This document shows, piece after piece, positions 1 through 64,000 of a stretch of 64,000 nucleotides of DNA. Positions within the stretch are counted from its first letter, which is position 1. Each line of letters starts with the position of its first letter. Made by a program: the position numbers and the translations under genes. The notes below the pieces were generated by a model. That model ran no database searches and was not told where the DNA came from. It was given only the letters and a program-made list of their open reading frames with translations. Source of the stretch: Arthrobacter sp. KBS0703 (GTDB lineage Bacteria > Actinomycetota > Actinomycetes > Actinomycetales > Micrococcaceae); the NCBI RefSeq assembly GCF_002008315.2, contig NZ_MVDG02000001.1, positions 1,116,001-1,180,000 on the forward strand, written 5' to 3'.

Positions 1-1126
1 CGCCGGTCACGTTGGTGGAGACGGACGAGATGCGCGTAATGAGCTTCTGATCGGTCTTGAGCGCGTAGTCCTGTGCGGCTGCGGAGAAGAAGCTGTTCAG
101 GAACTCGGTGTTGCCGAAGTCCGCGTACTTGCGGTCGATCTTCCAGCCACCGGCCAGACGTGCGGCCTCTTCCGAGTAGGCCTCGGTGGTGACGGTGTTA
201 CTAGGAATGTCGGCGAGATCGCCCGCGTAGTCGCCTACTACGGGCTTGGTCAGGAAGCGCCAGCCTTCAACCTTCCAAGAGGTCAGGGTGCCGGGGGTGA
301 CGAGGGAGACGTACTTGCGCTGGTACGGAGCCTTTGACCAAAGCTCCCCCAACCATTCCTCTTGTTCCACGTTGGACTTGTGGGCGGTATTGGTGATGTT
401 GGACAGCGCGGCGAACAGGCTCTGCTCTCCAACGATTCCGGCCTCTTCCAGTGCGGAGGCGAGAACGCGGTCCTTGGTGGAGTAGGCCTTGGCGATTAGG
501 GCAGTAGCGGTGGCGAGGTCCTTGGGAGCCGTAGCGCCACCGTGGGCGGCCTGAAGCTCGGTCGGAACAGATGCGTTTTCGGGCATTTCGATTTCCTTCT
601 CGGGGGGTGTTGATGCGTCGGCTTCTGCCTCAGCGGGTGTTTCCTCGTCGTCCTGTTCCGGAGTGGAGGTAGTTACGGGGAGGTCTCCGAAGTCGGAAGC
701 CACGAGCTGGGCGTCAGCGAACGCGGGACGGACCACGAGACCGGCACCGGAGAGGACTCCGGCGGTCAGGGCTCCGGCACGGATGACGGGGGAGTCAATC
801 TCCACCGAGATGCCGGTGCGGAGACCGGACGCGGCCAGCTCGAGCGCGTCGTTGCCAGCGGACGTGCGGGCAATGGAGACGGTGGCGAAGAGGCCTTCGT
901 CGGTCTCTTCGATGGAGGCGAACTTGCCTACGGGCTGCTTGTAGTCGTGTTCGAGGTTCACCGGCAGTCCGGTGATGTCCTCAGGAATGGTCACGGAGCC
1001 CTTCGAGGCGGTGATCTTTCCGAGGTTGGTGGACCCTGCGGAGCCGTAGGGAAGCAGCTTGTAGGTCAGGGTGCGGTCATCAATTGATGCGGTGAGGAAT
1101 TCACCGGCCACATGGAAGTTAGACAT
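1..1126 (-). CDS. HK97-type prohead protease fused to major capsid protein (3' end outside window)
   Basis: The reading frame is open from ATG 1126 to the left edge (375 codons visible). Residues about 1-150 look like an HK97-family prohead protease, with a catalytic-type His in VNLEHDY and a Ser in LRTGISVEI. An acidic Glu/Asp/Pro/Ala linker follows (about 150-180). The part from about residue 181 resembles a major capsid protein, including YQRKYVSLVTPGTLTSWKVE. The start overlaps the portal stop by eight bases (ATGTCTAA), so translation is probably coupled. The protease would cleave the capsid precursor during head maturation. An in-frame ATG at 586 with a good ribosome binding site could also give capsid alone. 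Confidence 0.85.
   Translation of the reverse strand, partial: MSNFHVAGEFLTASIDDRTLTYKLLPYGSAGSTNLGKITASKGSVTIPEDITGLPVNLEHDYKQPVGKFASIEETDEGLFATVSIARTSAGNDALELAASGLRTGISVEIDSPVIRAGALTAGVLSGAGLVVRPAFADAQLVASDFGDLPVTTSTPEQDDEETPAEAEADASTPPEKEIEMPENASVPTELQAAHGGATAPKDLATATALIAKAYSTKDRVLASALEEAGIVGEQSLFAALSNITNTAHKSNVEQEEWLGELWSKAPYQRKYVSLVTPGTLTSWKVEGWRFLTKPVVGDYAGDLADIPSNTVTTEAYSEEAARLAGGWKIDRKYADFGNTEFLNSFFSAAAQDYALKTDQKLITRISSVSTNVTG
584..599 (-). promoter_or_regulatory. Internal ribosome binding site and ATG inside the protease-capsid fusion
   Basis: On the minus strand AGAAGGA is followed by a 7-nt spacer and an in-frame ATG at 586-584, codon 181 of the fusion. This is exactly at the junction of the acidic linker and the capsid-like domain. 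It would allow a separate capsid polypeptide without proteolysis. Function is inferred. Confidence 0.5.
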
Positions 1127-2174
1127 TCGGAATTACCGGGCTTTCTGTATTACCCTTCGCACTGACGAAGGCATCGAAGAGGGAATAGTCGACGGAAATC
1201 TTGATGCCCGGCGGTGTGCAATCGTCTTGCGAAAGGCGATCCGCCAGTGGCTCGGTCCACGTCTTTAGGGACAATTCGCTAAGCTCATTTCGAGAATCAA
1301 CAGAATTCGCGTAGACCTGACTATTTCCGCCGCCGGAACCGTCCAACATGTCCGCGCTAATTCCGAGGAAGTTGGAGATATCGACGCGGAGCGCGTTGCG
1401 GGCTTCGAGCATCAGGGCGTTGGCTGAGTCGGTGGCTCCGAAGCCTTTGATCTCTAGGCCCTTCGGCTGGTAGACAATGCCGCCGCGCTCGGACTGCAGG
1501 GCGTTGGCGAGGCTTGCAAGCGCCTGATCGATCTCTTCGTCGGTCGGTGCCACGTCCTCGGTCTCGGCGACGATGACGACCGGCTCAGGGGCGGCGGTGC
1601 GGTTGTTGATGGTGCGGACGATGTTGCGGTACTGGCGCACGGAGTCACGCGCAACTTCGAGGAAGCCCGCAGGCATGATCGAGGGGACGTAGACGACGTC
1701 GTCGCTGGAGGCTTTCTTGCCGTTGACGAGGATGTTGCCGTTGGCGTCGAGGCTCCACAGGTGAGCGGGGACGTGGGCGAAGGCTGAGACGTAGCCGTCA
1801 GCGTCGCGTACAACCTGAATGAGGCTCGCGTTGTGAAAAATGAGGTCCTGAATGATTCCGGAGGTGCGCTTGGCCGGGGTGATAGGTCCCTCGGTGTGGT
1901 TCAGGAACGGAAGGTCAACGTCGTTGCCGTCCGCGTCCGTGGCTTTCAGCGGAAGGCGCGAGCCAACGGACGAGAAGATTTGGATGCCGCGCTGGACGGC
2001 GGGAACGGTGAGCGCGGTCGCGGCGTCAACCGGGAAGGCGGACGTGTCCACGTCCGGGAAGATGGCAAGCGCCAGTGTGGACGGGGAGAAGAGGCCCGTC
2101 ACCTGAGAGGACTGGGCGAACCCTGTTGCAGGGTTGTACGCAGCAATGCTTGCTGACTTGGAAAAGAGACCCAA
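1119..2174 (-). CDS. HK97-family phage portal protein
   Basis: About 351 aa if started at TTG 2174, giving MGLFSKSASI..., a typical portal N-terminus. GGAG lies 5 nt upstream of that TTG. An ATG at 2204 would add ten hydrophobic residues and has no clear binding site. The segment AVQRGIQIFSSVGSRLPL matches the conserved N-terminal portal region, and LRVDISNFLGISADML lies in the C-terminal half. The dodecameric portal forms the DNA entry vertex and docks TerL. The stop overlaps the protease-capsid start. It is slightly short for the family (commonly about 400 aa). Confidence 0.85.
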   Translation of the reverse strand: MGLFSKSASIAAYNPATGFAQSSQVTGLFSPSTLALAIFPDVDTSAFPVDAATALTVPAVQRGIQIFSSVGSRLPLKATDADGNDVDLPFLNHTEGPITPAKRTSGIIQDLIFHNASLIQVVRDADGYVSAFAHVPAHLWSLDANGNILVNGKKASSDDVVYVPSIMPAGFLEVARDSVRQYRNIVRTINNRTAAPEPVVIVAETEDVAPTDEEIDQALASLANALQSERGGIVYQPKGLEIKGFGATDSANALMLEARNALRVDISNFLGISADMLDGSGGGNSQVYANSVDSRNELSELSLKTWTEPLADRLSQDDCTPPGIKISVDYSLFDAFVSAKGNTESPVIPNV

Positions 2175-2399
2175 ACTGACTCCAAAGACAAATACGAAAA
2201 GCAACGTTTAGTTGCCTGATGTCGATTTGTCTTTGGTGTCGTGCGTCTCTATGACGATGTCGTTGAGACTGCTTGACTTCCGGCGGTGGCGAATAGGTTA
2301 CCCAAGACGCAACGAGCCACCACCGGAAGCATTAGTTATAAGCCATCATAACTTCCTCAATTATACCCGGGATGAAACCGGCAATTGTATGAAGTTCGT
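2175..2399. other. TerL-portal spacer with a strong hairpin, no convincing gene
   Basis: This 225-base gap lies between terminase and portal. It contains an inverted repeat of 13 out of 14 bases (2277-2290 with 2316-2329, 25-nt loop). Short minus-strand reading frames of 5 and 27 codons exist but lack support. The hairpin could be a processing or partial termination site between packaging and head genes. Confidence 0.5.
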
Positions 2400-3836
2400 T
2401 TAGAAGAGAATCGGACCGCGCTTTCTCCGTGGTTCCTGATGGCGTTTACCGGCGGCAATGTAAAGAGCATTGGCTGCAGCCACCAGCGGGGAAATGTCCG
2501 CGTTGGACTGGCGGCGTCCGAAGAGCCGGGAGTCTCCCGAATACCGGAAGGCCACTTCCTCCGCTGCCCTGTCCAGCGAGGGATCCACCGCGTGCACAAG
2601 GGCGTGGTCGGCGACGTGGGACGTCAGCAGGGAGACACCGGCTGAGACTTCCTTCATGGTCAGCGCACGGAGCCCTGACTTTGGCACGCGTGGCATGCGC
2701 TGCAGGGTCTGGAAGACCGAGAGGTTGTTGCCGATGGAGTCAAAGCCGATCTCAATGCCCTTGTTGTCCGTCAGCAGCTTGGCGATGTAGGCAGGCATCC
2801 ACGAGTAACCGGCCTTGTGGGCGAGCACCTGAACCGAGGGAATCCCTTCCGGCGTGTACCACGCGACGGCGACGGAACCGGCGGAGCCGTCCTGAGTGAT
2901 ATCGAACGAGATGGAGATGTTGGACGCGGGAACGTCCAGCAGTTCCGGAACCTGCGAAGCCAGCCAGTCCTCTTCCGGAATGGCGCGGATGGAGGACGCG
3001 ACAGGGTCCAAACAGAGGAATTCTCGGGAGTAGGAAAGTAGTCCTTGGGTCTCCAACGCCTCCCTGAGGAACTTGATCGGCACCAGTCCGGAGGACAGTC
3101 CGGGGTAGACGGCCTCCCACAGGACCTCATCCGTGGCGTCCTGATCGGGGCGCATGGAGTAGTCGAGGATGCCCATCTCTTCCGAGTCCGTGCGGCCTAG
3201 CTGTAGGTACTTCCACAGCAGCCCATCACGCACCTTTGGGGGAGTGCCGGTGACGATGAGCTGAGCCTGTGGACGTGTGGCGAGCACGGGGATGGCACCG
3301 GCCAGCAGGTCCTCCGTCGTCTTGGCGTCGTACTCTCCCGCCTCGTCAAAGAGGATGCAGTCGGCATAGGAACCACGGAAGGCGGAGGCCTGCGGCTTCA
3401 CTGCCCGCCACTGTGAACCGTTCTCGAAGACGATGCGGATTGAGCCGTTGCTTTTGTAGAAGCGGAAGGGGCGCGTTGCCTCATCCGGCCATGACATTTC
3501 CAGCGTGCTCCCCAGCTCGGCGAGGAACTGCTGTGAAAGCGTTCCCGTCTGCGCCGTCGAGATGATGCGGTAGCCGGGGATGGACAGGCAGCGGCCTAGA
3601 AGCGTGGCCTGAATCGAACTGGTCTTTGTAGCACGCCTACCCATTTGGATGACGGCCTTGGGGTACATCGGGAGACCGTCAGAATTTTTGGCTTCCAATA
3701 GTCGAGCGACTTGCTCACCCTGAGGAAGCAGTGAGATGCCCATCTTCTCGGCGGCCTTGTGTGCCTCTGTGACGTCCGTGTTGTCCGGGATGGGGGAGTA
3801 GAAGCGGGGAATCGCTTTGTAGTCGGCAGCGCTCAT
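2400..3836 (-). CDS. Phage terminase large subunit
   Basis: 478 aa. The ATPase domain has a Walker-A-like GRRATKTSS near residue 67 and a Walker B with catalytic acid in CILFDEAGEYD. The C-terminal half has SISFDITQDGS, consistent with the RNase-H-like nuclease domain, and LTMKEVSAGVSLL. TerL packages DNA into proheads and cuts the concatemer. The start ATG overlaps the stop of the upstream zinc-finger gene (ATGA). No recognisable small terminase is visible; the preceding zinc-finger gene occupies that position. Confidence 0.88.
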   Translation of the reverse strand: MSAADYKAIPRFYSPIPDNTDVTEAHKAAEKMGISLLPQGEQVARLLEAKNSDGLPMYPKAVIQMGRRATKTSSIQATLLGRCLSIPGYRIISTAQTGTLSQQFLAELGSTLEMSWPDEATRPFRFYKSNGSIRIVFENGSQWRAVKPQASAFRGSYADCILFDEAGEYDAKTTEDLLAGAIPVLATRPQAQLIVTGTPPKVRDGLLWKYLQLGRTDSEEMGILDYSMRPDQDATDEVLWEAVYPGLSSGLVPIKFLREALETQGLLSYSREFLCLDPVASSIRAIPEEDWLASQVPELLDVPASNISISFDITQDGSAGSVAVAWYTPEGIPSVQVLAHKAGYSWMPAYIAKLLTDNKGIEIGFDSIGNNLSVFQTLQRMPRVPKSGLRALTMKEVSAGVSLLTSHVADHALVHAVDPSLDRAAEEVAFRYSGDSRLFGRRQSNADISPLVAAANALYIAAGKRHQEPRRKRGPILF

Positions 3837-4330
3837 TCTGTGCCGCCTGCCGGGGAGAGAAAACGAAGGGGCACCCCCGGGACTCGGGAGCCCGCGTCAG
3901 AAAAACCCTTCGAGCCTCCGCTGTTCCCCGCTTCGCTGCACGCACGGCACAGAGCAGAGTAGTCCTTGATGTGTGAAGACCACGTCGTTGTTGTCTGGCT
4001 TCCCTTGTAGCTCGGGCCTGTCTGCTCGTACTCACTGCCACCTCGGTAGCTCCACGTCTCAGCCTGTGCACCACACGGACACACACGTTCGGTGGCCTTG
4101 CCTCGGTAGTTCAGCACACGCCTGAGCGCGGCCTTGCTGGTGCACGGCGTGGTGGGTGGCATGGTGACCGTGTAGAAGATAGGCACCGGGACATAGGTCC
4201 GGCGGGCGTACGCGTTCTTCCGTGCGTTGTACTGTGCACGGTTCTCTTCCCGGTGTCGCCTGCCGTAGCACCTGCGGCACTCGCTGGACTTCAGGATGTC
4301 GACGGTGTCCCCGCACTTGCACTTAGACAT
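3833..4330 (-). CDS. Cysteine-rich zinc-finger protein in the TerS position
   Basis: 165 aa from ATG 4330 (MSKCKCGDTVDIL). Three cysteine clusters are visible: KCKCG plus ECRRCYGR at the N-terminus, VCPCGAQ in the middle, and LCRACSEAG near the C-terminus. Each could bind zinc. The N-terminal part is strongly basic (YGRRHREENRAQYNARKNAYARR), suggesting nucleic-acid binding. The start overlaps the HNH stop by ATGTCTAA and the stop overlaps the TerL start. Its place between HNH and TerL is where small terminases usually sit, so a packaging role is possible but unproven. Confidence 0.65.
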   Translation of the reverse strand: MSKCKCGDTVDILKSSECRRCYGRRHREENRAQYNARKNAYARRTYVPVPIFYTVTMPPTTPCTSKAALRRVLNYRGKATERVCPCGAQAETWSYRGGSEYEQTGPSYKGSQTTTTWSSHIKDYSALCRACSEAGNSGGSKGFSDAGSRVPGVPLRFLSPAGGTE

Positions 4331-4646
4331 GTGCGCCTCCGATACCGGGACGCTGTACCTGCGGCACGGTGCGCACTGCTGCTGGCTTGGCACGGTGGGA
4401 GTTGCCTAGCTTTGCCCCTGCCCGTTCATTGCATGAGCGATGTGCAGGTGCTGTGTTGGAGGGGCTGTCAATCTCCGTCTGTGTCCAGCCCTGCGCCTCG
4501 GCAATCACGCGTGGCACGACATGGTCTGCCTGCCACTGCATCTCGGCGGTGACAATGCGCCCACAGATGGAACAGGGGCTTGGTAGTTGGGATGCTGCTA
4601 TCTTCCGCGCTGCATTGCTGCGCGTACTGGAGTACTTTCTGGGCAT
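4323..4646 (-). CDS. HNH endonuclease beside the terminase
   Basis: 107 aa. HNH features are CSICG (first zinc Cys pair), QADHVVPR (the His-containing catalytic strand) and APAHRSCNERAGAK (Asn and second Cys region). HNH proteins next to terminase genes act with TerL in DNA packaging in HK97-like phages, and that role is inferred here from position. The gene starts the packaging-head operon and is preceded by an inverted repeat and a 15-base motif also found upstream of the primase. Confidence 0.82.
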   Translation of the reverse strand: MPRKYSSTRSNAARKIAASQLPSPCSICGRIVTAEMQWQADHVVPRVIAEAQGWTQTEIDSPSNTAPAHRSCNERAGAKLGNSHRAKPAAVRTVPQVQRPGIGGAHV

Positions 4647-4685
4647 AACGACGCCTATTCATGATCAATGTCATTGCGTCGTTTT
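4647..4685 (-). promoter_or_regulatory. Inverted repeat and shared 15-mer before the packaging operon
   Basis: AACGACGC (4647-4654) and GCGTCGTT (4676-4683) form a perfect 8-base inverted repeat abutting the HNH start codon. The distal arm is part of TCATTGCGTCGTTTT (4671-4685), which recurs exactly at 7060-7074 upstream of the primase leader. It is a candidate operator or promoter element for coordinated control of the two transcription units. Confidence 0.45.
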
Positions 4686-4746
4686 CCCTGTTTCGCCGGT
4701 CAGCATCCGGTTGGGCATCCTGCCCCGTACTAATAGCGCTGTTGCG

Positions 4747-4836
4747 CTACATCTTCTTGAGCCTGCGCTTGGTCAATATAAGCTCCACAATCCGGTGGAG
4801 GCAGGCGGCGTATGCAATTGCTGCGGCCAGTTCCAA
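4747..4836 (-). CDS. Possible 29-aa hydrophobic mini-protein
   Basis: A TTG codon directly abuts the stop of the 80-aa gene and opens a frame of about 29 codons with a hydrophobic stretch (LAAAIAYAACLHRIVELIL) and a basic end (TKRRLKKM). It could be a small membrane protein coupled to the upstream gene. Evidence is only position and composition. Confidence 0.25.
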   Translation of the reverse strand: MELAAAIAYAACLHRIVELILTKRRLKKM

Positions 4837-5079
4837 TTATCTCACCGCCTTTTGCGGTGTCGGGAATTCGCAGGCGGCTACGACTTCCGGTATGGCGTCC
4901 ACCAGATCTTGCAGTTTTTGCATCCGTGCGACGTCGTCACCGTTGCCGAAGATGATGCGGCCCGCCTGCTGTTCGCAGTACCACGGGTAGGGCAAGCCCT
5001 CATCCGTGTGCGTAGGCCATCCGGTGGTGTCCGGCCTCGTGTCGGTCTGAATGATTCTCTCAAAGTAGTGCTCGTACAT
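4837..5079 (-). CDS. Small hypothetical protein of the element
   Basis: 80 aa (MYEHYFERIIQTD...), no recognised domain. It is rich in aromatic and acidic residues and contains one Cys in PWYCEQQ and another in AACEFP. It lies in line with its neighbours, downstream of the iteron region, so it may be the first gene after the replication block. Function unknown; the call rests on its intact frame, orientation and position. Confidence 0.5.
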   Translation of the reverse strand: MYEHYFERIIQTDTRPDTTGWPTHTDEGLPYPWYCEQQAGRIIFGNGDDVARMQKLQDLVDAIPEVVAACEFPTPQKAVR

Positions 5080-5157
5080 TTGCGCTCCTGCGCTAGAAGT
5101 GAAGGGAGCGTCTTTGTGTCATTGTCTGCACGAAATACGTGCAAGTCTGAATGTGCC

Positions 5158-5411
5158 TGAACGTTGCTGACCCCTCAAATTCCGCATGTTCTAGCGGTTT
5201 GAACGTTTGAACGTTCAAAAGTGAAACGAAGGCTGCATTAGAGATCTCTACGGGGTCAGCAACCAATTTCTTCTCTCTATAACCTCTTACAACTAAAAAC
5301 GTTCAAAATATTCAAAGTAGTAGTAGTAGGGGTTAAGTTCCTTATAGATAAAGGGAAGTAGGGCCATCGAAGTCTGAACGTAACCACGTTCAGTCGCGTT
5401 CAGTCTGAACG
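5158..5411. other. Iteron cluster and AT-rich tract: candidate replication origin
   Basis: The hexamer TGAACG or its complement occurs nine times in 254 bases: 5158, 5200, 5208, 5212, 5300, 5375, 5387, 5397 and 5406 (starts). TGAACGTTCA at 5208-5217 is a perfect palindrome. Between the clusters lies an AT-rich stretch (about 5218-5360) with a TAG microsatellite (5317-5330). The array directly follows the primase/helicase gene and overlaps its last codons. In SaPI/PICI islands the origin is likewise an iteron array just 3' of the rep gene, so an origin is the best explanation. Confidence 0.6.
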
Positions 5412-7006
5412 AAATTGCCCATGCTTTCGGCAGGCGTGGTATGAGCGAGACCGTAGACCCGGTATCCGGCGGTGTTGTCAACCTCATAGCGGACTTCCAA
5501 GTGCTTCCGGAAGTCCTTTTTCTTCAAGATGTCCTTCGGCTGGATGGCGTGGCGCATGCAGTACCGGACGTAGCTCTCATGAAGGTTCGTCAGCAGGATG
5601 CTGCGGGACTTCGGCAGGGTCGGCTGGAAGCGCAGAAGGTTGGCCTCAATCTGGGCATCGACGAACTGCAGCGCGGTTGAGTCGGCTTCCCGTTCCTCAC
5701 GTTTGAGGGCTTCCATGCTGTCCGTCTTGTCCAGACCCTCCTCGAGGTAGGTTAGGTAGCTCCACTTCATCCATTCAAGGAAGCCTGAGCCCTCGGCGAC
5801 AATCAGGTCTTCAAGGTTCTCGGTCTCGTCAATGCCCTTCACGAAGGTGTGAGGGAAGTTGACGGGCGCGATACGGGAGAACATGGCGGCGTCGGTCTTG
5901 TCCACCTGCGTGCCCTTGTTCGAAGCCATGAAGATGATGCCCTGCGGCGCAACCGTGGAGGACGCAATGAACTTCTCTTCAATGTCGTAGTCGTCGCCGC
6001 CTGTGTACTGCAGGACAAACTCGGTGTCGAGAGCGACGCGGATTTCGGAGAAGGCCACGTAGCGCCCTCGGCGCATCTTGTAGCGTGCGTGTTCGGGCTT
6101 CCGTGCCCCTGCCACAATGGCGTCACGCGGCGGCGCAACAACGGTGTCAGCACCCTTCGCCAGCCTCTTGACGACGCGGTTGATCATCGACTTGCCGGAG
6201 TTGGTTTCGCCTTGGAGGCTCACCAGCGTCTTTGTGGATACCGGCGAGCCCATGCAGGCAAGCGCTACGGCCTTGGAGAAGAACCGGGCCTGTCCGTCGT
6301 CGGCGATTGACTCACCGAGGAACTTCTTGAGATGCGGGTAGTCGGCACCGGGGGCGTCCGCGATATCCCACATGCGGTACACCGGCCTCCACGGCTCATG
6401 CTTCTTGAGGGTCCACTGCTTGGTGGCGCGTACTTCTTCCATATCGAAGACGCCGTTCCGGACGACAAACCATTGGCGGTCATCCCCGAAGAAGTCCGCG
6501 TCGACGGCCACGGCACGGCTGAGCTTCTCAAGAGTGTCCTTGACGCCTCGGTTGGAGTTCAGAGACCGTGCGTAGTCCTTGACGCCTGCGATGAGGGCAG
6601 TAGTAGAGGCCTTGAGGTCCTTCTCGTACTGGGCAGCCTCAGGGTCCTTGGCCTTCTTGGCCTCGTTCGCCTTGAAGCGAACCCATGACTCAATGAAGTT
6701 GGAGAGGTCCTTGAAGGCGTAGCCGAGGGTATCGATGAGTTGCGTCGGCACGGTGTTGCCGGAGAGTGGTTTGTGAATGACGCCGTTCCAGACGTACCAA
6801 GTGCTTGTCTCGGCGTTGTACCGGAGGCAGTTCGGGATGTGGTTCACAATGAAGTCCGCGCCGTCAGTAGCGTCCTTCGGGGCATTCTCCATCGGAACGC
6901 AGGGGTCGAATGTAGCGAGGCTAAGAGCCTGACCGGCCAGCTCAGCCGCCCACTCTTCAGTCTTGATGCCGTAGGTCTCGATGAGGTATTTGGTTTCTGC
7001 GAGCAT
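5390..7006 (-). CDS. D5/P4-type primase-helicase (SF3 ATPase)
   Basis: 538 aa. The C-terminal half is an SF3 helicase: Walker A GETNSGKS, Walker B region GRYVAFSEI, and the sensor strand IIFMASNKG. Upstream is a D5_N-like region (WRPVYRMWDIADAPGADYPHLKKFL). The far C-terminus (SYVRYCMRHAIQPKDILKKKDFRKHL) resembles the winged-helix origin-binding module of phage/plasmid primases. It should unwind the element's origin, probably the adjacent iterons. No full archaeo-eukaryotic primase domain can be assigned by eye. Its start is overlapped by a 26-codon frame with a stronger binding site. Confidence 0.85.
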   Translation of the reverse strand: MLAETKYLIETYGIKTEEWAAELAGQALSLATFDPCVPMENAPKDATDGADFIVNHIPNCLRYNAETSTWYVWNGVIHKPLSGNTVPTQLIDTLGYAFKDLSNFIESWVRFKANEAKKAKDPEAAQYEKDLKASTTALIAGVKDYARSLNSNRGVKDTLEKLSRAVAVDADFFGDDRQWFVVRNGVFDMEEVRATKQWTLKKHEPWRPVYRMWDIADAPGADYPHLKKFLGESIADDGQARFFSKAVALACMGSPVSTKTLVSLQGETNSGKSMINRVVKRLAKGADTVVAPPRDAIVAGARKPEHARYKMRRGRYVAFSEIRVALDTEFVLQYTGGDDYDIEEKFIASSTVAPQGIIFMASNKGTQVDKTDAAMFSRIAPVNFPHTFVKGIDETENLEDLIVAEGSGFLEWMKWSYLTYLEEGLDKTDSMEALKREEREADSTALQFVDAQIEANLLRFQPTLPKSRSILLTNLHESYVRYCMRHAIQPKDILKKKDFRKHLEVRYEVDNTAGYRVYGLAHTTPAESMGNFVQTERD

Positions 7007-7037
7007 TTCTTACAACTCTTTCAAAAATTAGGTCCAT
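6957..7037 (-). CDS. Putative 26-aa leader peptide overlapping the primase start
   Basis: ATG 7037 follows AAAGGAG with a 5-nt spacer, the best ribosome binding site in the area. The frame (MDLIFERVVRNARRNQ...) runs 26 codons and ends 50 bases inside the primase gene. The primase ATG itself has only a weak GAAAGAG. Ribosomes terminating inside the primase could tune its translation. The peptide itself may have no function. Confidence 0.35.
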   Translation of the reverse strand: MDLIFERVVRNARRNQIPHRDLRHQD

Positions 7038-7059
7038 GCGGACTCCTTTGGTTTCTTTT

Positions 7060-7139
7060 TCATTGCGTCGTTTTTGCATTGCCCTTTGGCCCGAAGGCCG
7101 CATATGCCCCGCTGCACCGTGTTAAAATGAAGGTGCAGC
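7060..7139 (-). promoter_or_regulatory. Candidate control region of the primase operon
   Basis: This interval contains the 15-mer shared with the packaging operon (7060-7074) and a perfect 8-base inverted repeat GCTGCACC (7111-7118) with GGTGCAGC (7132-7139), separated by 13 AT-rich bases (GTGTTAAAATGAA). It could be an operator over a promoter or an RNA hairpin. No repressor gene was recognised. Confidence 0.4.
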
Positions 7140-7224
7140 TTGAACAGTCAGTAAGTTAATCGGCCAAACGTATCTCCTTTCATCTTTCTTTCGGTTCTCT
7201 CTCTCCTGCGAACTCATGTAGGGA

Positions 7225-7254
7225 AGCCCTCGGTGTGGTGCTCGAGGGCTTTTC
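7225..7254 (+). terminator. Hairpin with plus-strand T-run between the 192-aa gene and the primase
   Basis: AGCCCTCG (7225-7232) pairs with CGAGGGCT (7243-7250) and is followed on the plus strand by TTTCGTTT. It lies 20 bases past the stop of the 192-aa gene, yet the T-run suits plus-strand transcription, where no gene is annotated. It may end an antisense transcript, or work weakly in the minus direction. Confidence 0.45.
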
Positions 7255-7269
7255 GTTTGCCCCGAAACT

Positions 7270-7848
7270 TCACCGACGTCCGGCCCGCACTCCGGCCTGT
7301 GCACGGTTGGGGTCATACGGTGTCGCCCATTCCGGGTTTTCCCGGATAGTCAGGCGGTCGTCCACGCCCAAGATGCGGAACAACAGCTTGACGCGCTCGA
7401 GGCTCTCCTGTGACGTCAGGTTCCAGCCGGAACCACAGGCAATGTCGTCGCCCACAGCACCGCGTGAAATGTCATCCAGCACCCACCAGCCGGGACCGTC
7501 CGAGATCTTGAAGAAGGCGGGCTTCTCTCGCAGGTTCCCGAACTTGGCGGCGGCTTTGGTCCACTTGAGGGATTTCCAGCGGGGCGGAATGGGCGCTTCT
7601 CCGTCGACGCCATCCAGTGCGTCGATGTGGAGGGGGGTAATGATGAAGTCGGTCATGGCTTTCCTGCTTTCCGTTCGTGCGATTTCTGCTGTGATGCGTG
7701 CGGTGTTCTCGGCGGCATTGCGGGCAATCTCCGCGTCGCGCTCGGGCTGTCCGGCCAGCCATGCGGCGTAGCCTCGGTTAAAGGTGCCGGGCTCGCCGAA
7801 CTCTTCAATGCCTTCCGGAATCCACGGGCCGTGTGGTGCTGTGCTCAT
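7270..7848 (-). CDS. Hypothetical protein of the element (192 aa)
   Basis: 192 aa with no recognised domain. An N-terminal helical segment (GYAAWLAGQPERDAEIARNAAENTARITAEIARTESRKAM) has coiled-coil character. The C-terminal half (GPGWWVLDDISRGAVGDDIACG) has aromatic and acidic patches. It starts 4 bases after the stop of the 61-aa gene, so it belongs to the early operon behind the integrase. A role in regulation, excision or replication is possible, but nothing in the sequence fixes it. Confidence 0.6.
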   Translation of the reverse strand: MSTAPHGPWIPEGIEEFGEPGTFNRGYAAWLAGQPERDAEIARNAAENTARITAEIARTESRKAMTDFIITPLHIDALDGVDGEAPIPPRWKSLKWTKAAAKFGNLREKPAFFKISDGPGWWVLDDISRGAVGDDIACGSGWNLTSQESLERVKLLFRILGVDDRLTIRENPEWATPYDPNRAQAGVRAGRR

Positions 7849-7852
7849 GTTC

Positions 7853-8038
7853 CTACTGACCTTTCGCGGTCTTCTGTTCCCGGTATTCTTCGTACTTGTT
7901 GATCTCCGCCTGTACCTCGTCGTACTGCTGCTGGCGCTTCTGCAGCAGGCGCTCCGCTGTCTTGCGTTCCCCGTACAGCATGTGCAGCCGCGCCTCGATG
8001 ACTCCGAGGGACGGGAGGCGCTTAGTCGTTACGGCCAT
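7853..8038 (-). CDS. 61-aa coiled-coil protein
   Basis: 61 aa, mostly one predicted helix (EARLHMLYGERKTAERLLQ, then a Gln/Glu-rich stretch). Its start overlaps the end of the upstream 59-aa gene by 10 bases, indicating translational coupling. Small helical proteins near serine integrases are sometimes recombination directionality factors, which makes this pair candidates, but there is no diagnostic motif. Confidence 0.55.
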   Translation of the reverse strand: MAVTTKRLPSLGVIEARLHMLYGERKTAERLLQKRQQQYDEVQAEINKYEEYREQKTAKGQ

Positions 8039-8208
8039 TCGTTTTCCTCCGCTGCCTGCAGTTCGGCTTTCTTTGCATTCAGAACTTCAATCCGGGCGTC
8101 CAGCTCGGCGGCTTTCTTCAAATACTTTTCAAAGGCGCGGGCCTTCAATGCCTCGGTAAAGTTGATTTGCCGCGTGACTTCCATGACCGGGGTTCGTGGG
8201 TGGTACAT
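8029..8208 (-). CDS. 59-aa helical protein, first gene of the early operon
   Basis: 59 aa from ATG 8208 (MYHPRTPVMEVTRQINFTEALK...), highly helical and charged (FEKYLKKAAELDARIEVLNAKKAEL). It overlaps the 61-aa gene. It is the first gene after the AT-rich leader downstream of the integrase terminator. Function unknown; excisionase or regulator are possibilities. Confidence 0.5.
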   Translation of the reverse strand: MYHPRTPVMEVTRQINFTEALKARAFEKYLKKAAELDARIEVLNAKKAELQAAEENEWP

Positions 8209-8348
8209 TTTGTTCTCTCTTTCGTGGGGGCTTGTATTAATACCCTAACAGCGGATTTAAGGCCGGTTGTATGGAATTCAAGAGCTCGAAAAGGTAGACA
8301 AATGTGTATATAAAGCTTTCTTGAAACACTACGAATAAAAGACACAGA
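8209..8348 (-). promoter_or_regulatory. AT-rich leader of the early operon
   Basis: Between the integrase terminator and the 59-aa gene lie about 140 AT-rich bases containing TTTATATACA, TTGAATTCCA and GTATTAATAC on the minus strand. These suit one or more promoters for the early genes. No single -35/-10 pair is convincing enough to choose. Confidence 0.4.
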
Positions 8349-8379
8349 AAAGGCCGGAACCACACGGGCTCCGGCCTTT
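8349..8379 (-). terminator. Terminator of the integrase gene
   Basis: AAAGGCCGGA (8349-8358) pairs with TCCGGCCTTT (8370-8379). On the minus strand it is followed by TTCTGTGTCTTTT. It lies 38 bases downstream of the integrase stop and separates integrase from the early operon. Confidence 0.7.
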
Positions 8380-8416
8380 CCTTACTTACGCTTTGTGATT
8401 CTCATCACATTTGCTG

Positions 8417-9880
8417 CTATTTCAAAAACTCCTTCGGGTGAACCTCGATCTCGGCCATCAGGTCACGGTCGGGATGCCTCGGGCTCGGGTGGCTCGGAGG
8501 CAGGACCACAATGCGGTCAATCATCTTGGCGTAGATTTCCCGCATGATTGCGGCCTCCGCTTCCGTGGGCTCTTCTTCGAGCGAGGGATCGTTCTCCGGC
8601 ACGTCCAGTCCAAGGACCTTGATACCGGCGTTGATGCGTTCCCGGACGGTGGACGCCGGGACAAACTCACCCAACGCGGCCTGTGCCTCATCGAGCACCG
8701 CCTGTGCCGCCGTGATGGCCTCGGCCTTTTCGGCAAGCGTCTTGGCGGAGACGGCGGGAACAATGCGGTTCTCGTAGGCCCACTGCTGGTACCGGCTGTA
8801 GTCCTCAACGGTGCTGTCATGGGCGGTCTGCGCGTCCGCAACGGCGGTCTCGGCGGCGGTCTTCGCCTCGTCGTCGGAGGGCATGGCATCGGCCCATTCC
8901 TGCTGGTGCTTGTGGAGCCAGAAGCGGAACTTCTTCATGACAATCTCGCGCTTGCGGAAGGTGCCGGGGCATCCGGCCTTGCCCTGAGCGTTGTACGTCG
9001 AGCACGCGAGGCTCGGGACGCCGCGTGCCATGTGGGAGAGCATCTTGCTGCCGCAAAGGCCGCACACCACGAGGCCCTGGAGCATCCACTTCGTGTTACG
9101 GGGGCGTGCGTGTGTCTTCCTTGTCTCCCGCGCCTTCCGGTACGCCGCCCACTGGGCCGGAGTCAGCAAAGGCTCATGGGCACCGGGGAAGTCCTGACCT
9201 TCGTAGGTGATGAACCCCGCATAGAAGGTTTTATCCAGTAGGTCAAAGAGTCCGTTCGGGTACCACCCGGCAGGACCGGCAGAGGCAAGGCCGCGTGCGG
9301 TGAAGTCCTCGCAGATGGCGCGTGAACCTTCGCCCGCCGTGTATCGTGCGTAGGCCTCCCGGACGATAGCGGCGTCGGCGTTCGGGATGTAGGCATCCTT
9401 GCCCTGCTTGTCATATCCGAACTGCGGCTTGCCTGACGGCGGCAAACCGCGCTCCAGTCGGTAGACAAGTGCGTTCCGCCACCGCTTCCCCATCTTCCGG
9501 CTGAAGTCAGCGTCGATGATGAATTGGATGGCGGTAGGCAGGTGGTTCGTGTCTTCGTCATAGACACCTTGGCTTGCGCTGGCAAGCTGCATGCTCCCCA
9601 ACATGGCGAGGCCTTCTACCTCGTTGCGTGCGAAGCGTGACCAGTCGTCGGCCACGACGACGTCAAAGTCGCCGTTCTCGTAGTCGGCCCGCAAGCTAAG
9701 GTAGCCGGGCCGGTTGGCAGTCTTCTTACCTGATATATCGATGTCTTCGTACGACTTGCTGACAAGCTGCCAGCCTTGGCGCTGAACGAAGGCTTCACAG
9801 TTGCGGCGCTGGAGGGCGGGTGAAATCGTGCCTTCGGAGGTTGTCGACTGCCTGACGTATATGGCTGCTTTCGTGGTCAT
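8417..9880 (-). CDS. int: Large serine recombinase (phage integrase)
   Basis: 487 aa. The N-terminal resolvase domain shows AAIYVRQST with the likely catalytic Ser, the Arg-rich ADDWSRFARN, and DADFSRKMGKRWRNAL in the long helix. The recombinase domain follows (GKPQFGYDKQGKDAYIPNAD). The zinc ribbon has CGLCGSKM and later ACSTYNAQGKAGCPG. A coiled-coil tail follows (about 330-430). Length and order are typical of phiC31/A118-type integrases, which join attP to attB without host factors. The start lies about 20 bases from the element end, inside comM, identifying comM as its attachment target. Confidence 0.93.
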   Translation of the reverse strand: MTTKAAIYVRQSTTSEGTISPALQRRNCEAFVQRQGWQLVSKSYEDIDISGKKTANRPGYLSLRADYENGDFDVVVADDWSRFARNEVEGLAMLGSMQLASASQGVYDEDTNHLPTAIQFIIDADFSRKMGKRWRNALVYRLERGLPPSGKPQFGYDKQGKDAYIPNADAAIVREAYARYTAGEGSRAICEDFTARGLASAGPAGWYPNGLFDLLDKTFYAGFITYEGQDFPGAHEPLLTPAQWAAYRKARETRKTHARPRNTKWMLQGLVVCGLCGSKMLSHMARGVPSLACSTYNAQGKAGCPGTFRKREIVMKKFRFWLHKHQQEWADAMPSDDEAKTAAETAVADAQTAHDSTVEDYSRYQQWAYENRIVPAVSAKTLAEKAEAITAAQAVLDEAQAALGEFVPASTVRERINAGIKVLGLDVPENDPSLEEEPTEAEAAIMREIYAKMIDRIVVLPPSHPSPRHPDRDLMAEIEVHPKEFLK

Positions 9881-9905
9881 AGCTAATTGTCACATATAGG
9901 GGGAG
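9881..9905. other. Right attachment junction (att) within comM
   Basis: comM coding sequence resumes at CTG CCG GAC (9906), equivalent to the LP(D/E) of the family's conserved VGLP motif. The codon before it is GAG rather than the expected Gly, and an in-frame TAG at 9897-9899 closes the frame, so the crossover lies within about 9890-9906. The core cannot be defined without the left junction or an empty site. Confidence 0.65.
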
Positions 9906-11342
9906 CTGCCGGACGCGTCGCTCAACGAAGCCAAGGAACGGATCCGTTCGGCTGCCCAGAACTCCGGCATTCCGCTGAGCCGGCGGAAGATCACTGCCAA
10001 CCTCATCCCCGCGTCGCTGCCCAAGCGCGGTTCCGGTTTTGACCTGGCGATTGCCATGGCCACGCTGCGCGCAGCGGATGACATCAGGACCACGGGGCGC
10101 ACGGTCTTCATCGCCGAGCTCGGCCTGGACGGCCAGCTTCGGCCAGTCCGTGGCGTGCTCCCGGCCGTGATGTCGGCCGTGCAGGCCGGGTACACGGACG
10201 TCGTCGTCGCCCAGGCCAATGCCGCTGAGGCGGCCCTCGTACCCGGCGCGCGGGTCCAGGGATACAAGACCCTCGCCCGGCTCGCCTTCGACTTCGGGGC
10301 CGATCCCCAGGAACTTGCCCTCGATTTCGAGCCGGAGGATGAACCCGCCGGGGACGACTCCGAATCCGTTGGCGTGGGCGTCCCGGACATGTGTGACGTC
10401 TCGGGCCAGGGAGATGCGCGCAGGGCCCTGGAGGTGGCCGCCGCAGGCGCCCACCACCTGCTGCTCACCGGTCCCCCCGGCGCCGGCAAGACGATGCTGG
10501 CGGAACGGTTGCCCGGGCTCCTTCCCGATCTCGGCGATACCGAGGCGATGGAGGTTACGGCCATTCATTCCCTGTGCCAGCTCCGGTCGTCGTCGCTGCA
10601 GCTGGTCCGTCGCCCGCCCTTTGAAAATCCCCATCACACGGCGACATCAGCGGCCATCATCGGCGGCGGCTCCGGACTGCCGCGGCCCGGTGCAGCGTCC
10701 CGCGCGCACCGGGGGATTCTTTTCCTTGATGAGGCGCCGGAGTACGAGCGCCGCGTGCTGGACGCACTCCGGCAGCCCCTCGAGAGCGGTGAGCTTGTGA
10801 TTCACCGTTCAGCAGGCACCGCCGCCTACCCGGCACGCTTCCAGCTGGTCCTGGCGGCCAACCCCTGCCCGTGCGGCAAAGCCTCGGGTAAGGGCGTCGA
10901 ATGCACCTGCACGCCAACGATGCGTCGCAGGTATCTGGCGCGGATGTCCGGACCGTTGCTTGACAGGGTGGATATCCAGTTGCAGGTGGACCGGGTTTCC
11001 CTGGCGGACTTCGGTCAGTCCGGGGGAGAAGAGGACACCGCGACGGTCGGAGGGCGGGTCCTTGCCGCCCGGGCGCGTCAGCTGCAGCGGCTTCGTCCGC
11101 TCGGCATGGAAACCAATTCGCAGGTGCCCGGAAGGGTGCTTCGGGGCGACTTGCGGCTCACGCCGGCGACCACTCGCATCCTGGACCATTCCCTCGAAAG
11201 GGGCGTGCTCACCGCGCGCGGCTATGACCGCGTACTCCGGCTCGCCTGGACGCTGGCCGATCTCGGCAGCAGGGACCAGCCGGACGCCGACGACATCGGA
11301 CAGGCACTGAGCCTACGCCAGGTTGCTTCGGCAGCCGCCTGA
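9900..11342 (+). pseudogene. comM: comM (YifB, Mg-chelatase-like AAA+ helicase), 3' part separated by the element
   Basis: The frame from 9900 matches ComM from about codon 37 onward (LPDASLNEAKERIRSAA...). It has Walker A GPPGAGKT, the conserved GILFLDEAPEYERR, and a C-terminal sensor region. The Lon-protease-like N-terminal part is cut and must lie beyond the left window edge. ComM is a hexameric branch-migration helicase that extends heteroduplex during natural transformation, partnered with DprA and RecA. A downstream ATG at 10056 could give a 428-aa ATPase fragment. dprA follows after 11 bases. Precise excision should restore the gene, so this is an interrupted rather than decayed gene. 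Confidence 0.88.
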
Positions 11343-11353
11343 AAGGACACCAC

Positions 11354-12538
11354 ATGGAGAACGAGAGACTGGCGCGCGCCGCCCTGTCCAGGCTGATGGA
11401 ACCGCAGGACGCGGCAGGGCTTGCGCTGGTGCAGGTTACCGGTGCCCTGGACGCGCTGGGCATTGCCACCGGCCAGCTGGGCTACGGCCCCGCACTGGAA
11501 CAGGAAATCACCGGCGTACTGGCGGAGCATGGCTCCCTAACGTCGTGGGCCGGCATGGCTGCGGCCCTGAAACGCTGGGCGCCCAGGATCCCGGACCTCG
11601 CACCCGAACGCGACCTGGCGACGCTGGAACGGCTGGGCGGCCGGATGATCATTCCGGGAGACGAACTGTGGCCCGGGCAACTGGCTGACCTGGGCATTCA
11701 CGAGCCCATCTGCCTGTGGTGGAGGGGAATCGAGCTGGAACTGCCGCCGGCGGCGAAATCGGTGGCACTGGTCGGTTCCCGGGACAGCACCAGCTACGGT
11801 GCATCGGTCACCGGCGATCTTGCCTACTCGCTCGCGCAGCGGGGGTTCACCGTGGTGTCCGGCGGCGCCTATGGCATCGATGCGCACGCACACCGGGCCG
11901 CCTTGGCGGGAGGCTCGGGTCCGATGCCGACCATTGCGGTGATGGCCGGCGGCGTGGATCGCTTCTACCCCTCGGGAAACGAGGACCTGCTGCGGGCCGT
12001 GGCCAACCAGGGGGCCGTCATAGCCGAGGTGCCGCCGGGTTCTGCCCCCACGCGCTACAGGTTCCTGCAGCGCAACAGGATCATCGCCGCCCTGGCCTCC
12101 GTGACTGTCGTCGTTGAGGCCAGATGGAGGTCCGGCGCGCTCAACACGGCGCACCACGCCGAGTCGCTGGGAAGGGCCGTGGGGGCCGTTCCGGGATCGG
12201 TCCACAGCGCCAACTCCGCCGGTTGCCACAGGCTGCTGCGGGAGGGCGGGGCGGTCTGCGTGACCGACGCCGCGGAGATAGCCGAGCTGGCCTCGCCGAG
12301 CGGGGAATCCCTGCCCGACGTGCAGCCGGGCAGGCAGGCCGACCACGACGGCCTGACCCTCGAGGACCTGATTCTGCTAGACGCCCTTCCGCTCAGGTCC
12401 GCCAGTTCCGTCGAGAAGCTGAGCAGCGTTGCCGGACTCGGTGTCGAATCGGTCCGGGCAGGCCTGGGCAGGCTGAACCTGCTCGGACTCGCGGAGTCAG
12501 GCAGCGGCGGCTGGAAGCGGACAAAGACCGCCGGCTGA
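11354..12538 (+). CDS. dprA: DNA-processing protein DprA
   Basis: 394 aa. The Rossmann-like core carries VALVGSRDSTSYG, VVSGGAYGIDAHAH, VMAGGVDRFYPSGN and RNRIIAALA, all hallmark DprA motifs. A C-terminal winged-helix-like segment (LDALPLRSASSVEKLSSVAGL) follows. DprA protects incoming single-stranded DNA and loads RecA in transformation. It sits 11 bases downstream of comM, so the element upstream may uncouple it from the native promoter. Confidence 0.93.
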   Translation: MENERLARAALSRLMEPQDAAGLALVQVTGALDALGIATGQLGYGPALEQEITGVLAEHGSLTSWAGMAAALKRWAPRIPDLAPERDLATLERLGGRMIIPGDELWPGQLADLGIHEPICLWWRGIELELPPAAKSVALVGSRDSTSYGASVTGDLAYSLAQRGFTVVSGGAYGIDAHAHRAALAGGSGPMPTIAVMAGGVDRFYPSGNEDLLRAVANQGAVIAEVPPGSAPTRYRFLQRNRIIAALASVTVVVEARWRSGALNTAHHAESLGRAVGAVPGSVHSANSAGCHRLLREGGAVCVTDAAEIAELASPSGESLPDVQPGRQADHDGLTLEDLILLDALPLRSASSVEKLSSVAGLGVESVRAGLGRLNLLGLAESGSGGWKRTKTAG

Positions 12539-12612
12539 AGACGCGGGGGCGGCCGCGGCGGCGCGCCGGGTTCGCTCCTTGATCGGGCGCCAAATGCTGG
12601 GAAAGTGGGAGC

Positions 12613-13539
12613 GTGGAGAAAGTACAACTGCCGCCGGCGCTCACCCTGGCCGTGAGCGGATTCGGTCGGTACCTGACCGGCGAAAGGGCGCGGTCCGAGC
12701 ACACGGTGCGCGCTTACCTTTCCGACGTCGGCAGACTGCTGGCGTTCGCGGCCACGGAGGGTGTCACGGATCTGGGCGGGCTGGAACTCGGGACGCTGCG
12801 GCGCTGGCTTGGCGCCCAGAGCGAGTCGGGCGTGTCCCGTTCCACGCTGGCGCGTCGGTCCGCCACCGCCCGGAGCTTCACCGCGTGGGCGCTGCGTGAG
12901 GAGCTCATCGACGCCGACCCGGCACTCCGGCTGAAGGCGCCGAAGAAAGAGAGCTCGCTGCCCGGCGTGCTCCAGCAGCAGCAGCTCGTCCGGCTCCTGG
13001 CCGGACTGAAGGACGCGGCACAGGACGCTTCGCCGATGCCGCTGCGCGACCTGGCCATCGTTGAACTGCTCTATGCCACGGGTATCCGCGTCGGCGAGCT
13101 CGCAGGCCTCGATGTTGACGACCTCGATCCGGACCGGAGGACCCTGCGTGTGCTGGGCAAGGGCAATAAGGAGCGGACGGTTCCCTACGGCCTGCCGGCC
13201 GCGCTCGCCGTCGACGACTGGCTGCGCCGCGGCCGCGGGAAACTCGTCTCCGCCGGCAGCGGGCCCGCGCTGTTCCTTGGCGCACGGGGCGGCAGGGTGG
13301 ACCAGCGCCAGGTGCGGAGCGTGGTGAAAGGCCTCTTCGAGGCCCTGGGCGATACGGCAGCCACCGGTCCACACGCGCTGCGGCATTCGGCGGCCACGCA
13401 CCTTCTCGACGGCGGCGCTGATCTCCGGGCGGTGCAGGAAATCCTGGGCCACAGCAGCCTGGCCACCACGCAGATCTACACCCATGTGTCGGTGGACCGG
13501 CTGCGGAGCAGTTACCAGCAGGCCCACCCGCGGGCGTAG
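12613..13539 (+). CDS. xerC: Tyrosine recombinase XerC-like
   Basis: 308 aa from GTG 12613. The N-terminal SAM-like core-binding domain includes SEHTVRAYLSDVGRLLAF. The catalytic domain shows the full set: Arg in ATGIRVGELAGL, Lys in GKGNKERTVP, HALRHSAATHLL, LGHSSLATTQIY with the His and the nucleophilic Tyr. It resolves chromosome dimers at dif with XerD. The dprA-xerC neighbourhood is usual in Micrococcaceae. It is a host gene, not the element's integrase. Confidence 0.92.
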   Translation: MEKVQLPPALTLAVSGFGRYLTGERARSEHTVRAYLSDVGRLLAFAATEGVTDLGGLELGTLRRWLGAQSESGVSRSTLARRSATARSFTAWALREELIDADPALRLKAPKKESSLPGVLQQQQLVRLLAGLKDAAQDASPMPLRDLAIVELLYATGIRVGELAGLDVDDLDPDRRTLRVLGKGNKERTVPYGLPAALAVDDWLRRGRGKLVSAGSGPALFLGARGGRVDQRQVRSVVKGLFEALGDTAATGPHALRHSAATHLLDGGADLRAVQEILGHSSLATTQIYTHVSVDRLRSSYQQAHPRA

Positions 13540-13802
13540 GTTGCGTTAAGCGGCTCCGGATGAAGCGCCCTCCTACGGCGCGCCGAATTGCACTGGCGTA
13601 ATTAGGCGGGGTACGGCACAATAAGACCCAGGTCCGGCAACTTTCAAGTTGTGCTTTAAGCCAGCGGCTTTCGGTGCTCTTGTGAGTCCGGCATTATTTT
13701 CATAGATTGGCAGGAATTACCGGCGCCACGCGGCACCTGAGCAGCAAACATCCATCCATGAAGGTCGTTGGGGAAGACGTACCTACAGCTATGGAGGATG
13801 GA
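13540..13802. other. Intergenic region before DUF3145 gene
   Basis: 263 bases. The only clear structure is the palindrome CAACTTTCAAGTTG (13638-13651). In-frame upstream codons (ATG 13707) would lengthen the next gene but the conserved family start and a GGAGG at 13793 favour 13803. Confidence 0.5.
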
Positions 13803-14306
13803 ATGTCTGTTGCAATGACCCGCGGTGTGCTGTTTATTCACTCGGCCCCTACCGCACTGTGCCCTCACGTTGAGTGGGCCATCGGATCTGTCGTGGACAA
13901 GCGCACAGATCTCGAGTGGACCGCTCAGCCCGCCGCGCCCGGTATGTTCCGCTCGGAACTGTCCTGGACCGGCGCGCAGGGGACAGGTGCGCAGTTGGCG
14001 TCTGCCCTCCGGGGCTGGGCCCACCTGCGCTTCGAGGTCACCGAAGAACCCAGCCAGGGCGTGGACGGCGGCCGCTGGTCCCACACGCCGGAGCTGGGCA
14101 TTTTCCATGCCGTGACGGACGTCCACGGCAACATCATGGTCTCGGAAGACCGCATCCGTTACGCCTACGAGTCCGGTGCGGGCGATCCCTCGGCCGTTTA
14201 CCATGAACTCTCCCTGGCGCTCGGCGAGGCGTGGGACGAGGAGCTGGAACCCTTCCGGCACGCTGCCGAAGGTGCACCTGTGCGCTGGCTGCACCAAGTG
14301 GGCTGA
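13803..14306 (+). CDS. DUF3145 family protein
   Basis: 167 aa from ATG 13803, with GGAGG 5 bases upstream. The sequence GVLFIHSAPTALCPHVEWAIG at the N-terminus and LRFEVTEEPSQGVDGGRWSHTPELGIFHA in the middle are characteristic of this actinobacterial family. Function unknown; the protein is probably cytoplasmic, as no signal or membrane segment is seen. It is monocistronic, ending in a strong bidirectional terminator shared with convergent fabF. Confidence 0.85.
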   Translation: MSVAMTRGVLFIHSAPTALCPHVEWAIGSVVDKRTDLEWTAQPAAPGMFRSELSWTGAQGTGAQLASALRGWAHLRFEVTEEPSQGVDGGRWSHTPELGIFHAVTDVHGNIMVSEDRIRYAYESGAGDPSAVYHELSLALGEAWDEELEPFRHAAEGAPVRWLHQVG

Positions 14307-14327
14307 CGCCCCCTCCCCCATAGCAAC

Positions 14328-14361
14328 GAAGAAGCCCCCGCCAACCGGCGGGGGCTTCTTC
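14328..14361. terminator. Bidirectional terminator between DUF3145 gene and fabF
   Basis: GAAGAAGCCCCCGCC (14328-14342) and its exact complement (14347-14361) with a 4-base loop. It lies between convergent genes and can serve both. Confidence 0.9.
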
Positions 14362-14376
14362 AGTGGTCTGTCGTGA

Positions 14377-15612
14377 TCACACGCTGCGAACGGCGATGAC
14401 GGCGTTGTGGCCGCCGAAGCCGAACGAGTTGCTCAGCGCCACGATGTCTCCGGCGGGAAGATCCCGCGAGGAGGTAACGACGTCGAGCGGGATCTCCGGA
14501 TCCTGGTTCTCGAGGTTGATGGTCAGCGGTGCCTTGCGTTCGTAAACGGCAAGCACCGTGAGGACAGCCTCAACGGCACCCGAGGCACCGAGCAGGTGGC
14601 CCATCTGCGACTTGGTGGCGGAGACCGCCACGTTGTCCACGTGCGATCCCAGGGCGGCGCGCAGCGCGGTGTACTCGGGCTTGTCGCCCACCGGGGTGGA
14701 GGTGGCGTGGGCGTTGACGTGCACCACGTCCTCGGCCTGGATCCGGCCGTCGAACATGGCAGCCTTGAGGGCGCGGGTGGCACCGAGGCCTTCGGGGTCC
14801 GGAGCGGTGATGTGGTACGAGTCGGACGTCACGGACGTGCCGGCCAGTTCGGCGTAGATCCGCGCTCCGCGGGCCAGGGCGTGCTCCTCGGCCTCGAGGA
14901 CCAGGGCGCCTGCACCCTCCCCCATGACGAAGCCGTCGCGGCCCAGGTCGTAGGGGCGTGAGGCGTGCTCCGGATCGTCGTTGCGGCGGGAGAGTGCCTG
15001 CATCGAGGAGAACGCGGCCAGGGGCATCGGGTGGATGGCGGCTTCGGCGCCGCCGCACATGACCACGTCGGCCTTGCCGGAACGGATCAGGTCCAGGCCG
15101 AGGTGCAGCGCTTCCGTGCCGGAAGCGCAGGCGGAGACGGGCGTGTGCGCGCCGGCCCGGGCACCCAGGTCAAGACTCACCGCGGCGGCCACGCCGTTGG
15201 GCATGAGCATGGGGACGGTCATGGGCAGGACCCGGCGGGGTCCCTTCTCCTTCAGCGTGTCCCACGCGTCGAGGAGGGTCCAAACGCCGCCGATGCCGGT
15301 GGCGAAGGCAACGGCCAGGCGGTCGTGGTCAACTTCGGTGATGCCGGAATCAGCCCAGGCCTCACGGGCGGCAATAACGCCGAACTGCGTGGACGGGTCC
15401 ATGCGCTTGGCCTCGACGCGGCTCAGGACCTCAAGGGCGGGGGTGGAGCAGCGGGCGGCGAAGTGGACCGGCAGTTCGTACTTGGCTACCCAGTCATCTT
15501 CGAGCGTGCGTGCGCCGGAGACCCCCTTCAGCGCGTTCTTCCACATAGTGGGTACATCGCCGCCGATGGGCGTGGTGGCACCCAGACCGGTAATGACTAC
15601 TTTGCGTGTCAT
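14377..15612 (-). CDS. fabF: 3-oxoacyl-ACP synthase II
   Basis: 411 aa. The condensing-enzyme triad is visible: Cys in VSACASGTEALHLG, His in VNAHATSTPVGDK and His in SQMGHLLGASGAVEA. FabF elongates acyl-ACP with malonyl-ACP in FAS II. It is the last gene of the fabD-fabH-acpP-fabF operon, 179 bases after acpP, and ends at the bidirectional terminator. Confidence 0.96.
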   Translation of the reverse strand: MTRKVVITGLGATTPIGGDVPTMWKNALKGVSGARTLEDDWVAKYELPVHFAARCSTPALEVLSRVEAKRMDPSTQFGVIAAREAWADSGITEVDHDRLAVAFATGIGGVWTLLDAWDTLKEKGPRRVLPMTVPMLMPNGVAAAVSLDLGARAGAHTPVSACASGTEALHLGLDLIRSGKADVVMCGGAEAAIHPMPLAAFSSMQALSRRNDDPEHASRPYDLGRDGFVMGEGAGALVLEAEEHALARGARIYAELAGTSVTSDSYHITAPDPEGLGATRALKAAMFDGRIQAEDVVHVNAHATSTPVGDKPEYTALRAALGSHVDNVAVSATKSQMGHLLGASGAVEAVLTVLAVYERKAPLTINLENQDPEIPLDVVTSSRDLPAGDIVALSNSFGFGGHNAVIAVRSV

Positions 15613-15791
15613 GGGATCACTCTCTGTCGGTGCGCGTGCCGTGTCCTGTGCTGCTGGGCCGGAGGCCTGAGTCGGGGGCGTGCGGAGGGGGTCTGCGAGA
15701 AAATTCAGTGGTGGTGCTTCGGCTGGCCGGTCCGGGAACGTGTTCTCCGGACCGGCCAGCCGGGTTCAGCCGACGTGCGGCTGGAGCTTTA

Positions 15792-16040
15792 TCAGGCTGC
15801 CTGGGCGCCGGCGATGAAGCTGACGGCGTCGCCGACGGTCTTGAGGTTCTTGACCTCTTCATCCGGGATGCGGACGCCGAACTTCTCTTCAGCGTTGACG
15901 ACGATCGTCATCATGGAGATGGAGTCGATGTCCAGGTCCTCGGTGAAGGACTTGTCCAGCTCGACTGCCTCCGGGGCCAGGCCGGTCTCTTCGTTGACGA
16001 TTTCAGCCAGTCCGGCCAGGATCTCTTCGTTGCTAGCCAT
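15792..16040 (-). CDS. acpP: Acyl carrier protein
   Basis: 82 aa. The phosphopantetheine attachment Ser lies in EDLDIDSISMM, within the usual acidic surroundings. It carries the growing acyl chain among FabD, FabH and FabF encoded next to it. Length and acidic composition are typical. Confidence 0.95.
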   Translation of the reverse strand: MASNEEILAGLAEIVNEETGLAPEAVELDKSFTEDLDIDSISMMTIVVNAEEKFGVRIPDEEVKNLKTVGDAVSFIAGAQAA

Positions 16041-16122
16041 TGATGGCTCCTTTTCTTGTTATTGCCGGCAGAGGATGCCGGAAATGATGCAAACCGCGGT
16101 TGCGGCTTGGTTTGGGTATTCC

Positions 16123-17199
16123 TTAAGGAAGGACAACTACCTGGGCGCCGAAGACCAGCCCGGCGCCGAAGCCGATCTGCAGGGCCAGGCCGCCGCTCAG
16201 CTCCGGGTTTTCTTGGAGCAGCCGGTGTGTGGCCAGCGGGATGGACGCGGCCGAGGTGTTGCCGGCGTCGGCGATGTCCCGGGCCACGGTGACGGATTCC
16301 GGGAGCTTGAGCTTCTTGACCATTTCGTCGATGATCCGCATGTTGGCCTGGTGCGGAATGAAGGCGACCAGGTCTTCGGCCTGGATGCCTGCGGCGTCCA
16401 GGGCCTGCTGAGCCACCTTCGCCATTTCCCACACGGCCCAGCGGAAGACGGTCTGGCCGTCCTGGCGCAGTGTCGGCCAGATGGCCGCATCCGTGACGGC
16501 AACCTCGTCCGCGCTGAGGGCGCTGGCATGCTGAGTGGAGCCGTCCTGGTGGGCTGCCGAGTATTCCCGCACGTCCAGCAGGGAGTGGGTCATGCCGATG
16601 GCGTCCCACTTGCTGCCGTCCGAACCCCAGACCGACGGACCGATCCCGGGCGTCTCGGACGGGCCGATGACGACGGCGCCGGCGCCGTCGCCCAGCAGGA
16701 ACGAGATGGTGCGTTCGGTGTTGTCGATGACGTCGGAAAGCTTCTCGGCGCCGACCACGAGCACATACTGCGCGGTGCCGGAGCGGACCAGTGCGTCGCC
16801 CTGGGCGATGCCGTAGCAGTACCCGGCGCAGGCGGCGGAGATGTCGAAGGCCGGAGCCGGCGTCGCGCCGAGGCGGTCCGCGAGGCTGGCGGCCGCTGAC
16901 GGAGTGGCGAACGGGTGCGTCACGGTGGAGACAATCACCGCACCGAGCTGGGAGGCCTCGATGCCGGCCGACTGCAGCGCCTCGCGGGCGGCGCCTTCGG
17001 CCATGTCGATGACGCTGACGTCCGCGGGCGCACGGTGGCGGGTGATGATGCCGGTGCGCTGGCGGATCCACTCATCGGAGGAGTCGATCCACTGGCAGAC
17101 GTCGTCGTTGGTCACGATAACGTCCGGCCGGTAAGCGCCGATGCCCAGAATGCGGGTGTGCTCGTTGGCGGGCGACTGCTTCAGCGTGGGAACGCTCAT
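16123..17199 (-). CDS. fabH: 3-oxoacyl-ACP synthase III
   Basis: 358 aa from ATG 17199, which overlaps the fabD stop (ATGA). The upstream open frame is a fabD shadow and was not used. The catalytic triad is Cys in DISAACAGYCYG, His in IPHQANMRIID and Asn in AGNTSAASIP. FabH starts fatty acid synthesis by condensing acyl-CoA with malonyl-ACP. In this group it usually prefers branched primers, a family-level statement not testable here. Confidence 0.95.
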   Translation of the reverse strand: MSVPTLKQSPANEHTRILGIGAYRPDVIVTNDDVCQWIDSSDEWIRQRTGIITRHRAPADVSVIDMAEGAAREALQSAGIEASQLGAVIVSTVTHPFATPSAAASLADRLGATPAPAFDISAACAGYCYGIAQGDALVRSGTAQYVLVVGAEKLSDVIDNTERTISFLLGDGAGAVVIGPSETPGIGPSVWGSDGSKWDAIGMTHSLLDVREYSAAHQDGSTQHASALSADEVAVTDAAIWPTLRQDGQTVFRWAVWEMAKVAQQALDAAGIQAEDLVAFIPHQANMRIIDEMVKKLKLPESVTVARDIADAGNTSAASIPLATHRLLQENPELSGGLALQIGFGAGLVFGAQVVVLP

Positions 17200-18125
17200 G
17201 CCTGTCCTTCCAGTTCTGCGAATAGTGCAAGGGCTGCGGACAGGTCTTCGGGGGTTTTCACGGCCACGGTCTTCACGCCCGGCATGCCGCGCTTGGCGAG
17301 GCCGGCCAGGGTGCCTGCCGGCGCCAGTTCGATGACGCCGGTGACGCCCCGCTGCACGAGCGAGTCCATGCACTGGTCCCAACGGACCGGGCGGGACACC
17401 TGCGCGATCATGCGGTCGACGGCGGCAGCGCCATCCGTGACTTCCTGGCCGTCGAAGTTGGACAGGAGCGGGACTGCCGGGGCCTGCGGCTGGAGCTCGG
17501 GCTTCAGGGCCTCCAGGGCGCTCACGGCCGGTGCCATGTGCGAGGTGTGGAAGGCTCCGGCCACCCTGAGCGGAATGACGCGTGCTTTGGCCGGGGGATT
17601 CTCGGCCAGGGCCTTGAGCTGGTCAAAGGTTCCGGCGGCAACGACCTGGCCAGCGCCGTTGACGTTGGCCGGCGTGGCGCCGGCGGCTTCGATGGCCGAG
17701 AGGACCTCGGCGGGGTCCCCGCCCACCACGGCGCTCATGCCGGTCGGCGTGACAGCGGCGGCCTCGGCCATGCTGTTGGCGCGGACCCGGACGAATGTCA
17801 TGGCTTCTTTTTCGGTCAGCACACCGGCCAGGGCCGATGCCGTGATCTCTCCGACCGAGTGCCCGGCCAGGATGACCGGCAGCGAGCTGAGTTCGACGTC
17901 GAACAGCGACTTCGCGGCCACGAGCCCGGCGGCCACGATCAGGGGCTGCGCAACGGCGGTGTCCTTGATGGTGTCCTCATCGGAGGTGGTCCCGTGCGCC
18001 GTGAGGTCGATGCCTGCGATTTCGCTGAGGGAGGCCAGATGGCCTGCTACGGAAGGCAGTTCCAGCCAAGGGGCCAAGAATCCGGGGGTCTGTGAGCCCT
18101 GTCCAGGGCAGACGATTGCAAGCAC
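17196..18125 (-). CDS. fabD: Malonyl-CoA:ACP transacylase
   Basis: About 310 aa from GTG 18125 (VLAIVCPGQGSQTPGF), the family's usual N-terminus. An in-frame ATG at 18182 would add 19 atypical residues. The active-site Ser is in AGHSVGEITA and the His in GAFHTSHMAPA. It loads malonyl groups onto AcpP. First gene of the FAS II operon, 88 bases after fasR, with a palindrome (18192-18208) in the gap. Confidence 0.94.
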   Translation of the reverse strand: MLAIVCPGQGSQTPGFLAPWLELPSVAGHLASLSEIAGIDLTAHGTTSDEDTIKDTAVAQPLIVAAGLVAAKSLFDVELSSLPVILAGHSVGEITASALAGVLTEKEAMTFVRVRANSMAEAAAVTPTGMSAVVGGDPAEVLSAIEAAGATPANVNGAGQVVAAGTFDQLKALAENPPAKARVIPLRVAGAFHTSHMAPAVSALEALKPELQPQAPAVPLLSNFDGQEVTDGAAAVDRMIAQVSRPVRWDQCMDSLVQRGVTGVIELAPAGTLAGLAKRGMPGVKTVAVKTPEDLSAALALFAELEGQA

Positions 18126-18191
18126 GTATCCAGCTTTCCAAATTACCGCGTGATTCATGGTGTTTCCGTACACCAAGCTCACTGGGTCAGT

Positions 18192-18208
18192 TTGTAGGAA
18201 GTCTACAA
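18192..18208. promoter_or_regulatory. Putative FasR box upstream of fabD
   Basis: TTGTAG-GAAGT-CTACAA, a perfect 6-base inverted repeat with a 5-base spacer, 67 bases before the fabD start. A near copy with the same spacing lies before fasR (19495-19511). Assignment to FasR is inference from position and recurrence. Confidence 0.6.
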
Positions 18209-18212
18209 CGGT

Positions 18213-19457
18213 TCAGTTCGAGTTCCGCGCCGAATGGCGCTCCACGGCGGGCTTGGGCGGCGTCGAGAGCCGCCCCACGACGAGTGCGGCCTGAAGCACA
18301 AAGGCTTCCCGGGGGAGCAGCGGATCCCAGCCCGTGACGTCACAAACGCGCTTGAGGCGGTAGCGCACCGTGTTGGCGTGGACGAAGAGTTCCCGCGCGG
18401 TCGCCTCGAGCGAGTGCCCCAATTCGAGGTACGTGCCGAGGGTTTCCACCAGGCCGTTGGAGGCGGCCAGAAGCGGCCGGTAAATGTTCTTCACCAGCGA
18501 CCGGCGCGCCGCGTCATCACCGGAAATGACCCGCTCGGGAAGGAGATCGTCCGCGGCTACCGGGCGCGGCGCCGAGGGCCAGGCCCGTGCGGCGGTGAGC
18601 CCGGCGAACGCTGATTGCGCAGAGCTGCTGGCTTCGAGGAGCGAACTCGCCTCGGCGCCGTAGACCACCGGACCAGGCGCGAACATCTCGCTCAGCTTCA
18701 GGTACGCCGTTTCGCGGTCGTGGACGCCGCCCAGAATGAGGATCAGGCGGTCGCCCTGGATGCCCACCAGGGCGTCTTCCGCGTACCGGCCCGCGGTCCG
18801 CCGGAGCTCGCTCACGTAGCTGGCGCTGGGTTCCGACGGCGAGTTCCCCACCATCACGGTGAAGCGCTCCTGGGCCTTCCAGCCGAGGGCGGCGATCCTG
18901 GACCGCAGCGCATCGGTATTCTCGCCGCGCAGGATGGCGTCCACGATCAGGGCCTCGAGCCGGGTGTCCCAGGAGCCGCGGGACTCGGCGGCCCGCGCAT
19001 ACACATCGGCGGCGGCGAAGGCAACTTCGCGCGAGTACCGCAGCACGGCCTCGCGCAGCGACGGCTGGTCCGCCTCGGGAGCGATGACGGGGACCTGGTC
19101 CTCGACCACTTCCACCACGATCCGGATCAGCTGGAGTGCTTTCTGCAGGCTGATGGAGCGGGTGAGCTCGGTGGGTGCCGTGCCAAAGACGTCGGAAAGG
19201 ATCCAGGACGGGGAACTGGGCCGCTCGTACCAGGTGACAAAGGCGGCAATGCCGTTCTGCGCCACAAGTCCCAGCGCGGAGCGTTCGTCGGAGCTGAGCC
19301 GGCTGTACCAGGGCAACGACTTTTCCAGCTGCCGCATGGTGGTTGTCGACAACTGGCCAACACTGGCCCGGAGCTTTTTCAGGGTCTCTGTCTTTTCCGG
19401 CGTCATGGTGCGCGCCGGCGGTTTGCGCTTGGCAGGGGCGGGGGTTGGCTCGGGCAT
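18213..19457 (-). CDS. fasR: PucR-type transcriptional regulator of fatty acid synthesis
   Basis: About 414 aa from ATG 19457 (MPEPTPAPAKRK). The C-terminal PucR helix-turn-helix is clear: LGHSLEATARELFVHANTVRYRLKR. A GGDEF-like middle domain is likely (FTVMVGNSPSEP...LILILGG). Family precedent is Streptomyces FasR, which activates fabDHPF and lies in the same position. It lies upstream of and in line with fabD. Two matching palindromes flank it, suggesting autoregulation and operon control. Confidence 0.88.
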   Translation of the reverse strand: MPEPTPAPAKRKPPARTMTPEKTETLKKLRASVGQLSTTTMRQLEKSLPWYSRLSSDERSALGLVAQNGIAAFVTWYERPSSPSWILSDVFGTAPTELTRSISLQKALQLIRIVVEVVEDQVPVIAPEADQPSLREAVLRYSREVAFAAADVYARAAESRGSWDTRLEALIVDAILRGENTDALRSRIAALGWKAQERFTVMVGNSPSEPSASYVSELRRTAGRYAEDALVGIQGDRLILILGGVHDRETAYLKLSEMFAPGPVVYGAEASSLLEASSSAQSAFAGLTAARAWPSAPRPVAADDLLPERVISGDDAARRSLVKNIYRPLLAASNGLVETLGTYLELGHSLEATARELFVHANTVRYRLKRVCDVTGWDPLLPREAFVLQAALVVGRLSTPPKPAVERHSARNSN

Positions 19458-19494
19458 GCATCGAGCATACGGGGCCTGCCCGGCAACCTCCATT

Positions 19495-19511
19495 TTGTGT
19501 AAAGGCTACAA
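19495..19511. promoter_or_regulatory. Putative FasR box upstream of fasR
   Basis: TTGTGT-AAAGG-CTACAA matches the fabD-upstream palindrome in 10 of 12 arm bases with identical spacing. It lies 38 bases before the fasR start codon. Confidence 0.5.
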
Positions 19512-19574
19512 CCCCGGTTGTGCTGCATCACAACGCGCCATCGGCGCCGCATTGGCACTGCCGCAGCACGGCAA

Positions 19575-19683
19575 AACGACGACGACGGCCCCCACCTTTG
19601 GTGGGGACCGTCGTCGTTACGTTGTGCAGAGAGGGAACCCCGCCGGTTGAGCCTGCCGGAACCAGGTTTCGGCAGGCTCAACC
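19575..19683. terminator. Two tandem hairpins after aceE
   Basis: The first pairs about 19575-19596 with 19601-19619 (ACGACGG.CCCCACC type arms). The second pairs GGTTGAGCCTGCCG (19645-19658) with CGGCAGGCTCAACC (19670-19683). They lie just past the aceE stop. The second resembles dispersed REP-like hairpins in high-GC actinobacteria; other copies were not found in this window. Confidence 0.6.
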
Positions 19684-19691
19684 AGCAGCGG

Positions 19692-22433
<2,742 letters not shown>

Positions 22434-22798
22434 GTCCAACCTCTCTTTGCGCGCATTCATCGGCGCCCTCAGGTCCGGCAGGGTAGCTGCCCGGCGTGAA
22501 CGCGACGTGTGCGACATATCGGTTACAACAGCCCGGTCATGTGCGCCGGGCAGGGTTTTATCTCGTCTACGACTGCCAATTGATCCAGGGCGGTCGCCCC
22601 GCAGGCATAGATGTCACCAGTCACTCTAGCTGTGACGGCTTGCCGATGCGTAGCCGCGCCTGACGCCCCTGCCGTATTTGACCGTCATACTGGTTGTGTG
22701 ACGCAGAATAAGCCGCACCGCGGCCGCACTGGCTTGAAGCACACGCCTAAAGGGTGTTGGCTTGGAGTAATCGATATCACCATTCATAGGAGGAACAC
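22434..22798. other. Divergent promoter region between aceE and the DUF3052 gene
   Basis: 365 bases with no convincing gene. It must hold the promoters of aceE (minus) and the DUF3052 gene (plus). A strong AGGAGG at 22789 serves the latter. TTGACC and TATGAC-like hexamers near 22680 are possible promoter parts, but none is assigned firmly. Confidence 0.5.
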
Positions 22799-23218
22799 GT
22801 GAGCGAGGCCGACGCCGCCACTTCGGTAAATGTGGCGGAAAAATTGGGTTTCAAGAACGGGGATCTGATTCAGGAGTTCGGTTACGACGACGACGTCGAC
22901 TTCGACTTGCGTGACGACATAGAGGATCTCACCGGGTCTGAACTCCTGGACGAAGACGATCATGACGTTGTGGATGCCGTCATCTTCTGGTGGCGGGACG
23001 GCGACGGCGACCTCGTGGACACGCTCATGGATTCACTGACCACACTGAGCGAGAACGGTGTGGTCTGGGTGCTGACGCCGAAGTCGGGGAGGTCCGGTTA
23101 CGTGTCCCCCGCAGAGATCCAGGAAGCCGCGCCCACTGCCGGGCTTCACCTCACTACATCAGCGGGTGTGTCCAAGGACTGGAGCGCCACCCGCCTGGTG
23201 ACCAGGAAGAACAAGTGA
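22799..23218 (+). CDS. DUF3052 family protein
   Basis: 139 aa from GTG 22799 behind AGGAGG. The N-terminus [27 protein letters not shown] and the segment [22 protein letters not shown] are typical of this actinobacterial family. Strongly acidic centre. Function unknown. Its stop overlaps the start of the peroxiredoxin gene (GTGA), so the two are co-translated and possibly functionally linked. Confidence 0.88.
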
Positions 23219-23712
23219 CGGCACCCGGCTCCGTTGCCACAACGGACGTCGTCAGTGCGCCCGCGGTAGGGGAGCAGGCGCCGGATTTCACGCTGGTGAA
23301 CCAGTTTGGTGAGCCCGTCCGGCTGGCCGACTTCCGCGGCCGCAACGTGGTCCTGGTCTTTTATCCGTTCGCTTTCTCCGGCATCTGTACCGGCGAGTTG
23401 TGCGAGATCAGGGACAACCTTGCTGTCTTTGAGCATTCCGACGCCGAAATCCTGGCCGTCTCGGTCGACAGCAAATTCGCCCTGCGGGCGTATGCCGAGC
23501 AAGAGGGCTACGGCTTCAGCCTGCTGGCTGACTTCTGGCCGCATGGCGCCGTGGCTGAAAAGTACGGCGTCTTTGACGCGGACAGCGGAATGGCGCGCCG
23601 CGGAACCTTCATCATCGACGGCGGCGGCACCGTCCGCTATGTCGTCGTCAACCCCCGGGGCCAGGCCCGCGACCTCGGCGAATACCGCCGCGTGCTGGCG
23701 GGGCTGGCCTAG
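23215..23712 (+). CDS. AhpE/BCP-like peroxiredoxin
   Basis: 165 aa from GTG 23215. The thioredoxin-fold peroxidatic site is [18 protein letters not shown]. The AhpE signature (F-x-GIC-x-GEL) is followed by a second Cys in C-x4-C spacing, as in BCP/PrxQ enzymes. It should reduce hydroperoxides; the second Cys would allow an intramolecular disulfide. It is coupled to DUF3052 upstream; sirtuin follows 9 bases later. Confidence 0.9.
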
Positions 23713-23721
23713 GTCCGACTC

Positions 23722-24651
23722 ATGGACCAGCGGCGCAGCGGGATCGGCCTGACGGGTTTTGCCAGTCAGCCGCCCGCGCCCCGGGCGCACCCGTCTTCCG
23801 ATGACCTCGAAGTGCTGGGCGGCATCAAGGAACTGCTGTCCGGGCTGCGCATGGCGCTCCTGACCGGCGCCGGCCTGAGCACGGATTCGGGGATCCCGGA
23901 TTATCGGGGGCCCGATTCGCCGCCGAGGTCGCCCATGACGTACCAGGAGTTCGTGCAGGATGCGGCGAACCGGCAAAGGTACTGGGCACGGAACCACATC
24001 GGCTGGTCCCACCTCCGCCGGGCTGATCCCAATGCGGGCCACGCCGCGGTTGCCGCGTTGGAGCGGCGGGGCCTCCTCACCGGGCTGATCACGCAGAATG
24101 TGGACCGCCTGCACGAGGACGCCGGCAGCGTGAACGTGGTTGACCTGCATGGCCGTTTTGACCGGGTGATCTGCCTGGACTGCAAACGTACATACTCCCG
24201 GCAGCTCCTCGCAGCCGTCCTGGAGGAGCTGAATCCGGACTTCCTGCGCCGGGCACTGGAATCCGGAGCCGGTAAAATCGCGCCGGATGCCGACGCCACA
24301 GTGGAGGACGCTGAACTTGTCGGCGGCTTCGTGGTTGCGCGGTGCCCTGCCTGCGGGAGTGTCCTCAAGCCGGACTTCGTGTACTTCGGCGAGAACGTCC
24401 CCAAGGACCGGGTTGAGCGCGCCTATGCCATGGTGGACCAGGCCGCCGCGCTGCTGGTCGCCGGTTCCTCGCTCAGCGTCATGAGCGGGCTTCGCTTCGT
24501 CCGGCATGCCGCGAAACAGGGCAAGCCCGTGGTCATCATTAATCGCGGCGATACCCGCGGCGATGAGCTTGCAACCATCAAGCTCGCAGCCGGGGTGAGT
24601 GAGGCACTTGCCTGGCTGGCCGCGGAGCTGCCCGGACTTCCGGAGCCCTGA
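23722..24651 (+). CDS. NAD-dependent protein deacylase (sirtuin, SIR2 family)
   Basis: 309 aa. NAD-binding motifs GAGLSTDSGIPDYRG and TQNVDRLHEDAG are present, with catalytic His in DLHGRF. The zinc site is CLDCKRTY and CPACGSVLKPDFVYFGE. It removes acyl groups from lysines. The N-terminal 30 residues are Pro-rich and probably disordered. It probably shares the DUF3052/peroxiredoxin transcript. Confidence 0.93.
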   Translation: MDQRRSGIGLTGFASQPPAPRAHPSSDDLEVLGGIKELLSGLRMALLTGAGLSTDSGIPDYRGPDSPPRSPMTYQEFVQDAANRQRYWARNHIGWSHLRRADPNAGHAAVAALERRGLLTGLITQNVDRLHEDAGSVNVVDLHGRFDRVICLDCKRTYSRQLLAAVLEELNPDFLRRALESGAGKIAPDADATVEDAELVGGFVVARCPACGSVLKPDFVYFGENVPKDRVERAYAMVDQAAALLVAGSSLSVMSGLRFVRHAAKQGKPVVIINRGDTRGDELATIKLAAGVSEALAWLAAELPGLPEP

Positions 24652-24733
24652 CCCGGATTGGCGTTTCAGGCCTTTGATCCGGTAGAGTCTATGTTCGTTG
24701 GTTGGAGCGCTTCGGCGTGAAAGTCGGCGAAAT

Positions 24734-24809
24734 GGGTCTTTAGCTCAGCTGGTAGAGCGCCACGTTTACACCGTGGATGTCATCGGTTCGATCCCGGTAG
24801 GACCCACCA
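24734..24809 (+). tRNA. tRNA-Val (TAC)
   Basis: 76-base cloverleaf: 7-bp acceptor (GGGTCTT with AGGACCC, one G-U pair), TAGCTCAGCTGGTAGAGC D-arm, anticodon stem CCACG/CGTGG with loop TTTACAC (anticodon TAC), T-arm with GGTTCGATCC, and genomically encoded CCA. Confidence 0.96.
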
Positions 24810-24811
24810 CG

Positions 24812-24851
24812 AAAACCCCGTCCGCAGGCCTGTCCTGCCGGGCGGGGTTTT
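24812..24851 (+). terminator. Terminator after tRNA-Val
   Basis: AAAACCCCG (24812-24820) pairs with CGGGGTTTT (24843-24851), with further internal pairing (CCGCAGG/CCTGCCGG) and a T-run. Confidence 0.85.
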
Positions 24852-24953
24852 GTGTTGCCCGGGGGATGCCCTCCGGCTGCTGCCGCCGGACCCTAAAGCC
24901 GTGCTTTGAAAGCCGGACCCTAAATTGTCACTGCCCCGCCATAGTCTGCGGGC

Positions 24954-25244
24954 ATGGAACATGTACTGGTGAAAACCGCTACCGACGGCCGGCCCGGTGC
25001 CGTCATCCGTGGCGGCCGTGAGTGGACTGTTGGGGCTGAGCCGGTCCGCTGGTTCGAACGCGTCAGCTGGTGGGAGGCCGAGCGCAGAATGCCCCTGGGC
25101 CTCAGCCGCGTGGACGTGGAGGTGTGGCGCCTTCAGGCGAGATTGGGGCGGAACGAAGGCTCGGCCCTGACCACTATGGAGATCATGCGCGACGGCCTGG
25201 GTGGCGGCTGGAAGCTGCGCAGCGCCATTGCCGATGCGGCTTAA
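24954..25244 (+). CDS. DUF6504-like small protein
   Basis: 96 aa. The pattern GRPGAVIRGGREWTV, then RWFERVSWWEAE and VDVEVWRLQARLG, fits the small beta-rich actinobacterial DUF6504 proteins. Assignment is by eye and moderate. Function unknown. It is followed by its own strong terminator. Confidence 0.65.
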   Translation: MEHVLVKTATDGRPGAVIRGGREWTVGAEPVRWFERVSWWEAERRMPLGLSRVDVEVWRLQARLGRNEGSALTTMEIMRDGLGGGWKLRSAIADAA

Positions 25245-25264
25245 AGATGCGGCTTAAATTGGAA

Positions 25265-25309
25265 AAGCCTTCCACCGCGACTATTGGGGGATGCCGCGGT
25301 GGAAGGCTT
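25265..25309. terminator. Terminator after the DUF6504-like gene
   Basis: AAGCCTTCCACCGCG (25265-25279) and its exact complement (25295-25309). Confidence 0.85.
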
Positions 25310-25564
25310 ACTTTGAATATACCGTGAACATTTGGAAACACGAAACTGTTTCGCCGTTCCGTCTGTAATTGACTTCGCCGTGCTCTCCCATTGATCTCCT
25401 GCCTCCCGCTTCGGTGCCGGACGCTGGGCCCATTGACGGCAAAAGCCATTATGATGGTAAGTGTTCAGCCAAATGAACAGATGCTGCGGGCTTCCGCTGT
25501 GTTGCCAAGGCTGGCCGCCGAAGCTGCCCGCGCTGTCAGAGCGCGCACCGATTGAAGGAGAATC
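25310..25564. other. Leader region of the iclR gene
   Basis: The gap from the DUF6504-like stop to iclR (320 bases in all) holds the terminator listed above, then about 255 bases with no gene and the palindrome at 25462-25479. AGGAGAA lies just before the iclR start. Confidence 0.5.
25462..25479. promoter_or_regulatory. Putative IclR operator upstream of iclR
   Basis: TGTTCA-GCCAAA-TGAACA is a perfect 6-base inverted repeat with a 6-base spacer, about 86 bases before the start codon. Similar sites precede the MFS gene and the D-2-hydroxyacid dehydrogenase gene. Confidence 0.6.
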
Positions 25565-26362
25565 ATGGTCGATTCCCGCACCGCCCGGCCCAACGACGGA
25601 TTGGGCAGCACTTCGCCGGCGCCGGCTGTCACCAGGGCGGCAGCCGTTCTGGAGGCCCTCGCAGGATCGGCCACGGGCCGGCTGACCCTCAGTGACCTGG
25701 CCCGCGAGCTGGGCATACCCAAGTCGTCGACGTCCAACCTGCTGCTCGCCCTCGAGGAGGCGCGGCTGATCAGCCGGCAGGGAGCCGAATATACCCTCGG
25801 CCGCAAGCTGGTCGAGCTCGGTGCAGCGTACCTGAGCCGGCTTGACGAGGTGCAGGAGTTCTACCGCTTCTGCGAGCAGGCACCCACCCTCTCCGGGGAA
25901 ACCGTCCGCATCGCAATGCTGGATGGCACCAACGTGATCTACCTTGCTCGTTATGAGGGCCATCCGGCCGTCAGGCTGACATCCAACATCGGTGACAAAA
26001 TGCCGGTTTCGCTGTGTGCTGTGGGCAAGGCCCTTATTGCCCGGCTCCATGACCATGACATCGACGCCATGTTTGCCGATGATGCGGAGCTTCCGGTGCT
26101 GACCCCGAAGTCCTTGCGCACGGGGGCGGAACTCAAGGCACAGCTCCGGGAGATCCGCGAGAAGGGCTACGCCTTCGAAGATGAGGAATCCACCACAGGC
26201 GTTGTCTGCCTCGCCGTGTCCGTGCCGACCCGCGGTGCTCACGGGCCCAGCCTGGGGCTTTCGGTGACCGCGCTCAAGGCGACGTTCTCCGAGGAGCAGG
26301 GCTCCCAAATGGTCAAGGAGCTCAATGAACTTGCGAGGTCCTTGGGCAATCCCATGGGCTGA
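25565..26362 (+). CDS. IclR-family transcriptional regulator
   Basis: 265 aa. The N-terminal winged helix has LTLSDLARELGIPKSSTSNLLLALEE. The effector domain contains RLTSNIGDKMPVSLCAVGKALIA, typical of IclR. Downstream in the same direction is an MHS transporter. Palindromes of one type at 25462, 26428 and 29588 suggest it controls itself, the transporter and the hydroxyacid dehydrogenase genes. The effector is probably a small organic or sugar acid (inference). Confidence 0.92.
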   Translation: MVDSRTARPNDGLGSTSPAPAVTRAAAVLEALAGSATGRLTLSDLARELGIPKSSTSNLLLALEEARLISRQGAEYTLGRKLVELGAAYLSRLDEVQEFYRFCEQAPTLSGETVRIAMLDGTNVIYLARYEGHPAVRLTSNIGDKMPVSLCAVGKALIARLHDHDIDAMFADDAELPVLTPKSLRTGAELKAQLREIREKGYAFEDEESTTGVVCLAVSVPTRGAHGPSLGLSVTALKATFSEEQGSQMVKELNELARSLGNPMG

Positions 26363-26427
26363 ACAAGCCTGCGATCCGCGTCACATTAGCGCCTTGGGGT
26401 GCGTGGCAACCTTGGGTATTGGCGAGT

Positions 26428-26456
26428 TGTTCATCATGTTGTACTCTGTTCAACAT
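26428..26456. promoter_or_regulatory. Putative regulator sites upstream of the MFS gene
   Basis: Two TGTTCA half-sites (26428-26433 and 26447-26452) and a 6-base inverted repeat ATGTTG/CAACAT (26436-26441, 26451-26456) lie about 75-100 bases before the transporter start. The match to the iclR-upstream palindrome is partial. Confidence 0.4.
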
Positions 26457-26529
26457 AGTGATCGACGCCATGGTGTTGCCGCTATCCCACAGGCCAACGG
26501 GGGCCTGTTGTGTCTTTGAGGGAGTGCTT

Positions 26530-27879
26530 GTGACTACTCGTACTGATTCACCGCTGGCTGATGCGGACGGCGCCGTCGTCGATCCGCAACAGCTGCGAAG
26601 GGCAACTCTTGCCAGCTCCGTCGGCTCCGCTCTGGAGTACTACGACTTCTACATTTACGGGCTCGCTACGGCCCTGATCTTCGGGCCGCTGTTCTTCAAG
26701 CCGCTCGGCGACGACGGCGCGCTGATCGCGTCCTTCGCGACCTACGGTGTGGGTTTCGCCGCCCGCCCGTTTGGCGGCATGATCTTCGGCTACATCGGCG
26801 ACAGGTTCGGCCGCAAGATGGTGCTCATCCTGACCATCGGCCTGATGGGCTCCGCCAGCTTCGCGATCGGCCTGCTGCCCACGTTTGAGCAGGCGGGCAT
26901 GCTCGGCGCAGTCCTCCTCGTGACGCTGCGCATCCTGCAGGGGCTCGGTGCGGGAGCCGAGCAGGCCGGCGCCACGACGCTTATTTCCGAAGTCGCACCG
27001 CGCCGCCGTCGTGGCTTCTTCGCGTCCTTGCCGTTCGTCGGTATCCAGCTGGGCACACTCCTTGGTGCCGGAACCTTTGCGCTGATTGCCATGGCCGACA
27101 AAGCTGTCCTGGAAGGCTGGCTGTGGCGTGTGCCGTTCCTGGCGAGCGTGATCCTGATTGCGGTGGCCATATTCATCCGGCTTCGGCTCAAGGAAACCCC
27201 GGTCTTCCAGGAGCTGGAGAAGCACAAGAGTGTGGTCAAGAACCCCATCGGCCAGCTGTGGAAGCACTCCAAAAAGAACGTCCTCATCGGCATCGGCCTG
27301 CGCATGGGCGAGAACGGCAACTCTTCGATCTACTCCGCCCTCCTGATCGCATTCCTGGCTTCGAAGGACGGGGTATTCCCGGGCGACAAGTTCATCGGTC
27401 CCGTTGGACTCCTCATCGCAGCAGGCTTCGCTGCCGTCATGGTGGTCACTTTCGGTGCACTGTCGGACAAGTTCGGCCGCGTGCCGGTGTACCGCTACGG
27501 CGCGCTCTTCCAGGCTGTCATCGCGCTCCCGGCGTTCTACTTGGTCACCCTGGGCAATGTCACGCTGGTCTGGGTGGTCATGGTGGTGGGCATCGCCCTG
27601 GGCGTCCAGTCCATGCTCGGCCCGCAGTGCCCCTTGCTGCCTGAGCTTTTCGGTTCCCAGTACCGCTTCACCGGTGTGGCCATGAGCCGGGAGCTCTCGG
27701 CTGTCATGGCGGGCGGGCTGGTTCCGCTGGTGGGGGCATCGCTCCTGGCGGCAACCCACCACTCCTGGCTGGTCCTCGCGTTCTACTCACTGGTGCTTGC
27801 GCTGATCTCCTTTGTTACCACGTTCTTCACTCCTGAGACCGTGGGCCGCGACCTCCTGCTCACCGAAGACGCCAGCTAG
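26530..27879 (+). CDS. MFS transporter, metabolite:H+ symporter (MHS) type
   Basis: 449 aa from GTG 26530, GGAG 6 bases upstream. The N-terminus LASSVGSALEYYDFYIYGLATALIF is the MHS signature. The loop motif GYIGDRFGRKMVL and its repeat GALSDKFGRVPVYR are present, and about 12 membrane helices are expected. Family members import shikimate, alpha-ketoglutarate, proline or similar acids by proton symport. The substrate here is unknown; context suggests a sugar-derived acid. Confidence 0.88.
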   Translation: MTTRTDSPLADADGAVVDPQQLRRATLASSVGSALEYYDFYIYGLATALIFGPLFFKPLGDDGALIASFATYGVGFAARPFGGMIFGYIGDRFGRKMVLILTIGLMGSASFAIGLLPTFEQAGMLGAVLLVTLRILQGLGAGAEQAGATTLISEVAPRRRRGFFASLPFVGIQLGTLLGAGTFALIAMADKAVLEGWLWRVPFLASVILIAVAIFIRLRLKETPVFQELEKHKSVVKNPIGQLWKHSKKNVLIGIGLRMGENGNSSIYSALLIAFLASKDGVFPGDKFIGPVGLLIAAGFAAVMVVTFGALSDKFGRVPVYRYGALFQAVIALPAFYLVTLGNVTLVWVVMVVGIALGVQSMLGPQCPLLPELFGSQYRFTGVAMSRELSAVMAGGLVPLVGASLLAATHHSWLVLAFYSLVLALISFVTTFFTPETVGRDLLLTEDAS

Positions 27880-27914
27880 CGCCACGCCAGCTCGCAGCAC
27901 TGTTACTTCGCCAG

Positions 27915-27953
27915 GGCCGCGGCCCCTTCCACAAGGGAGGGGGCGCGGCCTTT
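27915..27953 (+). terminator. Terminator after the MFS gene
   Basis: GGCCGCG-CCCC arm (27915-27926, one bulge) pairs with GGGGCGCGGCC (27940-27950), followed by TTT. Confidence 0.75.
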
Positions 27954-27975
27954 CGCTGTTTCCAGGCCTACTGAG

Positions 27976-28437
27976 TCAGGTTTCAGACGCCACGATTTCC
28001 AATACGTGCGCATAGTTCTGCAGGAGAGTCGGCGTACGCCTGACCAAGCGCTTCTCGGCGACAGAGACGACGGAAACTGCAGTTTTCCGGGTCACCCGGA
28101 CGCACGGGCTGCCGTGTTCAATGACTTCCCAATGAGCCCCAGGGACAGTGTGAGTAAGGAGGTTGCCATAGAACATGCCGATGGCGCGGACCAGCTTGGC
28201 CAGAGCGGCTCGGTCCGTGAAGCCATCCATCAGCCGATCGATGGCTGCAAGGCCCTCTTCTGAGCGGGGTAGATCGTGCCCGATGGAATGGAAGTAGGCC
28301 AGCAGTTCGTCGTAACCACCAACGTTGGTCGGCGCAGGAGCGGGGGCGTCCGGTGCAGGTGTGTATTCGGCATGCCGGCGAGGAATTCCCGGTGGAAGGT
28401 GATGCAGCGGTTCCTCGTAGCGGCCGGCGCCCATCAT
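27976..28437 (-). CDS. DUF6278-like hypothetical protein
   Basis: 153 aa. The C-terminal two thirds (IDRLMDGFTDRAALAKLV, GMFYGNLLTHTVPGAHWEVIEHGSPCVRV) resemble DUF6278. The N-terminal 40 residues are Pro/Ala-rich. Function unknown. It is convergent with the MFS gene and separated from the dehydrogenase gene upstream by 95 bases. Confidence 0.6.
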   Translation of the reverse strand: MMGAGRYEEPLHHLPPGIPRRHAEYTPAPDAPAPAPTNVGGYDELLAYFHSIGHDLPRSEEGLAAIDRLMDGFTDRAALAKLVRAIGMFYGNLLTHTVPGAHWEVIEHGSPCVRVTRKTAVSVVSVAEKRLVRRTPTLLQNYAHVLEIVASET

Positions 28438-28532
28438 GTCGAAAGATTACGCCGGATGAGGACCTTTTGAACCGCAAAGGGCGGCCCTTCCGTTTCCGGA
28501 GGAGTCGCCCTTGGGGTCAGGAGCAGTGCGTT

Positions 28533-29585
28533 CTAGTAGAAGTGGACCATGTCCACGAGGTGGGGGAGTTCGCCGCCGTCGAGGAAGGTCCGCAGGTTGC
28601 TGCAGAACCGTTCCGTGATGAGGCGGTTTTCAGCGGCGCTCAGGGCTGACGTGTGCGGCGACACCATCACCTTGGGGTGGTCCCACAGCGGGCTGTCCTG
28701 GGGGAGCGGCTCCACGGCGAACACGTCGAGGCAGGCATACGAAACCTGGCCGCTTTCCAGGGCCTCCAGCAACGCATCCTCATCCACCACGGTTCCGCGT
28801 CCCACGTTCACAAACACGGTGCCCGGCTTCATGGCCGCGAAGATTTCGCGGTTGAAGAGCCGCTCCGTGTAGGGCGTGCCGGGCAGGGTGTTCACGACGG
28901 CGTCGGCGGAGGCCAGCAGGCCGGCGAGGCCGCTGTTGTCGGCCACTTCTTCGATGCCCTCGATTGGCTCCACGTTCCGCTTGGTCCCGCTGACCTTCAT
29001 GCCGAGGGCTCGGGCGATCCGTGCCGTTTCGAGGCCGATTTCGCCGAGCCCGGTGACCACCAGCGATGAGCCGCTGACCAGTCGCGTCGGGGTCCGCAGT
29101 TCCGGCCAGACCTTGGCGGCCTGGTCCTGGGCAAGTTCGGCGCTCCGCTTGAAGCCGTTGAGGATCCCCAGTGCGGCGAACTCGGCCAGCGGCAGGGCGT
29201 GGACTCCTGCCGACGTGGTCACCTTGAACTTGTTCAGCGTTTCGGGGTCGAGGCCGGAGGCCTTCACGGCCCCGCCTGCCCCGGCCGCCATGGCGTGGAT
29301 CCACTGCAGGCGCGGGTTTTCCCGCGCTATCCGGGCCAGCCCTGCGGGGCTTTCGTTCGGAAGGCCGTACAGCACCTGGGCCTGGCCCAGCATCCCCCAG
29401 TAGCGCTCCTCCTGCTCGGGGGTGCGGCTGAAGGCCGGGTCGCCGGCATGGTCGGCCGGGAAGCGCTCCGGAGGCAGCAGTTCGGGTTCGTAGAGAACGG
29501 TCACGGAAGGGTCTACGGCGCGGATGCGTTCCACCAGCTCGGCTTCGAGCGGGACGGCGATCGCGACGATGGTTTCAGTCGTCAT
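28533..29585 (-). CDS. D-2-hydroxyacid dehydrogenase
   Basis: 350 aa from ATG 29585; an alternative ATG at 29597 would overlap the operator. The NAD-binding motif is VVTGLGEIGLETARIA. Catalytic residues appear as Arg in VNVGRGTVVDE, Glu in DVFAVEPLPQDSPLW and His in VSPHTS. The family reduces 2-oxoacids or oxidises D-hydroxyacids; the exact substrate is unknown. It is divergent from the beta-hydroxyacid dehydrogenase gene, with a TGTTCA-type palindrome just before its start. Confidence 0.9.
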   Translation of the reverse strand: MTTETIVAIAVPLEAELVERIRAVDPSVTVLYEPELLPPERFPADHAGDPAFSRTPEQEERYWGMLGQAQVLYGLPNESPAGLARIARENPRLQWIHAMAAGAGGAVKASGLDPETLNKFKVTTSAGVHALPLAEFAALGILNGFKRSAELAQDQAAKVWPELRTPTRLVSGSSLVVTGLGEIGLETARIARALGMKVSGTKRNVEPIEGIEEVADNSGLAGLLASADAVVNTLPGTPYTERLFNREIFAAMKPGTVFVNVGRGTVVDEDALLEALESGQVSYACLDVFAVEPLPQDSPLWDHPKVMVSPHTSALSAAENRLITERFCSNLRTFLDGGELPHLVDMVHFY

Positions 29586-29587
29586 AG

Positions 29588-29605
29588 TGTTCATCATACT
29601 GAATA
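29588..29605. promoter_or_regulatory. Putative IclR operator in the divergent promoter region
   Basis: TGTTCA-TCATAC-TGAATA matches the iclR-upstream palindrome in 11 of 12 arm bases with the same spacer. It lies immediately before the D-2-hydroxyacid dehydrogenase start; an extra TGAACA half-site is at 29619-29624. Confidence 0.55.
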
Positions 29606-29667
29606 GAGGCTAGGATACTGAACAGATTTCCATACATTAACCACGAAGATGTGAGGTTGCGCTGCAT

Positions 29668-30600
29668 ATGAATGTACAGAGAGCAGGCTTCGTCGGCCTG
29701 GGACTGATGGGGGCGCCCATGGCGGCAAACCTACTCAGGAACGGATGGTCCGTCACCGCCTGGAACCGCTCGCCCGCCGCGTCGGAAGAATTCCGGCAGC
29801 GTGGCGGCGAGGTGGCAAGTGAGGTGGCAGGACTCCGCGACGAGCCCGTGACCGTCTTCATGCTCCCGGATCTGGCAAACATAGAGGAGGCCTCGGCGGG
29901 GCTGCTGGCCAGCTGGGCGGACAGTCCTCCCGCGCGCGGCACCGCCCTGGTGGTCATGAGCAGCGTTTCCCCCGAGGGCGTCCGCGCATTCGGGCGCCGC
30001 GTGTGGGAAGCCAGCGCGGGCAATGCCGTGGTGGTCGACGCGCCGGTCAGCGGGGGCACCGTCGGCGCTACGGACGGGACCCTGGCCATCATGGCCGGAG
30101 CCGACGACGCAGCTGACTTCCGCAGGCTGCAGCCGCTGTTCGAAGCCATGGGAACCACGGTCCGGCTGCTGGGCCCCCTCGGCGCTGGATCACTCGCGAA
30201 GGCCTGCAACCAGCTGATCGTGGGAACCACGACGGCGGCGCTCGCCGAAGCGGCAGAGCTCGCCGAGCGCTCCGGCCTGGAAGTCGCGGCATTTTACGAG
30301 GTGCTCGCCGGCGGACTTGCCGGAAGCAGGGTCCTGGACATCGTCGGCCCGCGGCTCGTGCGCAAGGACTACACACCCACCGGGCCCGCCAAGTTCATGC
30401 ACAAGGACCTTTCCTTCGTCGTTGAGTCGGCCGAAGCGGCCGGTGCAGCTGTCCCCATGGCGAGGGCCGGCGTCGAACTCTACGCGGAACTCAAACGGCA
30501 GGGTCTGGGGGACCAGGATCTCGCCGTCGTAAGGCAGACCATTTCGAATCTCAGCAGGACAACAGCGGACGCCGCGAAGAGAGGGCCCCTTCCAGAATGA
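29668..30600 (+). CDS. NAD(P)-dependent beta-hydroxyacid dehydrogenase
   Basis: 310 aa. GFVGLGLMGAPMAANLLRNGW is the family's N-terminal Rossmann motif, DAPVSGGTVGATDGTLAIMAGG-like sequence marks the substrate site (here ...IMAGADD), and GAGSLAKACNQLIVG carries the catalytic Lys. Relatives include tartronate-semialdehyde reductase, L-threonate dehydrogenase and 3-hydroxyisobutyrate dehydrogenase. The stop overlaps the start of the SDR gene (ATGA), indicating one operon. Confidence 0.9.
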   Translation: MNVQRAGFVGLGLMGAPMAANLLRNGWSVTAWNRSPAASEEFRQRGGEVASEVAGLRDEPVTVFMLPDLANIEEASAGLLASWADSPPARGTALVVMSSVSPEGVRAFGRRVWEASAGNAVVVDAPVSGGTVGATDGTLAIMAGADDAADFRRLQPLFEAMGTTVRLLGPLGAGSLAKACNQLIVGTTTAALAEAAELAERSGLEVAAFYEVLAGGLAGSRVLDIVGPRLVRKDYTPTGPAKFMHKDLSFVVESAEAAGAAVPMARAGVELYAELKRQGLGDQDLAVVRQTISNLSRTTADAAKRGPLPE

Positions 30601-31367
30601 GTGCACTTTTTGATCTGTCCGGGCGGATAGCGTTGGTGACGGGTTCGAGCCGGGGGATCGGTAATGCGTTGGCGCGGGCGCTGGCGGATGCCGGTGCCAC
30701 GGTGGTGCTGAACGGGCTGAATCCGGAGCGGCTCAAGGATGCCGAGGCGGCGATGGCGGCGGATTATGCGCCGGGCCGGGTGCGTGGCTGCGCGTTTGAT
30801 GTCACGGATGATGCCGAGGCTGCGCGGGGTATTGCGTGGGTGGAGGAGCAGGTGGGTCCGCTGCAGATCCTGGTGAATAACGCCGGGATCCAGCACCGGG
30901 TGCCGATGCTGGAGCTGGATGTGAAGGACTGGGAGCGGGTGATTGCCACGGATCTGACCAGCGCGTTTCTGGTGGGCCGGGAGGCGGCCCGGCACATGAT
31001 TGCGCGCGGGCGCGGGAAGATCATCAATATCTGTTCGGTGCAGACGGACCTGGCCCGGCCCACGATCGCCCCGTACGTTGCGGCCAAGGGCGGGCTGCGG
31101 AACCTGACCCGGGCGATGACCGCGGAGTGGGCGGGCTCGGGGCTGCAGATCAACGGGATCGCGCCGGGCTACATCCATACCGAGATGACGCAGAACCTGG
31201 TCGATGACGGGGAGTTCAATGCCTGGATCCTGGGCCGGACGCCGGCGCACCGCTGGGGCACGGTCCAGGACCTGGCCGGGCCGGCGGTGTGGCTGGCCTC
31301 GGACGGTTCGGATTTCGTGAACGGGCAGACGATCTTCATCGACGGCGGAATGACGGTGGTGGTCTGA
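30597..31367 (+). CDS. SDR, gluconate 5-dehydrogenase-like
   Basis: 256 aa. TGSSRGIGNALARALADAG binds the cofactor, NNAGIQHR is conserved, and the Ser-Tyr-Lys set is ICSVQT with YVAAKGG. LSGRIALVTGSSRGIG together with NNAGIQHR is typical of IdnO/gluconate 5-dehydrogenases, which interconvert 5-ketogluconate and gluconate. It overlaps idnD downstream (TGATG), supporting a shared idonate/ketogluconate role. Confidence 0.85.
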   Translation: MSALFDLSGRIALVTGSSRGIGNALARALADAGATVVLNGLNPERLKDAEAAMAADYAPGRVRGCAFDVTDDAEAARGIAWVEEQVGPLQILVNNAGIQHRVPMLELDVKDWERVIATDLTSAFLVGREAARHMIARGRGKIINICSVQTDLARPTIAPYVAAKGGLRNLTRAMTAEWAGSGLQINGIAPGYIHTEMTQNLVDDGEFNAWILGRTPAHRWGTVQDLAGPAVWLASDGSDFVNGQTIFIDGGMTVVV

Positions 31368-32448
31368 TGACGGCATCAACAGAGGCAGAGGCTTCAACGG
31401 CGTTGCCGGTGTCGGGCCTGGCGGTGGTCGCGCACGCGAAGGGCGATCTGCGGATCGAGGAGGTCCCGTTGGCCGTGCCGGGGCCGGAGGAGGCCGTCGT
31501 GGAGGTCCTGTACGGCGGGATCTGCGGCTCGGACCTGCACTACTGGCTCCACGGAGCGGCGGGCGAGTCGATCCTGAAGGCGCCGCTGGTGCTCGGACAT
31601 GAAGATGTGTATAAGAGACACGGGCGGGTGGTCCGGGCCGCCGCGGACGGCACCGGCCCGGCCGCGGGCACCGCGGTGGCGGTGCATCCGGCCACCCGGG
31701 TCCGGGCGCGGCCCGGTATCCGGCGGACCGGCCCAACCTCTCACCCGGCTGCACCTATCTGGGCAGCGCGGCCCGTTACCCGCACACCGACGGCGCGTTC
31801 AGCCGCTACGTGAACCTGCCGGTGCGGATGCTCCGGCCGCTGCCGGCAGGCCTTGACCTGCGCACCGCGGCGCTGATCGAACCCGCAAGTGTGGCCTGGC
31901 ACGCGGTGGCCCGGGCCGGGGACGTGACGGGCAAGACCGCCCTGGTGATCGGGTCCGGCCCCATCGGCGCGCTGGCCGTCGCGGTCCTGAAGCGGGCCGG
32001 CGCGGCCCGGATCGTCGCGGTCGACATGCACGCCAAACCGCTCGAGATCGCCGCCGCGGTCGGCGCGGACGAGGTCCTGGCCGCCGGCGACGCGGACGCG
32101 ATCGCCGCCGTCGAGGCCGACGTCGTGATCGAATCCTCCGGCAACCACCACGGGCTGGCCTCCGCGATCCGGGGCGCCGCCCGCGGCGGGACCGTGGTGC
32201 TGGTCGGGCTGCTGCCCACCGGCCCGCAGCCGGTCCTGATCTCCCTGGCCATCACCCGCGAACTCGACCTCAAGGGCTCCTTCCGCTTCAACGACGAAAT
32301 CGACGACGTCATCGCCGCCCTCGCCGACCGCACCCTGCACATCGAACCCGTCATCACCCACGAATTCCCGGTCCAGGACGCCCTCGAAGCCTTCACCGTC
32401 GCCCGCAACTCCGCCGAATCCGGCAAGGTGCTGCTGAGCTTTGCGTAG
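31367..32448 (+). pseudogene. idnD: idnD-like zinc-dependent dehydrogenase, frame broken by sequence artefacts
   Basis: N-terminal GroES-like part begins at ATG 31367 and includes YGGICGSDLHYWLHG and PLVLGHE (zinc ligands). At 31603-31620 an 18-base adapter replaces the expected residues after LGHE. At about 31694-31697 one base is missing from a C-run, shifting the frame; the continuation reads ARYPADRPNLSPGCTYLGSA then RYVNLPVRMLRPLP. The Rossmann motif VIGSGPIGALAVAVLKRAG follows. IdnD oxidises L-idonate to 5-ketogluconate. The true gene is probably intact and the damage is an assembly error. Confidence 0.85.
31603..31620 (+). other. Embedded Nextera/Tn5 mosaic-end adapter (18 of 19 bases)
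   Basis: AGATGTGTATAAGAGACA matches the Nextera mosaic end except its last G. It sits inside idnD and yields the adapter-derived peptide DVYKR. Artefact. Confidence 0.95.
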
Positions 32449-32453
32449 AGCTG

Positions 32454-33194
32454 CTAGCGGCGTTGCACCGGGACGAACACCCGCGGCTGCTCCAGCCACA
32501 CGGGCTCCATCTCCGAGATGGTCTGGCGCATGATCATGCTTGACGCCTCGCGGGCTTCGGCGGCGTCGCCGGTGAAAATGGCCTTGGCAACGTCCAGGTG
32601 CCATTGGAGCACGACGTCGCGGGGGCGGTCCGGCATCAGCCCGTGCACCGTGCGGCCGGTCAGTGTCTCGGCCACCTGGCCTACGAGGTTGGCGAACATT
32701 TCGTTGCCGGACCCGCTCAGCAGCAGGGAGTGGAACTGGATGTCCAGCTCGAGGAACCGGGGCACGTCGCCGGCCTGCCCGGCGTCGCGCATGGCGAGCG
32801 ACACCTCCAGCAGCTCCTGGCGGAGATCGTCCGGAGCGTTCACGGCGGCGAGTTCCGCGGCAACGGGTTCGACGGCGGACCGCAGTTCCGCGAGCGACCT
32901 TAGCTGGGCGCCGCGGCCTTCGCCGGCCAGCCGCCAGCGGATGACCTGGGGGTCGAAAGGGTTCCAGCGGTGGGGCGGGAGGACCCTGATTCCCACGCGT
33001 TTGGTGGTTTCCACCAGGCCGAGTGACTGGAGCACCCGGACGGCCTCACGGACCACCGATCGCGACACGTTCAGTTCGTCCTCCAGCTGCTCCGCCAGCA
33101 TGACGTGGCCCGTGGGGAGGCTTCCGCCGACGATCCGGGTTCCCAGGTGCTCGATGGCACGGTGGTGGAGGCTGGTTGACATATTGGTAAGCAT
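32454..33194 (-). CDS. GntR-family regulator, FadR (FCD) subfamily
   Basis: About 246 aa from ATG 33194 (MLTNMSTSL; ATG 33182 also possible). The winged helix has LPTGHVMLAEQLEDELNVSRSVVREAVRVLQSLGLVET. The FCD effector domain includes FLELDIQFHSLLLSGSGNEMF with metal-binding His. It lies between idnD (convergent) and gnd (divergent), so it likely responds to gluconate or a related sugar acid and controls these genes (inference). Confidence 0.9.
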   Translation of the reverse strand: MLTNMSTSLHHRAIEHLGTRIVGGSLPTGHVMLAEQLEDELNVSRSVVREAVRVLQSLGLVETTKRVGIRVLPPHRWNPFDPQVIRWRLAGEGRGAQLRSLAELRSAVEPVAAELAAVNAPDDLRQELLEVSLAMRDAGQAGDVPRFLELDIQFHSLLLSGSGNEMFANLVGQVAETLTGRTVHGLMPDRPRDVVLQWHLDVAKAIFTGDAAEAREASSMIMRQTISEMEPVWLEQPRVFVPVQRR

Positions 33195-33421
33195 AATCGG
33201 GCGGCGCCGGTTTGTTTCCCGCCTCACCCCCGGCCGCGGGCGCGCGCAGCGCCGCACATCATAGACTGTTTGTGACGCGCGTCTTTCCACTACGTGGGCG
33301 CCACTTTCCCCACGTGCCCCGCAATACATATGGTTTATTCACAGCCACTTTGCCTTAAGCGTGTTCCGCAGGACGTGCGGGACCCATTGCACACGTTGCA
33401 CAGAAATGAATTGGAGTTTTG

Positions 33422-34858
33422 ATGTCAGCACACATCGGTGTCACCGGCCTTGCGGTGATGGGCGCCAACCTTGCGCGCAACCTGGCCCGGAACGGCTTCA
33501 CCGTTGCCCTGCACAACAGGTCGGTCGAGAAGACCGACACACTGCTGGAAAAGTACGGTCACGAAGGCGACTTCGTCCGGACCGAGAGCCTGCAAGAGCT
33601 CGTTAACTCGCTCGAGAAGCCGCGCCGGGTCCTGATCATGGTCAAGGCCGGCAAGCCGGTTGACTCCGTGATTGAGCAGCTCGAACCGCTGCTCGAGGCG
33701 GGCGACATCATCATCGACGCCGGCAACTCGCACTACGAGGACACCCGCCGCCGCGAAGCCGCCCTGGCCAAGAAGGACCTGCACTTCGTCGGCATCGGTG
33801 TCTCCGGCGGTGAGGAGGGCGCACTCAACGGCCCGTCCATCATGCCAGGCGGTTCCAAGGAGTCCTACGACGCCCTCGGTCCGCTGCTGGAAAAGATCGC
33901 CGCTAACGTCGACGGCCAGCCCTGCTGCGCCTGGATCGGCACCGACGGCGCCGGCCACTTCGTCAAGATGGTCCACAACGGCATCGAATACGCCGACATG
34001 CAGGTCATCGGCGAAGCCTTTGATCTCCTCCGCTCCGGCGCCGGCATTGAGCCGGCCGAGCAGTCCAAGATCTTCGCCGAGTGGAACAAGGGCGATCTCG
34101 CCTCGTTCCTGATCGAAATCTCCGCCGAGGTCCTCGGCCACGTGGACACCCGCACGGGCAAGCCGTTCGTGGACGTCGTCGTCGACGCCGCCGGCCAGAA
34201 GGGCACCGGCCGTTGGACGGTCATCTCCGCCCTCGAGCTGGGATCCCCGACGTCGGGCATTGCCGAGTCCGTGTTCGCCCGCGCACTGTCCTCGCAGGCC
34301 GAGCAGCGCAAGCTGGCCCAGGAACTCCTCGCCGGCGAGGAAATTGCCGTGGAGGTCCCGGAGACGTTCGTCGAGGACGTCCGCCAGGCGCTGTACGCCT
34401 CCAAGCTGGTTTCCTACGCTCAGGGCCTGGACATGCTGACGTCCGCAGCCAAGGAATACGGCTGGGACCTGAAGCTGGACGAGATCGCTTCGCTCTGGCG
34501 CGGCGGCTGCATCATCCGTGCGGAATTGCTCAAGGAAATCACCAAGGCCTACGCCGCCGACGAGAAGCCGGCAAACCTGCTGTTCGCCCCGGCCTTCACC
34601 AAGGCCATCGCCGAGGTCCTTCCGGCCTGGCGCCGCGTGGTTGCGACGGCTGTGCAGCTGGGTATCCCCGTGCCGGTCTTCTCCTCTTCGCTGGCCTACT
34701 ACGACGGCCTGCGCCGCAAGCGCCTGCCGGCTGCCGTGATCCAGGGCCAGCGCGACCTGTTCGGCGCCCACACCTACGGCCGTGTTGACGCTGAGGGCAC
34801 GTTCCACACCCTGTGGGGCGAGGACAAGTCCGAGATCGAGGCAGTGGACACCCACTAG
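33422..34858 (+). CDS. gnd: 6-phosphogluconate dehydrogenase, decarboxylating
   Basis: 478 aa from ATG 33422 with GGAG ten bases upstream. The cofactor motif is GVTGLAVMGANLARN. Catalytic motifs are VGIGVSGGEEGALNGPSIMPGG and FVKMVHNGIEYADMQ. The C-terminal region includes GGCIIRAELL and AYYDGLRRKRLPAAVIQGQRD. It makes ribulose 5-phosphate and NADPH. Long (NADP) form. Upstream dehydrogenases would deliver gluconate, though no gluconate kinase is in the window. Confidence 0.96.
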   Translation: MSAHIGVTGLAVMGANLARNLARNGFTVALHNRSVEKTDTLLEKYGHEGDFVRTESLQELVNSLEKPRRVLIMVKAGKPVDSVIEQLEPLLEAGDIIIDAGNSHYEDTRRREAALAKKDLHFVGIGVSGGEEGALNGPSIMPGGSKESYDALGPLLEKIAANVDGQPCCAWIGTDGAGHFVKMVHNGIEYADMQVIGEAFDLLRSGAGIEPAEQSKIFAEWNKGDLASFLIEISAEVLGHVDTRTGKPFVDVVVDAAGQKGTGRWTVISALELGSPTSGIAESVFARALSSQAEQRKLAQELLAGEEIAVEVPETFVEDVRQALYASKLVSYAQGLDMLTSAAKEYGWDLKLDEIASLWRGGCIIRAELLKEITKAYAADEKPANLLFAPAFTKAIAEVLPAWRRVVATAVQLGIPVPVFSSSLAYYDGLRRKRLPAAVIQGQRDLFGAHTYGRVDAEGTFHTLWGEDKSEIEAVDTH

Positions 34859-34904
34859 TCACCGGCTAGCGCAGTCTCCGGCTAGCGCAGGACCGTTCCG
34901 ACAC

Positions 34905-34954
34905 CAACGGCCGGCACATCCCCGATACTCTGGGGAGGTGCCGGCCGTTGTTGT
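34905..34954 (+). terminator. Terminator after gnd
   Basis: CAACGGCCGGCAC (34905-34917) pairs exactly with GTGCCGGCCGTTG (34938-34950), with inner CCCC/GGGG pairing, followed by TTGTG. Confidence 0.85.
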
Positions 34955-35007
34955 GTCCGGCGCCAACTGTTCCGCCGAACACCGTTCCCCAAATCTAGGA
35001 GTCACGA

Positions 35008-35841
35008 GTGTCCCAGCCAGTAGCGTTCGTCACCGGAGCATCCACAGGCATCGGATTTGAGGCAGCGAAAAAGCTCGCCGCCAGCGGATTCACGGTCTAC
35101 GCCGGGGCACGGCGGGTGGACAGGATGGAACCCCTCAAAGCCCACGGCGTCAACGTCCTGGAACTGGACGTCACGGACGAAGAGTCGATGAAAGCCGCCG
35201 TGGACACCGTCCTGGACGCACACGCCCGGATCGACGTCCTGGTGAACAATGCCGGCTACGGCTCCTTCGGTGCGCTGGAGGAAGTGGATCTGGCGGAAGG
35301 CAGACGGCAGTTCGATGTCAACGTCTTTGGCCTCGCGCGGATGACCCAGCTGGTCCTGCCGGCCATGCGCGCCGCGGGGCACGGGCGGATCATCAACATC
35401 TCGTCCATCGGCGGAAAGTTCTACGAGCCGCTCGGCACCTGGTACCACGCCACCAAGTTCGCCGTCGAAGGCCTCAGCGATGCCCTGCGGCTCGAACTGA
35501 AGCCGCACGGCGTCGGCGTATCAATCATTGAACCTGCCAGCACCCTGACTGAATGGGGGCGCATCTCCGCTGAGGGGCTGCTGGCCAGCTCCGGACGCGG
35601 CCCGTACATGGACCAGGCAAAGGAAATGGCCGCTGTGCTGGCGTCCACTGACAGGCCGGCCACGTCCACGCGCCCGGAAGTCGTAGCGGACGCAGTCCTG
35701 CATGCGGCCACCTCGGCGCGCCCTAAGACGCGTTACCCCGTAGGCCGGGGCGCGGCCGCAATCCTGGCGCTGCGGCGGATCCTGCCGGACCGGGCGTATG
35801 ACGCCGCCGTCATGGCCGTCCTCAAGCGCGTAGCGCGCTGA
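35008..35841 (+). CDS. Short-chain dehydrogenase/reductase
   Basis: 277 aa from GTG 35008. TGASTGIGFEAAKKLAASG binds the cofactor, NNAGYGSFG is conserved, and the catalytic residues are in NISSIGGK and WYHATKFAVEGL. The family is broad and the substrate cannot be predicted. It is monocistronic and convergent with cysE. Confidence 0.88.
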   Translation: MSQPVAFVTGASTGIGFEAAKKLAASGFTVYAGARRVDRMEPLKAHGVNVLELDVTDEESMKAAVDTVLDAHARIDVLVNNAGYGSFGALEEVDLAEGRRQFDVNVFGLARMTQLVLPAMRAAGHGRIINISSIGGKFYEPLGTWYHATKFAVEGLSDALRLELKPHGVGVSIIEPASTLTEWGRISAEGLLASSGRGPYMDQAKEMAAVLASTDRPATSTRPEVVADAVLHAATSARPKTRYPVGRGAAAILALRRILPDRAYDAAVMAVLKRVAR

Positions 35842-35843
35842 GC

Positions 35844-36428
35844 TTAGATCCGGTACTCGATGTAATACTCGGCCGGATCCACGGCCGGTTTGGTCTCACG
35901 CTGGGCGTCACGGTGGCGCCAGCTGGCCGGTACGCCGGTCACGATGGACTCTGGCGGCGCATCCTTGACGACGACGGCGTTGGCGCCCACTGCGCTGTCC
36001 CGTCCGATCGTGATGGGCCCGAGGATCTTTGCCCCGGCCCCGATCGTCACACGGTCCTCGATGGTGGGGTGGCGCTTCACCTTCGCGAGCGACCTGCCAC
36101 CAAGGGTCACACCGTGGTAGATCATCACGTCTTCGCCGATTTCGGCCGTCTCACCGATCACCACGCCCATGCCGTGGTCGATGAAGAACCTGCGTCCGAT
36201 CGTGGCACCCGGATGGATCTCGATTCCCGTCAGGAACCGCGTCAGCTGCGAAATGAGCCGCGCCGGAAACCGAAGTGCAGGATTCTGCCACAGCTTGTGC
36301 GTCAGCCGGTGCGCCCAGATGGCGTGGAGCCCGGAATAGGCGAAAAAGTTCTCAAAAGAGCCTCGAGCCGCCGGGTCGTGGGACCGGGCGGCGTCGAGGT
36401 CTTCCTTAAGTCTTGCGAAGAAGCCCAC
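35844..36428 (-). CDS. cysE: Serine O-acetyltransferase
   Basis: 194 aa. Left-handed beta-helix hexapeptides run from [20 protein letters not shown] to [17 protein letters not shown], with the catalytic HGMG and YHGVTLGG His residues. It makes O-acetylserine for cysteine synthesis. Lies 41 bases downstream of cysK in the same operon. It is shorter at the N-terminus than E. coli CysE, as usual in actinobacteria. Confidence 0.95.
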
Positions 36429-36469
36429 AAAGATCTTTCTACAGGAAACGGAAAGCAGCTGGTTAAGGC

Positions 36470-37405
36470 TTAGCCCCGGATGTCGTCATAGAGGACGGTG
36501 GAGATGTAACGCTCACCGAAGTCGCAGACCACAGCCACAATCAGCTTGCCCGCGTTCTCCGGGCGCTTGGCGAGTTCCAGCGCGCCCCAAACGATGGCGC
36601 CGGACGAGATACCGCCTAGGATGCCTTCCCTGACGCCGAGGTCCCGGGCCACGGCCACGGAATCCTCAAGGGTGGCGTCCAAGACCTCGTCGTAGACGTT
36701 GGTGTCCAGGAGCTCGGGGATGAAGTTGGCGCCGAGGCCCTGGATCTTGTGCGGGCCGGGTGCGCCGCCGTTGAGGATGGGGGAGTCCTTGGGTTCGACG
36801 GCCACGATCTGGACCTCGGGCTTGCGTTCCTTCAGGACCTGCCCGACGCCGGTGATGGTTCCGCCGGTGCCGATGCCGGACACAAAGATGTCGACCTTGC
36901 CGTCGGTGTCTTCCCAGATTTCCTCGGCCGTGGTCTTCCGGTGGATCTCCGGGTTGGCCTCGTTGGCGAACTGCTGTGCCCAGATGGAGTTCTCCGTGTT
37001 GGCCACGATTTCCTGGGCCTTCTCCACGGCGCCGCGCATCCCTTCGGACCCCGGCGTCAGCACAATCTCGGCACCAAAGGCGCGCAGCATGACACGGCGT
37101 TCGGTGGACATGGTCTCCGGCATGGTCAGGATGACCTTGTAGCCGCGGGCAGCACCCACCATGGCCAGCGCGATGCCGGTGTTGCCGGACGTACCTTCAA
37201 CGATGGTCCCGCCGGGCTTGAGCGCGCCGGACTTTTCAGCGGCGTCGATGATGGCGACTCCGATGCGGTCCTTGACGCTGTTGGCCGGGTTGTAGAACTC
37301 GAGCTTGACGGCCACCTGGGCATCCAGGCCCTCGGTCAGCCGGTTCAGCCTGACCAGGGGGGTGCCGCCTACCAGCTGCGTTACATCGTCGTAGATCCGT
37401 GCCAT
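36470..37405 (-). CDS. cysK: Cysteine synthase A
   Basis: 311 aa. The PLP Lys is in [11 protein letters not shown], the substrate loop is [11 protein letters not shown], and the phosphate loop is [14 protein letters not shown]. It converts O-acetylserine and sulfide to cysteine. First gene of cysK-cysE, with ATG 37405. Confidence 0.96.
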
Positions 37406-37470
37406 GTACTTACGCCTATCTCTCAGGAGGGAATACTTTGGTCAGCCTAACGAGGGCGCAAGCGACCCTG

Positions 37471-37995
37471 CTAAGCATTAAGCCATGCAGAGTAATATTT
37501 CCGTGCCTTGGCCAGCTTGGGGTTGATGATGACCTGGCAGTAACCCTGTTCGGGGAACTTGGCGTAGTAGTTCTGGTGGATATTTTCCGCGGGATAAAAG
37601 TCAGGAAGCCGGCTGACCTCAGTCACGATGGGCCGTGACCACAGGGCCTGGTTCCGCTCGATCGCTTCCTCGAAGAGGATCTTCTCCTCGGTGGTCTCAT
37701 AGAACATGGATGAGCGGTACTGAGTGCCGACGTCGTATCCCTGGCGGTTGAGCGTGGTGGGGTCATGCAGGGCGAAGAACATGTCCAGGATGACGTCGGC
37801 GGGGATGACATCTTCGTCGAAGGTTACGGCAACAACCTCCGCGTGGCCGGTGGTGCCTGAGCAGACGGAGTAATAGTCCGGGTGGCGGTCGTGGCCGCCG
37901 GTGTATCCCGAGACGACGGACGTGACGCCCTTCGTTTTCTGGTAAACGGCGTCGAGGCACCAGAAGCATCCTCCGCCAAGCACAAAAGTTTTCAT
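37471..37995 (-). CDS. msrA: Peptide methionine sulfoxide reductase A
   Basis: 174 aa. The catalytic GGCFWCLDAVY motif is at residues 8-18, with SGYTGGHDRHPDY following. It repairs methionine-S-sulfoxide. It reads toward cysK, 65 bases apart, but cysK probably has its own promoter. Confidence 0.95.
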   Translation of the reverse strand: MKTFVLGGGCFWCLDAVYQKTKGVTSVVSGYTGGHDRHPDYYSVCSGTTGHAEVVAVTFDEDVIPADVILDMFFALHDPTTLNRQGYDVGTQYRSSMFYETTEEKILFEEAIERNQALWSRPIVTEVSRLPDFYPAENIHQNYYAKFPEQGYCQVIINPKLAKARKYYSAWLNA

Positions 37996-38089
37996 GTCCT
38001 CTTCAATGGTTCAGGCACGCGGATGATTCCCCAAGTAACCCTACGGCCTCGTAACGGCCACGGGACAGGCCCGACTGTAGGGTAAAAAT

Positions 38090-39007
38090 ATGAGTATGGA
38101 ACCTGTGAACAGTGACGTGGCAGCAGCACCGGAGGAAACTCCGGAAGACGCCGCGGAATCACCTGCTGCAGCCACGCTCGGGCAGCTCATGCTGGCAGTC
38201 GAAGAGCTCTGGCCCGAGTCGCTGGCCGAGGAGTGGGACGAGGTGGGCCTCGTGGCAGGACACCCGTCCGCTGAAGTCACCCGGGTCATGTTCGCCGTGG
38301 ATCCCACGCTTGAGGTGATCGACGAGGCCATCGAATGGGGCGCGGAGCTCCTCATCACGCACCATCCCCTGCTGCTCAGGGGTGTCACCACCGTCGCGGC
38401 GAATACCGCCAAAGGCAGGGCGGTCCACCGCCTGATTGAGTCGGGCACGGCGCTGCTGACCGTCCATACGAACGGCGATTCCGCCGTCGGAGGCGTCTCC
38501 GACGTGCTGGCCGACGCCCTGGGGCTGGAAAACGTTGCACCGCTGACCCCTGCCGCCAACGGCCTTCCGGAGGAAGGCATCGGCAGAGTGGGGGACCTGG
38601 CCGAGGCAACCACCGTGGGCGAGTTCGCGGCCCGGGTCTTCGGCATCCTGCCGTCGGTGGCGGGCGGCGTCCGGGTCTCCGGGGACAAGGACGGCCTGGT
38701 CCGCCGGATTGCCGTCTGCGGCGGGGCGGGGGATTCGCTCCTGGACGAAGTGCGGGCCAGCAATGCGGACCTGTTCGTCACGGCCGACCTCCGGCACCAC
38801 CCGGCGTCCGAGGCGCGCGAGGCCGCGGTCAACGGCCGCCCTTACCTTATTGACGTGTCGCATTTCGCCAGCGAGTGGCTGTGGCTTCCGGCTGCGGCGG
38901 ACGCGCTCGGAAATGTCCTCGGGGACCAGGGCCTCGACGTCGAGATCCGGGTGAGCACCACCAACAGCGATCCGTGGGACTTCATTCTGACTCCCGGCGG
39001 GGACTAG
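38090..39007 (+). CDS. Nif3-like dinuclear metal centre protein (DUF34)
   Basis: 305 aa. After a 25-residue acidic Ala/Pro-rich N-terminus come WDEVGLVAGHPS, ELLITHHPLLLRG, LLTVHTNGDSA and ITADLRHHPASEA-like LFVTADLRHHPASEA with the metal-binding residues. The biochemical role is unsettled; the family is often called GTP cyclohydrolase type 1 like. It is followed by the zinc-ribbon gene, a conserved pair in many bacteria. Confidence 0.9.
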   Translation: MSMEPVNSDVAAAPEETPEDAAESPAAATLGQLMLAVEELWPESLAEEWDEVGLVAGHPSAEVTRVMFAVDPTLEVIDEAIEWGAELLITHHPLLLRGVTTVAANTAKGRAVHRLIESGTALLTVHTNGDSAVGGVSDVLADALGLENVAPLTPAANGLPEEGIGRVGDLAEATTVGEFAARVFGILPSVAGGVRVSGDKDGLVRRIAVCGGAGDSLLDEVRASNADLFVTADLRHHPASEAREAAVNGRPYLIDVSHFASEWLWLPAAADALGNVLGDQGLDVEIRVSTTNSDPWDFILTPGGD

Positions 39008-39069
39008 AGTCTATAAAGCCCCCGTAGGGGTGCCCGGCGCAGGCCGGATGGGAACAAGCGGAGGTAATC

Positions 39070-39807
39070 GTGGCCAAGGCAGCACCGGCGGAACAGTTGA
39101 AGTTGCTCGATCTCCAGGGCCTGGACGCCAGGCTCAGGTCACTGTCCAACCGCCGCCGCAGCCTTGAAACCGATCCCCGGATCTCGGATCTCCAGGCGGC
39201 GCTCGGAATCGCCAACGGAGAGCTCGGTGCCGCGAAGATGGCCGTCCACGATGCGGAGGCGGAGCTGAAGCGCTCCGAGGCCGATGTGGAGCAGGTGGCC
39301 AGCCGCATTGAACGGGACGAAGCAAGGCTCAACAGCGGCACGGGCCTGTCCAAGGACCTCGTGGCCCTGCAAAAGGACATCGCCTCGCTCAACAAGCGGC
39401 GCTCCGATCTTGAAGACGTCGAACTCGAGGTGCTGGAGCGGCTGGACGGCCTGCGCGAACGGCAGGCGGCCCAGCAGCGCATCGTTGACGACATCCAGGG
39501 CTCGTTCGGCGTGATCCGCGCGGAACTCGACGCCGCCCTTGCCGAAATCGCCGCCGAGGCAACCGAGGTGGCCGCCCGGCGCGCCGAGTTCGCCGCAGGC
39601 CTGGATACGGGAATGCTCGCCGTGTACGAAAAAACGCTGGCAAAGCGCGGAGTTGGCGCCGCCAGGCTCTTCCACGGCACGTCCGAAGGCTCCGGCATGC
39701 AGCTGAGCCCCGGCGACCTCGCCGAAATAAAGGCCGCAGCCGAGGACGACATCGTCTTCTGCCCCGACTCCGGCTGCATCCTGGTGCGCTCCGCCGAATG
39801 GGTCTGA
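39070..39807 (+). CDS. Coiled-coil C4-type zinc-ribbon protein (Nif3 partner)
   Basis: 245 aa from GTG 39070. Residues about 5-190 form a long charged coiled coil. The C-terminus has part of a zinc ribbon (EDDIVFCPDSGCILVRS). The family normally has a CxxC pair nearer the core too, not evident here, so the ribbon may be degenerate. Function unknown. Co-transcribed with the Nif3-like gene. Confidence 0.85.
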   Translation: MAKAAPAEQLKLLDLQGLDARLRSLSNRRRSLETDPRISDLQAALGIANGELGAAKMAVHDAEAELKRSEADVEQVASRIERDEARLNSGTGLSKDLVALQKDIASLNKRRSDLEDVELEVLERLDGLRERQAAQQRIVDDIQGSFGVIRAELDAALAEIAAEATEVAARRAEFAAGLDTGMLAVYEKTLAKRGVGAARLFHGTSEGSGMQLSPGDLAEIKAAAEDDIVFCPDSGCILVRSAEWV

Positions 39808-39875
39808 CCCAACTGGGTAGCAGTACGCACGGTTCCCAGCGCTGAGAACGGCGCCTGCTGCTACCTACTTGGGTG

Positions 39876-40640
39876 TCAGCCGGGCAGGATGATGTTCAGT
39901 GCATGTGCCTTGCGGGCCGTGCCGGGCACGAGCTCCGAAGTCCACGTCTCGCCCGCGGCCTTGTGCAGCTGCTGCGGCGTCTCCGGAGCCTTGCCCCGCC
40001 GGGTCAGCAGGTGCCGGGCCAGCTCGCCCCGGGTGTGCTTTGCGAAGTGGCTGACCACCTTGCGCACGCCATTCACCTCAGTGAAGACGTTCACGGCCAC
40101 GGTGTTCGACGCCGGGGGAGTCCACGCCGCGGCATAGGTGCTCGACCGGCAGTCAACCAGCAGCTCGCCGTCAGCCGCGGCGGCGAGGGCGTCCGTGAGC
40201 TGCGGTTTCCAGAACGACGCGAGGCGTCCGACGTCGGGCAGTGCCGCTGACATGGACAGCCGGTAGGCGGGGACCGGGTCCGCGAACCGGATGGCTCCCC
40301 AGAGTGCAGAGACCACCAGCACCGATTCATCCGCCCTGCGGCGCTGGACCGGCGTCAATGTCTTGTAGCCCAGCGCATCGTAGAGCACCCCGGAGTAGAC
40401 CTGGTGCGCCGGCGCGGCCGGTTCCGCGTGAAGCCGGGTGTTGCGTTCGACGTCGTCCTTCAGAGACGCTCCGACGCCCAGAATGGCGAGGGCGTCCTCG
40501 TGCGCACTGACCGTTCCCAGGGCATCGAGCACCTTGGCCCGGTAGGTGTTGAGCTCAGGGAAGCTCAGGGACGCCCAGTCCATGGAGTTGCCGCGGACGG
40601 CCGGAGTCTTGCCTTCGGACGGGGGGAGCAGGATTAGCAC
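39876..40640 (-). CDS. yaaA: Peroxide stress protein YaaA
   Basis: 254 aa. Starts LILLPPSEGKTPA, the family signature. YSGVLYDALGYKTL, LWGAIRFADPVPAYRLSM and VVSHFAKHTRGELARHLL are conserved blocks. YaaA lowers free iron under oxidative stress and binds DNA. A weak inverted repeat (39808-39875) separates it from the zinc-ribbon gene. Confidence 0.92.
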   Translation of the reverse strand: MLILLPPSEGKTPAVRGNSMDWASLSFPELNTYRAKVLDALGTVSAHEDALAILGVGASLKDDVERNTRLHAEPAAPAHQVYSGVLYDALGYKTLTPVQRRRADESVLVVSALWGAIRFADPVPAYRLSMSAALPDVGRLASFWKPQLTDALAAAADGELLVDCRSSTYAAAWTPPASNTVAVNVFTEVNGVRKVVSHFAKHTRGELARHLLTRRGKAPETPQQLHKAAGETWTSELVPGTARKAHALNIILPG

Positions 40641-40691
40641 CGTACGATCTTACCGGTGCGCGTGCCGGAGGCACTTTCCGCAGGCGCAGGC

Positions 40692-41609
40692 TCAGCCGAG
40701 GTGCCAGCCCAGGAATGACACGACATTCGGCAGGACGGACCGCCAGTAGGCCTCATCGTGGCCACCGGGCTGAAAGCCTCCTTCGGCCGGGACGGGGAGT
40801 CCGCGAACGTAGTCCCTGACCGTGGCGAACAGCTCGTCTTCGGTACCGCAATCGATCCGTTTGGGCGTTGCTGCGAGCCGCGGCCGGAGCGCGAACACGT
40901 CGTTGGCCGCGAAATCGGCCGGGCTGTCGAAGGCGCTTTCTATTCCCGCGTCGTAGCTGGCCCAGACTGCCGGACTCATGGCCGCCACAGCCCGGAGTCC
41001 GGGGAGCCGGGCCTGCGAGGCCAGAAGGAGGGAACCGAAGCCGCCCATTGACACGCCGAAGAGGCCGATCCGCCCAAGGTCGTAGCCCTCGCCGCCGAGG
41101 AAAGGCACAAATTCCTTCACGAGCATCGACTGGGTGTCGCTGCCGTCCGCGCGGGCGTGCCACCAGGTGTCGCCTCCGTCCACCGCGGCAATGGCGAACG
41201 GCGCCCCGCCGGCGGCGAGATGGCGCCCTAGGACTGCCTGCGCCCCAAGAACATCGAAAATTCCCCTGTTGTTGCCGCCCAGGCCATGGAGGAAGACGGC
41301 AACGGGATAGTCCGTGGCGCCCCTGCCGGGCACAGCGGGCGTGGCGATAGTCCAGAGGGTGGCCGCCGCGGGCCGGAACGTCGAGACGAAGGAGCCGGTG
41401 GTCATTTCCACCGCCGGAGGGCCGCCAGGGATTGTCGACGGCGGCGCTGTGGCCGCCGTCGTGCTGTCCGCTTTCGCGCTGGCCGGTGCGGGCCCTGTCT
41501 CTTATACACATCTAGATGTGTATAAGAGACAGGCTGCCAGCGCGGCAACGCCGGCTCCGGACGCTGTCCACTGCAGCAGCCGCCGTCGCGCTACGGGACG
41601 GTTGCCCAT
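40692..41609 (-). pseudogene. Secreted alpha/beta-hydrolase esterase, frame interrupted by adapter artefact
   Basis: Two pieces belong together. ATG 41609 opens a Tat-like signal (MGNRPVARRRLLQWTASGAG... ending LAA). After the 38-base adapter at 41495-41532 the frame resumes as GPAPASAKADSTTAATAPPS and leads into the mature enzyme: VFLHGLGGNNRG oxyanion region, nucleophile elbow GLFGVSMGGFGS, and PGGHDEAYW with the His. Simple removal of the 38 bases does not restore frame, so some bases are also missing. The gene resembles esterase D/antigen 85-type secreted hydrolases. Probably intact in the organism. Confidence 0.75.
41495..41532. other. Back-to-back Nextera adapters (mate-pair junction) in the esterase gene
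   Basis: CTGTCTCTTATACACATCT (41495-41513) directly followed by its complement (41514-41532). This 38-base palindrome is the circularisation junction of Nextera mate-pair libraries. Artefact. Confidence 0.97.
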
Positions 41610-41712
41610 GCCCCGATCATAAGCCTCAGCCGGCCGCCGGCCGCCTGCCGCCGGGCGCCTGAGGCGGGCGGTGCCTGCCACTCCGGCCCCGGCCGAACGG
41701 ACGGGCCGGTGG

Positions 41713-42593
41713 CTAGGCGGCCTTGACCTGTGACGGCGGGGCCTGGGACGTCACCGCCTGCGACGACGCGGCCTGTGACGCTGCCGCCTGCGCGGCCTGT
41801 CTCTTATACACATCTAGATGTGTATAAGAGACAGGGCCAGGAACGCCGAGAGCTCACCGATGGTGCTCATCAGCGGCGCCGGGAAAACAACGGTCGTGTT
41901 CCTGTCGACGCCGATCTCGACCAGGGACTGCAGGTTCCGGAGCTGCAGTGCCAGCGGATGCGCCATCATGGTGTCCGAGGCGTCGCCAAGGGCGGCCGCC
42001 GAGATGGCCTCGCCCTGGGCGGCGATGATCTTGGCGCGCTTCTCCCGCTCGGCCTCCGCCTGGCGGGCCATGGCGCGTTTCATGCCGTCCGGCAGCTGGA
42101 TGTCCTTCAGCTCCACCAGCGTGACCGCCACGCCCCACTCGAGCGTCAGGGCGTCCAGGATCTCGCGGATGTCGGTGTTGATCTGCTCCGTCTCTGACAG
42201 TGTCTGGTCAAGGCTGTGCCGGCCCACCACCTTGCGCAGCGTGGTCTGGGCGATCTGGTTGATGGCGGCAGCGACGTTCTCGATCGCCACCACCGACTTC
42301 ACGGCGTCCACCACCCGGTAGTACGCCACTGCGGAAATGTCGACGCTGACGTTGTCCTGCGTGATGATGCCCTGCGACTGGATGGGCATGGTCACGATCC
42401 GCAGGCTGACCAGGTGAAGCCGATCGATGACCGGGATGATGAAGCGAAGCCCCGGCATTCTGACTCCGACCACCCGGCCCAGCCTGAAGAGCACGCCCTG
42501 CTCATACTGCCGGACGATCCGGATGGACATCCTCGCCGCAATCAGCAGCAGGACGACGAGGATGGCGACAATAACGATGCTGGTGGGGTCCAT
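41713..42593 (-). CDS. SPFH/stomatin-like protein (slipin), interrupted by adapter artefact
   Basis: Starts MDPTSIVIVAILVVLLLIAARM, an N-terminal membrane segment, followed by the SPFH domain (VRQYEQGVLFRLGRVVGVRMPGL, ITQDNVSVDISAVAYYRV) and a helical tail (AMARQAEAEREKRAKIIAAQGE). Adapter DNA at 41797-41834 creates a false stop after AFLA. Removing exactly those 38 bases restores the frame to AAQAAASQAASSQAVTSQ... and a stop at 41713-41715. Slipins scaffold membrane microdomains. About 280 aa after correction. Confidence 0.88.
41797..41834. other. Back-to-back Nextera adapters (mate-pair junction) in the SPFH gene
   Basis: The same 38-base palindrome as at 41495, only 264 bases away. Its removal restores the reading frame of the SPFH gene. 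Artefact. Confidence 0.97.
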
Positions 42594-42694
42594 GGGATCC
42601 CCTCCTTAGTGAGAGTTCTAGCGTATTAATTGTCTCACCGAGCCCCGGGGCCGGCGCGGAGCGGGGCAGGCAGGGAAGCCCGTAGACTGGACGG

Positions 42695-43093
42695 CGGATG
42701 GGTTGACCAGGCGGCCGCGCGTCACGCGAGTGGCTCGAGGAACGTCCGGGCTCCGCAGAGCAGGGTGGTGGGTAACGCCCACTCGGGGTAACCCGCAGGC
42801 CAGTGCCACAGAAAACAGACCGCCTGCCCCGCGCCGTTTTGAAAGCGGCACGAAGCAGGTAAGGGTGAAACGGTGGTGTAAGAGACCACCAGCTTCCCGG
42901 GTGACCGGGAAGGCTAGGTAAACCCCACCCGGAGCAAGGCCAGACAGGGCACGATTGAGGGCTGCTCGCCCGAGTGCCCGGGTAGGCCGCTGGAGGGCGT
43001 CGGCAACGGCGTCCGTAGATGGATGGCCGCTACTCCCGCGCTGGTAACGGCACGGGAGCACAGAACCCGGCGTATCGGTCAACCCATCCATCC
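42695..43093 (+). ncRNA. rnpB: RNase P RNA (class A)
   Basis: The 5' GGATGGGTTGACC pairs with 3' GGTCAACCCATCC (P1). Conserved cores are present: GAGGAACGTCCGGGCTCC, ACAGAAAACAGACCGCC and GGTAAGGGTGAAACGGTGG. It is the catalytic RNA that matures tRNA 5' ends. Both ends are set by the P1 pairing, so they are accurate to a few bases. Confidence 0.95.
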
Positions 43094-43359
43094 CCTTGGC
43101 CAGCTTCGGGCCCTGCCCGGTGTGAGTGAATTCACGCACGCGGCGGCGGTCCGGGCATACGGCCCCGCCTTAGAATGGACAGTGAACGTAGAAGTTCTTC
43201 CGCCGGATCTGCGTTCGCAGCCGGCGGTTTTTCTTTGCAACGTACAACGGCATCCGGGGTGGACCGAAACCCTGCCGGTGCCAGCGCCCCTGGATAACTT
43301 CAGGTGGCCGCCATCCGGTTTACGACGACGTATCCGGTTGAACCAAGGAAGGTAGTTCT
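43094..43359. other. Intergenic leader between rnpB and gap
   Basis: 266 bases with no supported gene. It should carry the rnpB terminator and the gap promoter. A CCGCCGG...CCGGCGG pairing near 43200-43227 followed by TTTTTC is a plausible rnpB terminator. AAGGAAGG lies before the gap start. Confidence 0.5.
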
Positions 43360-44853
43360 GTGAGCCAGACGTCAGATTCTTGTCTTGATACGTGGATGGG
43401 CCGCGAGGCGCTCGCCGAGGCCATGATCCCGGTGATCGGCCGGCTGTACCGCGAGAACAACGTGGTGACCTCCATCCACGGGCGCAGCCTGATCAACAAA
43501 TCCACCATGAACATCCTCAAGGCCCACCGCTTTGCCCGCCGGATGAGCAAGGATGAGCTCCTCCTGGAGGAGACCGCGCCGCTGCTGGACACCCTCGCCA
43601 AGCTGGAGCTGGGCGCCGCGGCCATCGACATCGCGCGCCTGAACCAGAAGTTCAAGTCCGACGGCGGCGACGCCACTCTCGAGGAATTCCTCCGCGCCGA
43701 ACTGGCCGAGATAGTAGGCAAGCGGGGCGCAGACGACCGCACCAGCACCGACGTCGTGCTTTACGGCTTCGGCCGGATCGGCCGCCTGCTGGCACGCCTC
43801 CTCATCGAAAAGGCAGGCGGCGGGCACGGCCTGCGGCTGCGCGCCATCGTGGTCCGCCGCGGCTCCGACAACGACCTGTCCAAGCGCGCCAGCCTCCTGC
43901 GCCGCGACTCGGTGCACGGCTCCTTCGAAGGCACCATCAAGGTGGACCAGGAAGCCAACACCATCACCGCCAACGGCGTCCAGGTCCAGGTCATCTACTC
44001 GGACAACCCCGCCACCATCGACTACACGGCCTACGGCATCAAGGACGCCCTGGTGGTTGACAACACGGGCCGCTGGCGCGACGCCGAAGGCCTGTCCCAG
44101 CACCTCCTGAGCAAGGGCGTGGCCCGCGTGCTCCTCACGGCCCCGGGCAAGGGCGACCTGAAGAACATCGTCCATGGCATCAACCACGGAACGATCCTGG
44201 ACTCGGACAAGATCGTGACCGCAGCATCGTGCACCACCAATGCCATCACCCCGGTCCTGAAGGCGATCAACGACAAGTACGGTGTGGTCCACGGCCACGT
44301 CGAGACCGTGCACTCCTTCACGAACGATCAGAACCTGATCGACAACTTCCACAAGGGTGACCGTCGCGGCCGCTCCGCTGCGCTGAACATGGTCATCACC
44401 GAGACCGGTGCCGCCAAGGCCGTGGCCAAGGCGCTGCCGGAACTGCTGGGCAAGCTCACGGGCAGCTCCATCCGCGTCCCCACGCCGGACGTGTCCCTGG
44501 CGATCCTGAACCTCAGCCTTGAGCGGGGAACCACCAAAGACGAGATCAACGACTTCCTGCGGGAAATGTCGCTGCACTCGGAGCTGCGCAAGCAGATCGA
44601 CTACATCGACTCCCCGGAGGTTGTGTCCACGGACTTCGTCGGCTCGCGCCGGGCAGGCATCGTGGACGGCCTGGCCACGATCGCCAACGAGAAGAACCTG
44701 GTGCTGTACGTCTGGTACGACAACGAGTTCGGCTACAGCTGCCAGGTGGTCCGCGTCATGGAGGAAATGGCCGGCGTGAATCCTCCGGCGTTTCCCGCCA
44801 AGGACTCCGTCATGGACGCCGCGCCCGTGCTGGCCGCCGCTGCACTGGCCTGA
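43360..44853 (+). CDS. gap: Glyceraldehyde-3-phosphate dehydrogenase, long form
   Basis: 497 aa from GTG 43360. About 125 extra N-terminal residues (WMGREALAEAMIPVIGRLYREN...) precede the NAD domain (VLYGFGRIGRLLARLL). The catalytic Cys is in TAASCTTNAITPVLK; VHSFTNDQNLIDN and WYDNEFGYS are standard. The long form resembles Corynebacterium GapB, thought to favour gluconeogenesis. It is monocistronic with a strong terminator. Confidence 0.93.
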   Translation: MSQTSDSCLDTWMGREALAEAMIPVIGRLYRENNVVTSIHGRSLINKSTMNILKAHRFARRMSKDELLLEETAPLLDTLAKLELGAAAIDIARLNQKFKSDGGDATLEEFLRAELAEIVGKRGADDRTSTDVVLYGFGRIGRLLARLLIEKAGGGHGLRLRAIVVRRGSDNDLSKRASLLRRDSVHGSFEGTIKVDQEANTITANGVQVQVIYSDNPATIDYTAYGIKDALVVDNTGRWRDAEGLSQHLLSKGVARVLLTAPGKGDLKNIVHGINHGTILDSDKIVTAASCTTNAITPVLKAINDKYGVVHGHVETVHSFTNDQNLIDNFHKGDRRGRSAALNMVITETGAAKAVAKALPELLGKLTGSSIRVPTPDVSLAILNLSLERGTTKDEINDFLREMSLHSELRKQIDYIDSPEVVSTDFVGSRRAGIVDGLATIANEKNLVLYVWYDNEFGYSCQVVRVMEEMAGVNPPAFPAKDSVMDAAPVLAAAALA

Positions 44854-44904
44854 CGCCGACCCGGCTTAGAAGCCCCGGGCCCGTAACCCGGCCTAGGAGC
44901 CATC

Positions 44905-44940
44905 CAACGCAACCCGCTGCCCTGGCAGCGGGTTGCGTTG
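44905..44940 (+). terminator. Terminator after gap
   Basis: CAACGCAACCCGCTGCC (44905-44921) and its exact complement (44924-44940), followed by TTTCC. Confidence 0.88.
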
Positions 44941-45003
44941 TTTCCCCGGAAGTTCCCAGCCGAGTCTCTGGAATCAGCCGGGAAAGGGGACCAGACTGGT
45001 GAC

Positions 45004-45213
45004 ATGGAACACGACGCGACTCTCCAGCACGAGACAACCTTGGAACATGCCCTCGACGTAGCGCGAGCCAACCAAAAGAAAGCTCAGCTGTTGTTGGACG
45101 AAGCCCGCGCTGCGCACGCGGCCGGCGAAATCGGCGACGACAGGGTGGCCCAACTGGAACGCCTTCTTGACCTCGCCAACGTGGACCTACGGCGGGTGAT
45201 GCGGGAGCAATAG
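45004..45213 (+). CDS. Small helical hypothetical protein
   Basis: 69 aa from ATG 45004. Nearly all helical and charged (LEHALDVARANQKKAQLLL, then an acidic heptad-like end). No recognised domain. GGAAAGGGG lies about 20 bases upstream, so the start is only moderately supported; the frame is open from 44938. Might be a short coiled-coil regulator. Confidence 0.5.
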   Translation: MEHDATLQHETTLEHALDVARANQKKAQLLLDEARAAHAAGEIGDDRVAQLERLLDLANVDLRRVMREQ

Positions 45214-45336
45214 CACTGCTCGACTGTTCCTGCACAGCCCACCACTCCTCAACACTGTGGATTACGGCCCCGATGTCAGTGCTCCGGCCTAGGCTCTGGG
45301 GGTGAGTAGAAAACCCGACCTGAAGCCCCGGAGCAC

Positions 45337-46134
45337 GTGAGCGTCAGCTGGGCCGCCTACCGGCGCGCCCGCCGCCGCTCGCGCCAGGCGTGGGCCGTGC
45401 TGGGGGCTTTCGCCGCTGTTCTGGTCGCCCTGATCATCTGGTTTTTCATCGCCGGGCAGTTTGCGGTAGCGGAGCCGGCAGTGTCCGGCCCGAGTGAGGC
45501 CCCCGTTTTCGACCCGGCCTGGATGAAGCCTGTGATCCCGCCCCGCCCGGTGCCCGGCGGCAGTGCGGCAGCGGCCCTCGAGGGCCTCGCAGTCAAAGGC
45601 CGTGCGCCAAAGAACGATTACCAGCGCTCGGCGTTCGGGCCGGCCTGGCAGGATGCCGACCGGAACGGGTGCGATACCCGCAATGACATCCTGCGCCGCG
45701 ATCTCCGCGAGGTGGTGTTTGCGAAGGACTCCAAGTGCAAGGTCGTGTCCGGGACGATGCACGAGCCGTATGTCGGCCGGGTTGCGACGTTCACCCGCGG
45801 CGCGGACACCAGCAAGGACGTGCAGATCGACCACGTGGTTGCCCTGGGCGACGCCTGGCAGAAAGGAGCCCAGCAGCTCACGCCCAGGGAGCGGCAGAAT
45901 CTGGCCAATGATCCGCTGAACCTCATTGCGGCGGACGGCCCGGCCAATCAGGAGAAGAGCGCCTCGGATGCCGGAACCTGGCTGCCGAAAAACAAGGCCC
46001 TCAGGTGCCACTACGTCGCACGGCAAATCTCGGTGAAAACGGCCTACGGGCTCTGGGTAACGCAGCCGGAGAAGGACGCCATGGCCCGCGTGCTGAGCTC
46101 CTGCCCGCAGCAGCAGACCATTGCCGCCCGGTGA
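45337..46134 (+). CDS. Membrane-anchored or secreted HNH nuclease (DUF1524 type)
   Basis: 265 aa from GTG 45337. One membrane segment (about residues 20-42, WAVLGAFAAVLVALIIWFF) anchors or exports the protein. The outer domain carries the HNH core VQIDHVVALGDAWQKGA and NDPLNLIAADGPANQEKS. Four outer-domain Cys may form disulfides. Family members are extracellular DNases or GmrSD-related nucleases. Nutrient or DNA-uptake roles are possible. Confidence 0.87.
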   Translation: MSVSWAAYRRARRRSRQAWAVLGAFAAVLVALIIWFFIAGQFAVAEPAVSGPSEAPVFDPAWMKPVIPPRPVPGGSAAAALEGLAVKGRAPKNDYQRSAFGPAWQDADRNGCDTRNDILRRDLREVVFAKDSKCKVVSGTMHEPYVGRVATFTRGADTSKDVQIDHVVALGDAWQKGAQQLTPRERQNLANDPLNLIAADGPANQEKSASDAGTWLPKNKALRCHYVARQISVKTAYGLWVTQPEKDAMARVLSSCPQQQTIAAR

Positions 46135-46196
46135 AGCTGCGAGCCATGCCACCCGGTGAAGCCGCGCCCGGGCCGCGAGCCCGGTGAGTGAAGGGT

Positions 46197-46769
46197 TCAG
46201 TGCCCGAACGGGTCCGGATCCACTCCCGGCATCCACGTCAGCCCGGGGACGCCCCAGCCGCTCTTCTTGGCCTGCTTCATCGCCTTGCGGGCGTACCTGT
46301 CAATGAGGCGGTTCACGTAGAGCCGGCCGTCCAGGTGGTCGTATTCATGCTGGATCACCCGGGCGAACCAGCCCGTGGCTTCGAAGTCCACCGGGTTGCC
46401 GAACCCGTCGAAGCCCTGGACCCGCGCCCAGTCCGCCCGCTTCAGGGGGTACTGGCCTCCCGGGAAGGAGAGGCAGCCCTCAACCTCCTCGTCCGGGTCA
46501 GGCAGGGCGCCGGAGATCTTGGAAAGTGTCAGAACGGGGTTGACCAGGACCCCGGAAGGCGGCGCGCCGTCCTCGTTGTCGTACTTGTACACAAAGATCC
46601 GTTTGCCTACGCCCACCTGGGGTGCGGCCAGCCCCACGCCGTTGGCTTTGTCATTGGTCTCAAACATGTCGGCAATCAGCTGGCGGAGTTCGTCGTCGAA
46701 CACCTCAACTTCGGCTGCGCGGCGGTGCAGCACCGGCTCGCCCCAGATGGTGATAGGCAGAACGGTCAT
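46197..46769 (-). CDS. def: Peptide deformylase
   Basis: 190 aa from ATG 46769 (MTVLPITIWGEPVLH); the longer frame to 46811 adds atypical residues. The three motifs are GVGLAAPQVG, EGCLSFPG and QHEYDHLDG with the metal Cys and two His. It removes the formyl group from nascent proteins. It ends close to, and convergent with, the HNH nuclease gene. Confidence 0.95.
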   Translation of the reverse strand: MTVLPITIWGEPVLHRRAAEVEVFDDELRQLIADMFETNDKANGVGLAAPQVGVGKRIFVYKYDNEDGAPPSGVLVNPVLTLSKISGALPDPDEEVEGCLSFPGGQYPLKRADWARVQGFDGFGNPVDFEATGWFARVIQHEYDHLDGRLYVNRLIDRYARKAMKQAKKSGWGVPGLTWMPGVDPDPFGH

Positions 46770-46824
46770 GTCAGATGGATCCTTTGGTGCAGGGCGGACT
46801 TCAGCCGGCAATGGTGTGAAACGA

Positions 46825-46860
46825 ACAAAGGCCGCACCGGATAACCGGTGCGGCCTTTGT
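46825..46860. terminator. Strong hairpin between def and tRNA-His
   Basis: ACAAAGGCCGCACCGG (46825-46840) and its exact complement (46845-46860), 4-base loop. It lies downstream of tRNA-His (minus) and upstream of def, so it ends the tRNA transcript. Confidence 0.88.
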
Positions 46861-46894
46861 GATTGGGCGGCAAGTCAATGCCGTCCTTGGTGAG

Positions 46895-46968
46895 GGTGAG
46901 CGACGGGGGTTGAACCCGCGACCTCCTGGACCACAACCAGGCGCTCTGCCAACTGAGCTACGCCCACC
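46895..46968 (-). tRNA. tRNA-His (GTG)
   Basis: Cloverleaf with an 8-bp acceptor including the extra 5' G typical of tRNA-His (GGTGGGCG with CGCTCACC), anticodon arm CCTGG-TTGTGGT-CCAGG (anticodon GTG), T-arm GGTTCAACCC. CCA is not encoded. Confidence 0.95.
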
Positions 46969-47098
46969 ATGTGCCCCGACAGACTGTCCGGCAAGCCGTT
47001 CGTCCGAAAAGGCAACGTCAAATAGCTTACCTGCTGTTCGGGGGTGGTTTTGCCACTTTTGGCCATTTCGGCAAAATTTCCCTCAAACGTGGCGCAGA

Positions 47099-47770
47099 TT
47101 ACTTTCCGGGCTCCACTGGGGCCGCCGAAGGAACGGTCCCCGCCGCGAGCTCATCGGCGGGTGTGGACGGATCCGATATCCGCTTGGAGATCTGCTGGGC
47201 GGTGACGCTGTCCGGGCCGGGGGCCGGCACAAAGACCGCTTCCCGGTAATAGCGGAGTTCATCAATCGAATCCTTGATGTCGCCGAGCGCGCGGTGCCCG
47301 CCATGCTTGGCGGGTGCCTGGAAATAGGCGCGGGCGAACCAGCGCCGCGACAGTTCCTTGATGGTGCTCACGTCAACGATCCTGTAGTGCAGGTGCTCCA
47401 CGACCGACGGCATGTCACGGGCCAGGAACACGCGGTCCGTGCCGACCGAATTTCCGGCGAGCGGCGCCTTGCGGGCATCCGGCACCCACTTGCGGATGTA
47501 CTCCAGGACGGCGGCTTCGGCCTCAGCCAGAGTCTTTCCCTTGGGGAGCTCTTCGAGGAGGCCCGAGCGCGTGTGCATGTCCCGGACGAAGTCATTCATC
47601 TGGGCGAGGGCCGCGTCGTCGGGCTTGATGACGACGTCCACCCCGTCCCCGAGGATGTTGAGTTCGGAATCCGTCACCAGGGCAGCCACTTCGATCAGGG
47701 CGTCGTTAACACTGTCAAGGCCGGTCATTTCGCAGTCGATCCAGACGATGCGTTCGTTAGTAATAGGCAC
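47099..47770 (-). CDS. orn: Oligoribonuclease
   Basis: 223 aa. DEDDh exonuclease motifs: VWIDCEMTGLD, LAGNSVGTDRVFL, and HRALGDIKDSI with the catalytic His and Asp. It degrades di- to pentaribonucleotides, including pGpG. The C-terminal 30 residues are a Pro/Ala-rich extension beyond the usual end. Confidence 0.95.
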   Translation of the reverse strand: MPITNERIVWIDCEMTGLDSVNDALIEVAALVTDSELNILGDGVDVVIKPDDAALAQMNDFVRDMHTRSGLLEELPKGKTLAEAEAAVLEYIRKWVPDARKAPLAGNSVGTDRVFLARDMPSVVEHLHYRIVDVSTIKELSRRWFARAYFQAPAKHGGHRALGDIKDSIDELRYYREAVFVPAPGPDSVTAQQISKRISDPSTPADELAAGTVPSAAPVEPGK

Positions 47771-47925
47771 CCGATCAGCCTACCGTTTAGCCGTCCTGCT
47801 GCGGTCCGGTGCTAAGATTTCGGGTACGTGGCGGCGTCCCAGTGCGCCTGCCGCGATCCATTCTGGCCGGATATAACGGGCGCAGATGGCGGCAGTATGC
47901 CCACAACAGATTGGACGATCCTGAG

Positions 47926-49482
47926 ATGACGGCGCCCGTGCCTGCGATTGGGGAAAAGGCCACCGGCCTTTCCACAGACCCGGCCCCGGCAGAGGTGGAC
48001 AACCCCCGCTCGCCCATCCTCTCCGGTTTCATTGGCTCGGTGTTCCTAGTCATCGGCTCCCTGGGCGTTGGCTGGCTGGCTCCGGCGTCGGAGCTGCGGC
48101 GGATGCCGCTGTTTATTTGGATGCGCACCGAGGCCATCGGCGTCGCGTTGTCGATCGTGCTCTTGGCCGTCGGCGGCATGTTGCTGGTCCGGGCGTGGCT
48201 CAGGCTTGGCCAGCACATCCACATCTGGGGTGAGGCGGCCCGAAAAGCCACCCTGAAGGCCATTGCCGCGTGGGGCCTGCCCATGATGTTCACGGTCCCG
48301 TTGTTCAGCCGGGACGTTTATGCCTACATCGGCCAGGGCCGGCTGATGGTGGAGGGGTTCAACCCGTACGAGAACGGCATCTCGGCCCTGTCCAACTATT
48401 TCCAGCTCGGCGCTGACAAAATGTGGACCGAAGCCCCGGTGCCGTACGGGCAGCTGTTCCTTTGGATCGAGCAGTTCGTGGTCTGGTCCACCAACGTCCA
48501 CCCCGAGGCAAGCATCATGCTGTTCCGCCTCGCCGCGCTGGCCGGCGTGGCGCTGTGCATTATCTATGTCCCCAAGCTCGCCGAACTCCACGGCGTCAAT
48601 CCCCACCGCGCCCTCTGGCTTACGGCGGCGAATCCGCTCTTCCTCACCAACTTCATTGCGAGCGTCCACAACGACTCGCTGATGATCGGCCTTGCCCTAG
48701 CCGGACTGTATTACTCAGCCACCAGGCGCGTCATCTTCGGAATTGTCCTGGTGACGGCCTCCATTGCGGTGAAGCCCATTACCGTGGTCTTCCTGCCCTT
48801 CATCGGACTGCTCTGGGCGGGCAAGGGAGCCAGCTGGCCGCGGAGGTTTGTTTTCTGGGGCTTGACCGCGGGAATCAGTTTTGCCCTGCTCTACCTCATG
48901 AGCCTGGTGAACGGTTTCGGCTTCGGGTGGATCAACGGCCTGTCCGCGCCCGGAAGCGTGTGGATCTGGTACGCCCCGGTGGGCCTGCTGGGCCTGGTGG
49001 TGGCCTCCATCGCCAACGCGTTCAGTTTCGACGGGTGGGGCCTCGCCAAACTGGTTTACGACGCCGGCAAGGTGCTTGCCGTGGGAATCGTCGCCTGGCA
49101 GATCTTCAGGGGAGACCACGACCGCATCATGCGCCGGCTGACGCTGGCGTTCGCGGCGGTGGTGGTGCTGGCCCCGATGATCCAGTCCTGGTACGTCGTC
49201 TGGCTGATCCCGCTGTTTGCCGTGACCGGCATCCGCGATGACTGGCAGGTCAAAGCCCTGTACTTCATCGTGTCCTTCTTCATGGTCTACGCGATTTCAG
49301 ACCAGCTGGAGGTCTTCCCGTATTTGCAGACTGAGGACCTGGGCCTGGCGTTGGCACTTGCCCGCAACGCCGCGGCCATCATCGCCCTCCTGTTTGCGCT
49401 CTACCTGATCTTCCTGGACCGGAGGACCAAGCTGCTGTTCAGCAAGTCGGACCAGCCGGTCACCACGCGACCCGTCATCTGA
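47926..49482 (+). CDS. Polyprenol-phosphomannose alpha-1,6-mannosyltransferase, MptB-like
   Basis: About 518 aa from ATG 47926 (an in-frame upstream ATG at 47809 has less typical sequence). Multiple membrane segments. The first loop has FSRDVYAYIGQGRLMVEGFNPYENG, the GT-C acidic catalytic region seen in MptA/MptB. Such enzymes build the mannan core of lipoglycans in actinobacteria. It overlaps the convergent AlkD-like gene by 8 bases. Confidence 0.87.
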   Translation: MTAPVPAIGEKATGLSTDPAPAEVDNPRSPILSGFIGSVFLVIGSLGVGWLAPASELRRMPLFIWMRTEAIGVALSIVLLAVGGMLLVRAWLRLGQHIHIWGEAARKATLKAIAAWGLPMMFTVPLFSRDVYAYIGQGRLMVEGFNPYENGISALSNYFQLGADKMWTEAPVPYGQLFLWIEQFVVWSTNVHPEASIMLFRLAALAGVALCIIYVPKLAELHGVNPHRALWLTAANPLFLTNFIASVHNDSLMIGLALAGLYYSATRRVIFGIVLVTASIAVKPITVVFLPFIGLLWAGKGASWPRRFVFWGLTAGISFALLYLMSLVNGFGFGWINGLSAPGSVWIWYAPVGLLGLVVASIANAFSFDGWGLAKLVYDAGKVLAVGIVAWQIFRGDHDRIMRRLTLAFAAVVVLAPMIQSWYVVWLIPLFAVTGIRDDWQVKALYFIVSFFMVYAISDQLEVFPYLQTEDLGLALALARNAAAIIALLFALYLIFLDRRTKLLFSKSDQPVTTRPVI

Positions 49483-50161
49483 CCGCGACGTTCCTCAGGG
49501 CTTCCCTGCGCGAGAGCGGGCTGAGGGAAGGGCCGTTCCTGGCCACAAAGTCCAGGACCCAGTCAGGCTCGGTTTTGGCGTACTCGCGCAGCACCCAGCC
49601 GATGGCCTTGCGGATGAAGAACTCCCCGTCGGCCATATTCGCCTCGATGACGCTCGCGAGCAGGGCCGGGTCCGTGCGGGACTTCGCGCCCAGCTGGGCG
49701 GTGATGGAGGCCCGACGGATCCAGAGGTCCGGGTCCGCGCTCCAGCGGAGCAGCACGGGCGTGAGTTCCTCCCGGTGGGCCTGGAGCAGGGTGCAGATCC
49801 GGTGGGCCACGCCGTCCACGTAATCCCACGATGCGCCGGTGCGGATGATTTCCTCGTACACCGGCAGCATCCCGAGGTCACGGGCAACCAGCCGCAGCCC
49901 GGTGAGGTCGATCGCCGCGTAGCGTTCCTCGCGGTAGCCGGCCTCCCGCCACAGGGCGAGCACGGTTGACCGCAGGTCCTCGGCGGAGGCAAAGGGATGG
50001 GCCGCCGCAATGCTCTTCGTGGCCTTTCGCACATCCGGCACCCGGACGCCGAGGGACGGAGTGGACGACTTCATGTAGGCCTGAGCCGCGGCGCCGCGCA
50101 CCGGGTCCGCCGCGGCGCGCAGTTCGGAGCGGATGGCGGCCAGCACCTCTTCATTTGCCAT
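49475..50161 (-). CDS. DNA alkylation repair protein, AlkD-like
   Basis: 228 aa built of HEAT-like repeats. LGVRVPDVRKATKSIA, NWDYVD-like ASWDYVDGVAHR, and DLWIRRASITAQL match the AlkD family of glycosylases for bulky or charged alkylated bases. EFFIRKAIGWVLREYAKTEPDWV is the conserved C-terminal repeat. It overlaps the mptB-like gene tail to tail. Confidence 0.9.
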   Translation of the reverse strand: MANEEVLAAIRSELRAAADPVRGAAAQAYMKSSTPSLGVRVPDVRKATKSIAAAHPFASAEDLRSTVLALWREAGYREERYAAIDLTGLRLVARDLGMLPVYEEIIRTGASWDYVDGVAHRICTLLQAHREELTPVLLRWSADPDLWIRRASITAQLGAKSRTDPALLASVIEANMADGEFFIRKAIGWVLREYAKTEPDWVLDFVARNGPSLSPLSRREALRNVAVR

Positions 50162-50317
50162 GCCGCCACGATAGCTGCTTCAAGGAACCCGCCGCGTGGT
50201 TTGCCGGTGCCGGAGCGGCCCGCGTGGTCCTAGAGTAGGCAGGTACAGAGTATGCGCGTACGAGGCGCCGCCCGGCACGGATCCACCTGCCGCGCCCAAG
50301 TAATCCCGGAGGCCCCC

Positions 50318-51085
50318 ATGTCCATGATCAAGACTCCCGAGGAAATTGCCTTGATGCGCGAAGCGGGACGCGTCGTGGCCAACGCGTTGGCGGCGGTCCG
50401 GCAGGCAGCCGCCGTCGGTGTTTCGCTGACGGAACTCGACGGCGTTGCCGCCGCCTCGATTTCCGACGCCGGAGCCACGCCGGCGTTCCTCAACTACCGG
50501 CCGCGCTGGGCTGCCGTTCCGTTTCCCGGCGTGATCTGCACGAGTGTGAATGATGCCGTGGTGCACGGGATCCCCAACGGATACCGGCTGCAGGACGGAG
50601 ACCTGCTGAGCGTGGACTGCGGCGCCTTCCTTGAGGGCTGGTGCGGGGATGCCGCCATCAGCTTTGTCGTGGGCACGGTGGATCCGGTGGACCAGGCGCT
50701 CATCGAGGCGACGGACGCCGCGCTGGCCAGGGGCATCGACGCTGCGCGGGTGGGCAACAAGATGGGCGACCTCGCGTACGCGATCGGCGGCGCCGCCCGG
50801 CGGGAGGGCTACGGACTGTTGGCTGACCACGGCGGGCACGGGATTGGCCGCACCATGCACGCGGAACCTCCGGTACCCAACGACGGCCGCCCCGGCCGGG
50901 GGATCAAGCTGACCGAGGGGCTGGTCATCGCCATCGAGCCGATGCTCATTCTCGGAGGTAGTGGTGACTACTACCACGACGAGGACGAGTGGACGCTCCG
51001 GTCCGCCAACGGCCGCAGGGCTGCACACAGCGAACACACCGTGGCCATCACCGAGGACGGTCCGGTCATCCTGACCCTGCCCTGA
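50318..51085 (+). CDS. map: Methionine aminopeptidase, type I
   Basis: 255 aa from ATG 50318, GGAGG just upstream. Metal ligands lie in LLSVDCGAFLEGWCGDAA, DHGGHGIGRTMHAEP, VIAIEPML and the C-terminal SEHTVAITED. It removes N-terminal Met after deformylation. Not next to def but in the same functional stretch. Confidence 0.95.
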   Translation: MSMIKTPEEIALMREAGRVVANALAAVRQAAAVGVSLTELDGVAAASISDAGATPAFLNYRPRWAAVPFPGVICTSVNDAVVHGIPNGYRLQDGDLLSVDCGAFLEGWCGDAAISFVVGTVDPVDQALIEATDAALARGIDAARVGNKMGDLAYAIGGAARREGYGLLADHGGHGIGRTMHAEPPVPNDGRPGRGIKLTEGLVIAIEPMLILGGSGDYYHDEDEWTLRSANGRRAAHSEHTVAITEDGPVILTLP

Positions 51086-51117
51086 CCCTGCGCTATCCTT
51101 GCTGGTAGTGACGGAAA

Positions 51118-51129
51118 GTTAGCGCTAAC
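51118..51129. promoter_or_regulatory. LacI-type palindrome before the aldose epimerase gene
   Basis: GTTAGCGCTAAC is a perfect 12-base palindrome with the central CG typical of LacI-family operators. It ends 18 bases before the start codon. Confidence 0.55.
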
Positions 51130-51147
51130 AGAGGAGACAGGACGCCC

Positions 51148-52053
51148 ATGCCGCGCACGGAGCATGCCATAAGTTTCGGCCCCTATTCGGCCATCATCAC
51201 CGAGCGCAGCGGAGCCCTGCGGGAACTTCGGTACGACGGCCGGGACCTGGTGGTCGGCTTTGGTGCGGACGGCCCCATTCCGGACTACCGGGGAGTGGTC
51301 TGCGTCCCGTGGCCCAACCGGGTGGCCGGCGGCCGCTACAGCCACGGCGGCACAGCATTCCAGGCGCCCATCAACGAACCCGAACGGAACACGGCCCTCC
51401 ACGGCCTGGTGCTGGATGTGCCGTGGACCCTGGCGCAGCGGACGGATTCCTCGGTCACTCTCCGGTGCCACGTCGCTGCCGGACCCGCCTATCCGGGGGC
51501 GCTTGCGGTGACCGCTTCCTATGAGCTGCTGGCCGACGGCCTGCACTGCGCTGTCACGGCCGCCAACGTCGGTGAGACGGCGGCCCCGTACGGGGTTTGC
51601 CCGCATCCGTACCTCGTCGCCGGCCCGGCCCCGTTGGATAATTGGACGCTGGAACTCCCCGCTGGAGAGTTTCTCGAAGTCACGCCGGACCGGCTGCTGC
51701 CGCGGCAAATGAGGTCCGTTGACGGTCATGAGTTCGATTTCCGGAACGAGCGCGGCCTTGGTTCCGTCCGGATTGACCACGCGTTCACGAGCCTCAGCCG
51801 CAACCCTGACGGACTGGCAACGGTGCGCGTCTTTGACCCCTCGGGGACGGGAGTGGAGATCGAATGGGACAAGCGGTGCCCGTGGGTGCAGGTTCACACG
51901 GCGGACAAGCCCGTGGGTCCGGACCGGCTCGGACTGGCAGTGGAACCGATGACCTGCCCGCCCGACGCGTTCAATTCGGGTACAGATGTGGTGGAGTTGC
52001 TCCCGGGCTCGTCGCATGAGGCAGGCTGGACGATCCGCGCCCTGAGCCGATAG
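51148..52053 (+). CDS. Aldose 1-epimerase family protein
   Basis: 301 aa. VVCVPWPNRVAGGRY, LHGLVLDVPW (conserved His), GVCPHPYLVAG (second His) and LAVEPMTCPPDAFNSG (catalytic Glu) are family landmarks. It interconverts alpha and beta anomers of sugars. A LacI-type palindrome in its 5' leader suggests sugar-responsive control. Confidence 0.92.
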   Translation: MPRTEHAISFGPYSAIITERSGALRELRYDGRDLVVGFGADGPIPDYRGVVCVPWPNRVAGGRYSHGGTAFQAPINEPERNTALHGLVLDVPWTLAQRTDSSVTLRCHVAAGPAYPGALAVTASYELLADGLHCAVTAANVGETAAPYGVCPHPYLVAGPAPLDNWTLELPAGEFLEVTPDRLLPRQMRSVDGHEFDFRNERGLGSVRIDHAFTSLSRNPDGLATVRVFDPSGTGVEIEWDKRCPWVQVHTADKPVGPDRLGLAVEPMTCPPDAFNSGTDVVELLPGSSHEAGWTIRALSR

Positions 52054-52065
52054 CGGTGCCGTCGG

Positions 52066-52761
52066 TCACCGGCTCGGCGGCCTGAGCTGCAGGCGCACCA
52101 CGGCGCGGCCCGGAACGGCCTCGCTGACCACCTCGAAGCCGGCGGCCAGGAAGAGCCCGAGTGTCCCGTGGTACAGGTCCGGCGCGCCGGCTTTGGGCCG
52201 CTTCGCCGCATCCACCGGATAGCCTTCCAGCACCGCTGCTCCACAGGCCCTTGCGTGCTCGACGGCGGCCCCGAGGAGCGCGGCTGCAACGCCGCTGCGG
52301 CGGTGGCCGGGGGAGACGACGAAGCAACTCACAGACCATACATCGGCAGCTGCGGGGGAGTCCGCGGCGGCCTCGCCGGCGGGGCCGGGAATTGCGGGGC
52401 CAGAAATTGCAGGGCCGGCGATGCCCGGGCCGGCGGCCTTGAGGACCTGCGAACGCAGAATCCGGGGATAGCAGTGCCGGGGTTCAACGGCACACCAGCC
52501 CACCGGAGTGCCGTCCCGGTAAGCGAGGACGCCGGGCGCCGGCATGCCGCCGTCGAACCTGTCTTTCAGCAGGGCCTTGCGGTCGGCAGGGGAGGTCGCC
52601 GCATAGTCAGGCCCGGTCAGGGCGAAGAACCGGCACCAGCACCGCGACGGTTCGCCCCTGACGCCGAACAGCTGCTCGACGTCGGGCCATTCGGCCGCGG
52701 CGGTGGCGATGCCGCCTGCGGCGTCCCGGTCCGGCTGTTTCGTGGCGTCCGGCTGTGTCAT
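52066..52761 (-). CDS. GNAT-family N-acetyltransferase
   Basis: 231 aa. The acetyl-CoA motif is CFVVSPGHRRSGVAAALLGAAVEHA. FARLTGPDYAA-like ALTGPDYAATSPADRK and TPVGWCAVEPRHCYPRI are typical of a GNAT subgroup often found in actinobacteria. A Gly/Pro/Ala repeat insert (AGPGIAGPAISGPAIPGPAG) near residue 115 is unusual. Substrate unknown. Confidence 0.87.
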   Translation of the reverse strand: MTQPDATKQPDRDAAGGIATAAAEWPDVEQLFGVRGEPSRCWCRFFALTGPDYAATSPADRKALLKDRFDGGMPAPGVLAYRDGTPVGWCAVEPRHCYPRILRSQVLKAAGPGIAGPAISGPAIPGPAGEAAADSPAAADVWSVSCFVVSPGHRRSGVAAALLGAAVEHARACGAAVLEGYPVDAAKRPKAGAPDLYHGTLGLFLAAGFEVVSEAVPGRAVVRLQLRPPSR

Positions 52762-52814
52762 GGGAACAGCCTAGGTCAGCCCCTCGGGGCTGGCGAGGTG
52801 GCGACGGCCACGGG

Positions 52815-53908
52815 CTACGAAACGGACTCCGGGGCCGCCTCGGTGCTGTGGCGAAGGGTCACTTGGCCTGTCACCGGAACGGGAGCACCGCCGTCGGCCG
52901 TTGAGTCCCCGCCCGCGGCGCCCAGGGCCGCCAGCCGGCCGATCTCCTCCAAGGGAAGCCGTACGGTTGACAGCGCCGGGCGGAAGTCGCGCAGCGTTTC
53001 GATGTCGTCGAACCCGGCGAGAAAGGCGTCGCGCGGGATCCGCAGCCCCTCCGAGCGCAGGGCTGCAGCGGCGCCGATGGCCATGACATCATTGACCGCG
53101 AAGATGCAGAGCCGGGGCCCGGCCGAACCCTGCGTTCGGCCGGCCTTGATGCGGGAGGCCAGCACCTCGCCAGCCGCAAAGCCTCCGGCGCGGTCAAAGC
53201 CGCTGTGCATGACCTCTGCCCGTTGCCGGCCGGAGGCCGCCAGGCCGGCCTGGAATCCGCGAACGCGGTCGTCGGACGTCACGAGACCCTCCGGGCCGCC
53301 CATGATGACGAACTCACCGGGGTGGTTCGCCGCGAGCTGACGGGCGAGCTCGGCGGCGAGTTCCTCGTTCGGAACGGCAACCACGTGGTAGCCCTCGGAG
53401 GTTGCGGCTCCGATGACCGGATGCCCCACGACGCCGACGCGCCCGCCGTTGCGGCAGTACCGGTCCAGTTCCGCGGCCAGCTCGGCATTGCCGTCCCGGT
53501 CCGCCGGGCGGGCGGAGCGGGACCCGGCGATCACGATCGAGTCGGCCCTGCGCCTGTCTCTTATACACATCTGGCCACAGCCGCCCGTTCGTCCGCAGGG
53601 GTGCCGCCGGCGGTGGCCAGCAAAACCATCTTGCCCTGTTCCCGGGCGGCTTCCTGCACGCCGCGGGCGATGGCGGAGAAGTAGGGGTCGGCGATGTCGT
53701 GCACGATCAGACCGAGGAGCCCGGAGCTGGACTTCGCCAGGCCCTGGGCCTGGGCGTTCGGAATGTAGCCGAGCGATTCCGCGGCCCTCCGCACTCGCTC
53801 CGCGATGTCCGGCCCCGGCGTCCGCGCCGAACCGTTGAGGACGCGCGATGCGGTGGCGGGGGAGACCCCTGCCAGGCGGGCCACCTCGGTCAGCGTGCTT
53901 GCAGCCAC
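52815..53908 (-). pseudogene. LacI-family regulator, frame interrupted by adapter artefact
   Basis: N-terminal half from GTG 53908 (AGGAG 6 bases upstream) has the LacI HTH: LTEVARLAGVSPATASRVLNGS, then GLLGLIVHDIADPYFSAIARGV. At 53554-53572 a 19-base adapter breaks the frame. The sugar-binding half resumes as RRADSIVIAGSRS and continues through FAVNDVMAIGAAAALRSEG and FLAGFDDIETL. Removing 19 bases does not restore frame, so a few bases are also lost. It is divergent from the sugar operon at 54104 and very likely its repressor. Probably intact in nature. Confidence 0.85.
53554..53572. other. Embedded Nextera/Tn5 mosaic-end adapter in the lacI gene
   Basis: CTGTCTCTTATACACATCT, an exact 19-base mosaic end. 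Artefact. Confidence 0.96.
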
Positions 53909-53986
53909 AGACAACTCCTGTTCAACAGCCCCCAGCGTCGGTCCGCTGCGGAGATGTTCACATTATGGCAGTTGCGGGGAATGCTG

Positions 53987-54050
53987 GGAAAGCGCTTGCC
54001 AATACGGCGTGGCATGGGCATTATTGGAAGCGACGGGAATGCGCGTTCCC
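53987..54050. promoter_or_regulatory. LacI-type operators between lacI and the oxidoreductase operon
   Basis: GG-A-AAGCGCTT-G-CC (53987-54000) is palindromic around a central CG, the LacI-family pattern. A second imperfect palindrome GGGAA-TGCGCG-TTCCC lies at 54035-54050. Both fall in the divergent promoter gap, 54-103 bases before the operon start. Confidence 0.6.
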
Positions 54051-54103
54051 AGTTCATTCGGACTCCGGACGACCTGGAGCTTCACTGACTATGAAGAGGA
54101 CAC

Positions 54104-55276
54104 ATGGGCTTCGAAACACAGACGATCCGCATCGCCATGAACGGCATCACCGGCCGGATGGGCTACCGCCAGCACCTGCTGCGCTCCATCCTTCCCATCC
54201 GCGACGCGGGCGGCTTCACCCTCGAGGACGGCACCAGGGTTCAGGTCGAACCGATCCTGGTGGGCAGGAACGAGACCAAGATCCGTGAGCTGGCCGAGCT
54301 CCACAAGGTCTCCGAGTGGTCCACCGATCTGGACGCCGTCATCAACGACCCCACGGTCGACGTCGTCTTCGATGCCTCCATGACCAGCCTCCGGGCGGCC
54401 ACCCTGAAGAAGGCCATGCGCGCCGGCAAGCACATCTTCACCGAGAAGCCCACTGCCGAAACGCTGGACGAGGCGATTGAACTGGCCCGCATCGGCAAGG
54501 AGGCCGGAGTCACCGCAGGCGTGGTCCACGACAAGCTTTACCTCCCCGGCCTGGTCAAGCTGCGCCGCCTAGTCGATGAAGGCTTCTTCGGCCGCATCCT
54601 CTCCATCCGCGGCGAATTCGGCTACTGGGTCTTCGAGGGGGACGTGCAGGCGGCGCAGCGCCCGTCCTGGAACTACCGTAAGGAAGACGGCGGCGGAATG
54701 ACCACTGATATGTTCTGTCACTGGAACTACGTCCTCGAAGGCATCGTCGGCAAGGTCAAGAGCGTCAGTGCCAAGACCGCCACCCACATCCCCGCGCGGT
54801 GGGACGAGGCCGGCAAGGAATACCAGGCCACCGCCGACGACGCCTCCTACGGCATCTTCGAGCTCGAAACCCCAGGCGGTGACGAGGTCATCGGCCAGAT
54901 CAACTCCTCCTGGGCCGTTCGCGTCTACCGTGACGAACTCGTGGAGTTCCAGATCGACGGCACGCACGGTTCCGCCGTCGCCGGCCTGAACAAGTGCGTC
55001 GCGCAGCAGCGCGCCCACACGCCCAAACCCGTCTGGAACCCGGACCTGCCCGTCACCGAATCGTTCCGCAGCCAGTGGCAGGAAGTCCCCGCCAACGCCG
55101 AACTGGACAACGGCTTCAAGCTGCAGTGGGAGGAATTCCTGCGCGACGTCGTCGCCGGCCGCGAACACCGCTTCGGCCTGCTCTCCGCGGCGCGTGGCGT
55201 CCAGCTCGCCGAGCTCGGACTGCAGTCCAACGGCGAGCGCCGCACCATCGACATCCCGGAGATCACGCTCTCATGA
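54104..55276 (+). CDS. Gfo/Idh/MocA-family oxidoreductase
   Basis: 390 aa. The N-terminal nucleotide loop reads IAMNGITGRMGYRQH, which resembles DapB (GxxGRMG) more than the usual GxGxxG. Downstream the Gfo signature HIFTEKPTAETLDEAI is clear, with the catalytic Lys. It should oxidise or reduce a sugar or cyclitol. Its stop overlaps the DUF993 start (ATGA). Divergent lacI and palindromes imply sugar induction. Confidence 0.88.
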   Translation: MGFETQTIRIAMNGITGRMGYRQHLLRSILPIRDAGGFTLEDGTRVQVEPILVGRNETKIRELAELHKVSEWSTDLDAVINDPTVDVVFDASMTSLRAATLKKAMRAGKHIFTEKPTAETLDEAIELARIGKEAGVTAGVVHDKLYLPGLVKLRRLVDEGFFGRILSIRGEFGYWVFEGDVQAAQRPSWNYRKEDGGGMTTDMFCHWNYVLEGIVGKVKSVSAKTATHIPARWDEAGKEYQATADDASYGIFELETPGGDEVIGQINSSWAVRVYRDELVEFQIDGTHGSAVAGLNKCVAQQRAHTPKPVWNPDLPVTESFRSQWQEVPANAELDNGFKLQWEEFLRDVVAGREHRFGLLSAARGVQLAELGLQSNGERRTIDIPEITLS

Positions 55277-56487
55277 CATCGCTGATCCTTCCCACGCACG
55301 ACGGCGGCACGCGTGAGTACCGCCTCAACTCCGCCACTTCGTGGCCGATGCCGGCCGCGCCACTGACATCGCGCCGCGCCTACGCCGCCGCCCACGTCAT
55401 CCCGGAGGTCACAGCGGACAACACTCCCGGGGCACCGGCCCGGCTCGACTGGGACGCCACGCTGGCCTACCGGCACGAGCTCTGGTCCTATGGCCTGGGG
55501 GTGGCCGACGCCATGGACACCGCCCAGCGCGGCATGGGCCTGGACTGGCAGGCCACGCAGCAGCTCATCAAGCGCACCGGTGTCGAGGCCGCGTCAGTGG
55601 TTTCCTCCGGTAGCGCCGCCACGGCCGGAAAGTCCGTCCGTGACCTCGTGTCCTGCGGTGCCGGCACCGACCAGCTGGACCTGGGCTCGCTGCCCTCAGG
55701 TGCTGCCGGAATCCGGGCCGTCCTGGATGCCTACCGCGAGCAGGTCGCCGTCGTATCCGAGGCCGGCCCCAAGGTGATCCTCATGGCTTCCCGTGCCCTG
55801 GCGAAAGTGGCCAGCGGGCCGGATGACTATCTGCAGGTCTACTCGACACTGCTGCAGGAAACGGAGCAGCCGGTGATCCTGCACTGGCTCGGCACCATGT
55901 TCGATCCCGCGCTGGCGGGCTACTGGGGCTCCGAGGATGTCCCTGCGGCCACGGAAACGTTCCTCTCCCTCATCCGGGAGCACGCGGACAAGGTGGATGG
56001 CGTCAAGGTGTCGCTTTTGGACGCCAGCCACGAAGGAGCACTGCACGCGGCCCTCCCCGCGGGCGTCCGGCTCTACACCGGCGACGACTTCAACTATCCG
56101 GAACTCATCGACGGCGACGGTACCCACCATTCGGACGCCCTGCTGGGCATCTTCGCCGCCATCTATCCGGCAGCCTCGGCGGCGCTGCAAAATTACGACG
56201 CCGGCGATCCCACCAGGGCCCGCGCCATCCTGGACTCCACCCGGGAGCTGGGCAAGCACATCTTCAGCGCCCCCACGTTCTACTACAAGACCGGCATCGC
56301 GTTCATATCCTGGCTGAACGGCAAGCAACCGGGCTTCCAGATGGTGGGCGGACTGCATTCCGGACGTTCCGTAGTGCACCTGGCCAAGACCTTCGAACTT
56401 GCCGACCAGGCCGGGCTGCTGAAGGACCCGGCCCTCGCGGCGTTCCGGATGTCCGATTTCCTTCGCATCAACGGAGTGGGAGTATGA
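55273..56487 (+). CDS. DUF993 family (dihydrodipicolinate-synthase-like TIM barrel)
   Basis: 404 aa. Blocks such as DWDATLAYRHELWSYGLGVADAMDTAQRGMGLDW and VILHWLGTMFDPALAGYWG are characteristic of DUF993. KVSLLDASHEGAL carries the Lys at the DapA Schiff-base position (inference). Function unproven; an aldolase or lyase acting on an oxidised sugar is plausible. It overlaps both neighbours by ATGA. Confidence 0.85.
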   Translation: MTSLILPTHDGGTREYRLNSATSWPMPAAPLTSRRAYAAAHVIPEVTADNTPGAPARLDWDATLAYRHELWSYGLGVADAMDTAQRGMGLDWQATQQLIKRTGVEAASVVSSGSAATAGKSVRDLVSCGAGTDQLDLGSLPSGAAGIRAVLDAYREQVAVVSEAGPKVILMASRALAKVASGPDDYLQVYSTLLQETEQPVILHWLGTMFDPALAGYWGSEDVPAATETFLSLIREHADKVDGVKVSLLDASHEGALHAALPAGVRLYTGDDFNYPELIDGDGTHHSDALLGIFAAIYPAASAALQNYDAGDPTRARAILDSTRELGKHIFSAPTFYYKTGIAFISWLNGKQPGFQMVGGLHSGRSVVHLAKTFELADQAGLLKDPALAAFRMSDFLRINGVGV

Positions 56488-57323
56488 GCGACTTTTCACG
56501 GCTTTCCCTCAACAGCGCCACCACCAAGAAGTGGACCCTCGCCGAGGCCGTCGACGGCTGTGCCCGGGCCGGCATCCCGGCGATCGGCCCCTGGCGCGAC
56601 CGCGTGCACGAAGCCGGCGTGGACAAGGCCGCCAAGCTGATCAGGGACGCCGGCCTGCGCGTCTCCTCTCTGTGCCGCGGCGGCTTCCTGACGGCAGCCG
56701 ACGCCGACGGCCAGGCGGCGGCCCTCGCCGACAACCGTGCCGCCGTCCTGGAAGCAGTGGCACTGGACACGCGGGAGCTGTTCCTGGTGGTCGGCGGCCT
56801 GGCCCCGGGGGAGAAGGACGTGGTGGCGGCCCGCCGGCGCGTGGCTGACCGCCTCGCAGACCTGGTTCCCTTCGCCGTCGAAAACGGCATCCGGCTGGTC
56901 CTTGAGCCGCTGCATCCGATGTACGCCGCGGACCGTGCCCTGATCTCCACCCTGGGCCAGGCCCTCGACCTGGCGGGCCCATACGACGCGAAGGCGGTCG
57001 GCGTCGCCGTCGACACGTTCCATGTCTGGTGGGACCCGGAACTGAAGGCGCAGATTGAACGGGCGGGCCGGGAGAACCGCATAGCCTCATACCAGGTCTG
57101 CGATTTCAACCTGCCCATCGCGGCAGACGCCCTACTGTCGCGGGGCATGATGGGCGACGGCGTGATCGACTTCGCCACGATCGGCACCTGGGTCCGGGAC
57201 GCCGGATACACCGGCGACATCGAAGTGGAAATCTTCAACCAGGCCATCTGGGATGCCGACGGCGACGCCGTCCTCGCGGCCATGAAGGCGCGCTACGCCG
57301 AGCTGGTGCTGCCGTACGCCTGA
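56484..57323 (+). CDS. Sugar phosphate isomerase/epimerase (TIM barrel, AP endonuclease 2 fold)
   Basis: 279 aa. The metal-binding residues lie at strand ends: VLEPLHPMY (Glu), VGVAVDTFHVWW (Asp, His), QVCDFN and DIEVEIFN (Glu). Such enzymes isomerise or eliminate 3-keto sugars and inosose-type substrates. It is the last gene of the three-gene operon, ending in a terminator. Confidence 0.88.
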   Translation: MSDFSRLSLNSATTKKWTLAEAVDGCARAGIPAIGPWRDRVHEAGVDKAAKLIRDAGLRVSSLCRGGFLTAADADGQAAALADNRAAVLEAVALDTRELFLVVGGLAPGEKDVVAARRRVADRLADLVPFAVENGIRLVLEPLHPMYAADRALISTLGQALDLAGPYDAKAVGVAVDTFHVWWDPELKAQIERAGRENRIASYQVCDFNLPIAADALLSRGMMGDGVIDFATIGTWVRDAGYTGDIEVEIFNQAIWDADGDAVLAAMKARYAELVLPYA

Positions 57324-57351
57324 CGGCTCCCTGCCCACCCGCGGTACGGAC

Positions 57352-57378
57352 GGCCGGCACCGGACACCGGTGCCGGCC
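57352..57378 (+). terminator. Terminator after the sugar operon
   Basis: GGCCGGCACCGG (57352-57363) pairs exactly with CCGGTGCCGGCC (57367-57378). Confidence 0.75.
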
Positions 57379-57474
57379 CGGAGTCATCAGTCGCGGGCCC
57401 GGAGTTCTCAGCCGCGGGTGCGCCCTTAACAGGGCTGGCGTCCGCGGGTAGGGTGAGGCCGAGGAGGCAGGCTT

Positions 57475-57906
57475 ATGAATCATCAGATCAAGGACGCGGT
57501 GGCGTCCATCGTCGTAGCGGCACCCGCGGAGAGGGTCTGGAAGGCCCTTACGGATCCCGACGACGTCAGGCAGTACTTCCTGGGCACGAACGTCACGTCC
57601 ACGTGGCGTGAGGGCGACCCCGTGACCTTTGCCGGGGAATGGAAGGGCAAGACCTACGAAGACAAGGGAATTGTCCTGGCGAACCGGCCCAACGAGCTGT
57701 TGCGGATCAGCCACTACAGTCCACTGACGGGGCTTCCCGACGTGCCGGAGAACTACCACACGGTGGAGTACCGCCTGGATCCACGGGCCGAAGGCACCGA
57801 AGTCAGCATCACGCAGGGCAACAACCGGAGCGAATCCGAGGCGGAGGAATCCACCAAACTCTGGGATATGGTGCTCGCCAACCTCAAGGAGTATCTGGAG
57901 CGCTGA
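57475..57906 (+). CDS. SRPBCC (AHSA1/START-like) domain protein
   Basis: 143 aa from ATG 57475, with GAGGAGGCAGG upstream. IVVAAPAERVWKALTDPDDVRQYFLG and the C-terminal TKLWDMVLANLKEYLE are typical of AHSA1-type lipid or ligand-binding folds. Ligand unknown. Monocistronic. Confidence 0.88.
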   Translation: MNHQIKDAVASIVVAAPAERVWKALTDPDDVRQYFLGTNVTSTWREGDPVTFAGEWKGKTYEDKGIVLANRPNELLRISHYSPLTGLPDVPENYHTVEYRLDPRAEGTEVSITQGNNRSESEAEESTKLWDMVLANLKEYLER

Positions 57907-57973
57907 CCCGGCGGAGCGGCCGGAGGATCCCGTCGCTTGCCTCCGCGCGCCGGCGCACTCGGCGACCGCCTTT

Positions 57974-58432
57974 TCAGCGCTGCCGTGAGCCTGATACGCG
58001 CCGGCGGTGTTCGGCGGCACGGAGTTGGATGATCCTCGCGGCGCCGGCCATTGCCACGAGCACGCCGCCGCCGACTGCGGCGATGAAGAGTGCGATGCCG
58101 AGGGCCACGGCACCTTGCAGCCCGAAGAACTTCACTTGGACGAGTTCCTGATTCTGCAGGATGAAGACGATCAGCAGCACAAGCACCACCAGGGCCGACG
58201 CGACCGCGGCCCAGATCATGCCGGCGCGGGTGACTGGACGTTTTGGTTCGTTCGTGGCCGCCGGAGTGGTGCCTCCGTCGTAGCCGGGAAGGGAAGCGGC
58301 GCCGGGCCGGCTTTGGCCCTCCCCGGCGGCCGTTCGGCCTTCCGCTGGCGGGGGAACGTTCGGCACGGAGGCCTGCGCCGGCGGCGATGGTTGCTCGTCG
58401 AACGGTTCGGGCTCAGATCGATTCTGCGTCAT
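57974..58432 (-). CDS. LapA-like (DUF1049) membrane protein
   Basis: 152 aa from ATG 58432 (MTQNRSEPEPF), AAAGGA upstream. A Pro/Glu-rich cytoplasmic N-terminus (about 1-70) precedes two membrane helices (WAAVASALVVLVLLIVFILQ and ALGIALFIAAVGGGVLVAMA) linked by NQELVQVKFFGLQ, the LapA pattern. Function unclear in Gram-positives. The longer frame to 58666 crosses a terminator and is not used. Confidence 0.82.
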   Translation of the reverse strand: MTQNRSEPEPFDEQPSPPAQASVPNVPPPAEGRTAAGEGQSRPGAASLPGYDGGTTPAATNEPKRPVTRAGMIWAAVASALVVLVLLIVFILQNQELVQVKFFGLQGAVALGIALFIAAVGGGVLVAMAGAARIIQLRAAEHRRRVSGSRQR

Positions 58433-58693
58433 GCCGGTGAATCCTTTCCGGTGGTCCAGCGCGGCCGGGGGCGTGGGCGCCGGCGCCACATCACTGTGCC
58501 GGCGCCCACTCCGATCATAAGCACGCTTCAGGCGCATAGTAAGCATGCTTTGCATCGGAAGGGTCGCGTGTCGGGAGGGCTGGTAAAAGGCTGGCGGCAC
58601 TGCGCGCCGGGACAACGAAAAACACCCCGGTCCGAAGACCGGGGTGTCAACGATGACCCGACACATCCGTAAAGGATGTCTCGACTCACCGCC
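58433..58693. other. Intergenic region between the LapA-like gene and tRNA-Arg
   Basis: 261 bases. It holds the terminator at 58622-58647 and presumably the LapA-gene promoter. No supported gene. Confidence 0.5.
58622..58647 (-). terminator. Terminator after tRNA-Arg
   Basis: ACACCCCGGTC (58622-58632) pairs exactly with GACCGGGGTGT (58637-58647), CGAA tetraloop. Downstream of tRNA-Arg on the minus strand; TTTTTCG follows. Confidence 0.85.
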
Positions 58694-58769
58694 TGGTGCC
58701 CCAGGAGGGAATCGAACCCCCGACCGGCGGATTAGAAGGCCGCTGCTCTATCCCCTGAGCTACTGGGGC
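58694..58769 (-). tRNA. tRNA-Arg (TCT)
   Basis: 76 bases. Acceptor GCCCCAG pairs with CTGGGGC, the anticodon loop CTTCTAA gives TCT, T-arm has GGTTCGATTCC, and CCA is encoded. Confidence 0.95.
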
Positions 58770-58981
58770 AGTGGCTGCCCGGCAGGTTCCAGGCGCCTAA
58801 AAAAGTCTACATTGACTTGACCCCGGACGGTGTCACGGGCGGGGCCGTTTCACCTGTCCTCCACACGGCGTCCCCTGCCCGGGTTTTGCACATAGGTCAT
58901 GTTGTCCCTCCCTGGTCCGTCGTGGCCGGTCGATGCTTGGAATGCCTGCTAGGGCAAGACAATTCGAGACAGGACACCAAG

Positions 58982-59551
58982 ATGACTGACAACATCACCG
59001 TCCGCGGCTTCGTTGCCTCGGAGATCAGAAGCTCCACCACCCCCGGCGGTGTTGCCACCGCCTCCTTCCGCCTCGGGTCGACCGACCGGCGGTACGACCG
59101 CGCCTCCAGCACGTGGGTGGATGGAAACACCAACTGGTTCACCGTCCAGGGATACCGGCAGCTGGCCGGGAACATCGGCTGCAGCATCAAGAAGGGCCAG
59201 CGCGTCATCATCGTAGGGCGGCTGAAGATGCGCAGCTGGGAAAAGGACGGCCGGATCTACCACGCGGCCGAAATCGACGCCGAGTCCGTAGGCCACGACC
59301 TCATGTGGGGCTCCGCCAACTTCACCCGGACCGCCGGCAACAGCCCCCAGCCCGCCGTAGCCGCCGACGGACAGACCGGCGACGCCGAGGGGCACGAATC
59401 CGATGCTTCCGGGCGTGACCAGGAGGGAGGACAGGAAGACGGTGAGGAGGATGAAGACTCCGGGTCCACAGACATCTTCATCGACGGCGCCACAGGGGAC
59501 ACCCTGCAGTTGGACTCCGAAACCGGAGAGCTCACCGGGGCGGCAGCCTGA
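58982..59551 (+). CDS. ssb: Single-stranded DNA-binding protein (second, SsbB-like)
   Basis: 189 aa from ATG 58982 (MTDNITVRGFVASEIRS). OB-fold strands include ASFRLGSTDRRYDRASSTWVDGNTNWFTVQGYRQLAGNI and KGQRVIIVGRLKMRSWE. The C-terminal part is acidic but does not end with the canonical DDDIPF tip, so it is probably an accessory Ssb. Its proximity to competence genes is not close (45 kb). Confidence 0.88.
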   Translation: MTDNITVRGFVASEIRSSTTPGGVATASFRLGSTDRRYDRASSTWVDGNTNWFTVQGYRQLAGNIGCSIKKGQRVIIVGRLKMRSWEKDGRIYHAAEIDAESVGHDLMWGSANFTRTAGNSPQPAVAADGQTGDAEGHESDASGRDQEGGQEDGEEDEDSGSTDIFIDGATGDTLQLDSETGELTGAAA

Positions 59552-59606
59552 GCGGCGGTGGCATGCGGCACCGTAACCCCCCGGTGCCGCATGGCAGAAT
59601 GGCAGC

Positions 59607-60137
59607 GTGACGCGAGCGAAGACACCTCAGGCAACCACCGGCTCCAGGGGCGGCTACGGCAGGTTCTCCGGCCGGTTCACACTCTCGGTGCTGCTGCTGT
59701 CATCACTGGCTGCGTGCAGTTCCGGCGCCAGCCAGCAGCCCGGACCGGAGTCCACCGGCCCGGCGGGGGCTACCTCCGCCGCATCTTCCGCGGCCGCCCC
59801 GGCTCCGGCGTCCTCCGCGGCTGCACAGGCGACCGCCGCTACGGCCACAGCACGGCTGCAGCGGACCATGGCCGAAGCACTCGGAAGCCTCACTGTAGGT
59901 AACCCGAAACCCGGAACGGACCAGATCACGGCGGCCCTGACTGCCGCCGGTGTTCCGGCCCGCAGCCTCGAGGTCTCGGCCGGCCGCACGCCCACTGGCC
60001 TGGACGTGGATTCCATTGAGGCCGCGTCAGTGCAGGGCAAGGACTGCGTGTTCGGGCAGATCCGCGACGGCAAAGTCACCGTGACGGTGCTGCCGGTGCT
60101 TGCGAACGGGAAGTGCTTCGTGGGGGCTCCCGCCTGA
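59607..60137 (+). CDS. DUF6993-like lipoprotein
   Basis: 176 aa from GTG 59607. A signal peptide ends in lipobox SSLAAC (Cys about residue 37), so it is membrane-anchored outside. A Ser/Ala/Thr/Pro-rich linker leads to the domain ITAALTAAGVPARSLEVSAGRTPTGLDVDS, with Cys in KDCVFGQI and GKCFVGA probably forming a disulfide. Function unknown. Confidence 0.8.
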   Translation: MTRAKTPQATTGSRGGYGRFSGRFTLSVLLLSSLAACSSGASQQPGPESTGPAGATSAASSAAAPAPASSAAAQATAATATARLQRTMAEALGSLTVGNPKPGTDQITAALTAAGVPARSLEVSAGRTPTGLDVDSIEAASVQGKDCVFGQIRDGKVTVTVLPVLANGKCFVGAPA

Positions 60138-60180
60138 CGCGAATGTGAGATATCCCCGCCAACCCACTAGATTTGGAAGC

Positions 60181-61863
<1,683 letters not shown>

Positions 61864-61888
61864 TTCCGCAGCGAGGCCGGTACCACGC

Positions 61889-62100
61889 TGAACTGCTCCC
61901 CGAAAGTTGGACTGAACTTCAGTTCTAACTTACGGGGAGCAGTTTCATGTTTAAGGGCAGTTCGTTGTCGGAGGAGCAGCGCGAAGCCGCGGTGCGGCTG
62001 TTTGCGACCGTTGGGGGTCCAGGGCCGTAGCGAGCAAGCTTGGGGCGGGTCGGAAAGCTGTCCTCCGGTTGCACGACAGTGGAATAGTTGAGCTTTTTCC
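61889..62100 (+). mobile_element. Truncated IS3-like insertion sequence (left end and transposase OrfA remnant)
   Basis: An 18-base hairpin (61891-61908 with 61927-61944, AACTGCTCCCCG type arms) looks like an IS end. ATG 61947 opens MFKGSSLSEEQREAAVRLFATVGG, an OrfA N-terminus, which stops at 62028-62030. In another frame the HTH continues as SRAVASKLGAGRKAVLRLHD. The element is frameshifted and lacks OrfB and its right end. It marks the left side of the CbxX insertion. Confidence 0.7.
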
Positions 62101-62148
62101 CGCTCGGGGGCCGGACAGGCCTTCGCCTGACAGCCGCCGCAGATCCGG

Positions 62149-63189
62149 TCAGACCAGCCAGCGCCACCAGCGTGACCGCTCCGGTTCCGGCGTCGGTTCC
62201 GGCTCCGGCTCCGGCTCCTCGCCCAAGGCCAGCGCGGCCTCGACGATGTCGTCCGCGGTGAGCGTCATGACGGCCTCACGATCGAGCGCGTCGAGACTTT
62301 GTTCCTCGTCGAGCGACAGCCGCAGCGCCTGGCGGTTGAGCGCCTGCTCGAACAGCGTGCGGGCGAACCGTGCGTTGCCGGAGTCCTCGCCCGCGTGGAG
62401 CCCGGTGAGGATGCGGCGCAGCATCTGGTCCGCACCCGGCTCCAGCGTGTACTCGTGCTGGGCCAGCATCTGGTGGAAGATCGTCTGGAGTGCGTCGACG
62501 GAGTAGTCGGGGAACGTGATCTCGCGGGCGAACCGGGAGCGCAGTCCGGGGTTCGAGAGCAAGAAGGACTCCATCAGCCGCGGGTATCCGGCCACGATCA
62601 CGACCAGGCGGTGGCGGTGGTCCTCCATCCGCTTGAGCAGGACCTCGATCGCCTCGGGGCCGAAGTCCGTCCGGCCGTCCTCCGGGGCCAGAGCGTAGGC
62701 CTCGTCGATGAACAGGACGCCGTCCAGCGCACGCCGGATCACCCGGTCCGTCTTGATGGCGGTCGCGCCGACGTACTGCCCCACCAAGCCCGAACGGTCG
62801 ACCTCGACCAGGTGGCCTTTCTGCAGCAGACCGACCGCGCGGTACATCTCGGCCAGGAGCCGCGCCACGGTGGTCTTGCCCGTGCCCGGGTTTCCGAGGA
62901 ACACCAGATGCTGTGATGTCGCCACCTCCGGCAGGCCGTGCGCCTTACGGCGGGCCTGGACCTGGAGCAGTGCGACGAGCGCCCGTACCTGTTCCTTCAC
63001 GGTCTCCAGTCCGACCAGCGCGTCGAGCTCGGCCTGCACCTCGGACAGCGGCCGGGCCGGCCCGGGCCTCGCACCGATGAGATCGCCGACCAGGTCGTCG
63101 ACGCGCTCAGAACCGTGCAGCCTGAGCTGATCGGTCAGATGGCCGATGGTTTCGCGCAGGTCGTCGAGCGGATTGCGGCTGGCAGCCAT
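62149..63189 (-). CDS. CbxX/CfqX-family AAA+ ATPase
   Basis: 346 aa from ATG 63189 (MAASRNPLDDLRE). The AAA core has Walker A FLGNPGTGKTTVARLL, Walker B GVLFIDEAYAL, and RSRFAREI near sensor/Arg-finger positions. It resembles the CbbX and EccA-type single AAA modules, without a recognised partner gene nearby. The acidic Glu-Pro tail ends SRWWRWLV. It sits between an IS remnant and thioesterase, suggesting acquisition. Confidence 0.87.
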   Translation of the reverse strand: MAASRNPLDDLRETIGHLTDQLRLHGSERVDDLVGDLIGARPGPARPLSEVQAELDALVGLETVKEQVRALVALLQVQARRKAHGLPEVATSQHLVFLGNPGTGKTTVARLLAEMYRAVGLLQKGHLVEVDRSGLVGQYVGATAIKTDRVIRRALDGVLFIDEAYALAPEDGRTDFGPEAIEVLLKRMEDHRHRLVVIVAGYPRLMESFLLSNPGLRSRFAREITFPDYSVDALQTIFHQMLAQHEYTLEPGADQMLRRILTGLHAGEDSGNARFARTLFEQALNRQALRLSLDEEQSLDALDREAVMTLTADDIVEAALALGEEPEPEPEPTPEPERSRWWRWLV

Positions 63190-63290
63190 GCATCCACTGT
63201 AGTCCTCGATTCCCGACCGGGATGGGGTTGGCCGGCTGCGTCCGCAGGTCCGCACGCCCGGAGGACCGTCCCGCGGCCCTGCTTGTCCCG

Positions 63291-64000
63291 CTATGCCCGG
63301 CGCATCTGGTGCTGGAGGACTTTCGACTGGAAGGCCCCTGCCACTTTGCTCTTCAGGTCAGTCGGCACGCGGACCATCCCTTCCTGGGCGACGGATGCCA
63401 CATGCAGTCCCTCGCGGTTGAAGATCTTTCCGGTGGCGAGCCCGCGGGCTCCCTGCGCGCTGGGGCTTTCCTGGACGTACAGCAGCCACTCATCCACCCG
63501 CACGGGCCGGTGCCACCACATGGCGTGGTCCAGGCTGGCCACGCTCATGCCCGGCGTGATCCAGCTCAGTCCGTGCCGGCGCAGAATGGATTCGAGCAGC
63601 GTGTAGTCGCTGGCATACGCCAGTGCGGCGCGGTGGGTGTTGGCGTCGTCCGGCATGGCGCTGAAGGTCTTCATCCACACCGCATTGCGGGCTTCCTTCT
63701 TGCCGGTGGCCGCGACGTACAGGGGCGGATCGACGTGGCGGATGTCGAAGGGCCGCTCGTACGCCCAGTGCCGCGCCACGGGGTGGTCGAACTTGCCCAG
63801 GAGATCCGCCGTGCTGGGAAGTGATTCCGGATCAGGAATTCCCTCGGGCATCTCCGACTGGTGTTCCAGGCCCTCGTCCCCGGCCTGGAACGAGGCGATC
63901 ATGGACAGAATGGGCGTGCCGTCCTGGTACGCGTGCACGCGGCGTGCCGAAAAAGACCGGCCGTCGCGCAGCCGCTGCACGCCGAAGGTGATGGGCTTGT
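63291..64000 (-). CDS. tesB: Acyl-CoA thioesterase II (5' end outside window)
   Basis: The frame is open to the right edge, so the N-terminus is missing; about 236 residues are visible. GVQRLRDGRSFSARRV, AYQDGTPILSMIASFQ and SLDHAMWWHRPVRVDEWLLYVQESPSAQGARGLATG are typical of the double-hotdog TesB family with the catalytic Asp and Gln/Thr region. It hydrolyses medium and long acyl-CoA. Confidence 0.92.
   Translation of the reverse strand, partial: KPITFGVQRLRDGRSFSARRVHAYQDGTPILSMIASFQAGDEGLEHQSEMPEGIPDPESLPSTADLLGKFDHPVARHWAYERPFDIRHVDPPLYVAATGKKEARNAVWMKTFSAMPDDANTHRAALAYASDYTLLESILRRHGLSWITPGMSVASLDHAMWWHRPVRVDEWLLYVQESPSAQGARGLATGKIFNREGLHVASVAQEGMVRVPTDLKSKVAGAFQSKVLQHQMRRA

What the first reader, a model, noticed from the sequence alone, without database searches (positions are those of the whole stretch)
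1..9900. phiRv1-like, possibly tail-less phage satellite in Arthrobacter
Serine integrase, SF3 primase, iteron origin and a compact HNH-ZnF-TerL-portal-protease/capsid module all run in one direction. No repressor, tail or lysis gene is visible in 9.9 kb. This matches phiRv1 of M. tuberculosis and the logic of capsid-forming PICIs, which make their own heads and borrow tails. A complete description of one in Arthrobacter would be new to me.
Basis: partly seen in the sequence, partly recalled or inferred. Interest (0 to 1): 0.85.

Follow-up and report, generated by a model that had tools for sequence, protein, structure and literature searches.

The report
Complete mini-prophage without lysis genes
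The window's edge cut a 16.7-kb Arthrobacter prophage in half: it does encode a full head and tail, but it and its integrated relatives show no recognisable gene for bursting the cell, so they may depend on another phage to get out.

Summary
Bases 1-9906 are the right 60% of a 16,658-bp element inserted in comM. The listed genes are real, but "tail-less" is an artefact of the window edge. Left of base 1 lie adaptor, terminator, tail tube, tape measure and three minor tail genes, then attL. The head-tail module is collinear with the small Arthrobacter phages BlueFeather and Berka. What is missing is lysis: 8 of 8 such isolates opened have an annotated endolysin after the tail genes; here none is recognised by Pfam, PHROGs or NCBIfam, and no repressor either. 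Ten loci form a lineage (serine integrase seen in nine). In the 7 whose tail-side end could be read, host-like DNA follows the last tail gene within 1.5 kb, and no endolysin was found. The lineage is divergent, mosaic, under purifying selection and uses at least three insertion regions, which argues against simple decay. All ten, and three Decurro-like serine-integrase elements, share a TATAAT 23-42 nt after TerL (2 of 47 other loci). Best reading, about 45%: a satellite-like phage that makes its own virion and borrows lysis. Main rival (40%): an autonomous mini-prophage with an unrecognised lysis system. Nothing was tested experimentally.

The parts
1..9914 (-). right part of the element; the whole is C1:1109248 (attL core) to window 9906-9914 (attR core), 16,658 bp core to core, GC 60.1% against 66.4-66.6% in the flanks
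   Evidence: junctions
9906..9914 (.). attR core CTGCCGGAC inside comM; attL core CTGCCTGAC at L008:1248-1256 (about 6.75 kb left of base 1)
   Evidence: same comM codon (GLPD^ASLN) used by G441, G454 and (right junction only) IMG2721; comM reads through this point in L086, L088, L090, L091 (4 of 11 loci in which my pattern was sought; in 7 the pattern was not found)
8417..9880 (-). large serine integrase, 487 aa; 46-56% identical (MAFFT) to the integrases of three other elements in comM
7853..8038 (-). 61-aa ORF, unknown; found only in this element among held loci
7270..7848 (-). 192-aa ORF, unknown; no Pfam, PHROGs or NCBIfam match, found only in this element among held loci; single-sequence model useless (pLDDT 41)
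5390..7006 (-). P4/D5-type SF3 primase-helicase, 538 aa
5158..5411 (.). iteron-like array: 9 TGAACG motifs, probable origin (inferred)
4837..5079 (-). 80-aa ORF, unknown
4323..4646 (-). HNH endonuclease, 107 aa; 37-41% identical to BlueFeather and Berka HNH
3833..4393 (-). Cys-rich ORF of up to 186 aa (start uncertain), unknown function, 33-48% identical in L034, G493 and Cellulosimicrobium (L025)
2400..3836 (-). large terminase, 478 aa
2276..2365 (-). TerL-portal leader: TATAAT at 2360-2365 (the only TATAAT on either strand of the 64 kb), then a 15-bp hairpin at 2276-2330; a second predicted hairpin lies just before the portal gene
1119..2204 (-). portal, up to 361 aa
2..1126 (-). protease-capsid fusion, 508 aa, continuing to L008:7600. 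Further left in L008 coordinates (window = L008 - 8000): adaptor 7234-7569, terminator 6845-7240, major tail protein 6422-6832, g167 5913-6416, tape measure 4047-5909, minor tail 3298-4047, 2138-3295 and 1661-2122, TM + coiled-coil ORF 1291-1617

Best explanation
A complete small siphophage-like element of an integrated lineage. Shown by sequence: it sits in comM between attL and attR; it encodes a serine integrase, a P4/D5-type primase-helicase with an iteron-like array, HNH and TerL, a whole head and a whole tail; no endolysin and no repressor is recognisable. Inferred: the integrase excises it, the primase-helicase replicates it from the iterons, the head and tail genes are expressed from the TATAAT leader between TerL and portal, its own terminase packages it into its own virions, and release relies on lysis by a co-infecting or co-induced phage. 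It would then work like a satellite that borrows lysis (and perhaps its trigger) instead of heads or tails.
For: Head-tail genes collinear with BlueFeather and Berka. 8 of 8 FE-type isolates opened have an annotated endolysin or lysin A right after the minor tail genes, or after one hypothetical gene in that position. In 7 of 7 lineage members whose tail-side end could be read (this element, G433, G441, G454, G442, G493, G198), host-like DNA follows the last tail gene within 0-1.5 kb; three of these ends are comM junctions, the other four are inferred from host-like genes, no att repeat having been found there. 72 otherwise unexplained ORFs of 90 aa or more from nine elements (one ORF counted twice through overlapping loci) matched no cell-wall hydrolase in Pfam at E 0.01, while 3 of 3 added endolysin controls did. 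tblastn with six endolysin queries found none inside the lineage's elements. Not decay: 6 gene trees put the lineage in one block (portal, g167) or two (TerL, capsid, MTP, tail385), with conflicting nearest neighbours, i.e. exchange; dN/dS 0.13-0.29 in the 8 of 10 head-tail gene pairs for which dS was not saturated; at least three insertion regions.
Against: No helper was found: in G000 portal family PF04860 and TerL family phrog_2 hit only this element; PF03354 hit nothing, not even this element, so it is a weak test. The helper would have to be an incoming phage or of an unsearched type. Absence of a match is not absence of a lysin: the 192-aa and other orphan ORFs are unexplained, and the tail proteins of the other members were not scanned for fused hydrolase domains. 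A 108-aa membrane + coiled-coil ORF stands where free relatives keep holin and membrane genes (weak PHROG 'Rz-like spanin' match 1.4e-4, possibly coiled-coil bias), and a 74-aa hydrophobic ORF occurs in IMG2721, which hints at lysis functions. One endolysin-type hit lies on the Soil762 contig, about 5.5 kb outside the integrase end; I read it as host DNA, but that element's outer end was not mapped. The element carries its own replication and tail genes, unlike the satellites in the passages read. Nothing was tested in a cell.
Confidence: 0.45

Rival explanations
1. An autonomous temperate mini-siphophage with a lysis system and a repressor too divergent to recognise. It would induce, replicate, package and lyse by itself, for example through the 108-aa membrane protein and the 192-aa ORF.
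For: All other phage functions are present. The 108-aa ORF has a hydrophobic stretch (peak 1.81; four holin/membrane proteins of Berka and BlueFeather 1.7-2.2) in the lysis-cassette position. Integrated Decurro-like serine-integrase elements (L029, L032, L081) do carry an endolysin homologue just upstream of HNH (Pfam M23 in L029). The 192-aa ORF could not be modelled.
Against: No candidate is shared: the 192-, 61-, 80- and 108-aa ORFs occur only in this element among held loci. In G433 the unexplained same-strand ORFs of 90 aa or more are only 104 and 118 aa long and match no family. The elements would need several different unknown lysins.
Confidence: 0.4
2. A decaying prophage that lost its lysis cassette (and repressor) after integration and no longer moves.
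For: One relative, G441, is visibly broken: its capsid gene is interrupted by an rve-type transposase gene. Loss of the lysis region is a plausible first step of decay (general knowledge).
Against: The head-tail ORFs here are all open; dN/dS is 0.13-0.29. Loss would have to be repeated or ancestral: members without recognisable lysis genes differ from this element by about 29-78% protein identity in head-tail genes, have recombined and sit at several attB regions.
Confidence: 0.12
3. One reading: a phiRv1-like or cf-PICI-like satellite that makes heads and borrows tails.
For: Serine integrase, SF3 primase, HNH-TerL-portal-protease/capsid, no repressor seen.
Against: Terminator, tail tube, tape measure and three minor tail genes are present and collinear with complete phages.
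Confidence: 0.01

Closest known systems
Small Arthrobacter phages of FE type (BlueFeather 16,302 bp; Berka 15,178 bp; Whytu, Corgi, Noely, Idaho, Yavru, Piku; the label FE-type for all eight is mine)
   Same: Genome size; HNH next to TerL on the circular map, then portal-protease/capsid-adaptor-terminator-MTP-tape measure-minor tail; 24-45% protein identity to BlueFeather and Berka for most genes.
   Different: They have endolysin and HTH or other DNA-binding genes, 7 of 8 an annotated holin or membrane gene beside the endolysin, and no annotated integrase. BlueFeather is judged not temperate by its authors (PMC7954295, passages read). The element has integrase and SF3 primase, no recognisable lysis genes, and a TATAAT leader that these eight lack.
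Temperate mini-phages with tyrosine integrase (Gordonia phage Emperor; two loci in G160)
   Same: Emperor is 16.6 kb; same structural plan, integration functions.
   Different: Emperor is annotated with immunity repressor, lysin A and lysin B; the G160 loci have Emperor-like tyrosine integrase and endolysin homologues.
Capsid-forming PICIs
   Same: Integrated, own packaging and head genes.
   Different: cf-PICIs depend on the helper for tails (as described in PMC10690885); this element has its own tail.
Streptomyces satellites MulchRoom and MiniFlayer (PMC10690885; parts 1-3 of 6 of the text read)
   Same: 14.8 and 17.4 kb actinobacterial satellites with own capsid and packaging genes.
   Different: They lack primase homologues and go with virulent helpers; this element has a primase-helicase and a full tail module.
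phiRv1 / mycobacterial PICI-like elements (PMC10654092, passages read)
   Same: Integrase (serine in phiRv1) and phage capsid gene in a small integrated element.
   Different: phiRv1 is about 9-10 kb without tail genes (recalled, not tested here); this element is 16.7 kb with a tail.

Membership tests
Complete small siphophage/prophage | integration module with att sites | tested here: met
   serine integrase and comM attL/attR
Complete small siphophage/prophage | packaging, head and tail genes | tested here: met
Complete small siphophage/prophage | endolysin/holin | tested here: not met
   none recognisable; an unknown type is not excluded
Complete small siphophage/prophage | repressor of lysogeny | tested here: inconclusive
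   no HTH family match among its orphan ORFs; homologues of four free-phage repressor-type proteins not found in the lineage
Capsid-forming PICI | own capsid, portal, connector, HNH and TerL | tested here: met
Capsid-forming PICI | no tail genes; tails come from the helper | tested here: not met
   tail module at L008:1661-7240
Capsid-forming PICI | own small terminase subunit | tested here: inconclusive
   no TerS match; the Cys-rich ORF between HNH and TerL is unassigned
Phage satellite (functional definition) | depends on a helper phage for release | not testable with these tools
   needs induction and co-infection
phiRv1-like element | serine integrase + primase + capsid in one direction | tested here: met
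   (order compared with recalled phiRv1 only)
phiRv1-like element | no tail genes | tested here: not met
   (the feature of phiRv1 is recalled)
Arthrobacter phage cluster FE | shared structural gene content | tested here: met
Arthrobacter phage cluster FE | lysis cassette and HTH/Rep module, no integrase | tested here: not met

The most novel reading that the evidence does not exclude
A class of actinobacterial phage satellites at the far end of the dependence spectrum: elements that integrate, replicate, package and build both head and tail by themselves, and borrow only cell lysis (and perhaps induction) from a helper. They form a divergent, recombining lineage, mostly seen in Arthrobacter, marked by a shared TATAAT-plus-hairpin leader before the portal gene.
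Probability: 0.4. Interest if true: 0.8.

Novelty: new variant of a known kind. Interest (0 to 1): 0.6.

Why it matters
The satellites described in the passages read lack structural or replication genes. [quoted passage not shown] An element with every other phage function but no recognisable lysis gene would isolate that single dependence, and would blur the line between small prophage and satellite. If instead it lyses on its own, it must use a lysis protein not recognised by the three family libraries searched. Either outcome is testable in a soil bacterium. It also warns that structural completeness alone does not make a prophage autonomous.

Tried and rejected
Tail-less/cf-PICI reading: rejected once the sequence left of base 1 was read. 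Resident helper prophage: PF04860 and phrog_2 hit only this element in G000, PF03354 nothing; other phage types were not searched. The 192-aa ORF as hidden endolysin: no family match, no relative among held loci, single-sequence model pLDDT 41, so no fold search was made; undecided. Shared 10-mers upstream of HNH as a cos site: best word in 4 of 9 elements, nothing convincing. att repeats at the four non-comM elements tried: nothing convincing. Rfam on the element: 2 matches up to E 5, both far below gathering scores. A MAFFT alignment of ten leader hairpins did not line up the 3' arms, so no covariation count was made; the hairpin claim rests on single-sequence folding, and free phages also have stable hairpins in this gap (no z-scores made for them). 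Literature: the listings (109 found none; in 90 'comM' also matched words beginning with 'comm') showed no title or abstract start reporting these elements, or satellites with their own head and tail but no lysis genes; many subscription papers and all bioRxiv preprints are not held.

Rows dropped or limits: one search took ORFs of 90 aa or more from 12 loci (nine elements): 304 ORFs, 117 with homology to the named gene set (which includes this element's own orphan ORFs), 72 kept, 115 dropped because more than 70% of each lay inside a homology-supported ORF. Some of the 72 are host or duplicate ORFs. The tail end of Soil762, the outer end of IMG2721 and most of L034 were not available. In one search only 25 of 46 PHROG families were shown; its endolysin and peptidase families had 2 members each, which equals the two M23 controls, but the members are not named there. 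dS was saturated for two of ten head-tail gene pairs. Leaders: 12 of 13 were analysed for stems (not L034), 10 of 12 folded against shuffles (not G441, G341).
Full report
The window is G000:C1:1116001-1180000. The iteron-like array is real as a cluster: 9 TGAACG motifs in 290 bp, against 36 in the whole 64 kb.

The element does not end at base 1. Reading left (L008 = C1:1108001-1127000), the same gene row continues through adaptor, terminator, major tail protein, a 167-aa protein, tape measure (620 aa), three minor tail proteins and a 108-aa ORF with one hydrophobic stretch and a coiled coil. Then comes comM. The att cores are CTGCCTGAC (L008:1248) and CTGCCGGAC (window 9906), 16,658 bp apart; GC is 60.1% against 66.4-66.6% in the flanks. 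Three other elements whose integrases are 46-56% identical sit in comM at the same place: G441 and G454 with both junctions seen, IMG2721 with one. comM reads through this point in 4 of 11 relative loci in which I sought it by pattern; in 7 the pattern was not found.

Relatives with the same virion. BlueFeather and Berka carry the same genes in the same order. Identities are TerL 38-41%, portal 35-36%, capsid 40%, adaptor 36-38%, terminator 35% (Berka only), tape measure 31-40%, first two minor tail proteins 24-45%; the last tail gene matches BlueFeather only over its first 40 residues (47%). Capsid relatives occur in 87 phage records; the 40 listed are 14.6-17.1 kb long. The head-tail module is therefore that of a complete small siphophage, which refutes 'tail-less'.

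What is missing. In 8 of 8 FE-type isolates opened, an endolysin or lysin A follows the minor tail genes, or one hypothetical gene in that position; in 7 of 8 an annotated holin or membrane gene comes next (Idaho has only hypotheticals there). Here the tail genes are followed only by the 108-aa ORF and attL. The orphan ORFs (61, 192, 80, 108 aa and the Cys-rich one) match no hydrolase or repressor family; the 108-aa ORF has weak coiled-coil-type matches, among them PHROG 'Rz-like spanin' 1.4e-4.

Is that peculiar to this copy? TerL hits at E 1e-20 or better occur in 10 of 206 genomes of the genus: 8 of this lineage (G000, G433, G217 [its contig length equals that of Arthrobacter sp. Soil762], G441, G442, G454, G493, G198) and 2 Decurro-like (G341, G486). 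Two further members come from IMG/VR (L035 = IMG2721, in comM; and the partial L034, on which no integrase was seen). IMG/VR also holds this very element as a 16,220-bp UViG (L033). In the 7 members whose tail-side end could be read, host-like DNA follows the last tail gene within 0-1.5 kb. This element, G441 and G454 end in comM. G433 ends at a gene with a single-strand-binding-protein domain; G493 and G198 end near the same kind of host genes (by eye, and DNA-alkylation Pfam in G198); G442 ends beside a type II secretion gene. No endolysin was found: 72 unexplained ORFs of 90 aa or more from nine elements gave no hydrolase in Pfam, while 3 of 3 added controls did. The one endolysin-type tblastn hit on a lineage contig lies on Soil762 about 5.5 kb outside the integrase end. 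By contrast, three Decurro-like serine-integrase elements (L029 in G341, L081 in G486, L032 in G020, the last of another genus) carry an endolysin homologue upstream of HNH (Pfam M23 in L029), and the tyrosine-integrase loci in G160 have endolysin homologues.

Decay or lineage? Quick maximum-likelihood trees put the 9 members with usable sequence (8 for tail385) in one block for portal and g167, and in two for TerL, capsid, MTP and tail385. This element's nearest relative changes from gene to gene: Soil762 for TerL, G454 for capsid, G442 for tail385. That is exchange among members. dN/dS (Nei-Gojobori) against near relatives is 0.13-0.29 for 8 head-tail gene pairs, with dS saturated in two more (TerL and MTP against Soil762); HNH 0.18, integrase 0.25, primase 0.52; several dS values are above 1 and so rough. 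One member, G441, has a capsid gene interrupted by a transposase. Some trees carry long-branch warnings.

TerL-portal leader. In all 10 loci of the lineage and the 3 Decurro-like serine-integrase elements a TATAAT lies 23-42 nt after the TerL stop, in 11 of 13 as TGnTATAAT (not here, not in Soil762). Among 47 other distinct loci with a TerL it occurs in 2 (L056, L059). Two more distant serine-integrase elements, in Cellulosimicrobium (L025) and G679 (L136), are among the 45 without it, so it is not a mark of all such elements. It is the only TATAAT on either strand of the 64 kb. After it, 10 of 12 leaders analysed have an uninterrupted 10-16-bp stem of different sequence in each. Ten leaders tested fold better than shuffles at z -4.1 to -7.4. 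In several, a second predicted hairpin lies against the start of the portal gene. Free phages also have stable hairpins in this gap, some followed by T-runs like terminators, so the hairpin alone is not special. This is a candidate structured leader or attenuator; function unknown, no covariation test done.

Mechanism. Shown by sequence: integration site, gene content, no recognisable lysis genes in the members examined, selection, exchange. Inferred: excision, replication from the iterons, late expression through the leader, self-packaging into own particles, release by a helper's lysis. I put the helper-for-lysis reading at 0.45 and an autonomous phage with an unknown lysis system at 0.40, because absence of a database match is weak evidence and no helper was identified.

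Against what is known. cf-PICIs make heads and borrow tails; MulchRoom and MiniFlayer make heads and lack primase homologues (PMC10690885, parts 1-3 of 6 read). Candidate mycobacterial PICIs, among which phiRv1 and phiRv2 are counted, were defined by integration machinery plus capsid gene (PMC10654092, passages). BlueFeather is reported as not temperate, with lysin A and holin (PMC7954295, passages). A survey of actinobacterial prophages suggests that many elements under 15 kb may be satellites (PMC10023795, passages). None of the passages read describes an element with its own head, tail and replication genes but without lysis genes. I therefore call it a new variant of a known kind (mini-siphophage or satellite spectrum), not a member of cf-PICI or phiRv1-like elements, since the no-tail feature was tested and not met.

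Noticed in passing
window 2276-2365 (minus strand); TerL-portal gaps of 13 loci: Shared TATAAT 23-42 nt after TerL, usually followed by a strong hairpin whose stem differs in sequence in each element; 2 of 47 other loci have the TATAAT.
   Followed up: partly
G452:C1:780156-780584 and 841370-842239: comM of another genome of the genus is split by about 61 kb at a different position of the gene, so comM may be an insertion target of other elements too.
   Followed up: no
L076:12174-13214: rve/HTH_38-type transposase gene inserted in the protease-capsid gene of the comM element of G441.
   Followed up: partly
L030 (G160:C74, 16,981 bp) and L031 (G160:C45): One genome of another genus of the family has two Decurro/Emperor-like mini-prophage loci with tyrosine integrase and endolysin homologues.
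   Followed up: partly
L029, L032, L081: Decurro-like serine-integrase elements carry a homologue of the peptidase gene of Decurro's two endolysin genes, upstream of HNH; no homologue of the amidase gene was found in them.
   Followed up: partly
L008:4047-5909, C-terminal third: The tape measure protein ends in about four near-tandem repeats (VDVDDNxTVxxVQxRIxxIxGRD-like), seen by eye in the translation.
   Followed up: no
L083, L139, L027: Three lineage members (G433, G493, G198) lie beside the same kind of host genes (SSB domain in G433; DNA-alkylation repair in G198, similar ORFs by eye in the others), suggesting a second shared attB region.
   Followed up: partly
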